DNA of 35,658 bases from a virus. The translations under genes and the position numbers were made by a program. The notes beneath the pieces are model-generated. The model was not told the DNA's origin, made no database searches, and was given only the letters and a program-made list of their open reading frames with translations. The stretch is taken from positions 1-35,658 of IMG/VR virus record IMGVR_UViG_3300043434_000752; one strand, written 5' to 3'. Shown in pieces: positions 1 through 35,658 of the stretch (positions are counted from its first letter, which is position 1; each line of letters starts with the position of its first letter).

Positions 1-27
1 AAGTAGAAAGTCAAAAGTAATTAAATA

Positions 28-249
28 TCATACAATTTTTCCAAGAGCTAGATAAATGAGTTCATCTAGTTCGCGTTGGTAATCTTGTCCTGTTCTGCGT
101 TTGAGATAAATCGCTGTCAGCAAGTCTGTGCTTGCCGGAAATGCAACTTCTAGTCCTGTGCCACGACGCTCTAGCTCTTCAACAAGGTCATCGGTGTCAA
201 ATTTATCTAAGTCTACATCAACTGTGGTCCACACTTCTACTTCGGGCAT
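28..249 (-). CDS. Conserved small acidic phage protein, unknown function
   Basis: A 73-residue acidic protein. Its N-terminal half alternates beta-prone hydrophobic residues with Asp/Glu and carries an FDTDDLVEELERRG segment, a pattern I associate with small conserved phage proteins of unknown role. The C-terminal half is helical and rich in Leu and Tyr. The start ATG overlaps the stop of the upstream membrane ORF (TAATG), so it is translationally coupled and is the last visible gene of the operon that begins at 2552. No catalytic motif is visible. Confidence 0.75.
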   Translation of the reverse strand: MPEVEVWTTVDVDLDKFDTDDLVEELERRGTGLEVAFPASTDLLTAIYLKRRTGQDYQRELDELIYLALGKIV

Positions 250-422
250 TATACAATCTCCTCAATGATACCCAGGCCTTCTGCTAGTACAAACAGTGAT
301 CCTGCTACATAAAAATTCCCGTCAATTAAAAAAATTCCTGCAGCAATTCGCAGTAGGCTTTTTGCAAGGCTAACATAAAAATGTCCTCGACTGGTATCTC
401 GGGGTTGAATATCAACTTGCAT
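249..422 (-). CDS. Small hydrophobic protein (57 aa), probable membrane protein
   Basis: This 57-residue frame fills the gap between two better-supported genes. Its ATG overlaps the end of the gene at 412 by 11 nt and its TAA overlaps the ATG of the next gene. After a polar N-terminus (MQVDIQPRDTSRGHF) come two hydrophobic stretches, roughly residues 16-32 and 38-54, separated by a short Asp-Gly-Asn turn, which suggests a helical hairpin in the membrane. I do not recognise a family. Coupling at both ends and the absence of any other frame here support it as real. Confidence 0.65.
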   Translation of the reverse strand: MQVDIQPRDTSRGHFYVSLAKSLLRIAAGIFLIDGNFYVAGSLFVLAEGLGIIEEIV

Positions 423-621
423 TTACAAACTCCTTTAAGTTCTTAATTGCTTGGGGATCTAAACAGACATCATATTTTACATGTTCTTCCATGGGATTTT
501 TACTGTCTGCGTAAGTTGTTGTAATTCTAAAGTTCAACCACCCTTTATGGGTGGTTTCGTTAATGGGTTTTAATTCCATAAAAGTAGCGTGGCTACCGTT
601 ATCTGCTATTTGTTTTTTCAT
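412..621 (-). CDS. Hypothetical phage protein (69 aa)
   Basis: A 69-residue soluble protein with beta-prone segments (GWLNFRITTTYAD, HVKYDVCLD) and a short C-terminal helix. Its first 23 nt overlap the end of the upstream gene, typical of the packed organisation here. I recognise no family and see no catalytic motif. It belongs to the minus-strand operon that starts with the promoter near 2571-2599. Confidence 0.7.
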   Translation of the reverse strand: MKKQIADNGSHATFMELKPINETTHKGWLNFRITTTYADSKNPMEEHVKYDVCLDPQAIKNLKEFVNAS

Positions 622-850
622 TTAATACTTTCCAAGTTTGTTGTTTGGCTAATTCTTCTTTGTGTGCTGCTTCGCCTGCGTATGTGGGCATTTGATTCAA
701 CATTTCATCTAAAGCAAATTGTATGTCTAATAGGTCTTTTTTAATTTCCCATGTAGTGAATCCATCGTTAAAAGGGTTATTAATCTCACCGGCCATTCTG
801 CCAAGATGATTTAAAATTTGCGTTTTATCCCAACGAATTTGAAAACCCAT
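599..850 (-). CDS. Hypothetical phage protein (83 aa)
   Basis: An 83-residue, mostly helical protein with the segment KDLLDIQFALDEMLNQMPTYAGE and a Lys/Gln-rich C-terminus. It starts one base downstream of the end of the preceding ORF and overlaps the following gene, so it is part of the same transcription unit. No family or active-site motif is recognised. Confidence 0.7.
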   Translation of the reverse strand: MGFQIRWDKTQILNHLGRMAGEINNPFNDGFTTWEIKKDLLDIQFALDEMLNQMPTYAGEAAHKEELAKQQTWKVLNEKTNSR

Positions 851-851
851 G

Positions 852-1022
852 TTATGCTTTTTTTGTCAAAGTCCAGGTGCCGTCTTGATTATCTTGCCAT
901 ATGATAACATCGCCAGGTTGCCACCCTGTAGACGCCATTAAGTCATCGGGAAAAGTCAGCATCATGTCTTCGGGACTGTCAGGGTCTGCATCAACAGTCA
1001 GTGTCCAAGATTTATTCTCCAT
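852..1022 (-). CDS. Small AbrB-like beta-barrel protein (56 aa)
   Basis: I place the start at MENKSW. The same frame stays open for 24 more codons upstream, but that part lies entirely inside the GroES-like gene. The chosen ATG overlaps only the last 11 nt of that gene. The sequence reads beta-strand, then LTFPDDLMASTGWQPGDVIIW, then DGTWTLTKK, which matches the layout of swapped-hairpin AbrB/SpoVT-type domains and similar one-domain proteins of T4-like phages. Such domains often bind DNA as dimers, but no function can be read here. The family assignment is inference. Confidence 0.65.
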   Translation of the reverse strand: MENKSWTLTVDADPDSPEDMMLTFPDDLMASTGWQPGDVIIWQDNQDGTWTLTKKA

Positions 1023-1434
1023 AATATTCTCTTGACTTTCTTTCAGCATGAACTGCGGTGCTGATGTTGTCGTCAGCATTGGGTTCTTCATCACTGACCA
1101 TCATGATAGCTGCTGCGTCAATTCTACGAACCGTAAACTGTTCGCCGTCAATTTCAACTTCGATGCCTCTAGTCCAGCGTCCGTGCTCTACTAAAATCCA
1201 CTGTCCTGGTACTACATCTTCTTGTTTTGGTCCCACAGCATAAACTCGGCACCAACGAGGTCTAATGCCGTCTGTTTTGGCATCGTCGCCCATCAAAATA
1301 ATTCCACTGCTGAGTGTGCGCTGTCCAAAATTCATGTCTGTGGCCAGCACATGGTCATTTAAAGGAATTAATTTTTTTACTTTGTTAGTGAATTTATAAC
1401 CAATTTTTTGGTCAAAGGGATTTGGCATTGCCAT
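1012..1434 (-). CDS. groES: GroES-like co-chaperonin (T4 gp31-type role)
   Basis: A 140-residue protein with the 10-kDa chaperonin fold signature: an opening LIPLNDHVLATD strand, a mobile-loop-like segment (TLSSGIILMGDDAKTDGIRP), then RVYAVGP and GQWILVEHGRW, ending in a VRRIDAAAIMMV strand. Co-chaperonins cap the host GroEL ring; in T4-type phages gp31 replaces GroES so that the large capsid protein can fold. The protein is longer than bacterial GroES (about 97 aa), with an N-terminal extension and a polar C-terminal tail of about 25 residues. A GAGG Shine-Dalgarno lies 8-9 nt before the ATG. It is followed by the AbrB-like gene with an 11-nt overlap. Confidence 0.85.
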   Translation of the reverse strand: MAMPNPFDQKIGYKFTNKVKKLIPLNDHVLATDMNFGQRTLSSGIILMGDDAKTDGIRPRWCRVYAVGPKQEDVVPGQWILVEHGRWTRGIEVEIDGEQFTVRRIDAAAIMMVSDEEPNADDNISTAVHAERKSREYYGE

Positions 1435-1440
1435 ATTAGT

Positions 1441-1662
1441 TTACCTCTTTCGAATTTTAGTTAAGTCTACAGGAGCACGATGTTGGTAGTGTTCCTGCAT
1501 ACGCTGATTGCGACCTTTTACCACAGTGCCATCTGGCGCAACAATATCGCCTCTTGCGTTGGCGTTCATGTTCCCGACTGCTTTTTGGTTTTCATGTTGC
1601 AATCTAAGCTGATCCATGTTTACAGTCTTACCTAGTGCTGTTCTATAAATGCCTTTTGCCAT
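1441..1662 (-). CDS. Conserved T4-like phage hypothetical protein (73 aa)
   Basis: A 73-residue basic protein starting MAKGIYRTALGKTVNMDQL, with a central NMNANARGDIVAPDG segment and an Arg/Gln-rich C-terminus. The pattern resembles a small conserved protein of marine T4-like phages, but I know of no function. An AAGGA Shine-Dalgarno precedes the ATG. It sits 6 nt upstream of the co-chaperonin gene, so the two are probably co-expressed. Confidence 0.75.
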   Translation of the reverse strand: MAKGIYRTALGKTVNMDQLRLQHENQKAVGNMNANARGDIVAPDGTVVKGRNQRMQEHYQHRAPVDLTKIRKR

Positions 1663-1681
1663 AATTTATCCTTGTGTGCTA

Positions 1682-2197
1682 TTATTTAAGAAATTCTTCT
1701 ATGTCTAATTGATAATATATGCTGTCAATTTTATGAACACCTATCAAGTATAGCACATAACTGGCCACACTAGACCCACGGCCCACACCCCAAACTATAT
1801 TGTGTTCACGCATGGTGTCAACCAAATACTTCATAAATTTTAATAAATCAAACAAGTTACGATCTTGAAACATCAACAGTTCTTGGCCTGCTCGTTGCAG
1901 TTGTTCTTGATTTGTACACTGTGCCAATACCCATTCAGCAATGTCCATGGTTTTGTATTTGTCGGGCATGAACCATTTGCGTTGATGTGCTAGATCAAAG
2001 TCTTCGATACCGGCATAGTCTACGGGTTGGTATGTTTTAAGTTTTTCGAACTCTGCATGTAGATTTTTTACTGCTAGATTAAACTGTGTGGGGTCTTGTA
2101 CTTGGAATTTAGTCAAATCTAGATTGGGATTTGTATATAACAAATCAAACAAATCATGCTCATCAACAATTAATTCGCCGTAGCTGTTGTAGTTCAC
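1682..2197 (-). CDS. DnaE-like protein, fragment of DNA polymerase III alpha palm region
   Basis: A 171-residue protein whose last 40 residues match the family-C DNA polymerase palm entry motif: WGVGRGS at about 136-142, then ASYVLYLIGVHKIDSI, then LDIEEFLK. This aligns with the GRGS...LGIT.IDP...FERFLN region of DnaE. It ends just before the place where the catalytic aspartates of the palm would follow, so it cannot polymerise DNA. The upstream 130 residues are helical with no PHP motif. It overlaps its upstream neighbour by 4 nt (ATGA). It may be a domesticated fragment, a decoy or an accessory replication protein; the role is unknown. Confidence 0.75.
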   Translation of the reverse strand: MNYNSYGELIVDEHDLFDLLYTNPNLDLTKFQVQDPTQFNLAVKNLHAEFEKLKTYQPVDYAGIEDFDLAHQRKWFMPDKYKTMDIAEWVLAQCTNQEQLQRAGQELLMFQDRNLFDLLKFMKYLVDTMREHNIVWGVGRGSSVASYVLYLIGVHKIDSIYYQLDIEEFLK

Positions 2198-2430
2198 TTG
2201 ATATCGATTATTTTATCAAACTTGTCGTTTTTCTTAAGAATTTCTTCAAGTTGTTTTTGTTGTCTGCGATTGATCTCTTGTGTGTAGTCGTCCATGATCA
2301 TTTGCAGTTGATGTAACAAAGAACCGTTGTTCATTCTGTAAGCAGCATTTAATTTGGTCATTAGCTCACTGTGTTTCTTTTGCAGGTCTGCGTCTGACAT
2401 TTGACTTAAGTCAGGACTTAATGGGTGCAT
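2194..2430 (-). CDS. Small coiled-coil phage protein (78 aa)
   Basis: A 78-residue, Gln- and Leu-rich helical protein (MSDADLQKKHSELMTKLNAA, then a QEINRRQQKQLEEILKK stretch) predicted as a coiled coil. Proteins of this general form occur in T4-like phages without assigned function. Its ATG overlaps the TAA of the upstream ORF by one base, and its own stop overlaps the DnaE-like gene by 4 nt, so three genes are translationally coupled. Confidence 0.75.
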   Translation of the reverse strand: MHPLSPDLSQMSDADLQKKHSELMTKLNAAYRMNNGSLLHQLQMIMDDYTQEINRRQQKQLEEILKKNDKFDKIIDIK

Positions 2431-2552
2431 TATGCTTGATCCTTGTAGTCTACGCCTAACAGTTTTTCTAATAGTTCACGGGCTGCATAAATTCTGCCAG
2501 TGGCCATTAGTTGTAAAACTTTTGCCAATTGTTGATAAAGTTCTTCGCTCAT
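2430..2552 (-). CDS. Very small helical protein (40 aa)
   Basis: A 40-codon frame (MSEELYQQLAKVLQL...) that reads as one amphipathic helix and ends LLGVDYKDQA. It is the first gene after the promoter at 2571-2599, and its TAA overlaps the ATG of the next gene (TAATG). There is no clear Shine-Dalgarno in the roughly 12-nt leader. The coupling and position support it; no function is recognised. Confidence 0.65.
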   Translation of the reverse strand: MSEELYQQLAKVLQLMATGRIYAARELLEKLLGVDYKDQA

Positions 2553-2570
2553 GTGTTAGACTTTGACACT

Positions 2571-2599
2571 AGTATAGCGTCTATATTGGCAGAAATCAA
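2571..2599 (-). promoter_or_regulatory. Sigma70-type promoter for the 2552-28 operon
   Basis: On the minus strand TTGATT (2594-2599) is separated by 17 nt from TATACT (2571-2576). It lies directly downstream of the fibre gene ending at 2609, and its -35 box is inside the stem-loop at that gene's end. Confidence 0.65.
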
Positions 2600-2610
2600 A
2601 CAGTTTGATT
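2594..2610 (-). terminator. Stem-loop at the end of the fibre gene
   Basis: A perfect 7-bp inverted repeat (AATCAAA / TTTGATT) with a CAG/CTG loop. It overlaps the stop codon of the gene ending at 2609 and the following promoter. On the minus strand only a short, interrupted T run follows, so it may be a weak terminator or mainly a cassette boundary. Confidence 0.45.
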
Positions 2611-3811
2611 AACCGACTCTATACCAAGCATCTGTACTGTCATGATAAACCCATTCGCCACCAAAACTGGTGTTGGCAGTGGTAAATGCGCCGTTTACGG
2701 TTTGGCTACCGGAACCACTTTGTGTCAATGTTGTAACTGTGTTAGCAAAAGCAATTTTGATTGCTTGTCCATTCATTGGTGTTGCAGGCATAATAATAGT
2801 ATGACTGCTTATAGTTCCCGCATTTGGACGCAAAATAGCAAAACCAATATTACTCCAAATTTGTGTTGACCCACCATTTGTAATGTTAGCATATTGAACA
2901 CCGTAAGCTGAACCACCGCACATGTCAGTCATACCAGTCACAGTTAAATTACCAACGTTGGCATTGCCGCTAACTGTTAATGAAGTTTGTGTACCTAATA
3001 GCGTAATGTTAGATTGAACAGCAGTTAATATATTACCGTAAATTCCAGTATTGGCAATAAGATTATTAGCAGTTAAGTTGCCTGTATAGGTAGCACTGTT
3101 GCCGCTGCTGATTAAGGTATCAACAATGACATTGTTTGCATAGATGTTGCCTTGAACAGCACCGCCAACATTAGCTACTGTAATAGTTACGCCTGCTACT
3201 GCGGCATTGCTGACCACGGTTGTAAAGTTTACATTACCTTGGAATTCATTGCGATTTCTTGTTGATTCACTGATACTCCATGTAGTACCACCGTCGCTGG
3301 TAACAAGTTCAAATATATAATAACCGGTATTAGCAAATCTTGTTACTTGTCCAGATTGACGATCTAATGTGCTGATGTTTTGGCTTACACTAGCGGGCCA
3401 TGTCACGGTATAAGCAGTGTTAGGGACTACAACACCTAGTCTTACACTAATTGTTTTATCAGTTACACTGCTGAAATTACTTAATGTAACTGTTAAACTT
3501 GCGCCTAAATTGACAATTTGAAAACTACCATTGTACCAATTATAAGTTAAAGTGCCAGAAGTTACTGTGCCATGATCGTAATCAACTTCCCTTAGTCCTG
3601 AAACTGCTGCATTTGCTAACAATGAGCCAGCTAAATTATTGTTCTGTCCTGCTATTACAGCATTGGCTTGTAAAGCGGAAATTTCAGCAGCAGCATACTG
3701 AAAATTGGTTTTGATATTTTGAAAGTTATCTCTAAAACCCTGGCTGCTGTTATCTTGTCCAGCTACAGGAAAAGTTGCGTCTATGTTGGTATAATTAATT
3801 GCACTGGTCAT
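2609..3811 (-). CDS. Tail fibre / virion structural protein (400 aa)
   Basis: A 400-residue protein of low complexity, rich in Asn, Thr, Val and Gly. The N-terminus (QGFRDNFQNIKTNFQYAAAEISALQ) is the short helical entry motif common in T4-like phage fibre proteins, followed by long beta-repeat stretches (ANAAVSG, NVNFTTVVSNAAVAG, ANNLIANTGIYGN) typical of trimeric beta-helical shafts. The C-terminal part (SSHTIIMPATPMNGQAIKIAF) resembles a small fibre-tip domain. It follows two other fibre-like genes on the same strand. A late-promoter-like ATAAATA lies about 35 nt upstream. Receptor binding is the probable role. Confidence 0.75.
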   Translation of the reverse strand: MTSAINYTNIDATFPVAGQDNSSQGFRDNFQNIKTNFQYAAAEISALQANAVIAGQNNNLAGSLLANAAVSGLREVDYDHGTVTSGTLTYNWYNGSFQIVNLGASLTVTLSNFSSVTDKTISVRLGVVVPNTAYTVTWPASVSQNISTLDRQSGQVTRFANTGYYIFELVTSDGGTTWSISESTRNRNEFQGNVNFTTVVSNAAVAGVTITVANVGGAVQGNIYANNVIVDTLISSGNSATYTGNLTANNLIANTGIYGNILTAVQSNITLLGTQTSLTVSGNANVGNLTVTGMTDMCGGSAYGVQYANITNGGSTQIWSNIGFAILRPNAGTISSHTIIMPATPMNGQAIKIAFANTVTTLTQSGSGSQTVNGAFTTANTSFGGEWVYHDSTDAWYRVG

Positions 3812-6628
3812 TTATGACAATACTCCAATTTGGGGATACTTGAGATATTTATCTCCTGTAGTAGGGGTGGTATAAGGATCTCTATCACTGTGACTATAGT
3901 TGACATTGCTTACAGTACTTAAACTGTTACTGTATAATTCCACATTAGTATTACTGTGAATATTAGCTACAGTTCCCAATCTTACATTGGTATTTACAAC
4001 AATGGTATCACCTAAATGCAATTCTGTTGTAAACAAAGTAGTTGTGCCATCTGCGGTAAACGCAACTGCGGTTAAATTTGAGTTTACAGGGCTATCAATT
4101 GTAAGAATTGCATTGCTTCTTATACTGGTAATAGTACCTATACTATTACCACTGTAATAAAGTTGTTTGCCCACTGATAATTCTTGGTTAAAAGCTGTCC
4201 CAGTTCCTGTCACAGTAATACTGTTAATGTTGGCTGTAATTAATCCCGTACCGGTTATGTTCGTAACTATGCCTTGAATGTACTTACTGTTGGTGTTAGC
4301 AGAGATATTACCTGTGCCCGAAACAAAATTATTTACGATAAAGACATTAGTGTCGTAAGTGAAACTGTTAGCAGTTACATTACTGTTGGCATTTGCTGTA
4401 AGAATCAACGCCGTAGCATTACTTACTGTGCTGACAATACCTAATGTGACATTGTTTACAAAAATTGTTTTACCAGGATATAGTTCAGCAGTAAATGCTG
4501 TGCCTGCTCCAACAACTAAATTGCTAGCTGTATTGCTGGTAATCGTTCCAGTTCCTGTGGCATTATTTTTTTGAAAATTATCACTGAGCACACTGTCGTA
4601 TTCATATCTGTCAATGGTAAAATCAATAAGACCAAAATCTTCAATGACTTCATTGACTCTATAGGCCACTTCTAAGGATTTATTTGGTTGTGTGTAACAT
4701 ATTACAAACGCTCTTGTAAAACCTAAAACAGAACCATCAGTTTGAGTGCTGGTCATCCAAGCAGGCAAAACACTGCGATTTTCATATCCAATATTATCGC
4801 CAATTCTTTGATACATATTAGGAAAACTATTTGGATAAACAGAAGTAATTCCTTCGTTGTTTGTGGGCCATGAAATAGATAAATTTGGGCCAAGGCCTTG
4901 GTCGTTTAATACACTGTCTATAAGTTCTAAATATACAACCTCATAGATTGTGTTAAAACTGCTGTCTTGTGCTCTTGCAGTTTTAACATTACCAAACTGT
5001 AAAGTTTTCCAGTAGTGGTTATAAGTCATTGCAGCAATATAATCTGCAATTTCTTTGGGATTTAAACCAGTTTGTAATAAAACTCTGCGTAAGGAATTTT
5101 TACCATACCACGGATCTCTCGGTCTGTACAAGTAACTAGTTGGAATTATATCACCGTTGTTTACAATATTATAAAATAGTTCTCGCTGACTTCTATTGGG
5201 CAATAGCTGGCAGTATAGATTTTCATAAGGCTGATCGTTTTGCACGAAAACACTTATTGTAAATTCTTTTTCTTCATAGATATAGTTGTCAGTGTCATAG
5301 ACAGCTACAGTAAATGTATATGATTGATCCCATGTTGTTAGGCCGCTATCAAAAGTCACTGTTCCGCCGTCTAAACTAAAAACTTCAAAACTAACTCTAC
5401 CAGTTATGGTACCATCTTTTTGTAATTCTAATCCAATTGGTAAACCGCCGGTGGTAATTAAACTATATTGTAAAAATCTGCCGCTGACTGTTGATGCTAA
5501 AACATATAAATCACTGATAGCACCATTGTCTATTGTGCCTAAATCAGACTCTGTAAGCCAATTTACAGTGTCGGAAATTTGTCCTAATATTTTTAAACTG
5601 AAATTTTTAGCAGCACTTACATAACTAGGATTACCAGTTTTATAAACTCTTATACTAAAACTATAAGTTTGACTGTTAAGCGTACCGTATGGCACTAAAC
5701 CAGTTATCCATCCACTGGCAGTGTTTAAAGTTAATCCAGTAGGCAATGTGCCGCTGACCAATTGATAAGTTATTGCATCTGCATCATAGTCTTCGGCTTC
5801 AATTTGATAAGCAAATCTTGTATTTTGTCTAATAGATCCCAAGCTTCCTGCTTCTGTATAGATAACAGGAGTGTATAAAGTTGTTACATCTGCTGTAATG
5901 TAAGAACTGTCAACAGTTTGAATGTCGTTGTCTGCTGTTAAACTTTGTCTTGCTAAAACAAATAAGTTATATATTTGTGTATCAAAATTCACTCCATCGT
6001 CGACCTGCACAGTGAATTGAAAATTTCTACTGACATTTATACCAGAAAAATCAAATCCAAAAATATCAAAAGCACTGGCATCAAAACCTTGATCATCTGT
6101 AGTTTGACTGCTTTCAATTGGTCTTATATATCCACTGATCAACCCCGATGAAGTCAACGATAATCCATCAGGCAAAGATCCTGCTATTACACTAAACACA
6201 GGCGTCAGTAAAGTATTGGGTTCAACAGAGGTCAATTGAATACTAACATAATTGCCATCAAGGTAAGTTCCTAAATTTTGATTTGTTGGTTCAATTATAG
6301 GAGGAGTCAACCCTGCTACTGTAAGTGTAAAAGTTCTATCACTGACTTGATTCAAATAATTTTTACATCGTATTGTAAATGTGCTGGTAGTTACTTTATT
6401 GACAGCAGCAGGCACTCCCCGTATTTGTCCTAATACAGGTATTCCTAAAATTCTTCCGTCATCGTATAATTCTAGACCATCGGGTAAAGCACCCGACACT
6501 TTTGTAAATGTTACTGCAGCGCCGCCAGCTGGATTATAAGCATCCAAAGGAATTTCATAATATTCCAATTCTGGAATAATTCCTAAATCTCCTGCAGGGG
6601 TAATCCAAATAGGTGCTGTGCCGGCCAT
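3812..6628 (-). CDS. Large virion protein with Ig/cadherin-like repeats (938 aa)
   Basis: A 938-residue structural protein. Four copies of the He_PIG/cadherin-like signature (LPDGLxL...G.I.G) are visible near residues 48-66, 151-168, 295-312 and 396-412, spaced about 100-145 residues apart. A central region (about 440-690) contains YLYRPRDPWYGKNSLRRVL and FTIDRYEYDSVL and looks like a conserved phage structural domain. The C-terminal third has Thr/Asn-rich repeats built on GTGTITAN...GTAF..EL..GK, likely a fibre shaft. Ig-like modules on virions often aid carbohydrate or surface binding. It abuts both neighbouring fibre genes, with 1 nt before 6630 and direct contact with 3811. Confidence 0.75.
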   Translation of the reverse strand: MAGTAPIWITPAGDLGIIPELEYYEIPLDAYNPAGGAAVTFTKVSGALPDGLELYDDGRILGIPVLGQIRGVPAAVNKVTTSTFTIRCKNYLNQVSDRTFTLTVAGLTPPIIEPTNQNLGTYLDGNYVSIQLTSVEPNTLLTPVFSVIAGSLPDGLSLTSSGLISGYIRPIESSQTTDDQGFDASAFDIFGFDFSGINVSRNFQFTVQVDDGVNFDTQIYNLFVLARQSLTADNDIQTVDSSYITADVTTLYTPVIYTEAGSLGSIRQNTRFAYQIEAEDYDADAITYQLVSGTLPTGLTLNTASGWITGLVPYGTLNSQTYSFSIRVYKTGNPSYVSAAKNFSLKILGQISDTVNWLTESDLGTIDNGAISDLYVLASTVSGRFLQYSLITTGGLPIGLELQKDGTITGRVSFEVFSLDGGTVTFDSGLTTWDQSYTFTVAVYDTDNYIYEEKEFTISVFVQNDQPYENLYCQLLPNRSQRELFYNIVNNGDIIPTSYLYRPRDPWYGKNSLRRVLLQTGLNPKEIADYIAAMTYNHYWKTLQFGNVKTARAQDSSFNTIYEVVYLELIDSVLNDQGLGPNLSISWPTNNEGITSVYPNSFPNMYQRIGDNIGYENRSVLPAWMTSTQTDGSVLGFTRAFVICYTQPNKSLEVAYRVNEVIEDFGLIDFTIDRYEYDSVLSDNFQKNNATGTGTITSNTASNLVVGAGTAFTAELYPGKTIFVNNVTLGIVSTVSNATALILTANANSNVTANSFTYDTNVFIVNNFVSGTGNISANTNSKYIQGIVTNITGTGLITANINSITVTGTGTAFNQELSVGKQLYYSGNSIGTITSIRSNAILTIDSPVNSNLTAVAFTADGTTTLFTTELHLGDTIVVNTNVRLGTVANIHSNTNVELYSNSLSTVSNVNYSHSDRDPYTTPTTGDKYLKYPQIGVLS

Positions 6629-6629
6629 A

Positions 6630-7448
6630 TTATGTGTTAGAAATTATTGCAACAACATTGTCCAGTGTTGTATCTGTGGCAACCATTTTAATTAGTGTTA
6701 CTGTATTGCTTGTTATGGATATTGAGTTTGTACCTTTATTAGTTCGGTTACCATAAACAAAAATATCAGCATACTGCGTACTGCCACTGTTGTTAATAAA
6801 ATAAAAGTCTCTTTGTGTACCTGTTTCAATAGTGCCCAGCAAGGATACATTAACATTTGCATTCATAAAGAAATTAACGCATTGTGTGTTTGCTGCATCC
6901 ATACCAATATAGTAAGTTCCGCCAGCCGCTGAAAGAAAAGTGTGTTGTACAGCTCTGACGCCGGTTATAGTAGTAGTAGATAAATTAACGTTGCCTATAA
7001 TTGCAACATTTGATGATACACTTGTTCCTATTGAATTAATATTTGGCTGGCTAGCAGTTGTTAAAGTACCAGTTAATGCTGAGCCTGTATTACCTATAGT
7101 TGCAGCACTAACAGTACCGGCAATAACTGCGGCACCTGTATTTCCTATTGTTGCAGCATTAACAGTCGAACCTGTAAGAGTTGACCCGCTGTTGCCTATA
7201 GTTGCAGCACTTAGGCTTGCTCCGGTGAATACTGTACCAGTATTACCAACTGTAGCAGCATTAATATTGTTAAATGTACTGGTTCCAGTACTGGTAATAT
7301 TAGCAGTTAAATTGGCAACATCTGTATTAGGGAAGAATGATTCAATAAATTGAAAGTTTTCATTTACAATGGTAAAGGCATCCCTAATGGTATCCCCTGT
7401 ACCGTCGTTAGGTGCTGATCCTACATTGATATTTGCTAGTAAAGGCAT
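6630..7448 (-). CDS. Tail fibre protein with 17-residue tandem repeats (272 aa)
   Basis: The N-terminus (INVGSAPNDGTGDTIRDAFTIVNENFQFI) is a phage fibre attachment motif. Residues 64-131 consist of four 17-residue repeats starting AAT[VI]GN[TS]G, typical of a beta-structured shaft. The remaining part (about 150-272) looks like a compact tip, containing GTYYIGMDAANTQCVNFF and DFYFINNSGSTQYADIFVYG. It lies 1 nt upstream of the Ig-repeat protein. No clear Shine-Dalgarno precedes the ATG. Likely role: host recognition or baseplate-attached short fibre. Confidence 0.75.
   Translation of the reverse strand: MPLLANINVGSAPNDGTGDTIRDAFTIVNENFQFIESFFPNTDVANLTANITSTGTSTFNNINAATVGNTGTVFTGASLSAATIGNSGSTLTGSTVNAATIGNTGAAVIAGTVSAATIGNTGSALTGTLTTASQPNINSIGTSVSSNVAIIGNVNLSTTTITGVRAVQHTFLSAAGGTYYIGMDAANTQCVNFFMNANVNVSLLGTIETGTQRDFYFINNSGSTQYADIFVYGNRTNKGTNSISITSNTVTLIKMVATDTTLDNVVAIISNT
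7056..7259 (-). repeat. Four tandem 51-bp coding repeats
   Basis: Four consecutive 51-bp units encode 17-residue repeats AAT(V/I)GN(T/S)G followed by variable and TG-containing positions. The first eight codons are best conserved. Such arrays can change length by recombination and alter fibre length. Confidence 0.8.
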
Positions 7449-7491
7449 AGTCGTTTTAAACCCGTTTTACTTATTTAGCGGGTCTACGACT

Positions 7492-7818
7492 TTAATATGG
7501 CGCGAAACTGCTGCCGCAGCCGCAGGTTGTTTCTGCATTTGGGTTATTGATAGTAAAGCTGCTGCCCATGACATCTTCTTTGTAGTCAATGCTGGCACCA
7601 TCCAAATACATCATGCTGGCACTGTCTACTAGTACAGTAACGCCGTTTTCTTCGATAGCAAAATCGTCGTCATTTTGATCTTCATCAAAAGTAAACCCAT
7701 ACTGCATGCCTGAACAGCCGCCACCTTGTACAAAAGTGCGTAGTTTAAGATTGGGATTGTTTTCTTCTGCCAGTAAATCACGGATTTTAGCAACAGCATT
7801 TTCTGTTAAAATTAACAT
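7492..7818 (-). CDS. erpA: A-type iron-sulfur carrier protein (ErpA/IscA family)
   Basis: A 108-residue protein of the usual family length with the three cluster-binding cysteines Cys35 ([11 protein letters not shown]), Cys99 and Cys101 ([10 protein letters not shown]). The [14 protein letters not shown] and [18 protein letters not shown] segments are hallmarks of ErpA. It receives Fe-S clusters from the host scaffold and passes them to apo-enzymes. An AGGAAA Shine-Dalgarno precedes the ATG, 1 nt after the SOD stop. The neighbours suggest that the phage props up Fe-S enzymes and redox balance during infection. The protein is intact and appears functional. Confidence 0.95.
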
Positions 7819-7819
7819 A

Positions 7820-8380
7820 TTATTTTCCTGCGTAGATTCTTATATTAACACGGTCCCAATTGATCAATTGCCATATGCGATCTAAGTATCGTTTTTTGTC
7901 AGCACCATAGTCTAAACTCCAAGAGTGTTCCCACCAGTCAATCAACAGTGCAATATCGTTTTTAATTTGGTGGTTTTTTATGGTTTTGATTTCACCTGTG
8001 CGGCTCATGTAAACCCAACCTGAACCCTGAATCTTCATGGCTTCCGCAGCAAATTTTTCTTTAAATTCTTTGAATGTACCGTATTTTTTATTGATAAGAT
8101 TTAAGCTAGCACCCCGGGGTTGATTACTGGGTTTAGGGTGTTGAAACTGACTGAACAAGATATTGTGTAAAAATGCGCCGGCTTCATTAAAAGTGGGATC
8201 ACCTTCGCCTTTGTTGAAACGGTCAACATAGCCCTGTGCTAATTTACCATAGTGGTAGTCAATGGTCTTTTTACTCATTACAGGCTCTAATGCACTGCGA
8301 CCATAAGGCAACTTATTAAGTTCTAGATGTTTGCCTTTGCTTTCAACTAAATCTATAAAATATTGTATATCTTGCGTCAT
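7820..8380 (-). CDS. Fe/Mn-type superoxide dismutase
   Basis: A 186-residue member of the Fe/Mn superoxide dismutase family. Alignment to family motifs places the four metal ligands at His43 (TIDYHYGK), His72 ([10 protein letters not shown]), Asp148 and His152 ([10 protein letters not shown]), so all are kept. Some otherwise conserved positions differ: the second His of the HH pair is Tyr, and the region after the second ligand reads SQF rather than the usual FW. The protein is a little short for the family (about 190-200 aa). There is no signal peptide, so it acts in the cytoplasm. Metal preference cannot be read. It lies between infA and erpA in one unit. Confidence 0.85.
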
Positions 8381-8388
8381 GCAAGTAT

Positions 8389-8616
8389 TTATTGCCTATA
8401 CATGATGCGCCCTTTAGTAAGATCATAGGGGCTCATTTCTAATGTTACACGATCTCCAGCAATAATTTTGATATCGTGTTTTCGCATTTTTCCACCAACA
8501 TACGCTGTAACTAAATGTTCGGTGCTGTCTAACTGTACTCTAAACATGGCATTTCCTAGAACTTCTATTACTTTGCCCTGCATTTTCATCGCTTCTTCTT
8601 TAGCCAATTTGGTCAA
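8389..8616 (-). CDS. infA: Translation initiation factor IF-1
   Basis: A 75-residue protein that matches bacterial IF-1 (72 aa) over its whole length: [20 protein letters not shown], then the variable loop, then [32 protein letters not shown]. It has a single OB fold with the conserved GKMRK and [10 protein letters not shown] segments. IF-1 occupies the ribosomal A site during initiation. The start overlaps nothing and an AGGAG lies about 12 nt upstream. It is followed after 8 nt by the SOD gene. A phage IF-1 is uncommon; it may bias initiation toward phage mRNAs or replace host factor. Confidence 0.95.
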
Positions 8617-8635
8617 ACTCTCCTTAAACTGTTAT

Positions 8636-9034
8636 TTAACCACGACGCATCCGAGCTTGCTCTTTTGCTTCTTCGTCACTGAAGATAGGCACTGCATTGC
8701 TTTTATGCAGAGTACCAATGCCAATCATTTTGTCACCGGTATATTGTTGACGAGGCCTGCTGGAAACTGCACCCAAATGGTTATCAGGTACACTGCGACC
8801 AACACGAACAGTTTCTCGTCCCGGAGGCGCTGACAGTTTGTAAGCGGTATGTAGAGGTTCAAAAATCTTAGCCACCGGTTTCTCCTTGTTAGGCACGCCA
8901 TGTCGTTGTTTAAGAGATTCCCAGTCCTCAGCCAGTTTCCTAGCTCGTTGCGCTTCTTCAGCGGAGCGAAACTTTTGCTTGCCTTTTTTCTTACCACCAA
9001 GGCTAAGACTGGGATGATGCAAGTGCATTGACAT
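8636..9034 (-). CDS. Conserved phage protein with THKSNAVPIF-type C-terminus (132 aa)
   Basis: A 132-residue basic protein. A His-rich N-terminus (MSMHLHHPSLSLGG) is followed by a Lys-rich stretch, a helix (FRSAEEAQRARKLAEDWESL) and a C-terminal block containing YTGDKMIGIGTLHKSNAVPIFSDEEA. The last block is strongly conserved among many environmental tailed phages in my memory, but no function is known. It is the first gene after the promoter at 9064-9092 and upstream of infA, with which it shares orientation and close spacing (19 nt). Confidence 0.8.
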   Translation of the reverse strand: MSMHLHHPSLSLGGKKKGKQKFRSAEEAQRARKLAEDWESLKQRHGVPNKEKPVAKIFEPLHTAYKLSAPPGRETVRVGRSVPDNHLGAVSSRPRQQYTGDKMIGIGTLHKSNAVPIFSDEEAKEQARMRRG

Positions 9035-9063
9035 AGGGCACCTATATTTGTTGCAAGGTTTTA

Positions 9064-9092
9064 ATTATAGCACCATTGAGAATTTTGCACAA
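9064..9092 (-). promoter_or_regulatory. Sigma70-type promoter for the 9034-7492 unit
   Basis: TTGTGC (9087-9092), 17-nt spacer ending TGC, TATAAT (9064-9069) on the minus strand. It would drive the conserved protein, infA, SOD and erpA. Confidence 0.7.
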
Positions 9093-9093
9093 G

Positions 9094-9109
9094 TAATACC
9101 AAAGTATTA
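9094..9109 (-). terminator. Stem-loop containing the stop codon of the amidinotransferase gene
   Basis: TAATAC / GTATTA stem with a 4-nt CAAA loop. The TAA stop of the upstream gene (9107-9109) is part of the stem and the next promoter starts directly behind it. No T run follows. Copies of this hairpin occur at 26385 and 31181. Confidence 0.5.
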
Positions 9110-10234
9110 GCCTCGCTCCGGGAAATAATCTTTCATTGTGCCTTCTCTGTGCAGGTCACTGGTAATGCAGTGTAGGCCACCATCCCAAAAATACCTGTGC
9201 CGAAAGTTAACAACATGCGGTGTTATGCCATAACGATCAAATGCTGCAAATACTGTTTCGTTATAATTATTGCAGACTACATTCTTTTCATCAATTACCA
9301 ACATGTTAACATCAAACACAGTTTCTTCTACAAAACCTACCCAATGATTTAACCAAGATTCTACAAAGGAAGTAAAATCATCATTTAGTTCTTCTCCAGG
9401 AACCCACCATTTGCCTTTATTTTTTCGTTTTAAATCCATAAAAGACCTAATCTGATTCCAACTTTGTCCGGGCAAGTAAATTACTTCCCAGTCGGGAAAT
9501 GTAGTTTTGTATGTAGGTATATCTCGTAAACTTACAATTAGTCCAGGAACCACAGGACAAAATGTTCCGTCACTGTGACCGCCGGTATTAATAATATGAC
9601 ATCTATAATTTGGAAATAACTTAGTATTTCTTTTTTTCAGTTCTTCTAAATTAGCATTATAATATTCAGTACCGAAATAAAGATCCTTGCCAATCCTTGT
9701 TGTCATTGCAGCACTTACATTATTAACAGTATCTATTAGATTAAATTTATCTTTAAGATTTTCTAAACAATTGCTGTAAAATCCATTATGATTTGTTCTA
9801 GTGCTATTAACTTCTGTTAAAATTTCTTTTTTAATACTGTCTGGTAAGGTGGAGTCTATTATTTCTTTTTTAGTTTTAGGAATTGTATTTGGCCAATCTG
9901 ATCCTTTTATATCCTCGTATAAGTGATTCATAAAATACAAGTCGTTGCCTATTACTGCACTGTAATCTCGAGGGGTCATTGGTGGAGGAATTATTTTATC
10001 CAATACCAAGCAATCTTCGTAGTTTACAGGAACTTGGGGTCGTAGTATTTGAACATTAAATGATTTCAATAATCTAATTAATTTTTGATAATCTTCTTCT
10101 GTTTCTTGTGCTATGCGTTCCATAACATTACGAACTCTGCTATTTGTAATAAAACTGTAGAATTCAGGAGCATAGCTTTTGCCAACCATACAGACTTTTA
10201 ATGGATCCCAATGTTGATAAACAGAATATTTCAT
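9107..10234 (-). CDS. Amidinotransferase / guanidino-group modifying enzyme
   Basis: A 375-residue protein of the amidinotransferase (GME) superfamily, which includes glycine amidinotransferase, arginine deiminase and dimethylarginine hydrolase. Seen in sequence: PPPMTPRD near 83-90, the catalytic His motif NTGGHSDGTF near 216-225 (His220, Asp222) and the nucleophilic Cys in DGGLHCITSDLHR (Cys356). These enzymes form a covalent amidino-cysteine intermediate with an arginine-like substrate. Length fits amidinotransferases (about 350-380 aa). It overlaps the GNAT-like gene by 4 nt, so the pair may make or modify a small guanidino compound. The substrate cannot be inferred. Confidence 0.8.
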   Translation of the reverse strand: MKYSVYQHWDPLKVCMVGKSYAPEFYSFITNSRVRNVMERIAQETEEDYQKLIRLLKSFNVQILRPQVPVNYEDCLVLDKIIPPPMTPRDYSAVIGNDLYFMNHLYEDIKGSDWPNTIPKTKKEIIDSTLPDSIKKEILTEVNSTRTNHNGFYSNCLENLKDKFNLIDTVNNVSAAMTTRIGKDLYFGTEYYNANLEELKKRNTKLFPNYRCHIINTGGHSDGTFCPVVPGLIVSLRDIPTYKTTFPDWEVIYLPGQSWNQIRSFMDLKRKNKGKWWVPGEELNDDFTSFVESWLNHWVGFVEETVFDVNMLVIDEKNVVCNNYNETVFAAFDRYGITPHVVNFRHRYFWDGGLHCITSDLHREGTMKDYFPERG

Positions 10235-10656
10235 AATGATCCTAATATCTCAAACCCTTGTAAATTATACATGTAGGGTTCAATTGATTCAAAATACATG
10301 TATTGATAACCTCTATTTCTATATATTGCACATTCATTTTGTAAACTACGAATTCCCATTCTTAACTGGGGATTTCTATAGTTCCATGCATGATGATCTG
10401 CTACTATATTTTTATCGTCCCAAATCCTATACATGCTCCATGCTATTAGTTGGTCTTGCTCAAAGTAACCAAATGTTTCGGTATTAGGAATGGCAAATCT
10501 ACCAGCTATCATTGGTATAACACTTTTAAATTTTTTATATAAACAGTATTCTGCATAAACCCGATTAATTTCTTTTATTGCAACTGGGTTTAGTAAATGA
10601 GCGTTTAATGTTATATTATAAGTGGTTTTGTCTAAGTCTATACGACCGAATTCCAT
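10231..10656 (-). CDS. GNAT-like acyltransferase candidate (141 aa)
   Basis: A 141-residue protein with a layout resembling a small N-acetyltransferase: an N-terminal helix with INRVYAEYCLYKKF, a strand pair around FGYFEQDQLIAWSMYRIW, then ADHHAWNYRNPQLRMGIRSLQNECAIYRNRGYQYMYF, where the Asn-Pro-x-x-R-x-G segment could be a degenerate acetyl-CoA loop. The pattern is not strong enough to be certain. It is sandwiched between the amidinotransferase (4-nt overlap) and the CPYA-motif protein, so the three are probably made together. Confidence 0.7.
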   Translation of the reverse strand: MEFGRIDLDKTTYNITLNAHLLNPVAIKEINRVYAEYCLYKKFKSVIPMIAGRFAIPNTETFGYFEQDQLIAWSMYRIWDDKNIVADHHAWNYRNPQLRMGIRSLQNECAIYRNRGYQYMYFESIEPYMYNLQGFEILGSL

Positions 10657-10660
10657 AAAA

Positions 10661-11155
10661 TTATTTTTGTCTCCAGGAAACTACATTATCTACAGCTGAT
10701 TGATCCCAATGATTATAATAACCTTTTTCTTTTAGCTGTTTGCTAGCATCATTAAGTTTACTTAGCCGTTGCATTAACAGTAGGCCACATTTTCCAAAAT
10801 TCATAGATACACCATTTACCAATTCCGGTATATCGGGGTGATCTTCTAATATAACATAATCATCCTGCATTAACAGTGTATTTTTATTTTTTATCAAATC
10901 TTGAAGATAAATTGCATCAATATTTTTATGATCAAAACAAATAGCCACTACATCGTTGCTATCTAACACAATTTTGCCGTAAGCAATACTATCGGAGAAA
11001 TCCTTGCTGTAGTCAAACAGTATTTTAAATCTGTTGTCTAGTCTTGCTTTTCTTGCGTAAGGACAAGGAGGCCAATCACCCAATAGGCTGTTTGGTCGTT
11101 CAACAAAATTTATCATCCATTCTAGTAGACTACTGCGAATGTTGTCCTCATCCAT
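10661..11155 (-). CDS. Conserved protein with WPPCPYARKA motif (164 aa)
   Basis: I place the start at MDEDNIRSS, 1 nt after the upstream stop. The longer frame to 11254 runs back through the neighbouring gene and is unlikely. Near residue 26 the protein has GDWPPCPYARKARL, a Cys-containing motif that recurs in uncharacterised proteins near amidinotransferase/acyltransferase genes, followed by alternating strands (KIVLDSNDVVAICF) and a helical C-terminus with SKQLKEKGYY. Function unknown. The conserved Cys suggests catalysis or metal binding. It is the third member of the amidinotransferase operon. Confidence 0.7.
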   Translation of the reverse strand: MDEDNIRSSLLEWMINFVERPNSLLGDWPPCPYARKARLDNRFKILFDYSKDFSDSIAYGKIVLDSNDVVAICFDHKNIDAIYLQDLIKNKNTLLMQDDYVILEDHPDIPELVNGVSMNFGKCGLLLMQRLSKLNDASKQLKEKGYYNHWDQSAVDNVVSWRQK

Positions 11156-11156
11156 T

Positions 11157-11522
11157 TTACTGTGCTTTATATTTTGTAAACTGCCAGTCTGGCGCTTTGA
11201 TGTATTCGTTATTAGTAAACAAAAACAAATGATTTGGAAAACGATTTTTGACATGATTGATCAATTCCTGGTCAGTTTTCCCTTGTCCCAAGAACTCTCC
11301 GTCGTCGTTGTCGTACCAGTAATAGATTTCACCGTGTTTTTCCACACTTACACGATGTACAATTTCGCCAACTTTTTCGTAAAAGTCTTTTAGTCTTTCC
11401 TGTTCTTGTGGTTTTTCGACAGCAAAATATTTAAACACAGCAACACACAAACTGAAAATAAAAATCCACCATACCATGTTGAGAAAAAACATGACGAATT
11501 CTACCAAAAGATCACTGTTCAT
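11157..11522 (-). CDS. Membrane-anchored phage protein (121 aa)
   Basis: One strong transmembrane helix at about residues 6-32 (LVEFVMFFLNMVWWIFIFSLCVAVF) is followed by a cytosolic-type domain of 85 residues, with EKVGEIVHRVSVEKHGEIYYWYDNDDGEFLGQG and a C-terminal INHVKNRFPNHLFLF. The second half resembles a conserved phage domain with a FLGQG...EL motif, but I cannot name it. It lies upstream of the amidinotransferase operon with 1-nt spacing and downstream of the gene at 11526 by 3 nt. Confidence 0.75.
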   Translation of the reverse strand: MNSDLLVEFVMFFLNMVWWIFIFSLCVAVFKYFAVEKPQEQERLKDFYEKVGEIVHRVSVEKHGEIYYWYDNDDGEFLGQGKTDQELINHVKNRFPNHLFLFTNNEYIKAPDWQFTKYKAQ

Positions 11523-11525
11523 TTA

Positions 11526-12365
11526 TTAAGTCCAAAGGCTTTCGCGAATTTTAATTAAACGAATCATCATTTGCTCGTCTTCTTTCATATACTGCTGTTC
11601 GATTTTGTGGCTGAGTTTCAGCGCTCTACGGCCCAATGCTTCAGTTTCTTTGTTGTTAGATTGAACACCAATCCAGCGTAGGCCTTCACCTTTTTCTTCT
11701 CGCATGCGATTACAGTATTCTGTCCAACCACTGGCATCGTGGGGATCTGGCCGATTTGGGTAAACTTCTGTCCACCACTTGTACAGTTCCAAAATTTCTT
11801 TAGCAGCTTTAGCTTGGTGAGTGGGTTTACCGATATTGGCACTGCCAGGTTCGCACTCGTCTTCTTTCCAAACTAATTCACTTTGCCATTTAAGATTATC
11901 TAAGCCGGCTTGTGGGCAACGCCAAACACGAAGATTCCACCAACCAAAACGCCACCACGGAGCATTGTATTTTTCTCGTTGCTCTTTGTCTTCCCATGCC
12001 AAATGCCACCACGCTAGTTCTACCTCAACATAATTAACAAGTTCATTGAATAAGCAAGGAAGAAAACGATTGCCCACATCACGCCACTCGCCACGAGGAA
12101 TATCCCTAGGGTTAGAGGTAAGAGCATGAGTCCTAGTAATCCAACGATTATTGATGTAATATTTGACAGCATAGATTTTATCAGGAATATACAGTAAAAC
12201 ATCTTGAATGCGATCAAGACCTTCTTCGGCAATCCACCAGCGAACAGGGTGGGCTGCACGGGCTTTAGTTTCCCATTCTTGCCATTGTTCGCCAGTACCC
12301 ATTTTAAGTTTGTGGGTACCACGAATCCAGTCGGCAAAAGGTGTGCAACTCCAATAATTTCTCAT
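11526..12365 (-). CDS. Conserved phage protein of unknown function, Trp-rich (279 aa)
   Basis: A 279-residue protein extremely rich in Trp and Arg (MRNYWSCTPFADWIRGT at the start, then APWWRFGWWNLRVW near 142). This type is frequent in uncultured aquatic phages without an assigned role. The region YPNRPDPHDASGWTEYC and the C-terminal helix with ALKLSHKIEQQYMKEDEQMM are distinctive. Its ATG overlaps the TGA of the YccA-like gene by 4 nt. There is no catalytic signature I recognise. Confidence 0.8.
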   Translation of the reverse strand: MRNYWSCTPFADWIRGTHKLKMGTGEQWQEWETKARAAHPVRWWIAEEGLDRIQDVLLYIPDKIYAVKYYINNRWITRTHALTSNPRDIPRGEWRDVGNRFLPCLFNELVNYVEVELAWWHLAWEDKEQREKYNAPWWRFGWWNLRVWRCPQAGLDNLKWQSELVWKEDECEPGSANIGKPTHQAKAAKEILELYKWWTEVYPNRPDPHDASGWTEYCNRMREEKGEGLRWIGVQSNNKETEALGRRALKLSHKIEQQYMKEDEQMMIRLIKIRESLWT

Positions 12366-13033
12366 TCTTTCTTTCCGCCAAACAGTTGAAGTAGGCTTAA
12401 AAACAAGTTAATAAAATCTAGGTACAGTGTTAGCGCACCTATTACCTCTTCGCGACCAGTTTCAGTATCACGGCTTACCAGTTCTCTGATGGTCTGTGTG
12501 TCGTAGGCAGTCAGTCCCAAAAAGATAATAGCCAATGCTGAGATCACCATCTGCATTACCGTGCTGCCAATAAAGATATTGACAATGCTGGCAAGACAAA
12601 TTGCAATCAAACCCACAAACAAGAACTGTCCGATACTAGTTAGATCTCGTTTGGTAAAGTAGCCATAAAAACTCATAGTACCAAACAAAATTGCTCCGCC
12701 CATGAACGCTGACACAATTGATCCCATGGTGTAGACAGCAAAGATAGTGCTAAAGCTCAAGCCCATCAGTGCAGCGAATCCATGTAAAAACACTTGTAGT
12801 CCCTGTGTGCTGAATCGCTCTGCAGCAAAGCTAAATGCTAGAATTGCCGCAAGGGGAGAAAAAATCACAATCCATTTCATAGCACCAGTAAAGAAAAACT
12901 CAAGTAATTCTGGTGTAGTACCAACAAAATAACTGATGATCATGCTGGTGGCGACAGCTAGACTCATGTGTTTGTAAACACGAGCCATTGCTTGATTGAT
13001 TTGACTTGCTGAACGATAAATTGCTAATTCCAT
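12362..13033 (-). CDS. Bax inhibitor-1 / YccA family membrane protein
   Basis: A 223-residue protein with seven hydrophobic segments and the family's C-terminal signature LGLTAYDTQTIRELV, followed by the EVIGALTLYLDFINLFLSLLQLFG block. In bacteria YccA interacts with and slows the membrane protease FtsH; related BI-1 proteins are pH-sensitive Ca2+ leak channels. The length matches YccA (219 aa). An AAGGAG Shine-Dalgarno lies 5 nt before the ATG. A phage copy could protect new membrane proteins or delay membrane-stress death; this is inference. Confidence 0.92.
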   Translation of the reverse strand: MELAIYRSASQINQAMARVYKHMSLAVATSMIISYFVGTTPELLEFFFTGAMKWIVIFSPLAAILAFSFAAERFSTQGLQVFLHGFAALMGLSFSTIFAVYTMGSIVSAFMGGAILFGTMSFYGYFTKRDLTSIGQFLFVGLIAICLASIVNIFIGSTVMQMVISALAIIFLGLTAYDTQTIRELVSRDTETGREEVIGALTLYLDFINLFLSLLQLFGGKKE

Positions 13034-13042
13034 TTTTACTCC

Positions 13043-13435
13043 TTAATAAGATTCTGGAACATAACCATTGCCTAGACCTTTTTCAGTATAGGGCTTTAAA
13101 TTAGGCGGTTGCCAACCTTCGGGCTTCAATACTTTGCCATCTTCACGCTTGCGAACTTTGCCAGTAACTGGATCAATCTTAGCAAAGTTTGTACGCATTA
13201 CTTCTTGCCAAGCACCTTCAGCATCAGCACCCATGGAGTGAATAGCACCAATAGTCACAACCAGGATATCAATCAGTGCATCTAAGGCTTCTACATCGTC
13301 GTTAGCTGCCTGAAGTTCTTCAAATTCTTCACGAATGAGATTGCAATACATTTCATATTGATCCAACGAGCCAGGCACACCTTGGTCACAGGCTCGCATA
13401 AATGTTTCTTGATCCTTAAACGGGTTAGTTGTCAT
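13043..13435 (-). CDS. MazG-like nucleotide pyrophosphohydrolase
   Basis: A 130-residue all-alpha NTP pyrophosphatase. The metal-binding motifs are present: EEFEE at residues 36-40 and EALDALID at 49-56, with the family-typical following helix (WQEVMRTNFAKID, Asn83 and Lys86) and a KPEGWQPP tail near 104-110. Phage MazG proteins hydrolyse dNTPs, NTPs or (p)ppGpp-like substrates; which one applies cannot be told. It overlaps the 185-aa protein by 11 nt. Confidence 0.85.
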   Translation of the reverse strand: MTTNPFKDQETFMRACDQGVPGSLDQYEMYCNLIREEFEELQAANDDVEALDALIDILVVTIGAIHSMGADAEGAWQEVMRTNFAKIDPVTGKVRKREDGKVLKPEGWQPPNLKPYTEKGLGNGYVPESY

Positions 13436-13982
13436 CTCGAATTACTCTCCATCCTAGTTTGTTTAAATCTTGTTCAATTTCTTCAGTCACTGTACACTCC
13501 GGTACATAGCTTGTACGCTTTTGCCAATCTTCATCAGATTCGTTGCCTTCGTAGTCTTGATTAAGCCCGCCCATTCCCGAACAGTACCAATCAATGTAAT
13601 CGCCTTGTTGTCGCATGTCGGCAATAATGCCACCTGCACTGCGCCAACTGCATGACCAGTATTCGTCTTTGAGAATTGGCCAAACATCTAGTCGCTGAAA
13701 ACTGTTGTTGCACATGGCAGCATATAAATTTTGACTGTAAGTCTCGCTGGCACGAACTTTGGCAAGAATCCAATCTGTAGTGCAGAGATCATAACTCATG
13801 TTATTTTTTTGCCAGTCTGGATTAGCTTCTAACTCCATGTCTTGTTCATTCCAAGTTTTGTATAGTTCTAACATTTGTTTTGCTGAATCTACACTTTCCT
13901 GCGATTCTGCCGCAGCTATTTTTCGTTCATAGCTGCGCTTTTGGAAACTGTGTCGATCAGGACTACGGCTCATCTTGCTCAT
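13425..13982 (-). CDS. Conserved phage protein with WSCSWRSAGGIIADMR motif (185 aa)
   Basis: A 185-residue protein: a basic N-terminus, a helix with SAKQMLELYKTW, then EYWSCSWRSAGGIIADMR and DYIDWYCSGMGG, with a C-terminal VTEEIEQDLNKLGWRVI. The Trp/Cys/Gly block is conserved in several phage groups to my knowledge but has no assigned activity. There is no Shine-Dalgarno; a TATAAT sits just 5 nt before the ATG, so this mRNA may be leaderless. It overlaps the MazG-like gene by 11 nt. Confidence 0.8.
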   Translation of the reverse strand: MSKMSRSPDRHSFQKRSYERKIAAAESQESVDSAKQMLELYKTWNEQDMELEANPDWQKNNMSYDLCTTDWILAKVRASETYSQNLYAAMCNNSFQRLDVWPILKDEYWSCSWRSAGGIIADMRQQGDYIDWYCSGMGGLNQDYEGNESDEDWQKRTSYVPECTVTEEIEQDLNKLGWRVIRDDN

Positions 13983-13987
13983 AATGT

Positions 13988-14016
13988 ATTATAACAGTAT
14001 TAGGAATTTTGTGCTA
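13988..14016 (-). promoter_or_regulatory. Possible extended promoter abutting a start codon
   Basis: TATAAT (13988-13993) is 5 nt before the ATG at 13982. The -35 position 17 nt away reads TAGCAC, a weak match. If used, transcription would begin at or very near the start codon. Confidence 0.4.
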
Positions 14017-14743
14017 TCAGCTGTCTTGCCAAATTGTCACGATGTTTTTTGGTGGGTTCCCCTAAAATAACAATAGCTTGCATTTGGCCTGCTTTTTCAA
14101 CCATTAAAATTATGCATCTACCTGCTCGGCTAGTATAACCAGTTTTGGTTAGTACTATATTATCGAATTCTGACAGTAAGTTTTTACTGGTACTGGTATA
14201 CGCAGGCCGTTCTTTATATCCGTATTTAGTTTTTACTACGGTGTAGATTTCAGGTTGATTAGCTACGGCCCTAATAAAGTTATAACGATAAGCATGAACT
14301 AATAAGTCTACTAATTCGTTAGCTGTACTGAGATTAAACACGCCTAATCCACTAGGGTCAATGAATTTAGTATGTTCCAAATTTAGTTGTCTTGCCTTAC
14401 CATTCATTGCAGCAATAAAAGCAGATCTGCCGCCAGGATAACTTTTAGCTAATGCTTCAGCTGCCGAGTTGTCACTGCGTACCAACAAGCTTGTTAATAA
14501 AACATTTACCTGTTCCGTTTTCTGTTTGTTAATTTTAATTTTTTGATCTAAGTTATAATAGTCCAATGCTACAACAGCAGTCATTAGTTTAGTAATGCTG
14601 GCAATAGGTCTGACTTCGTTGGCATTGGCTTGTTCAACCACTGTGTCTGTGGTAAGATTATATACCAACACACTAGGCGGCTGTGCAGCCTGTGATGTAG
14701 AAAAAATAAACAGTGATAATATCGTTACAAGAATTTTTCGCAT
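14000..14743 (-). CDS. Penicillin-binding-type D,D-peptidase (PBP7/DacA family), exported
   Basis: A 247-residue serine D,D-peptidase with a signal peptide (residues 1-20, hydrophobic core ILVTILSLFIF). All three catalytic motifs are present: S49-I-T-K52, S90-D-N92 and K200-T-G202. The length is near the catalytic domain of PBP7/PbpG, without the extra C-terminal domain and membrane anchor of DacA. It should act in the periplasm on peptidoglycan cross-links or terminal D-Ala. I use the ATG at 14743; an in-frame TTG lies one codon upstream. It may remodel the wall in infection or lysis. Confidence 0.9.
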   Translation of the reverse strand: MRKILVTILSLFIFSTSQAAQPPSVLVYNLTTDTVVEQANANEVRPIASITKLMTAVVALDYYNLDQKIKINKQKTEQVNVLLTSLLVRSDNSAAEALAKSYPGGRSAFIAAMNGKARQLNLEHTKFIDPSGLGVFNLSTANELVDLLVHAYRYNFIRAVANQPEIYTVVKTKYGYKERPAYTSTSKNLLSEFDNIVLTKTGYTSRAGRCIILMVEKAGQMQAIVILGEPTKKHRDNLARQLIAQNS

Positions 14744-14750
14744 CAATTAT

Positions 14751-15026
14751 TTACTTTGACCGGCTTTTCTCTTGCTCAAGATCAAGGTTTTTCAACAGTT
14801 TTATGTCTTTGTGTGCTACTATAATTGTTGTATAGTACAGGCCGTTATACAGTAAAGGCAAGTCTAAAATTACTGCGATTACTGGTCCTTCTGTAGTTGA
14901 TCTAATAATATCTACGCCAACTTTTCCCACAAAAGGAATTTTATTCCAGTGTCCAAATACACGATCTCCGAGAAAATATTTGGGCATGTAGGCCTTGCGT
15001 TCAAAGTAGTCTGTTAAACTAGCCAT
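14751..15026 (-). CDS. Conserved small phage protein with beta core (91 aa)
   Basis: A 91-residue protein: FLGDRVFGHWNKIPFVGKVG, then EGPVIAVILDLPL and YYTTIIVAHKDIKLL, which reads as a small SH3-like beta-barrel, with a Lys-rich tail. The FGHWNKIPFVGKV segment is a pattern I have seen in conserved phage proteins without a role. It overlaps its upstream neighbour by 8 nt. Confidence 0.75.
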   Translation of the reverse strand: MASLTDYFERKAYMPKYFLGDRVFGHWNKIPFVGKVGVDIIRSTTEGPVIAVILDLPLLYNGLYYTTIIVAHKDIKLLKNLDLEQEKSRSK

Positions 15027-15267
15027 TTAGATACTCCGAATACTTTAATCTAAAAATTGTTTCAAGATGATCATCATGAAAATCCAAATAACAAACTTCT
15101 ACCAAGTTATGTTTATTACGCCATTCTTGATGAAGTCTAAATGAAAAACCCAGTTCTCTTATCATTACATATCGAATCAAAAAAAGACTGGGCTGGGCAT
15201 ATTCTTCTTTGAGACGATATTTTAACTTAGCCCAATTGTCTGCGCTGATTTTTATGCTAGAGGCCAT
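15019..15267 (-). CDS. Hypothetical phage protein (82 aa)
   Basis: An 82-residue basic protein with a helix around ADNWAKLKYRLKEEYAQPSLFLIRYVM and a C-terminal HLETIFRLKYSEYLNG. It is coupled to both neighbours: 1 nt behind the stop of the 59-aa gene and overlapping the 91-aa gene by 8 nt. No family recognised. Confidence 0.7.
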   Translation of the reverse strand: MASSIKISADNWAKLKYRLKEEYAQPSLFLIRYVMIRELGFSFRLHQEWRNKHNLVEVCYLDFHDDHLETIFRLKYSEYLNG

Positions 15268-15447
15268 TTAGTGTGCCCATTTTAGTGCAAATAAAGTAGC
15301 TTGTATTTCGTCTTTGAATGTGAACTGCCATTGCTGGCCCGGAAATGGACTGGTTACGCTAAATGAGTCAGAACCAAATTCATTGCTTGCCCACATTATT
15401 GCACTAAAAGTGCTGGTTTTTGTACCGTCAACTGTAATTGTAGTCAT
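15268..15447 (-). CDS. Small protein (59 aa), unknown function
   Basis: A 59-codon frame MTTITVDGTKTSTFSAIMW... with two beta segments and a C-terminal DEIQATLFALKWAH helix. It fills an otherwise empty 200-nt gap. The TATAAT at 15453-15458 lies 5 nt before its ATG, with no Shine-Dalgarno. It is closely followed by the 82-aa gene. The regular spacing and absence of competing frames support it. Confidence 0.65.
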   Translation of the reverse strand: MTTITVDGTKTSTFSAIMWASNEFGSDSFSVTSPFPGQQWQFTFKDEIQATLFALKWAH

Positions 15448-15452
15448 AGTGT

Positions 15453-15481
15453 ATTATAACACAAAATTGAATTTTAGCCTA
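15453..15481 (-). promoter_or_regulatory. Possible promoter immediately before the 59-aa gene
   Basis: TATAAT at 15453-15458 preceded by TGTGT; the -35 position reads TAGGCT (15476-15481), a weak match. ATG follows after 5 nt, as at 13982 and 34671. Confidence 0.45.
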
Positions 15482-15695
15482 GCTCACTCCATCGCAACAT
15501 AAACCATTGTGCGTGATATAGTCGTTTAAATGTGAATTTCCAAAATGCCACGCCCGATCCACCTGGGCCTGTACTGTAAACTTCTCCCCAACCGGCACCG
15601 AACTGTTCATAACACCAATTCTTAGCTTTATGCGCCCGATCTGCGTGTCCAGTCCACGATACTTGGTAATCACCCGAGACGCAATCCAGCTTCAT
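15474..15695 (-). CDS. Conserved small phage protein (73 aa)
   Basis: A 73-residue aromatic-rich protein. It starts MKLDCVSGDYQVSWTGHADRA and contains WCYEQFGAGWGEVYSTG and GGSGVAFWKFTFKRLYHAQWF, patterns seen in uncharacterised proteins of aquatic phages. It lies 1 nt behind the next gene upstream in the operon. No catalytic motif. Confidence 0.75.
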   Translation of the reverse strand: MKLDCVSGDYQVSWTGHADRAHKAKNWCYEQFGAGWGEVYSTGPGGSGVAFWKFTFKRLYHAQWFMLRWSELG

Positions 15696-15696
15696 G

Positions 15697-16170
15697 TTAA
15701 TCTTTGAGAATGTTCCATGTCTTCATTTTTTCATTGATTTCTTTTTCCAAAGCTCTATATCTATCACCTAACTCTTTGAGTTCAGCCCATTCAGCTTCCA
15801 ATTTGGGATTTGGTTCAAGTATGGCCAAACGCTGTTCTACTGTTTGCATCCAAGTTTTTAAACTTTTACCATTTATGTTAATGTCGGCTTCTTGGCCCTG
15901 TAATACCATTTTTCCGCTTTGGTTTAAAATATAAGGTGTGCCTGTGCCTGTGCCTGTTATTGTATGCGGTGTAGTAGCTGTCCAAATAGCATTAGTACCT
16001 GTGCCACTGGCAAGAACTCCAGTGGTGCCATTAAATCCTGCTGTGGTACTGGAATCAATACTGTAAGTATAACTTGGAGTAGCAGCACCATATGCTGTAC
16101 CCCTTGAACCCTTAATTGCAGCATTAGCTGGTGGTTTCATAATTTCCCATAAGTAATCATCATCTTCCAT
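15697..16170 (-). CDS. Putative virion/baseplate-associated protein (157 aa)
   Basis: A 157-residue two-part protein. The N-terminal 85 residues are Thr/Gly-rich (TAYGAATPSYTYSIDSSTTAGF, GTGTGTPYILNQSGKMVLQG), like a structural domain. The C-terminal part starts with GKSLKTWMQTVEQRLAIL and continues as a helix (ELKELGDRYRALEKEINEKMKTW), a coiled-coil motif widespread in T4-like phages, where similar proteins are called structural. It overlaps the DUF2452-like gene by 11 nt. Role in the virion is inference. Confidence 0.7.
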   Translation of the reverse strand: MEDDDYLWEIMKPPANAAIKGSRGTAYGAATPSYTYSIDSSTTAGFNGTTGVLASGTGTNAIWTATTPHTITGTGTGTPYILNQSGKMVLQGQEADININGKSLKTWMQTVEQRLAILEPNPKLEAEWAELKELGDRYRALEKEINEKMKTWNILKD

Positions 16171-16633
16171 CTACTTCTCTCCAAGTGTAATCACCCAACC
16201 ACTGTATGCGTTTAAGATATTCATAGTGTTGAGGTGGTGCTGTGGCCCAATCTTCAGGGCCCATTATGGCCAGTCTAGTTATGTTTTTAGCACTGTCCCA
16301 TATTAACCAATAGTACTGCCCGGGATACAATTTAAAGTCGTATACTGCTGCATGTACTGCATCTGTTAGATCTAATCTCTGTTTAATTTCTGCAGCCTGT
16401 TGTTGCAGTACTGTGACCAAGGCCATTATCCTGTCATACTCCTGACGAGCATGCATTCTGGCAGCATTGACCATTAGGTCTTTTTGCTCTGTAACTGGTA
16501 CTAGGTCAAAACTAGGTGCCGACGACTCAGTGCCATAGGGTGTAACATTGCGATTGAAAAAATGCACAAGGTCACCTTTGACATTAGCGTCAAAACTAGT
16601 TCTTCCTTTTGCTGTATTAGATTGTTCGGTCAT
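16160..16633 (-). CDS. DUF2452 family protein
   Basis: A 157-residue protein with the DUF2452 core: KDLMVNAARMHARQEYDRIMALV, LQQQAAEIKQRLDLTDAVHAAVYDF, GQYYWLIWD and YEYLKRIQWLGDYTW. The family is found in bacteria and phages and has no known function. Its ATG follows directly on the T run of the terminator at 16634-16658 and there is no Shine-Dalgarno, so how it is translated is unclear. It overlaps the next gene by 11 nt. Confidence 0.85.
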   Translation of the reverse strand: MTEQSNTAKGRTSFDANVKGDLVHFFNRNVTPYGTESSAPSFDLVPVTEQKDLMVNAARMHARQEYDRIMALVTVLQQQAAEIKQRLDLTDAVHAAVYDFKLYPGQYYWLIWDSAKNITRLAIMGPEDWATAPPQHYEYLKRIQWLGDYTWREVDGR

Positions 16634-16658
16634 AAAAAAAGCCTATACAAGTATAGGC
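16634..16658 (-). terminator. Rho-independent terminator after the outer-membrane protein gene
   Basis: On the minus strand GCCTATA / TATAGGC pairs with a 4-nt loop (hairpin 16641-16658) and runs into seven Ts (16634-16640). It is strong, and placed exactly between the beta-barrel gene and the ATG of the DUF2452 gene. Confidence 0.85.
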
Positions 16659-16682
16659 TCTTTTGTAGAGTTTGTCAACAGT

Positions 16683-17210
16683 TTAGAAACTAAAACCAAG
16701 TCCTAGACCAACTGCGTTTTCTTTGATGTCTTGATAGCTTTTGCTGAGATTCAAATTAACGCTGACATTCTTAGCAACTGGAACGCTGTAAGTAGCAAAA
16801 CCAACGGTTTGCTTGGTACGATTAGTTTCGGTTGAACCAACGCGAGTCTTTACACCAGCCATGGCAAAACCTGGACCAACGGGCATACCAGCAGTAGCGC
16901 CTACTAGGCCATAGTTGTAAGCATTGGTACCGTTGTCACGGCCAACACCAACAAATGGGGTAACCAAACCCAAGCTCTTACCACCAGTAACTTCCAGGCT
17001 GCTAAGAACACCACCACCGTTCAAACGGGCAGTGCGACTTTGAACGCCCAGTTGAATACCACTGACTTCAGTTCCTGCACGAACATATTGGGCAACACTG
17101 TTAGTACCGCCGGCACTTGCACTGACATGGTCAACATCAACGCTGACATAGTTAGCTGCAAAAGCAGAGCTGCCAACTGTAAGGGCTAGAATAGCTAGAA
17201 TTTTCTTCAT
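16683..17210 (-). CDS. Outer-membrane beta-barrel protein, exported
   Basis: A 175-residue protein with a signal peptide (residues 1-18, MKKILAILALTVGSSAFA). It has about eight amphipathic strands alternating with Gly/Asn turns (YVSVDVDHVSASAG, QYVRAGTEVSGIQLGVQSRTARL, TPFVGVGRDNG, VSVNLNLSKSYQ) and ends GLGLGFSF with a terminal Phe, the sorting signal for BamA-dependent insertion. This is a small OmpX-like or porin-like barrel. It might mask a receptor or block superinfection; this is inference. An AAGGA Shine-Dalgarno lies 8 nt before the ATG. Confidence 0.85.
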   Translation of the reverse strand: MKKILAILALTVGSSAFAANYVSVDVDHVSASAGGTNSVAQYVRAGTEVSGIQLGVQSRTARLNGGGVLSSLEVTGGKSLGLVTPFVGVGRDNGTNAYNYGLVGATAGMPVGPGFAMAGVKTRVGSTETNRTKQTVGFATYSVPVAKNVSVNLNLSKSYQDIKENAVGLGLGFSF

Positions 17211-17226
17211 TGTTTTTCCTTAAAAA

Positions 17227-17240
17227 AGTTATTTATTAGT
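17227..17240 (-). promoter_or_regulatory. Late-promoter-like element, repeated at 26811
   Basis: The 14-mer ACTAATAAATAACT (minus strand) contains an ATAAATA core like the T4 late promoter TATAAATA. An identical 14-mer lies upstream of the other short signal-peptide gene (26718). It is 17-30 nt before the ATG at 17210. Confidence 0.35.
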
Positions 17241-17248
17241 AATTTTAC

Positions 17249-17266
17249 TGATATAAAAATATCAGT
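17249..17266 (-). terminator. Stem-loop downstream of tRNA-Arg
   Basis: CTGATAT / ATATCAG with a TTTT loop and a TAAAATT tail on the minus strand. It is the likely end or processing site of the tRNA transcript; the lack of a clean T run lowers confidence as terminator. Confidence 0.5.
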
Positions 17267-17271
17267 TATCT

Positions 17272-17346
17272 TGGTCCGGCGTGCAGGAATCGAACCCACA
17301 TTCATCGGGTAGAAGCCGATTGTATTATCCATTATACTAACGCCAG
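17272..17346 (-). tRNA. tRNA-Arg (anticodon UCU), reads AGA/AGG
   Basis: A 75-nt cloverleaf on the minus strand. The acceptor 5' strand CTGGCGT pairs fully with ACGCCGG (one G-T), the D stem GTAT pairs with ATAC, and the anticodon stem ATCGG/CCGAT encloses CTTCTAC with anticodon TCT. The variable loop is short, the T stem is GTGGG/CCTGC around TTCGATT, and the discriminator is A with CCA encoded (17272-17274). It has its own promoter. tRNA-Arg(UCU) is the commonest tRNA in phages and serves AGA-rich late genes; this use is inference. Confidence 0.9.
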
Positions 17347-17353
17347 ATAATCT

Positions 17354-17383
17354 ATTATAACACAAAGCCTACCGTTGGGTCAA
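17354..17383 (-). promoter_or_regulatory. Sigma70-type promoter for tRNA-Arg
   Basis: TTGACC (17378-17383), 18-nt spacer, TATAAT (17354-17359) on the minus strand. The tRNA starts 8 nt after the -10 box, so the transcript would start at or next to the mature 5' end. Confidence 0.75.
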
Positions 17384-17426
17384 AGAATTTTGGTTATTTG
17401 TGTGTATGTCCATGCTAAATATTTAT

Positions 17427-18125
17427 ATGTTTAAACCAACTACCTTGTATATTAAAACACATAATCTTACTAAGTTAAAATATTTTGGTAAAACCACCAG
17501 AGATCCATACGTCTATAAAGGTTCCGGAACAGTTTGGTTACGCCATTTAAAAAAATACGGTGAAGACATTTCAACAGAAATTCTTGGATTTTTTACTGAT
17601 GAGGACTTATGTAAAAAGGCCGCCGTCGAATTTAGTATAAAAAATAATATAGTAGAATCTAAAGAATGGGCCAATTTAAAACCAGAGACTGGAAATGACG
17701 GTGGAGATACTTCGGCAACTGAAGGGTTTAAGAAATGGCTTCCAAAATTGTCAGAATACGGCAAGACTTGTAGATGGTGGAATAATGGAACAAAACAAAC
17801 TTTTAGGCCTGAACCACCGGATGCATCATTTGTGTTAGGAAGACTAAAATTTAATAACATTGGTGCAATATTAGGAGCAAAAATACAAAAAGAAAAAATT
17901 TGGGTCAACAACGGTACAAAAGAAATAATGGTTTTACCGACAAATATCCCAGAAAATTTTCAATTTGGTAGACTAACTTCTAAAGCATTTGCGGGTGGCA
18001 AAGGTAGACATTCTGCAAAAGGATCCCATTGGTGGAACAATGGGAGTCAAAACAAAATGGCAGTTAATAGCCCTGGCTTAGATTGGGTTAAAGGCAGATT
18101 AGTTAAACCCACTCAGATTCACTAA
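17427..18125 (+). CDS. GIY-YIG family homing endonuclease with WWNNG repeats
   Basis: The only plus-strand gene. It has a degenerate GIY-YIG head (TTLYIKTHNLTKLKYFGKTT, then YVYKGSGTVWLRHLKKYG), followed by three repeats of the W(W/V)NNG(T/S)...GRL type at about residues 115-142, 162-187 and 203-227. This architecture is typical of phage SegA/F-like free-standing homing endonucleases with small DNA-binding modules. I start at MFKPTT; a start nine codons earlier (17400) is possible. There is no Shine-Dalgarno. The 3' end overlaps the convergent metallophosphoesterase gene by 23 nt, and the opposite end abuts the tRNA promoter, as expected for an inserted mobile gene. Confidence 0.85.
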   Translation: MFKPTTLYIKTHNLTKLKYFGKTTRDPYVYKGSGTVWLRHLKKYGEDISTEILGFFTDEDLCKKAAVEFSIKNNIVESKEWANLKPETGNDGGDTSATEGFKKWLPKLSEYGKTCRWWNNGTKQTFRPEPPDASFVLGRLKFNNIGAILGAKIQKEKIWVNNGTKEIMVLPTNIPENFQFGRLTSKAFAGGKGRHSAKGSHWWNNGSQNKMAVNSPGLDWVKGRLVKPTQIH

Positions 18126-18975
18126 ACTTTACTTTTCCGTTAACTACAGAGTATCCTTGCACCTTAAATGATTTTGCCCGTTCTTCGTAGCCGACATAGC
18201 CTCTTGGATTACACATAATCCAAGTATTACCGATTTGATATTTAAATATATCATGTGTATGTCCGTGATGCCAGGCGATAATGTTTGGATGACGCTCAAT
18301 CAAGTCTTCCAAACTACTGCTGTAACCACCGTTCATATGATAGTCATCTTGATACTTTGGTTTAGTGCTGAGTCTGCTGGGACTGTGATGCGTTACCACA
18401 ACCACGGGCCTGTCTGCAAATTTATCAGCAATGTCACTGATGTACTGACGAGCCGCCATGTGATCTGCTTTGGTTTGTTCAGGAGTTAACTTGTAATACA
18501 AGTTTTTTTCCTTGTAGAAGTTTTGAATTACACGATAATCATTCATGCTGGATTTTAAGGTCCAAGCAGTAATTGGATCATTTTTATTCAAATCAGTCCA
18601 CAGTGTGGCACCTACTACAACGACATTGTCAATTTCGGTATATGACTTTTCCAACAGCTCAATGTTCTTAGGCAGCACACTTGCGAGATAGTCACGGGTC
18701 TTATCAAACCTACCACCATAGTGCTCGTGATTGCCCATAACATAAACAACACGATCATACTTGCTGCATTCTTCGTGAAAGAAACGAGTATAACGATCCG
18801 ACCGTTTGAAATTGCCGTTGGCAGGCCCGCCGGGATTCATGATGTTGTTAACATCATATTCGGCTTTAACATGTTTGGCTTCACAGACATCGCCCGAGAG
18901 AATTAAAACTTCTCCGCCAGGTAGTTCAAGGTCTGCAAACTCTAAGTGTAGGTCGCTGATAACAGAAAATTTCAT
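18103..18975 (-). CDS. Calcineurin-like metallophosphoesterase
   Basis: A 290-residue metallophosphoesterase with all signature motifs: D8-x-H10, G-D29, G-N82-H83-E, H196-H197 in VVVTHHSPS, and G-H239-T-H241. The fold uses a two-metal centre to hydrolyse phosphodiester or phosphomonoester bonds; substrates range from cyclic nucleotides to nucleic acids. There is no signal peptide, so it is cytoplasmic. The insertion with DLNKNDPITAWTLKSSMNDY is typical of phage relatives. It is preceded by a promoter at 19006-19034 and its last 8 codons overlap the plus-strand endonuclease gene. Confidence 0.9.
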   Translation of the reverse strand: MKFSVISDLHLEFADLELPGGEVLILSGDVCEAKHVKAEYDVNNIMNPGGPANGNFKRSDRYTRFFHEECSKYDRVVYVMGNHEHYGGRFDKTRDYLASVLPKNIELLEKSYTEIDNVVVVGATLWTDLNKNDPITAWTLKSSMNDYRVIQNFYKEKNLYYKLTPEQTKADHMAARQYISDIADKFADRPVVVVTHHSPSRLSTKPKYQDDYHMNGGYSSSLEDLIERHPNIIAWHHGHTHDIFKYQIGNTWIMCNPRGYVGYEERAKSFKVQGYSVVNGKVKFSESEWV

Positions 18976-19005
18976 TGGTCTTACTCAATTTGAATCTATG
19001 CCAAT

Positions 19006-19034
19006 ATTATAGCAGAATTGAGATATAGTTGCAA
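19006..19034 (-). promoter_or_regulatory. Sigma70-type promoter for the metallophosphoesterase
   Basis: TTGCAA (19029-19034), 17-nt spacer ending CTGC, TATAAT (19006-19011). A perfect TATAAATA T4-late-like box is just upstream at 19047-19054, so the gene could also be read late. Confidence 0.7.
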
Positions 19035-19055
19035 CTGGTTATATTATATTTATAA

Positions 19056-19081
19056 ATGAAAAAAGGCACCAAAGTGCCTTT
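19056..19081 (-). terminator. Rho-independent terminator after the HTH gene
   Basis: AAAGGCAC / GTGCCTTT 8-bp stem with a TTTG loop (19062-19081) running into Ts on the minus strand. It closes the single-gene unit 19100-19360. Confidence 0.85.
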
Positions 19082-19099
19082 GCAATTAATACCTAGGTA

Positions 19100-19360
19100 T
19101 TATAGACCCAGGGCCAAAGCACGATAGCCAGCAGCTACAACTTCGCGGCTAGGAGTTCCCAAACGGTACTCGGTAACACGAACACCGTTGCCTGCTTTGC
19201 GCTGGTTAGCGTATACAGCAAAGCCAGCATGACGAATGCGGCTGACTTCTGCGCTGGGGTTGCCAATGCTGAAACGCTTGGCGATTTGGCTAGCCGTCAT
19301 TGCTTCGCCGTTTTGCAAAGCATTAAGAAGTTTTTGAGTTTTAGATTCTTGTGAAAACAT
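19100..19360 (-). CDS. Small helix-turn-helix DNA-binding protein (86 aa)
   Basis: An 86-residue protein with a clear winged-helix/HTH pattern: SKTQKLLNALQNGEAMTAS, QIAKRFSIGNPSAEVSRIRHAG, a turn, then FAVYANQRKAGNGVRVTEYRLG as the wing. The C-terminus is Ala/Leu-rich. Such one-domain HTH proteins are common in T4-like phages; binding targets are unknown. It has its own promoter (19411-19439) and strong terminator, which suggests high early expression. An AAGGA Shine-Dalgarno lies 9 nt before the ATG. Confidence 0.85.
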   Translation of the reverse strand: MFSQESKTQKLLNALQNGEAMTASQIAKRFSIGNPSAEVSRIRHAGFAVYANQRKAGNGVRVTEYRLGTPSREVVAAGYRALALGL

Positions 19361-19410
19361 AATTTAAGTTCCTTTTAAAAGTTACTGCTTGTTATTAGCA
19401 GTTAAGATCT

Positions 19411-19439
19411 ATTGTATTGTAAAAGTTCATTAAGGTCAA
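19411..19439 (-). promoter_or_regulatory. Sigma70-type promoter for the HTH gene
   Basis: TTGACC (19434-19439), 17-nt spacer, TACAAT (19411-19416), leaving a leader of about 45 nt. Confidence 0.7.
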
Positions 19440-19449
19440 TACAGTTTGA

Positions 19450-19737
19450 TTAAAAAGCCACAAGCCGTTCAACCGAAGTGACATTCATTACTCGAAAACT
19501 ACGCCATTCGTTTTTATCCAGCACCCAAACAGACAGTGTTTCAGGTTTAGGTGCTTTTGGTTTTTTGTTTTCTACCACAGGCTGTGGTGGCAGTGCATCT
19601 GCTCTCAGTGTGCAGGGCATGGTGCGTTCAGTGCCGTCTACTTTGGTAAAAGTAATGTTAAGGTCTTGTTTCAGTGCGTCACGCAACCAAGCATTGCGTT
19701 GATCTACGGTATATTCGGTCCAGTTATCGGGTAACAT
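19450..19737 (-). CDS. DUF2693-like SH3-fold phage protein (95 aa)
   Basis: A 95-residue protein with the FTKVDGTERTMPCTLR signature of DUF2693, followed by a Pro/Lys linker (PQPVVENKKPKAPKPE) and a second strand set, LSVWVLDKNEWRSFRVMNVTSVERL. Many phage relatives are annotated as SH3 beta-barrel proteins without known role. It overlaps the upstream 37-aa ORF by 14 nt and ends the operon that begins with the promoter at 20986. Confidence 0.8.
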   Translation of the reverse strand: MLPDNWTEYTVDQRNAWLRDALKQDLNITFTKVDGTERTMPCTLRADALPPQPVVENKKPKAPKPETLSVWVLDKNEWRSFRVMNVTSVERLVAF

Positions 19738-19837
19738 ACATTTTCCTTAAAAGTTTTTTGATAGTTTCAAATTCAACATAAATGACTGTAATGAAGACTG
19801 CTGTTAAAATTAGCTTTAGCTGATCGTAAACATCCAT
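19724..19837 (-). CDS. Small membrane peptide (37 aa)
   Basis: A 37-codon frame with one hydrophobic helix (about residues 7-21, LKLILTAVFITVIYV) and a basic C-terminus (KKLLRK). Its ATG overlaps the TAA of the upstream gene (TAATG) and it ends inside the next gene, so it is coupled on both sides. Function unknown. Confidence 0.6.
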   Translation of the reverse strand: MDVYDQLKLILTAVFITVIYVEFETIKKLLRKMYVTR

Positions 19838-20064
19838 TACAAATACCTTACATTAAATTTGACAGTGGGGTAATATTGTTTGAAGTCTTTGATCCTTGTA
19901 CACAAGTAAATGGTATCTTCAACTTCATAAATCTTTGCCAGTTCAGGAGTTTTCAATGTCAAATTAATACAGGTATTTCTAGTCATTGGTCCCATGGCAT
20001 AACGCAACTGCATGCTGCTGTAGTCAGCCGCTACCAAATAAAACACTAGTAGGTACTCGGCCAT
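19837..20064 (-). CDS. Hypothetical phage protein (75 aa)
   Basis: A 75-residue protein with a hydrophobic N-terminus (MAEYLLVFYLVAADYSS) and Cys-containing strands (TRNTCINLTL, TIYLCTRI). The N-terminus could be a weak signal or anchor. Its start context TAATACACTATG has no Shine-Dalgarno and matches the context at 15447. Family not recognised. Confidence 0.7.
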   Translation of the reverse strand: MAEYLLVFYLVAADYSSMQLRYAMGPMTRNTCINLTLKTPELAKIYEVEDTIYLCTRIKDFKQYYPTVKFNVRYL

Positions 20065-20070
20065 AGTGTA

Positions 20071-20157
20071 TTACCCTAGGTTTATAACAATGGCTACAAT
20101 AGCATACAATGCAATAATGGCTAGCCACACATAATTTTTTAACTTATAATCAGTCAT
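20071..20157 (-). CDS. Single-helix membrane peptide (28 aa)
   Basis: MTDYKLKNY is followed by a 19-residue hydrophobic helix (VWLAIIALYAIVAIVINLG). The ATG lies within the end of the upstream 56-aa gene. The same frame is open upstream, but only through that gene. It resembles many tiny phage membrane proteins; role unknown. Confidence 0.55.
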   Translation of the reverse strand: MTDYKLKNYVWLAIIALYAIVAIVINLG

Positions 20158-20320
20158 GGCGTTTAGTTCCAAATCCCGCAAGCATAATAGCAGCAACTTT
20201 ACCATACCATTGCCTTGCTGATGCTTCGTCATCGTATTCAGGACTGAGTTCCACATTGTGGTCTTGGCTGTCTACCCAAATATAAACTTCGTCAAAGTCA
20301 TCGTAGATTAAAGTCATCAT
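20150..20320 (-). CDS. Small protein (56 aa), unknown function
   Basis: A 56-codon frame MMTLIYDDFDEVYIWVDSQ..., acidic at the start and ending KVAAIMLAGFGTKRHD. The ATG overlaps the TGA of the HFGVK gene, whose GGAG supplies the Shine-Dalgarno. No other frame covers this stretch. I do not recognise a family. Confidence 0.65.
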   Translation of the reverse strand: MMTLIYDDFDEVYIWVDSQDHNVELSPEYDDEASARQWYGKVAAIMLAGFGTKRHD

Positions 20321-20544
20321 TTAACTCCAAAGTGTTGTTTGATGATTCGTGCAGCCGATTCAGCATCCATTGGGAAAGGTTCTTGTCGCCATTTTAGCAG
20401 TTCATTAGCACATTCTGCCACAATCAACTCGGCGAACTTTTCTGCAAAGTATCGAGGTTGTTCGTCAAAGTTAGCACCCAGGTCTATTTGTTCCCAAGCA
20501 TAGGCTGCAGCCTGTTCAGCAAGTTTTTCAATTCGTTCGTTCAT
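20317..20544 (-). CDS. HFGVEE-array paralogue A (75 aa)
   Basis: A member of the array of small proteins that begin MNERI..LA.QA and end KQHFGVK, with the internal FAEKFAELIVAEC motif at about residues 33-45. Mostly helical and acidic. Its TGA overlaps the start of the 56-aa gene and its start overlaps the next paralogue by 4 nt. Function unknown. Confidence 0.8.
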   Translation of the reverse strand: MNERIEKLAEQAAAYAWEQIDLGANFDEQPRYFAEKFAELIVAECANELLKWRQEPFPMDAESAARIIKQHFGVK

Positions 20545-20735
20545 TCTTTAACTCCGAAATGTTCTTTCATTTCCATAGCCACTTCAACCATGCCATCATT
20601 CTCCAACTTATGGCAACATTCTTTCACAACCTTCTTGACCAATTCTTCCAAGTTCTCTCTTGCTCCGGAGGAGTCGATGAACCCTCCGTTGTAATACTCG
20701 GTCATGACCTCTTCGATCATTTCTTTTGTGTTCAT
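20541..20735 (-). CDS. HFGVEE-array divergent paralogue B (64 aa)
   Basis: A 64-residue helical protein starting MNTKEMIEEVMTEYYNGGF, with LEELVKKVVKECCHKL in place of the FAELIVxEC motif, ending MKEHFGVKE. It keeps the array's last residues and coupling (ATGA), but the N-terminal half differs, so it is a distant member. Function unknown. Confidence 0.75.
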   Translation of the reverse strand: MNTKEMIEEVMTEYYNGGFIDSSGARENLEELVKKVVKECCHKLENDGMVEVAMEMKEHFGVKE

Positions 20736-20736
20736 C

Positions 20737-20955
20737 TCATTCTCCTCGGATCATAACAATGGTCTTGCCAGCCATAGCAGGATACTTGGCGCGGTCTTCT
20801 TCGCTAGTGTAGTCAATAACATAGCAATCAGAGATATCCACAGGCTTCATAGCCATCCAAGTGTCGTAGCCCTTGCTCTCCTCGACACCACACTCGACTT
20901 CTGCGTCCTGGGGGAGTGTCTTCATCCATTCGATCATTTGTGCTACAGTTGTCAT
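20737..20955 (-). CDS. Conserved small phage protein (72 aa)
   Basis: A 72-residue protein starting MTTVAQMIEWMKTLPQDAEVECGVEE; the MIEWLKTLPQDA pattern is common in small phage proteins of unknown role. Its C-terminus is a beta hairpin (GKTIVMIRGE). It is the first gene behind the consensus promoter at 20986-21014. Confidence 0.8.
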   Translation of the reverse strand: MTTVAQMIEWMKTLPQDAEVECGVEESKGYDTWMAMKPVDISDCYVIDYTSEEDRAKYPAMAGKTIVMIRGE

Positions 20956-20985
20956 CGTCTGCCCCTTATTTCTTACTATGTGTAT

Positions 20986-21014
20986 ATTATAGCAAAAACA
21001 GGAATTATTGTCAA
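20986..21014 (-). promoter_or_regulatory. Consensus sigma70 promoter, 20955-19450 operon
   Basis: TTGACA (21009-21014), 17-nt spacer ending TTTTTGC, TATAAT (20986-20991). It matches the consensus perfectly. Confidence 0.85.
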
Positions 21015-21046
21015 ACCAAAAAAAAGTAGTACTTGAGTATTACTTT
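21015..21046 (-). terminator. Terminator of the HFGVEE array
   Basis: AAAGTAATAC / GTACTACTTT stem (one mismatch) with a TCAA loop and a run of eight Ts on the minus strand. The TAA stop of the upstream gene (21040-21042) is inside the stem. The next promoter follows at once. Confidence 0.75.
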
Positions 21047-21321
21047 TTAAGAATATCCCAAGCAAGGCCATGCCAGGGTTTGAAGCTAATGATAGAGCCC
21101 ATCCAAGTTTTGTGATTGGTTACAATTTCCCACCACTCCATTTCAGTGTCACGGTATACAATGCGAACATTTTTGCCGTAAAGTCTTTGAAAGTATTCGA
21201 GCACATTTTCGGCATCATTGGTAACTGTCATTATAGCATCGCCATTAGCGTCACAGTCATCCTCAATGAAAACAATATTGTGTTCTACATTGCGATCAAC
21301 TATATCAAATTTTGATCTCAT
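21040..21321 (-). CDS. Hypothetical phage protein (93 aa)
   Basis: A 93-residue alpha/beta protein (NIVFIEDDCDANGDAIMTVTND, YGKNVRIVYRDTEMEWWEIV) ending SFKPWHGLAWDILKK. It is the last gene of the array operon and is started from the GGAG in the preceding HFGVEE tail. It resembles small phage proteins with no known function. Confidence 0.7.
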   Translation of the reverse strand: MRSKFDIVDRNVEHNIVFIEDDCDANGDAIMTVTNDAENVLEYFQRLYGKNVRIVYRDTEMEWWEIVTNHKTWMGSIISFKPWHGLAWDILKK

Positions 21322-21449
21322 TCTTCAACTCCGAAATGTTTCTTGTATGTTTTAGGGAACCACTTTTCAAGAATATAAAAGTAAAGTTGAGCAATGTAGT
21401 AGAATGGTAGCAACCATATCCAACTATAACCAAACTTTGGGTCTTTCAT
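21318..21449 (-). CDS. Small membrane protein with an HFGVEE tail (43 aa)
   Basis: MKDPKFGYS, then a hydrophobic aromatic helix (WIWLLPFYYIAQLYFYIL), then KKHFGVEE. It lacks the MNERI...FAELIV part of the array proteins but keeps their exact last six residues and the CGGAGTTGAAGAATGA coupling. It looks like an unrelated ORF that captured the tail. Function unknown. Confidence 0.65.
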   Translation of the reverse strand: MKDPKFGYSWIWLLPFYYIAQLYFYILEKWFPKTYKKHFGVEE

Positions 21450-21694
21450 TCTTCAACTCCGAAATGCTTTTTCAAAACTTCACTTGCTTCGTACTCCAGG
21501 AATTCAATGTAATCCAAACATCCTACTTCGTCTTCCACCGTGAACCCTTTTACTAAATCCATACATTCCCGAACAATCAACTCAGCAAACTTTTCTTTGT
21601 TGAATTCATAGTACCTTGTTGTACCATTTTCATCTGACCATCCTTCCACAACAGTAGTGGCCTGTTTCTCAAATTCTTTAATTCGTTCGTTCAT
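21446..21694 (-). CDS. HFGVEE-array paralogue C (82 aa)
   Basis: MNERIKEFEKQATTVV...FAELIVRECMDLV...KKHFGVEE. The middle differs from its neighbours and is acidic. Starts and stops overlap adjacent ORFs by 4 nt. Function unknown. Confidence 0.85.
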   Translation of the reverse strand: MNERIKEFEKQATTVVEGWSDENGTTRYYEFNKEKFAELIVRECMDLVKGFTVEDEVGCLDYIEFLEYEASEVLKKHFGVEE

Positions 21695-21870
21695 TCTTCA
21701 ACTCCGAAATGTTTTTCAATCAAATCCATATCTTCGTTATGATTACATTGTAAGGAACATTCTAATACAACTAATCTAGTGTACTCAATCAAGAACACAG
21801 GGTCGTAGTAATGAAAGTTAGGACCTTGATCTTTAGCCGCTTCAGCAATTTCCCACATACGGTCGTTCAT
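21691..21870 (-). CDS. HFGVEE-array paralogue D (59 aa)
   Basis: MNDRMWEIAEAAKDQGPNFH..., VVLECSLQ in place of FAELIVxEC, ending IEKHFGVEE. It is shorter than the others. ATGA overlaps on both sides show it is part of the coupled array. Confidence 0.75.
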   Translation of the reverse strand: MNDRMWEIAEAAKDQGPNFHYYDPVFLIEYTRLVVLECSLQCNHNEDMDLIEKHFGVEE

Positions 21871-22154
21871 TCTTCAACTCCGAAATGTTTCGTAAATCTT
21901 TCTTGCCAATCTCGCAACCATTCAATGCGTTCAGTTGGTCGCTCACTGGGATCAAAACAATGATAGGCATCATCTTCGGCTTGTTCCATTAAGCCACACA
22001 TTTCCCGAACAATCAACTCGGCGAACTTTAGCCTAAATGATCCGTCAAATACTCTTTTACTAATGGCCATTTCCGCCGGGCCCGGAACTTTAGCAAGTTC
22101 TTCCCAAGCATAAAATTCAGCCTGTTTAGCAAGTTCTTTAATTCGTTCGTTCAT
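21867..22154 (-). CDS. HFGVEE-array paralogue E (95 aa)
   Basis: I start at MNERIKELAKQAEFYAWEEL, since the longer frame to 22214 overlaps the upstream gene by 60 nt more. LKFAELIVREMCGLMEQ is followed by an insert with DAYHCFDPSERP and ERIEWLRDWQERFTKHFGVEE. It is the longest array member. Function unknown. Confidence 0.85.
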   Translation of the reverse strand: MNERIKELAKQAEFYAWEELAKVPGPAEMAISKRVFDGSFRLKFAELIVREMCGLMEQAEDDAYHCFDPSERPTERIEWLRDWQERFTKHFGVEE

Positions 22155-22369
22155 TCTTCCCACTCCTGTGCCATAGCGTCTGTCATAATCACTGTATCCA
22201 CTTTGTGGAAACAATCATCGTCTGTGTAATCTTCGCTTTGTGCTTTAATAAAATCAATGCGAGCCTGACGCTTTTGTTCGGAATCAAACACTTCACATGG
22301 GGTGTAGAATGTATTCCATTCTTCACGACTACCGTAATCTGTATCGTAATAAAGTAGATAGACTTTCAT
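22151..22369 (-). CDS. Hypothetical protein inside the array (72 aa)
   Basis: A 72-residue protein not related to the MNERI family: MKVYLLYYDTDYGSREEWNTFYTPCEVF, then DFIKAQSEDYTDDDCFHKVDTVIM. The strand-helix layout is small and compact. Its end, QEWEE, still carries a GGAG for the next ATG. It is likely a passenger gene of the array. Confidence 0.75.
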   Translation of the reverse strand: MKVYLLYYDTDYGSREEWNTFYTPCEVFDSEQKRQARIDFIKAQSEDYTDDDCFHKVDTVIMTDAMAQEWEE

Positions 22370-22641
22370 TCTTCAACTCCGAAATATTGTTCAATCATTT
22401 TAATGTTATCAATACACTTTTCTGCACAAACTTCGGCTTCATCACTATCATGCATATTGTCACATTCACTTGAATATGAGTAAAGTCTTTCTGATTCGGC
22501 AAATAGTAATTGAGCACACTCCTGCACAATCAACTCGGCGAACTTTGCTAAGAAAGCATCCAGTGGTTTATGATTCAGGTCAAACTCATTGCCGGTCTGG
22601 GCGTGGGCCTTCATTGCAATACCAATCCATCGTTCGTTCAT
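22366..22641 (-). CDS. HFGVEE-array paralogue F (91 aa)
   Basis: I start at MNERWIGIAMKAHAQ; the frame open to 22707 only runs over the upstream gene. It has FLAKFAELIVQECAQLLFAESERL, a Cys/Asp/Glu-rich middle and IEQYFGVEE at the end. Function unknown. Confidence 0.8.
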   Translation of the reverse strand: MNERWIGIAMKAHAQTGNEFDLNHKPLDAFLAKFAELIVQECAQLLFAESERLYSYSSECDNMHDSDEAEVCAEKCIDNIKMIEQYFGVEE

Positions 22642-22871
22642 TTCTTCATACTCCAAAACATTTCCCACCAACTGGTTGGTTTTGTCTCCACCTTTTCTTC
22701 CCACCATAACGCTTTCTCACCACAGCCAGTTTCATCTTTTCTATTTAAACTGGCATAATGGAGTTTAGCACTTCCATCAGACAAATCAATACCGTTCTTT
22801 GGGTTCCCACACCAAACTATTCCATTAGGGTAATACCTAACATGATGTTTACAGGAAGTGCAGTAAATCAT
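22638..22871 (-). CDS. Small zinc-ribbon-like protein inside the array (77 aa)
   Basis: MIYCTSCKHHVRYYPNGIVWCGNPKNG shows a CxxC followed by HH and a third Cys, with another Cys at ETGCGEK, so it may bind zinc. The C-terminus is Trp-rich (SWWEMFWSMKK). It is not related to the MNERI proteins but is coupled to them at both ends. Confidence 0.75.
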   Translation of the reverse strand: MIYCTSCKHHVRYYPNGIVWCGNPKNGIDLSDGSAKLHYASLNRKDETGCGEKALWWEEKVETKPTSWWEMFWSMKK

Positions 22872-23101
22872 TCTTCAACTCCAAATTGTTGTTTTACATA
22901 TCTATCAACCTGCTTGGTGATATCTTCATCACTAGTGGTATCTAGGTAATTTCTGTAAAAGTCTACAATACAATTCCGAACAATCAACTCGGCGAACTTT
23001 TCCAAGTCTAAATCTGCTTTAGAAATATAAAGCATATCACCATGAATAATCTTTACTTCCGCACCAGCCTGATTAGCCAGTTCTCGAATTCGTTCATTCA
23101 T
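22868..23101 (-). CDS. HFGVEE-array paralogue G (77 aa)
   Basis: MNERIRELANQAGAEVKIIHGDML, LEKFAELIVRNCIVDFYRNYL, ending VKQQFGVEE. Its first 13 residues are identical to those of the next paralogue upstream. ATGA coupling on both sides. Confidence 0.85.
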   Translation of the reverse strand: MNERIRELANQAGAEVKIIHGDMLYISKADLDLEKFAELIVRNCIVDFYRNYLDTTSDEDITKQVDRYVKQQFGVEE

Positions 23102-23298
23102 TCTTCAACTCCAAAATGTTTTTCAACATGTTCGGCAATAAAATCAATATCGTTCTTGATACAGAAGCGAATCCTGTCAGTACATTCCCCTACAATCAGC
23201 TCAGCGAACTTTTTAATCATATTGTTGTCATTGATGCCTTCATACGGCGCAACATGAAACCCAGCCTGATTAGCCAGTTCTCGAATTCGTTCATTCAT
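23098..23298 (-). CDS. HFGVEE-array paralogue H (66 aa)
   Basis: MNERIRELANQAGFHVAPYEG, IKKFAELIVGECTDRIRF, ending VEKHFGVEE. It shares the first 13 residues with paralogue G, suggesting a recent duplication of the 5' end. Function unknown. Confidence 0.85.
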   Translation of the reverse strand: MNERIRELANQAGFHVAPYEGINDNNMIKKFAELIVGECTDRIRFCIKNDIDFIAEHVEKHFGVEE

Positions 23299-23540
23299 TC
23301 TTCAACTCCAAAATGTTGTTCAATAAATTCTGCAGCTCGCAGCTGGCCAGCATACAGTTCATCATTCATGCCACGGTAGTAACATTGATCAAGGCATTCC
23401 TTGACAATCAACTTGGCGAATTTTTCTAACTCAGGATAAGCAGTATTTTCAAACATACCGTTCCCATATTCACTGGCATGTTCATCAAATATTTTAACTA
23501 AACCAGCCTGTTCAGCAAGTTCTTGAATTCGTTTGTTCAT
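23295..23540 (-). CDS. HFGVEE-array paralogue I (81 aa)
   Basis: MNKRIQELAEQAGLVKIFDEHASEYG, LEKFAKLIVKECLDQCYY, ending IEQHFGVEE. It is the first member of the family in transcription order. Its start overlaps the end of the 76-aa gene by 4 nt. Confidence 0.85.
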   Translation of the reverse strand: MNKRIQELAEQAGLVKIFDEHASEYGNGMFENTAYPELEKFAKLIVKECLDQCYYRGMNDELYAGQLRAAEFIEQHFGVEE

Positions 23541-23767
23541 ACATTACCTAATCCTATACGGCTGTAACCTAAATTACTGGCAATCTCTTTACGATCCTCC
23601 AGTAACTCCAGAGCACGTTGTTCTTCGGCATCAATATGTTTCAATGCGTCCTTGAGAGTCCTGCCAGTGGTGCCTACATACTGGACCCCGTCCTGCCAAT
23701 ATGCGTACTGCTCAATGCCTTCACGGATACCATTGTAGTATGCTTTATTCAAAAGTTTCTTATTCAT
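23537..23767 (-). CDS. Hypothetical phage protein (76 aa)
   Basis: MNKKLLNKAYYNGIREGIEQYAYWQDGVQYVGTTGRTL..., followed by a helix with EEQRALELLEDRKEIA. The YWQDGVQYVGTTGRTL part is a pattern known from small phage proteins. It is second in the operon and overlaps the 47-aa gene upstream by 8 nt. Confidence 0.75.
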   Translation of the reverse strand: MNKKLLNKAYYNGIREGIEQYAYWQDGVQYVGTTGRTLKDALKHIDAEEQRALELLEDRKEIASNLGYSRIGLGNV

Positions 23768-23903
23768 TGGAACTTTTATCCTTTTGTAAAATTACAAAAA
23801 TTTTGGTTACAACCCAACACATGGCAATAAAGGCCACAGTTGCACAGACCATTCGCAGGTCTTCACTGTTAATTTTAAAGGCCAGTTCTGTTATGGTATT
23901 CAT
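23760..23903 (-). CDS. Small single-helix membrane protein (47 aa)
   Basis: MNTITELAFKINSEDLRM, then a hydrophobic helix (VCATVAFIAMCWVVTKIFVIL) and a polar tail QKDKSSNE. It is the first gene after the promoter at 23922-23950 and has an AAGGA Shine-Dalgarno 7-8 nt before the ATG. Topology predicts N-out or a simple anchor; function unknown. Confidence 0.7.
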   Translation of the reverse strand: MNTITELAFKINSEDLRMVCATVAFIAMCWVVTKIFVILQKDKSSNE

Positions 23904-23921
23904 CGCAATATCCTTTACAGT

Positions 23922-23950
23922 ATTATATCTGTTCTGCAATTAAAAGTCAA
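23922..23950 (-). promoter_or_regulatory. Sigma70 promoter of the HFGVEE operon
   Basis: TTGACT (23945-23950), 17-nt spacer, TATAAT (23922-23927). It drives 23903 to 21040. Confidence 0.8.
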
Positions 23951-23952
23951 TG

Positions 23953-24186
23953 TTAGGACTTTAATGCTGCCAGTGTTTGTTCTTTGGCTCTATGTTCCAA
24001 ATCAGCTTCTTCAGCGTCCGAAATAAACTTGGTGATTTGATCAATGTAGCTGTCCAATGCGGCTTTGCCTTCTTCAGTCCAATGGCAGTACTGCATACCC
24101 ACAGAGCTTTTATAAAAGTAGCGTCGGTTCTTCATAAGCTCGCTGATGCCACCATACATTAATTCTTTGATTGCTTGTTTTTCCAT
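23953..24186 (-). CDS. Hypothetical helical protein (77 aa)
   Basis: I start at MEKQAIKELMYGG, 1 nt behind the ligase stop; the frame open to 24294 is inside the ligase. The protein is helical with a YCHWTEEGKAAL segment that resembles a small winged-helix wing and a Glu/Lys-rich C-terminus. It may be a small DNA-associated protein; weak. Confidence 0.75.
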   Translation of the reverse strand: MEKQAIKELMYGGISELMKNRRYFYKSSVGMQYCHWTEEGKAALDSYIDQITKFISDAEEADLEHRAKEQTLAALKS

Positions 24187-24187
24187 A

Positions 24188-25501
24188 TTAAATTTTCTCG
24201 CCAATTTCAAACCCGCGGAATCTGAGGAAACGCGGAAAACGAAGGCTATAACTGCCATCTTGATTTTGTGTAACAGCATCTGCTCTAACCTCAATTATTT
24301 GACCAATGAGATCACTGCGATTGCTCCAAAACTCAATTCGATCACTATCGCTAAGACCACTACCAACATTGACTTGAATAGTTCTTCCGTCGTCGACCCC
24401 TGCAGCCACCAAAGCCCCAAGTCTTCCCAAGTTTCTACCAGTGCCTTCTTCAACATCGATGATCTCCAAACTTACTTCAATAAAAGGTTTAAGTTTCAGC
24501 CAATTAACCGACCGTTTGCATTCATATGCACCTTGGGGATCTTTGATCATGATGCCTTCATAGCCACCCGCAATGGCTTTGGCATTGATCTCTTTGAACT
24601 TTGCTTGACCATTCTTAGAATCTAGGTCAATGTCTTCCCAATCTAGTACACGCACATTGGGCAGTTTATCTTTGTAAAAGCCGTACCACATTTTTAATGC
24701 TTTACTGCGTTCTAGTTGGCTCTTGTCCCAACCACCCTGTTCAAACTGTGCAAGCGGCAACCAGTCAAACAGGTTAAGTACAGCATCACCTGCAGCTACA
24801 TCACTTTTGCGATGTACCTGAGTCATCAAGTCTTGAAAGCTACTGCTCATAACTTCACCGTCCAATACCCAAGGTTCAGTCATTGCGGCTGCAGTTTCTT
24901 TTAACTGTTGTTTGATGTGTTCAAAGTTTACCAGCTCTTTACCGTTGCGACTGAATTGGTCAACACGGCCATCAGGATAAACAATAGTAATAACGCGAAC
25001 GCCATCGAGTTTGACTTCGATAAGTTTTCGTCCAGCAACCTTGGTTTCATGATTAGCACTATCATGAGCAAGCTGGCAACTAAAAATAGGAACTGCATAT
25101 TGGGGCCATTTCTTTTCTACAACTTTATTAATTGTTTTTTCGCTAGTACCACAACGAAGGTCTTTGATTAAAATACGGCGATACCAATTGTTCCATTCAG
25201 CTCGGGTAGCTGACTGCATCATTTTGGTAACGGTATCGCGAGCAAGGTTGCCTGTGACTTCACGATTAACGAAGCCAGTAATAATGACAGTAAAACTATC
25301 CCAAGATAGGCCAGGGCCGTCCGCATCTTTTTTCTCGGGAATTTGTTTAAGGCCAAAGGTCACAGTGCTGTCTAGTGCTAGCCTGCAACCTTCAAAAAAT
25401 TCATTGTTGCCGGCCTCAGCTTGAACAAGAATGATTGCTTCTTTGTTCAAGCGACTGGCATGACGCTCGAGATCGGCAATTACTTGATAGGGTTTATCCA
25501 T
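24188..25501 (-). CDS. ATP-dependent DNA ligase
   Basis: A 437-residue ligase of the ATP-dependent phage type. The nucleotidyl lysine motif I is EVKLDGVR with Lys164, followed by motif III-like LDGEVMSS (213-220) and LFDWLP (244-249), motif IV EGIMIK (315-320), motif V WLKLKP (334-339) and an Arg/Phe-rich motif VI near 421-429. The N-terminal 150 residues are a helical domain with the IIKDLRCGTSEKTINKV type sequence of T4-like ligases. It seals nicks in replication, with ATP as cofactor. It is shorter than T4 gp30 (487 aa). The promoter at 25532-25560 lies directly upstream. Confidence 0.95.
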   Translation of the reverse strand: MDKPYQVIADLERHASRLNKEAIILVQAEAGNNEFFEGCRLALDSTVTFGLKQIPEKKDADGPGLSWDSFTVIITGFVNREVTGNLARDTVTKMMQSATRAEWNNWYRRILIKDLRCGTSEKTINKVVEKKWPQYAVPIFSCQLAHDSANHETKVAGRKLIEVKLDGVRVITIVYPDGRVDQFSRNGKELVNFEHIKQQLKETAAAMTEPWVLDGEVMSSSFQDLMTQVHRKSDVAAGDAVLNLFDWLPLAQFEQGGWDKSQLERSKALKMWYGFYKDKLPNVRVLDWEDIDLDSKNGQAKFKEINAKAIAGGYEGIMIKDPQGAYECKRSVNWLKLKPFIEVSLEIIDVEEGTGRNLGRLGALVAAGVDDGRTIQVNVGSGLSDSDRIEFWSNRSDLIGQIIEVRADAVTQNQDGSYSLRFPRFLRFRGFEIGEKI

Positions 25502-25531
25502 ACAATTTAACTGTTGAGTTGATTACATTAT

Positions 25532-25560
25532 ATTATATGGTCTTTTATCATTTTTGTCAA
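25532..25560 (-). promoter_or_regulatory. Consensus sigma70 promoter for the DNA ligase
   Basis: TTGACA (25555-25560), 17-nt spacer, TATAAT (25532-25537). The TGA stop of the upstream gene is part of the -35 box. Confidence 0.85.
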
Positions 25561-25952
25561 GGACTGATAGTTACACTTGAATTGTTCAAAAAGTTATCTA
25601 AATATTCTACTAGAGTTATTTTACCCATTACAGCACCGTTACTGGCAAAATATATATTAGCACTTATATTAGACTTATAAGCATTAATTTGTGTATTTGC
25701 ACTGTTTTTGGCCGATTCCGATGGCCATGTTCTAACTAAATTACCAGATTCATTGAAACTATCTGTGGCACCATTTTCCATATCTATTTGTATAAGAGTA
25801 TCGTTATAATTATTCAAATATGGTTGTAATTCATTGAGTGAATTAAGTCCCCAGTGATTCAAAATATTTGTACTTAGATTCAAATTTGACAATCGCGTGA
25901 CACGATCGTCGTAAGATTCTGTTGATTGTGGAAATACAATTTCAACCGTCAT
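25557..25952 (-). CDS. Hypothetical protein (131 aa)
   Basis: A 131-residue acidic protein with several Asn/Ser-rich segments (NLSTNILNHWGLNSLNELQPYLNNYN) and a C-terminal MGKITLVEYLDNFLNNSS. Low-complexity content resembles fibre or chaperone-like phage proteins. No family recognised. It lies between the ligase promoter and the SWIM gene (20-nt spacing). Confidence 0.7.
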   Translation of the reverse strand: MTVEIVFPQSTESYDDRVTRLSNLNLSTNILNHWGLNSLNELQPYLNNYNDTLIQIDMENGATDSFNESGNLVRTWPSESAKNSANTQINAYKSNISANIYFASNGAVMGKITLVEYLDNFLNNSSVTISP

Positions 25953-25972
25953 AGCTCTTGTCCTTTATAAAT

Positions 25973-26326
25973 TTACTTATCAAAAATTTTATCTAAATGC
26001 TTGCACTTACCACGAAATTTAAAACCTGCACAGCTACAGCTGAGACCATTTTCACTCTGTTCAACAATGTAAACATCGCCTTTGCTGCCTTTTACTTCCC
26101 AACGGGGGTTTTTCACGGCTTCATTTGGAATAGTATATTTGAAAGTGTTTTCGACTTCACGAAACTGCCTACCACGGATATCGATCCTAATGGGATTTTT
26201 AAATTCTTTGACAGTTTTAGTGTTGGGTGCCACATAAGCATACATAAGACTCTTGCTGTCGTTCAGCAGGTACACACCGTTTGCGATGTCGTCTTTGTAG
26301 TCTGTAGTTTCTTGATAGAATTTCAT
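25973..26326 (-). CDS. SWIM zinc-finger protein (117 aa)
   Basis: The C-terminus carries a SWIM-type zinc finger, C97-x-C99...C108-x-H110 (SCSCAGFKFRGKCKHLDKI). The N-terminal part has a beta-rich domain with SKSLMYAYVAPNTKTVKEF and KGDVYIVEQS. SWIM domains bind DNA or proteins. The promoter at 26358-26386 precedes it with a leader of about 25 nt. No catalytic domain is visible. Confidence 0.85.
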   Translation of the reverse strand: MKFYQETTDYKDDIANGVYLLNDSKSLMYAYVAPNTKTVKEFKNPIRIDIRGRQFREVENTFKYTIPNEAVKNPRWEVKGSKGDVYIVEQSENGLSCSCAGFKFRGKCKHLDKIFDK

Positions 26327-26357
26327 TCTTACCCCAATTTGTTTTCACAGTGCTATT

Positions 26358-26386
26358 ATTATAACACAAACTGGGATTAACTACAA
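26358..26386 (-). promoter_or_regulatory. Sigma70-type promoter for the SWIM gene
   Basis: TTGTAG (26381-26386), 17-nt spacer, TATAAT (26358-26363). It follows a stop-containing stem-loop. Confidence 0.75.
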
Positions 26387-26406
26387 GTAATACTTTGGTA
26401 TTACTT
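26385..26406 (-). terminator. Stem-loop containing the stop codon of the exported protein gene
   Basis: A 9-bp perfect stem AAGTAATAC / GTATTACTT with a 4-nt loop (TTTG on the plus strand). The TAA of the gene at 26401 is in the stem. No T run follows, so its role may be RNA 3' protection or cassette recombination. Confidence 0.55.
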
Positions 26407-26718
26407 AATTTCTTGTTTGATTAGACCTTTTAGATTGAATTTCATGTTCTTACCGGATGTTAAAAAACAACCAACTTCTTTGTTGAACTGCACTACACTA
26501 AAAGTATCTTCTTGTTTGTTGTAAGTAACACTGATAATGACCGTGTCTTTTTTGGGATCATCGCTGACACCAACCATTATGGGCAGCTCCTCAAAAAATT
26601 CCATTTGTTTTATGAAGTCATTGTAGTTAAAACAATGAGCAGTAAAAGGAACTCTTTTTCCTGTATCAGCAAAAACCACCGCTGGCAACAACATCAACAC
26701 TATTAAAAGTTTTTTCAT
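26401..26718 (-). CDS. Small exported protein (105 aa)
   Basis: A signal peptide (MKKLLIVLMLLPAVVFA, cut about residue 17) precedes a soluble beta-rich part with two Cys (THCF region and GCFLTSG), possibly a disulfide pair in the periplasm. I recognise no family. It is separated from pstS by a terminator and has the late-like element at 26811. Confidence 0.75.
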   Translation of the reverse strand: MKKLLIVLMLLPAVVFADTGKRVPFTAHCFNYNDFIKQMEFFEELPIMVGVSDDPKKDTVIISVTYNKQEDTFSVVQFNKEVGCFLTSGKNMKFNLKGLIKQEIK

Positions 26719-26730
26719 ACAGTACTTAGT

Positions 26731-26753
26731 AAAATAGGGCCCGGGGGGCCCTA
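26731..26753 (-). terminator. Rho-independent terminator of pstS
   Basis: TAGGGCCC / GGGCCCTA 8-bp stem with a CCC loop (26735-26753) followed by TTTT on the minus strand. Confidence 0.8.
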
Positions 26754-26810
26754 GTACTGGTTACGGATTCCAGTGTTAGCTTATCTTCTAACCGATTTAT
26801 CGTACGCACT

Positions 26811-26824
26811 AGTTATTTATTAGT
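26811..26824 (-). promoter_or_regulatory. Late-promoter-like element, copy of that at 17227
   Basis: The same 14-mer ACTAATAAATAACT as upstream of the outer-membrane gene, here 94-107 nt upstream of the small exported protein and over the pstS stop. Confidence 0.3.
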
Positions 26825-27827
26825 GCTTGATTTGGCTCCAAACTTTTTGCCTAATCATATTTTGCAGTGATTCTGGCAAATGCACATAGTCTAGATCCTC
26901 ACTCATTTTCTTACCGTTCTTAAATGCCCAGTCAAAGAACTTGATAACTTCTTTGCTGGTTGTGGGATCTTTGGGATCTTTGTACATGACAATAAAACTA
27001 GCTGTGGTAATTGGCCAAGTGTCCTTGCCTGGTTGATTAACAATACTGATGCCCATGCCTGGAACTGAGAACCAGTCAGCACCAGCAGCTGCTGCAGCAA
27101 ATGTCAAGTCGTCGGGACTGACAAAGTTACCTGTTTTGTTTTGCAGCTGCATAAAAGTCATGTTGTTTTTCTTTACATAAGCATATTCCACATAACCAAT
27201 ACTGCCTTTGATTCTATTGACATTAGCAGCAACACCTTCGTTGCCTTTACCGCCAACTGAACTAGCTGCTGGCCATTTTACTGCTGCACCTTTTCCTACT
27301 TTTTTAGCCCAATCTTCGCTGGCTGATGACAAGTAGTCAGTAAAGTTAAAAGTTGTGCCGGAACCATCAGCACGATGCACAACTGTAATGTTTATGTCAG
27401 GTAATTTTTTGCCGGGATTTAACTGTTGCAGTTTTGGATCATTCCATTTTTGAATGTCGCCCATGAATACTTCAGCAAGTACAGTGCCTGTAATTTTAAG
27501 TTCGCCAGGTCGAAAACCTTCTAAGTTAACCACTGGCACTGTGCCACCGATAATTGCTGGAAACTGTACTTGGTTGAGCTTGTCCAGGTCTTCGCCTTTA
27601 ACAGGAGCGTCAGTGGCTCCAAAAGTCACAGTCTTGGCATTGATCTGTTTGATACCACCACTGCTGCCAATGCTTTGGTAGTTTAATTGAACACTGGTTT
27701 GCTTTTGATAAGCTTCGGCCCATTTAGCATAAATGGGATAAGGAAATGTTGCTCCTGCTCCAGTGATGTCTGCTGCTTGTGCTGAAACGGCAATGGCCGC
27801 CAGTAGTGTCAGTAATAGTTTTTTCAT
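26820..27827 (-). CDS. pstS: Phosphate-binding protein PstS
   Basis: A 335-residue periplasmic phosphate-binding protein with a signal peptide (MKKLLLTLLAAIAVSAQA, about 18 residues). Phosphate-site segments are present: GAGATFPYPIYAKW near 23-36, SIGSSGG near 53-59, GATDAP near 70-75 and HRADGSGTTF near 150-160. In bacteria it feeds PstSCAB; here only the binding protein is carried, as in many marine and freshwater phages, so it must work with host PstCAB. It could raise phosphate uptake during infection. An AGGAG lies 9 nt before the ATG. A possible but weak Pho-box half site is upstream. Terminated at 26731-26753. Confidence 0.95.
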   Translation of the reverse strand: MKKLLLTLLAAIAVSAQAADITGAGATFPYPIYAKWAEAYQKQTSVQLNYQSIGSSGGIKQINAKTVTFGATDAPVKGEDLDKLNQVQFPAIIGGTVPVVNLEGFRPGELKITGTVLAEVFMGDIQKWNDPKLQQLNPGKKLPDINITVVHRADGSGTTFNFTDYLSSASEDWAKKVGKGAAVKWPAASSVGGKGNEGVAANVNRIKGSIGYVEYAYVKKNNMTFMQLQNKTGNFVSPDDLTFAAAAAGADWFSVPGMGISIVNQPGKDTWPITTASFIVMYKDPKDPTTSKEVIKFFDWAFKNGKKMSEDLDYVHLPESLQNMIRQKVWSQIKH

Positions 27828-27885
27828 TTTTGCATTTTCTCCTTGATATGCAAAAATATTTAATTCAAATCAGATTACAGAAATA

Positions 27886-28062
27886 TTACACTGTGTAAAA
27901 TCTATGTTTGGCCGCACAGGTCACACAAGGTCCTATGCGTTTTTTGTCGCAGTCTGGACAGAGTTTAATGGTTTGAGTTGTAATATGACGAGGAAATAAA
28001 ATTTCCTGCTCGTATTTGCCAGGTTTACTGGTGTCTCCGCAGAGTGTTTTTGGTTCGGACAT
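27886..28062 (-). CDS. Small zinc-ribbon-like protein (58 aa)
   Basis: Cysteines are spaced as in zinc ribbons: C8, then CPDC (35-38) and CVTC (46-49) with a downstream His. I start at MSEPKTLC, with AAGGG about 9 nt upstream; an ATG two codons earlier (28068) is too close to that site. It lies between the tmRNA terminator and pstS. A Zn-dependent nucleic-acid or protein contact is possible; no family recognised. Confidence 0.7.
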   Translation of the reverse strand: MSEPKTLCGDTSKPGKYEQEILFPRHITTQTIKLCPDCDKKRIGPCVTCAAKHRFYTV

Positions 28063-28116
28063 AAACATTAACCCTTATATATGTTTAACGCCAATGTCAC
28101 TGTTAAGTTGACAAAC

Positions 28117-28138
28117 AAAAAGGCCTTGCGGCCTTTTT
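28117..28138 (-). terminator. Rho-independent terminator of the tmRNA
   Basis: AAAAAGGCC / GGCCTTTTT 9-bp stem with a 4-nt loop. It is symmetric, so it would work on both strands. It closes the tmRNA unit. Confidence 0.9.
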
Positions 28139-28144
28139 GGTTAT

Positions 28145-28510
28145 TTTGGGTAAAAAGGCATAACTGCCCCTGGTATGGCTATCAGGCCATTACAGCTTCA
28201 CGGCGTGCAGAAGCAAGCTTGACGCCTTTTCCGCTGAACTTGAAGCTACCTTTTGTAGATGCTGTTGCATTTACTAGATTTATGCGATTTACGGTCGTCA
28301 TCTACCGTGCTGTCCGGGCAAATACTAGATCGCCTGTCGAACCTATTTCCGGCCCATTAGGAGTAATACTGGAATACAGTTTATAAGCGAATCTTTGAAG
28401 TTATCTCTTGACCTTACGGCTACATCGCTATCCAATATTACTTCTGGTGGACCGGGCGGGGAACTGCCCCCCGCGTCCAGTCAATTGTTCTTATTCCTTC
28501 ATACAGCAAT
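28145..28510 (-). ncRNA. ssrA: Permuted (two-piece) tmRNA precursor
   Basis: On the minus strand the acceptor piece comes first: T arm at 28456-28474, acceptor 3' strand CCGGTCC at 28449-28455, discriminator A, encoded CCA (28445-28447). About 90 nt later the coding piece begins with GGGCCGG (28349-28355), which pairs in all seven positions with CCGGTCC, giving the G3-U70 pair that marks alanine tRNAs. It is followed by the conserved D-domain GGTTCGACAGG. The intervening segment has ends that pair (10-11 bp). A pseudoknot (ACGG/CCGT and TAGAT/ATCTA, 28275-28308) sits before the resume site. The tag runs 28271-28185 (29 codons, starting AAT GCA ACA, ending GTA ATG GCC TGA), and the stop is in a hairpin loop (28175-28190). 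The T loop (GGCAGTT) lacks TTCRANY. Its promoter is at 28518-28546. Very sure of tmRNA; exact mature ends are uncertain. Confidence 0.92.
28182..28271 (-). other. tmRNA tag reading frame (29 codons + stop)
   Basis: Reads N-A-T-A-S-T-K-G... and ends A-R-R-E-A-V-M-A, then TGA followed by an in-frame TAG. It is longer than the 10-15 residue tags of most bacteria and basic in the middle, but the terminal hydrophobic V-M-A resembles the protease-recognised end (LAA/VAA). If the resume codon is GCA the tag starts one codon later. Confidence 0.8.
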
Positions 28511-28517
28511 AACTTAC

Positions 28518-28546
28518 AGTATATATTTATTTTGATTCTTTGTCAA
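28518..28546 (-). promoter_or_regulatory. Consensus sigma70 promoter of the tmRNA
   Basis: TTGACA (28541-28546), 17-nt spacer, TATACT (28518-28523). It overlaps the 3' end of the upstream gene. Confidence 0.85.
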
Positions 28547-29027
28547 CTTCTGACTCTTCTTCATTTTCGTCTTTTGATTTTTTGTCAGACTTTAATTGTT
28601 CTTTTACTTCTTGTTCAATTCTGTCTGCTGCAGTGTTCAAAGCCATTTTACCTAGTGCTTTAACTCTGTCATTTTTGGCTAGAGTTTTACCTACTGCCAG
28701 TGCCAATGCTGCTGCTTCAGATTTCTTATTGTCTTTTGTGTCTTGTTTAGTTTGGGACTGTGATGCTGCCAGACTTTGATTTGATTGAGTTTGTGCTCTT
28801 TCTGCTTTAATTGTGTCACTGCGATGTTGATTCAGTGCTGCTGCTAACTTAGTATAATTAAATTCTTCTACCTTGCGACGAGTAAACAACGGTGCGATTT
28901 CAACAAAAAACATCATCAGCATAAGAGCAAAGGCCAGGCCCCATTGTTCAAAGTAAATGTTAGCCGTTAATAAAACAAAAACAACAGAGTATAATAATAT
29001 ACTTTCTTGCCGTTCTGACAGTTTCAT
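28527..29027 (-). CDS. Two-helix membrane protein with charged cytosolic tail (166 aa)
   Basis: Two adjacent hydrophobic helices (about 8-26 and 28-48) form an N-terminal hairpin, followed by a Gln/Ser/Lys-rich helix (ALNQHRSDTIKAERAQTQSNQ) and an acidic and basic tail. This could anchor a coiled coil at the membrane. Family unknown. It is coupled to the 45-aa gene (TAATG) and its 3' end contains the tmRNA promoter. Confidence 0.75.
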   Translation of the reverse strand: MKLSERQESILLYSVVFVLLTANIYFEQWGLAFALMLMMFFVEIAPLFTRRKVEEFNYTKLAAALNQHRSDTIKAERAQTQSNQSLAASQSQTKQDTKDNKKSEAAALALAVGKTLAKNDRVKALGKMALNTAADRIEQEVKEQLKSDKKSKDENEEESEVDKESK

Positions 29028-29164
29028 TACAGCACTACCTTACCATGTGCTTTATCGTGTTTGAGTGTTTCAAAGCCAATGGTCTTTTTATAGTCTAAAA
29101 ACCACCATGCACCAACTGCCACAAACACCAACCAAGCTACAGCAATTAAAATATATTCTATCAT
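29027..29164 (-). CDS. Small membrane protein (45 aa)
   Basis: MIEYILIAVAWLVFVAVGAWWFL forms a single transmembrane helix, followed by DYKKTIGFETLKHDKAHGKVVL. Its TAA overlaps the ATG of the next gene and its start overlaps the end of the exported His-rich gene by 4 nt. No family recognised. Confidence 0.65.
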   Translation of the reverse strand: MIEYILIAVAWLVFVAVGAWWFLDYKKTIGFETLKHDKAHGKVVL

Positions 29165-29487
29165 TTTAAACAAGTCCTTGTTTTGGTTACAGTACCGTCG
29201 GCATTTTGGGTTTCAGTCCATGGACTGCAATTGTTTTCAACTATGACCTGTTGTTGTATTACTACTTGAGGTTCGGGAGGTCTTGTAGCTTGCCAAACAA
29301 TAATACCGCCTATGGCCATGGGCACTACCCATTCCCATCCTCCGTGATGTGCGGGGCGCCAATGTCCGTGATGATGGTGGTGTTGAATTCGAAATTGCGG
29401 CTGTTTGTAGTGAAAGGGATGATAACCGTTGGCCCACACACTTGCAGAAACAGCCAATAAAGCCAGTAATGTAAAGAGTTTTTTCAT
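29161..29487 (-). CDS. Exported His-rich protein (108 aa)
   Basis: A signal peptide (MKKLFTLLALLAVSASVWA, about 19 residues), then a His-rich stretch (HHHHHGHWRPAHHGG), a hydrophobic Gly-rich helix (WVVPMAIGGIIVW), a Gln/Val-rich segment and a C-terminal Cys pair (NNCSPW...RTCLK). The pattern fits small envelope proteins that may bind metals; function not known. A GGAG lies 6 nt before the ATG. Confidence 0.8.
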   Translation of the reverse strand: MKKLFTLLALLAVSASVWANGYHPFHYKQPQFRIQHHHHHGHWRPAHHGGWEWVVPMAIGGIIVWQATRPPEPQVVIQQQVIVENNCSPWTETQNADGTVTKTRTCLK

Positions 29488-29536
29488 ATCTTGCTCCTAT
29501 GCAAGTATTTAACGCCTTACCAACAAAAAAGTGTAC

Positions 29537-29563
29537 AAAAAAATAGGGCACCGAAGTGCCCTA
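29537..29563 (-). terminator. Rho-independent terminator after the 29587 gene
   Basis: TAGGGCAC / GTGCCCTA 8-bp stem with a TTCG tetraloop on the minus strand (29544-29563) and seven Ts. Strong. Confidence 0.9.
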
Positions 29564-29586
29564 AACCTGCATTAACAAGAACCCAC

Positions 29587-29916
29587 TTACTCTGCAACTG
29601 CTTCTTTGGCGTCAGCACGAGCTTTGATAGCTTCAATGCTGGGCTTGGTAGCTTTGGCCTTAGTGACCTTAACAGTTTTTGCGCCGTTGTACTTGGCGTC
29701 AGCAGCATCGATTGCGGCTTGGAATTTTGGGTTCTTGTAAAGGTCTGTGCCTTTCAAGAAACTGACCACAGCAGGCTTGTCCATGGGCTCAGGCAAATCC
29801 ATGAGCTCGATGTCAGTGTGACCATTCTTAGCCAACACTTTAACACGAGTCATGTCATTGGCAAAACGAACCTTGACTTCACCTTTGAGAGAAGAAACAC
29901 CAGCGACTTTAAACAT
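29587..29916 (-). CDS. Conserved phage protein MFKVAGVSS-type (109 aa)
   Basis: I start at MFKVAGVSS, with GGAG 6 nt before it; a start four codons earlier (29928) would lie on that SD. The protein has KVRFANDMTRVKVLAKNGHTDIELMDLP, PAVVSFLKGTDLYKNPKFQAAIDAADAKY and a Lys/Ala-rich tail (KPSIEAIKARADAKEA). It resembles an abundant conserved protein of aquatic T4-like phages whose function is unknown. Its own consensus promoter and strong terminator imply high expression. Confidence 0.85.
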   Translation of the reverse strand: MFKVAGVSSLKGEVKVRFANDMTRVKVLAKNGHTDIELMDLPEPMDKPAVVSFLKGTDLYKNPKFQAAIDAADAKYNGAKTVKVTKAKATKPSIEAIKARADAKEAVAE

Positions 29917-29982
29917 AGAAAACTCCATTGAAAAACAAGTTAAGTTGAAAAACAGTCAGCATCCATTTGCTAACATATTCAA

Positions 29983-30011
29983 ATTATAGTTGAAAACGAA
30001 TTTAGTGTCAA
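29983..30011 (-). promoter_or_regulatory. Consensus sigma70 promoter for the 29916 gene
   Basis: TTGACA (30006-30011), 17-nt spacer, TATAAT (29983-29988). Confidence 0.85.
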
Positions 30012-30038
30012 CCATTATTTGAATCAGATTTGCCAAAA

Positions 30039-30167
30039 TTATTTGGCCAATTCTTTGCTTTGATTTTGGATTTCGGTAACGCCTCGATCCAAAATACGGG
30101 TAATTCCAGTGACGCCAACTGTGGCTACAACCACACCCAAAACAAAACCAATAAGGAACCGTTTCAT
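30039..30167 (-). CDS. Small membrane-anchored protein (42 aa)
   Basis: MKRFLIGFVLGVVVATVGVTGI forms a hydrophobic helix, or an uncleaved signal anchor, followed by TRILDRGVTEIQNQSKELAK, an amphipathic tail. A strong GGAGG lies 8 nt before the ATG, and the ATG overlaps the upstream TGA. It resembles small T4-like phage membrane proteins. Function unknown. Confidence 0.75.
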   Translation of the reverse strand: MKRFLIGFVLGVVVATVGVTGITRILDRGVTEIQNQSKELAK

Positions 30168-30253
30168 TGAAATACCTCCGTAAAGACAATAGCCAAACCC
30201 ATGATCCAAACAGGTGCCAGTACAATGGCAAGATTAATTAAGGCAGTGATCAT
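30164..30253 (-). CDS. Tiny membrane peptide (29 aa)
   Basis: MITALINLAIVLAPVWIMGLAIVFTEVFQ is almost wholly hydrophobic. It has a GGAG Shine-Dalgarno 7 nt upstream and overlaps the next gene (ATGA), carrying that gene's GGAGG within its codons. Likely real; role unknown. Confidence 0.65.
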   Translation of the reverse strand: MITALINLAIVLAPVWIMGLAIVFTEVFQ

Positions 30254-30254
30254 A

Positions 30255-30473
30255 TTAACTCCAATCCTTGTGGTGGCCACCACGCTCATTGTCTTGGTAG
30301 CCTGCCTTGTAGGCCGCAATCTCGTCGGGTGTCATATCCTTGAGTTCGACACGCTCTGAACTTCCAGTATTACCCTTGTAGTAGTGTGGATTATAGGCTC
30401 GACGGTAATAGCTGTCTGCGGCGCCACGATCGTAGGCGCCACCGTGACGTTGATCGTACATGTCAGCAGTCAT
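30255..30473 (-). CDS. Hypothetical protein, Tyr/Arg/Gly-rich (72 aa)
   Basis: I start at MTADMYDQRHGG, with GGAGG in the preceding gene's end; the frame open to 30512 runs inside that gene. Tyr-rich N-terminal half (DSYYRRAYNPHYYKG), then a helix with LKDMTPDEIAAYKAGYQDNERGG, a motif of short conserved phage proteins. Function unknown. Confidence 0.75.
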   Translation of the reverse strand: MTADMYDQRHGGAYDRGAADSYYRRAYNPHYYKGNTGSSERVELKDMTPDEIAAYKAGYQDNERGGHHKDWS

Positions 30474-30745
30474 TAATTGCCCTCCTTCATAATGTAAGTC
30501 ATCAGCACCCACTTGGCACGATTCAAAAGTTGACGCTGATCTTCAATGGTGTTGAAGTCAGGCTCGCCATAGGCCATCATTTCCTGTGCATCGCTCATCA
30601 TGCTGGCAACAATCATTGCAGGACCCGAAAACTTGAAAGTCAGCGAAGATTCAATGCTTTCACGCATACCTGCTTCAGTGACACCATACATGCGAACTTC
30701 ACGCTTTTCTTGCTCAGACAAACGATTGTAAATTTCTGTGGCCAT
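30473..30745 (-). CDS. Conserved phage protein (90 aa)
   Basis: A 90-residue helical protein with EQEKREVRMYGVTEAGMRESIESSL and SDAQEMMAYGEPDFNTIEDQRQLLNRAKWVLMTYI. The pattern recurs in early-region genes of aquatic phages to my knowledge. CAGGAG lies 7-8 nt before the ATG. It is the first gene after the promoter at 30778. Confidence 0.8.
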   Translation of the reverse strand: MATEIYNRLSEQEKREVRMYGVTEAGMRESIESSLTFKFSGPAMIVASMMSDAQEMMAYGEPDFNTIEDQRQLLNRAKWVLMTYIMKEGN

Positions 30746-30777
30746 TTCCTGCTCCTGTTTTGTTACTGTATGCCATT

Positions 30778-30806
30778 ATTATAGCAAAATTAGGAATTTC
30801 GAGCAA
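30778..30806 (-). promoter_or_regulatory. Sigma70-type promoter (30745 operon)
   Basis: TTGCTC (30801-30806), 17-nt spacer ending TTTTGC, TATAAT (30778-30783). Member of a near-identical promoter family in this region. Confidence 0.8.
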
Positions 30807-30824
30807 CCAAAAATGTTGTTGTTT

Positions 30825-31109
30825 TTATACAACTTCCAGCATGTTAGCGGGTACTTTCCACAGTCCTTGCGGACTACGAACTGTTACAAATTTAATAGCA
30901 ATCTTGTCTACGGTGCCGGTAATAGTCATACCGCGTTTAGTACTAGTAAAACGAACGTTATCGCCCAACTTAATAGAACGGATTTTATCTTTACGAAGTT
31001 GGGACTTGGCAAATTGCACGGCACTAAGGATGCTGGACAGTTCTGTATCGGTAAAATTGCCGAACATGATAGCTTGATTAACTTGCTGAATCTGGGTCAT
31101 TTGGTTCAA
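30825..31109 (-). CDS. Small phage protein with KOW-like beta domain (94 aa)
   Basis: I prefer the TTG start at 31109, 6 nt behind an AAGGAG; the first ATG (31100) is 15 nt behind it. N-terminal helix (QQVNQAIMFGNFTDTELSSILSAVQFAKSQL), then IKLGDNVRFTSTKRGMTITGTVDKIAIKFVTVR, a beta barrel like KOW/SH3 domains. Such proteins often bind RNA or ribosomes; here weak inference. Confidence 0.75.
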   Translation of the reverse strand: MNQMTQIQQVNQAIMFGNFTDTELSSILSAVQFAKSQLRKDKIRSIKLGDNVRFTSTKRGMTITGTVDKIAIKFVTVRSPQGLWKVPANMLEVV

Positions 31110-31139
31110 TTTGAACTCCTTGTTAACTACAATATCAAT

Positions 31140-31168
31140 ATTATAGCAAAATTGGGATTTTCTGTCTA
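31140..31168 (-). promoter_or_regulatory. Sigma70-type promoter (31109 gene)
   Basis: TAGACA (31163-31168), 17-nt spacer, TATAAT (31140-31145), TTTTGC before the -10. Confidence 0.75.
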
Positions 31169-31180
31169 CCAAAATTTTTG

Positions 31181-31196
31181 TAATACTTTGGTATTA
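31181..31196 (-). terminator. Stem-loop containing a stop codon
   Basis: TAATAC / GTATTA stem around a 4-nt loop (CAAA on the minus strand); the TAA of the upstream gene (31194-31196) is in the stem. Third copy of the element at 9094. Confidence 0.5.
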
Positions 31197-31691
31197 ACTG
31201 CCAGTAGAAAGAATCAGTGTGCGGGGATCGTCCTTGTCAGGAGTAAACCGCTCAATGTAAATGTGGTGCTTGTCACCGCTGTCGCGGATGCAAGCATTAG
31301 CCGCGATGTAAAGTGCCGCCCAAGTCAAACCATTAACGGAACACTGGACAGGCTTGCCGCCCCAATGGTCCTCGTAAACAACACGATCAGCACCTTCAAA
31401 AGGATGACGGTCGCTGAGATTCTCTACTTCAAAAATGCTCCACACACTTTGATCCAAGCCAAGTTGACTGCGAACATCGCTATAATGATCATGCTTGGCA
31501 TCAAAGGATTTGTTGTCTTGCTCATAAGCGCCAGCAAGGCCTGCTTCCATTTCTCGGATAGCATGAGCCATCTTGTCCGTGATAGGTTCGCGAACAACGC
31601 CTTGAATGGTTTCGTAAACGCTACGCATTTCGCAGAGTGCGTTATGAATAGTGCGGAAATCTTCTGCGTTAATAGTGGGACTGCAATTCAT
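31194..31691 (-). CDS. Conserved phage protein (165 aa)
   Basis: A 165-residue protein. The N-terminal half is helical (SPTINAEDFRTIHNALCEMRSVYETI), the rest has VWSIFEVENLSDRHPFEGADRVVYEDHWGG and CSVNGLTWAALYIAANACIRDSGDKHHIYIERF. It resembles a hypothetical phage family. An AGGAG lies 7-8 nt before the ATG, and a promoter is right upstream. Confidence 0.8.
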   Translation of the reverse strand: MNCSPTINAEDFRTIHNALCEMRSVYETIQGVVREPITDKMAHAIREMEAGLAGAYEQDNKSFDAKHDHYSDVRSQLGLDQSVWSIFEVENLSDRHPFEGADRVVYEDHWGGKPVQCSVNGLTWAALYIAANACIRDSGDKHHIYIERFTPDKDDPRTLILSTGS

Positions 31692-31722
31692 GTCAACTCC
31701 TGTTTTGTTTCACTATGTATGT

Positions 31723-31751
31723 ATTATAGCAAATTGATTAATTTCAGTCAA
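31723..31751 (-). promoter_or_regulatory. Sigma70-type promoter (31691 gene)
   Basis: TTGACT (31746-31751), 17-nt spacer ending TTTGC, TATAAT (31723-31728). Confidence 0.8.
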
Positions 31752-31773
31752 CCAAAAATATGTTAACTAAGGT

Positions 31774-31980
31774 TTACATTTTGGCGAGAAATCTTGCAAA
31801 CTCCAATTGCAGCTCAGCGACATCCTCTTGGGCTACATAAAAGTCCGTGGTAGGATCCCAGTATTGACCTGCCTTGGGATCATAATACAGCACTTGGCCG
31901 TTGGGGTAGAAAAAAGGACCTTCAAGACCCTTGCGAGGTTGCCATTTTGCATCACGCTCGCCAACTACACGGTATCCCAT
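31774..31980 (-). CDS. Hypothetical protein (68 aa)
   Basis: MGYRVVGERDAKWQPRKGLEGPFFYPNGQVLYYDPKAGQYWDPTTDFYVAQEDVAELQLEF... is Tyr- and Gly-rich with two YYDPK-like repeats. The FYPNGQVLYYDPKAGQYWDP segment recalls small beta repeats. AGGAGG lies 4-6 nt before the ATG and a near-consensus promoter is upstream. Unknown function. Confidence 0.75.
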   Translation of the reverse strand: MGYRVVGERDAKWQPRKGLEGPFFYPNGQVLYYDPKAGQYWDPTTDFYVAQEDVAELQLEFARFLAKM

Positions 31981-32009
31981 AGGACCTCCTGTTTGTTTAC
32001 TATGCTGCG

Positions 32010-32038
32010 ATTATAGCAAAATGGTGTTTTTTGGTCAA
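32010..32038 (-). promoter_or_regulatory. Sigma70-type promoter (31980 gene)
   Basis: TTGACC (32033-32038), 17-nt spacer, TATAAT (32010-32015). Almost identical over about 60 nt to those at 32281 and 32582. Confidence 0.85.
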
Positions 32039-32043
32039 CCGTT

Positions 32044-32250
32044 TTAGATAGTCAAGTTTGGTGCGGTAATAGTACTTTTATTTGCATAGGCCCCATCAAG
32101 AATCGCATCCAAAAGTTCACGCAATTCATACATGTAAGCACCATGAACCGTGCCTCTATTGCAATTTTGCTTATTAAAATAAGCTCGCATTTTCATAACT
32201 TGAGTAGCATCCAACTTTTTAATTGTGATGTCGACAACCTTGTTAGTCAT
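32044..32250 (-). CDS. Hypothetical protein (68 aa)
   Basis: I start at MTNKVVDITIKKLDATQ, with AGGAGG 6 nt upstream; the longer frame would include the promoter. A helical protein with KMRAYFNKQNCNRGTVHGAYMYELRELLDAILDG. Unknown function. Confidence 0.75.
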   Translation of the reverse strand: MTNKVVDITIKKLDATQVMKMRAYFNKQNCNRGTVHGAYMYELRELLDAILDGAYANKSTITAPNLTI

Positions 32251-32280
32251 TATGACCTCCTGTTTGTTTACTATGCTGCG

Positions 32281-32309
32281 ATTATAACAAAATGGTGTTT
32301 TTTGGTCAA
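32281..32309 (-). promoter_or_regulatory. Sigma70-type promoter (32250 gene)
   Basis: TTGACC (32304-32309), 17-nt spacer, TATAAT (32281-32286). Confidence 0.85.
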
Positions 32310-32314
32310 CAGTT

Positions 32315-32551
32315 TTAGAAGTCAGCAACAAGAAAGCCGGTAGTACTATCGTATGACACAAACACATTGCCGGTTTGCAGTTCGCCGTCTTTTTTGAATG
32401 TAACAGAGTAGCAGAATTGCTTGCCATTGGTCAAACCCAAAAATTTCGCCGAATCAAACTTGCAATCTTTGTAACCGTTGGCGCCCAGTACTTGGCATAG
32501 AGAGGTAGGGGTCATGGTTGTAAGCATTCGAACGGTGTCTGCTAGTATCAT
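32315..32551 (-). CDS. Hypothetical protein (78 aa)
   Basis: MILADTVRMLTTMTPTSLCQVLGANGYKDCKFDSAKFLGLTNGKQFCYSVTFKKDGELQTGNVFVSYDSTTGFLVADF: an N-terminal helix with two Cys followed by a beta sheet ending in VFVSYDSTTGFLVADF. A GGAG lies upstream of the ATG. No family recognised. Confidence 0.75.
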   Translation of the reverse strand: MILADTVRMLTTMTPTSLCQVLGANGYKDCKFDSAKFLGLTNGKQFCYSVTFKKDGELQTGNVFVSYDSTTGFLVADF

Positions 32552-32581
32552 GCTGGGCTCCTTTTGTTTAACTCAGTCTAC

Positions 32582-32610
32582 ATTATAGCAAAATGGTGTT
32601 TTTTGGTCAA
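32582..32610 (-). promoter_or_regulatory. Sigma70-type promoter (32551 gene)
   Basis: TTGACC (32605-32610), 17-nt spacer, TATAAT (32582-32587). Confidence 0.85.
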
Positions 32611-32634
32611 CCAAAAAAAACTAATACTTGCGTT

Positions 32635-32868
32635 TTAAAATAATGCTTTGTACAGGCCTGCGGCACCAATCAGCAGGGCTACGATATTGACCATTAACTG
32701 TGGACCATTTCGAACTCTAATAGCCCATGCCAAAAATAGTACAGTGCCCACAACAAAGGCCACAATGTTCCAAGGATAGATCTCAGGACCCACGGCATTC
32801 AAACTGTGGCCTGCCACAATGGCTACTGCTGCAGACCATTGTAAAACTTCATCTAATTTATTTGTCAT
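32635..32868 (-). CDS. Three-helix membrane protein (77 aa)
   Basis: I start at MTNKLDEVLQW, overlapping the methyltransferase stop by 4 nt; five more codons are open upstream inside that gene. Three hydrophobic stretches (about 10-26, 32-48 and 58-74) make it a small polytopic membrane protein, somewhat like a partial PnuC or holin. Function unknown. It is the last gene in its transcription unit. Confidence 0.75.
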   Translation of the reverse strand: MTNKLDEVLQWSAAVAIVAGHSLNAVGPEIYPWNIVAFVVGTVLFLAWAIRVRNGPQLMVNIVALLIGAAGLYKALF

Positions 32869-34112
32869 TTTGTAAATACCCAAAGGTCTTCATAGTTGCC
32901 ATCTCTGGTCTTTTTGGCTTGCCTGCTGACAGCAATAGCACTCCATTGCACTCGCAGCTGTTGGCTTAATGGCAAATGTTTTGCTACTACGGCCTGCATG
33001 TCTTGGCTGATTGTAACTTCTTGTTTGTTTTTATTTCTATAGTTACTGATAACAAAAGCAAATTTGCCACCAGGCTTCAATACTTCGCAACAGAGTTCGA
33101 CAGTCTGTTCCCAATACTGTCGTAACCAAACATCATAGTTGGGATAGTTAGTGAAACTTTGATCCGCACTGTCATAGATCTCCAAATCATAGTAGGGAGG
33201 ACTAAACAGTACTGCATCAACTTGATTTTGATATTTGTTGACAAAACCATGTTGTTGGTCCAATTGTTCACTGGGGCAGCAGTATAAGTCTACGGTTTTA
33301 TCAGCAATTTCAAATAAGCTGTTATCTCTGTATCTTTGCCATTCATTATGCAACCACCGACCATTGTCGACAACTTCAGGAATCACATCAGTGGCAACGA
33401 AATGTTTAAAGCCGCTGGAATAAAATCCCAACTGATAAGCATTCCAACCCATGACAGGTGCAAAGACTGTGTCACCAGTAAATATCTCCTGCATGATACC
33501 TTTGTAAGTAGCAGGATTAAAAATGCTGGCTCTATTACAACCTACCATAAAGTCAATCCAAAACTGACTGTAGTCACTGTTTTCTATTCTACAAATATGA
33601 TCAAAAAACGCAGGACCTACTAGGCTGTTTCTAAGTTTGAAATTCTCAAACATGGCTCTCATTAAACCCAGTGTGTATTCAAAGTCACAGTCGTAGAGTT
33701 TTTTAGTGGTATAAAACTTGTCAAAGTTTATGTTCTTACAGAGCCTACCATACTTGGCCATGGCCTTGCCTGAAAAGGTATCGCTGCCGAATATTTCACT
33801 GTCGGGAATATAAAAATAAAAATCTAGGTCTTCGGTCAAAGCCGCAGTTTTATTGAACCATTGAGTCAAGGCCACTTCAGGTTCTACAACCAGCAACTGA
33901 TAGAGTTTTTGTTTGTATAAGTCTAGCCGTTGCAGTCTATCATCGTTCTTGGCCCATTTAGCCAGAAAGTCATCCAAACCGGCTCTAACTACAAACTGTC
34001 CTGTGGTGTCACTGCCGTTTAACACAGCCAGCTGGTCAGCAAAGTCAGCGTAACTGATATTCTTTTGTAAATTAAACTGCTGTAAAAATTTGTCTACTGT
34101 ATAAATCATCAC
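32865..34112 (-). CDS. DNA methyltransferase (N6-adenine/N4-cytosine type)
   Basis: A 415-residue protein. The catalytic motif IV is FSPPYYDLEIY (SPPY at 304-307). A motif-I-like VMGWNAYQLGFY lies about 85 residues earlier (220-231), then TDVIPE. LKPGGKFAFVISNY near 345-358 is a typical methyltransferase strand. This order (I before IV) fits the gamma class. The N-terminal 200 residues carry no named domain and may recognise DNA. The protein is longer than many solitary phage methylases. It lies directly after a possible nuclease gene (gap 4 nt), so a modification-protection role is plausible. Confidence 0.85.
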   Translation of the reverse strand: MMIYTVDKFLQQFNLQKNISYADFADQLAVLNGSDTTGQFVVRAGLDDFLAKWAKNDDRLQRLDLYKQKLYQLLVVEPEVALTQWFNKTAALTEDLDFYFYIPDSEIFGSDTFSGKAMAKYGRLCKNINFDKFYTTKKLYDCDFEYTLGLMRAMFENFKLRNSLVGPAFFDHICRIENSDYSQFWIDFMVGCNRASIFNPATYKGIMQEIFTGDTVFAPVMGWNAYQLGFYSSGFKHFVATDVIPEVVDNGRWLHNEWQRYRDNSLFEIADKTVDLYCCPSEQLDQQHGFVNKYQNQVDAVLFSPPYYDLEIYDSADQSFTNYPNYDVWLRQYWEQTVELCCEVLKPGGKFAFVISNYRNKNKQEVTISQDMQAVVAKHLPLSQQLRVQWSAIAVSRQAKKTRDGNYEDLWVFTK

Positions 34113-34116
34113 GTAT

Positions 34117-34671
34117 TTATATTCTGTGAACTGTACAGTTATTAATTACCATTGATTCAATTTTAGGCAAGTCCAACAATAATTTTTCAGGTAATACAAT
34201 AGCATCGTGATTTGGTTTACCTTTGTCAATCCATTTTTGTTTTTGCAACAACAAATGACAGGCCACTGTGGTCAGTGCTTCTTTGCTTTGAACATCCCAA
34301 ATCCTAACAATCTGCAAATTGTCCTTGCGACGAACTGCAAAGATATAACGAGGATATTCTAGTCCGCCCTGTGCGTGAAACTGCCAACCACTAAGACTCA
34401 CAAGACCACTGCGTTTGGTATGTTCTTTGGTAGCACACTTTTGTTCAATGATTACTTCGCCGCTTTTGGCATCTTCGCCGTTGCGGTGAAAATTAGTATT
34501 ATAGTCTTTGTCGTAGCTGCTGACAATTTCCCACATGCTAAGAGCACTGAGTGTGTCATTGGCAAGAATGTCAATGCCATACTTTTCATAGGCCTTTCTA
34601 GCCTGTTTGAAAATAAGGTCTCGGTGACTAATCAAATCACGGATTTTATCTGCTTCAATATATTTTGCCAT
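34117..34671 (-). CDS. Possible PD-(D/E)xK nuclease (184 aa)
   Basis: A 184-residue protein with a motif that fits a restriction-type nuclease core: an N-terminal helix with Glu, then NGEDAKSGEVIIEQKCATKE, where Asp68 and Glu76-x-Lys78 could be the D...ExK triad, followed by SGWQFHAQGG. The rest (PRYIFAVRRKDNLQIVRIWDV, an alpha/beta layout) also fits this fold. It is just upstream of the methyltransferase in the same direction. No other nuclease motif. It could instead be a non-catalytic relative. Confidence 0.6.
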   Translation of the reverse strand: MAKYIEADKIRDLISHRDLIFKQARKAYEKYGIDILANDTLSALSMWEIVSSYDKDYNTNFHRNGEDAKSGEVIIEQKCATKEHTKRSGLVSLSGWQFHAQGGLEYPRYIFAVRRKDNLQIVRIWDVQSKEALTTVACHLLLQKQKWIDKGKPNHDAIVLPEKLLLDLPKIESMVINNCTVHRI

Positions 34672-34676
34672 ACAGT

Positions 34677-34705
34677 ATTGTATTAGGTATTTTCGGAATT
34701 GTCAA
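34677..34705 (-). promoter_or_regulatory. Sigma70 promoter for the nuclease-methyltransferase unit
   Basis: TTGACA (34700-34705), 17-nt spacer, TACAAT (34677-34682). The ATG of the nuclease gene is only 5 nt after the -10 box, so the transcript would be leaderless. Confidence 0.7.
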
Positions 34706-35150
34706 CCGTACCTTTTAAGTAGTCTTTTTCTTTATAAGTTTTAATCATATGGCAACGACAGCATAGGCTATTGATGTTGTCTGCGGTATCTGACCCACCA
34801 TCGCTTTTGCGTACAATGTGGTCACCATGCATCACACCACGCATGACCAGCAACTGTTGCCAAGGATCTTCAATGGATAAAATTGCAGGATCTTGGCGAG
34901 CGTCGTATCCGCAGTCTGAACAGACCCAATTTCTATAAAAAGTATGTGGACGGTCAGCTTTGCCCATGCCGCCATATTCCGCCAACATAAGTTGATGATC
35001 GCGACAATAACTATCACTACCAGGCCCGTCAAATATAGTTAAATCTTTGTTGCAATCTTCCAAACGGCATTTATATTGTAAGCGAACCTGCTCATTAAGA
35101 ACACTTTGACTTTTAAGTTTGTTTTTGTGAAAATCTAAAAGTTTAGACAT
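34683..35150 (-). CDS. HNH endonuclease-like zinc protein (155 aa)
   Basis: I start at MSKLLDFHKNK; three extra codons upstream overlap the next gene. Cysteine pairs C28/C33 and C77/C80 suggest zinc knuckles. The HNH core is GVMHGDHIVRKSDGGSDTADNINSLCCRCH, with Asp110-His111, Asn126 and the C130-x-x-C133-H134 motif. Such proteins cut DNA near recombination or packaging sites, or act as homing nucleases. It lies just upstream of the nuclease-methyltransferase promoter. Confidence 0.8.
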   Translation of the reverse strand: MSKLLDFHKNKLKSQSVLNEQVRLQYKCRLEDCNKDLTIFDGPGSDSYCRDHQLMLAEYGGMGKADRPHTFYRNWVCSDCGYDARQDPAILSIEDPWQQLLVMRGVMHGDHIVRKSDGGSDTADNINSLCCRCHMIKTYKEKDYLKGTVDNSENT

Positions 35151-35152
35151 GA

Positions 35153-35658
35153 TTACCACAGGTCCTTTTTAGCAGGAGTAAAGCCGTTATTAGCAGAATA
35201 TTGAGGAACCTTTAACTTAGTACTCTTTTTCAACTGAGCAATAAGGAACGGAATACCAGTACGCATTTCTGTTGTAAAGCCCCGGACAATAACATTGCCA
35301 TTAGCATCAACATCATCACTGTCCTTATTAGCAGTTCGATACCAAGATTCATAGGTCAGTCTAACTTTGTCCCAGAATGGTCCTGTAGGACTGAAGTCAC
35401 CTCCGAAAGTCTTAGTAAATGCTACAAACTCTAGTAGATACTTTTGATTAACGGTGATGTCTTGCTCATAGCAAAGATTAAAATACTCGTAGAGTTGCCT
35501 AGCTTCCTTAGCTTCAACAGGTCGTTCTTGACCTAAGTATGTCCAGTATTCAGCAAACATGCGAGTAACTTCGGGATGTTTGCGAGTCTTAAGACTCTTG
35601 CTCATTAATGTATCAGCCAGCAAAGTAAATGCACCGGGCTGATCATCATCGCCGATTT
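35153..35658 (-). CDS. Hypothetical phage protein, 5' end cut by the window edge
   Basis: The frame is open to the end of the window (IGDDDQPGAF then TLLADTLMSKS), so the real start lies outside. An ATG at 35602 and in-frame TTG/CTG codons near 35623 are possible, but the upstream residues look protein-like. The visible part has PEVTRMFAEYWTYLGQERPVEAKEARQLYEYF and FVAFTKTFGGDFSPTGPFWDKVRLTYESWYR, with a basic C-terminus. No family recognised. Confidence 0.7.
   Translation of the reverse strand, partial: IGDDDQPGAFTLLADTLMSKSLKTRKHPEVTRMFAEYWTYLGQERPVEAKEARQLYEYFNLCYEQDITVNQKYLLEFVAFTKTFGGDFSPTGPFWDKVRLTYESWYRTANKDSDDVDANGNVIVRGFTTEMRTGIPFLIAQLKKSTKLKVPQYSANNGFTPAKKDLW

Follow-up and report, generated by a model that had tools for sequence, protein, structure and literature searches.

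tmRNA is an RNA that rescues stalled ribosomes, and its tag is the peptide label that it adds to unfinished proteins. Phage-encoded ssrA genes are known from mycobacteriophages such as Bxz1 and from Bacillus phage G, and are not described there as two-piece (PMC4131195). A complete permuted ssrA of the alpha type has been reported in the T4-like Methylophilales phage Melnitz (PMC9004378). The gene described here is phage-encoded like all of these, has the two-piece form not described for Bxz1 and phage G, and resembles Melnitz in its completeness, its alpha-type character and its T4-like setting. A 2025 database holds 79 phage tmRNA sequences of all forms (PMC11915505), and the two-piece form accounts for 53 of 133 unique phage tmRNA structures (PMC9004378). 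A conserved-motif scan of viral contigs returned at least 119 stretches. The rarity that a preliminary description of the present locus had ascribed to permuted phage tmRNAs was thus overstated.

The window, that is, the whole stretch of DNA analysed, is an entire IMG/VR record of 35,658 bases. Its minus strand carries, at about 28511-28116, a complete permuted (two-piece) tmRNA gene whose segments can be read directly from the sequence (Table 1). The gene matches the covariance models RF04321 (tmRNA_permuted; 86.2 bits, E 2.2e-15, over 28508-28241 minus) and RF01849 (alpha_tmRNA; 63.4 bits), in both cases above the curated cut-offs of 47 and 50 bits, respectively, and ARAGORN calls a permuted tmRNA (tmRNA*) at 28091-28539 minus. 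A 376-nt strand folds with z = -3.9 versus shuffles. The preliminary description had read the locus as a phage permuted tmRNA and had proposed covariance models, folding of the precursor and persistence of the paired strands in related phages as checks; all three, together with the ARAGORN call and recurrence in related phages, uphold that reading. The locus is a phage-encoded two-piece tmRNA gene with its own promoter and terminator, identified computationally. A second contig (L062/L121) carries the same gene and is 99.994% identical to the window over 15.8 kb, so the sequence and the tag are not a single-assembly error. This contig represents the same virus; it was rejected as an independent relative and left out of independent counts.

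Table 1. Features of the two-piece tmRNA gene, listed 5' to 3' along the minus strand of the window.
Feature	Position	Strand	Remark
sigma70-type promoter TTGACA-N17-TATACT	28518-28546	-	11/12 consensus matches
Acceptor piece (3' half of tRNA-like domain and P2 3' strand), CCA end	28445-28508	-	5' boundary putative
T-arm, 6-bp stem GCGGGG/CCCCGC, loop GGCAGUU	28474-28456	-	sequence
3' acceptor strand CCGGUCC-A-CCA	28455-28445	-	sequence read
Intervening spacer, 89 nt, expected to be removed	28356-28444	-	nearly the same spacer in L206 and L202
5' acceptor strand GGGCCGG	28355-28349	-	sequence read
D-domain motif GAAAUAGGUUCGACAGG	28349-28333	-	sequence, covariance match
P2 5' strand ACAGCA	28308-28313	-	pairs with UGCUGU 28508-28503
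Pre-tag pseudoknot region, putative	28275-28308	-	stem 1 ACGG/CCGU
Tag reading frame GCA...GCC, 28 codons, ATASTKGSFKFSGKGVKLASARREAVMA	28185-28268	-	resume codon GCA at 28268
Stop hairpin AUGGC-CUGAUA-GCCAU	28175-28190	-	UGA in loop, UAG overlaps 3' arm
Intrinsic terminator stem-loop CAAAAAGGCC GCAA GGCCTTTTTG	28116-28139	-	same palindrome listed on + strand by scan

The order of segments first proposed, a CCA-bearing 3' strand followed by the spacer and the 5' strand, was recovered, and the two acceptor strands pair at 7/7 positions, including the alanine identity pair G3-U70. The ends of the spacer, for which a pairing of 10-11 bp had been claimed, pair over 12 bp (AGUAAUAUUGGA/UCCAGUAUUACU, 28442-28431 with 28373-28362). 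The promoter, the D-domain consensus, the stop codon in a hairpin loop and the terminator were likewise located, the terminator stem falling just beyond the interval originally given. The pseudoknot placed before the tag has partial support: stem 1 covaries in the relatives L245 and L260, and stem 2 is tentative. The promoter overlaps the end of an upstream ORF (28527-29027). A promoter scoring at least 11/12 is found in the same position in six genes (window, L243, L248, L249, L253 and L261), and none of 400 random 90-nt control stretches reached 11/12. Terminator-like hairpins lie 3' of the gene in 19 of the 20 family members.

The T-arm is identical in L202-L206 and L114. A search pattern with a T-arm stem of 5 bp failed to match even the window, and a 6-bp stem was used instead. 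The T-arm core GGGGGGCAGTTCCCC, with its 6-bp stem, was also seen in bacterial MAGs (L208-L240) named as Bacillota, Eremiobacterota, Caenarcaniphilales and Melainabacteria, where it probably belongs to one-piece tmRNAs; four MAG genomes with this core gave no permuted tmRNA match.

Relatives of the window were found via the DNA ligase (68-74% identity), the T-arm or the tag, and reach up to 338 kb. A T4-like gp23 capsid gene is present in four, one of which has a capsid protein with 66-69% identity to those of jumbo phages such as Phosso and PA5oct. The size, gp23 genes and capsid identity of these relatives make it very probable that the window is part of the genome of a large T4-like phage. 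The genes on this fragment encode a tail fibre, DNA ligase, PstS, a peptidase and a metallophosphoesterase, with tail, ligase and PstS as PHROG matches. The gene for the PstS phosphate-binding protein lies at 26820-27827 minus, a gene for a Bax1-I (BI-1-like) membrane protein at 12362-13033 minus, and a tRNA-Arg (TCT) gene at 17272-17346 minus, the same tRNA being present in the syntenic relative L264. An array of consecutive short genes (about 60-115 aa; 20300-23560 minus) carries the plus-strand repeats TCATTCTTCAACTCC at gene starts and CAATCAACTCGGCGAACTTT near gene ends, and is probably a paralogous small-protein family.

A permuted tmRNA scored above the cut-off in 16 of 50 related or pattern-matched viral records, a proportion that is no frequency estimate, nine of the 50 having been picked by their T-arm pattern. 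The covariance score of the window gene is below that of 13 of the 15 other tmRNA-bearing records. P1 pairs 7/7 in all 20 family members, across six sequence types. For the 6-bp P2 segment, a gene's own strands pair 6/6 in 80% of genes, versus 29% of mixed pairs of different type. On these comparisons helices P1 and P2 covary. A blastn search of the tmRNA gene against 50,697 phage records gave no match.

The most unusual part of the gene is the tag, which the preliminary description did not cover. Canonical ssrA tags are short, usually start AN... and end in Ala-Ala, whereas the window tag has 28 aa and a net charge of +5, starts ATAST and ends -VMA; two stops, UGA-UAG, follow it at 28184-28179. 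Among 77 distinct permuted tags from viral contigs the median length is 14, and 70 end in -AA; the other seven are five variants of the window tag and two doubtful calls. The net charge of the tag group is +4 to +6, versus a mean of -1.44 (sd 1.18) for viral permuted tags. A near-identical tag is found in five further viruses (L259, L260, L261, L262, which equals L255, and L263/L264, which are one virus), all with genes exceeding the RF04321 cut-off, and a profile-based scan found no carriers beyond these five. The shared pattern is A(T/K)AST(K/S/N)GSFKFSGKGVKLASA(R/A)REA(V/I)(M/L)A, giving a C-terminus of -[VI][LM]A throughout the group. The resume context UAAAUGCA and the stop hairpin are retained in these viruses, and the Met/Leu change in the tag is accompanied by a compensating base in the hairpin.

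Variation in tag codons 16-24 is mostly synonymous, and dN/dS relative to the window is 0.14-0.41, calculated over very few sites. At least 12 of the 28 codons are invariant even at third positions, twelve of them within codons 1-15 and several later. With codon statistics this weak, selection on the tag peptide is suggested, not proven; given the twelve codons that show no third-position change, recent shuffling may account for the conservation of the tag more than selection on the peptide does. Other members of the clade have longer tags as well (L241, L242 and L244), L241 and L242 sharing an AxxST start; the L242 tag was read by hand from the sequence and differs from the ARAGORN call. The tag peptide had no match in the 50,697 phage records. 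It also had none in 149 bacterial genomes, a search that is uninformative on the host, being of a phylum that is not a likely host and having no positive control. A weak resemblance of the tag to a KGVKAAAARARKAL-type phage protein (best E about 0.6) was dismissed as a chance match.

The gene has a split affinity. Window positions 28286-28515, covering the acceptor piece, spacer, 5' strand and pre-tag region, are 94-95% identical to L206 and L202, whereas the DNA ligase region of L206 is only about 72% identical to the window. Positions 27914-28349, covering the D-motif, tag, terminator and next gene, are 88.6% identical to L263/L264, a virus that is syntenic with the window and about 80% identical elsewhere, with an unrelated acceptor half. 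By computational comparison, therefore, the window gene is a mosaic of two phage lineages, with exchange boundaries at the conserved D-motif and just upstream of the tag. In L255, L259, L260 and L261 the tag sits on other tRNA-like halves and spacers. This and the split identity lead us to infer recombination within phage tmRNA genes, with the tag moving as a cassette.

In the proposed mechanism, one transcript would be made from the gene's own promoter, host tRNA-processing enzymes would cut it at the CCA and at the 5' acceptor end with loss of the spacer, and the two RNA pieces would remain paired via P1 and P2. Alanyl-tRNA synthetase would charge the tmRNA via G3-U70, and SmpB would bring the charged tmRNA to stalled ribosomes. 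A search for SmpB that was positive in 10 bacteria as a control found no such gene in 25 related phage records, although these are fragments and the gene could sit on a missing part; the phage tmRNA is thus presumed to use host SmpB. The phage-specific basic tag, with a hydrophobic residue and a single Ala at its C-terminus, would then be added, and the ribosome freed during infection. It is considered highly likely that the two-piece tmRNA gene is functional, belongs to a large T4-like phage and rescues ribosomes by adding a basic tag of 28 aa.

The fate of the tagged protein is less certain. The tag may act as a C-terminal degron for ClpXP or another protease, joined to a conserved basic middle segment with a putative partner. 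Bacteria degrade tag variants with the C-termini -LVA, -AAV and -ASV, and of the three tested in Salmonella the -LVA variant was lost most quickly, in part independently of ClpXP (PMC11003136); tags ending -VLA or -VMA could thus be degraded too. Since the window tag keeps the hydrophobic residue and Ala, a working degron is favoured as the somewhat more probable reading. Less probably, the RNA rescues ribosomes with a tag that is no proteolysis signal, the product being spared or sent to nucleic acid, membrane or a phage factor via the basic segment. The outlying charge points this way, as does the near-solitary position of the tag group in lacking terminal Ala-Ala, a change common to six viruses; however, all members keep the C-terminal Ala after a hydrophobic residue, and the strong degradation of -LVA tags in Salmonella also argues for the degron.

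A further alternative is a tmRNA in decay, or a decoy acting by titration of SmpB or by a block on trans-translation in the host, a role suggested for mycobacteriophage DS6A, whose form is tRNA-like only (PMC4131195). This would be consistent with the low covariance score of the window gene and with a tag unlike all usual tags. However, the gene retains an intact promoter, both acceptor strands, a resume signal, an uninterrupted tag frame and a stop hairpin, some of them covarying, and the tag is common to five other viruses, which makes a decoy improbable. A host ssrA copy carried as an integration remnant is hardly credible: ssrA genes are common integration sites (PMC11915505), but this one is complete, sits among phage genes and has a promoter and terminator of its own, no integrase was seen among the proteins scanned (part of the window ORFs), and recurrence in T4-like relatives with gp23 largely refutes the idea. 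Beyond the favoured rescue function, it is conceivable, as a tentative extension, that large T4-like phages rebuilt the tag into a long, basic form without Ala-Ala, exchanged as a cassette between tRNA-like halves, and that it marks proteins for a fate unlike that of host tagging.

Many other viral permuted tmRNAs have a small protein gene in the spacer, whose ribosome-binding (Shine-Dalgarno) site lies beside the CCA and whose stop codon falls at the 5' acceptor end (L027, L070, L072, L049, L101, L011, L110, L019, L034, L094, L029, L025 and others). Between related pairs, most differences fall at third codon positions (L027/L070: dN 0.18, dS 1.4; L072/L049: dN 0.13, dS 1.0), with dN/dS of about 0.1-0.3, and the spacer ORFs thus look like real genes. 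A homologue of the L027 spacer protein is encoded just upstream of the Melnitz tmRNA. The window's own spacer has no such protein gene. The papers searched gave no description of such nesting of a protein gene within a tmRNA spacer.

Among known systems, Melnitz has a tag of the usual kind (ANDNYVPVDYALAA), in contrast to the long, basic window tag. A glutamine riboswitch is reported for the Melnitz gene (PMC9004378), whereas none was found in the window, and the 6-bp T-arm stem of the window is also unlike Melnitz. The window gene shares segment order, tRNA-like domain and resume context with the consensus of RF04321 and RF01849 (PMC11915505), and deviates from it in the tag and in T-arm stem length. 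The Sinorhizobium jumbo phage Phosso (PV764938.1), which shares 69% capsid protein identity with a tmRNA-bearing relative, also has a permuted tmRNA (RF04321, 113.3 bits). This gene, at L285 1699-1097 minus, corresponding to about 349,596-350,198 of PV764938.1, is unannotated in the record. Phosso has a canonical tag (ANDNVSTKVALAA) and a spacer of more than 400 nt, whereas the window has a non-canonical tag and a spacer of 89 nt. The literature searched, mostly outside subscription journals, gave no description of a long basic tag without Ala-Ala or of cassette behaviour. As two-piece phage tmRNAs are already published, the novelty of the window gene rests in its tag and the cassette behaviour of that tag. 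In phages, tmRNA halves and tags would recombine as separate modules. With a tag that phages retain while exchanging the remainder of the gene, the purpose of phage tmRNAs becomes testable, including whether the tag leads to destruction, sparing or rerouting of the proteins that carry it.
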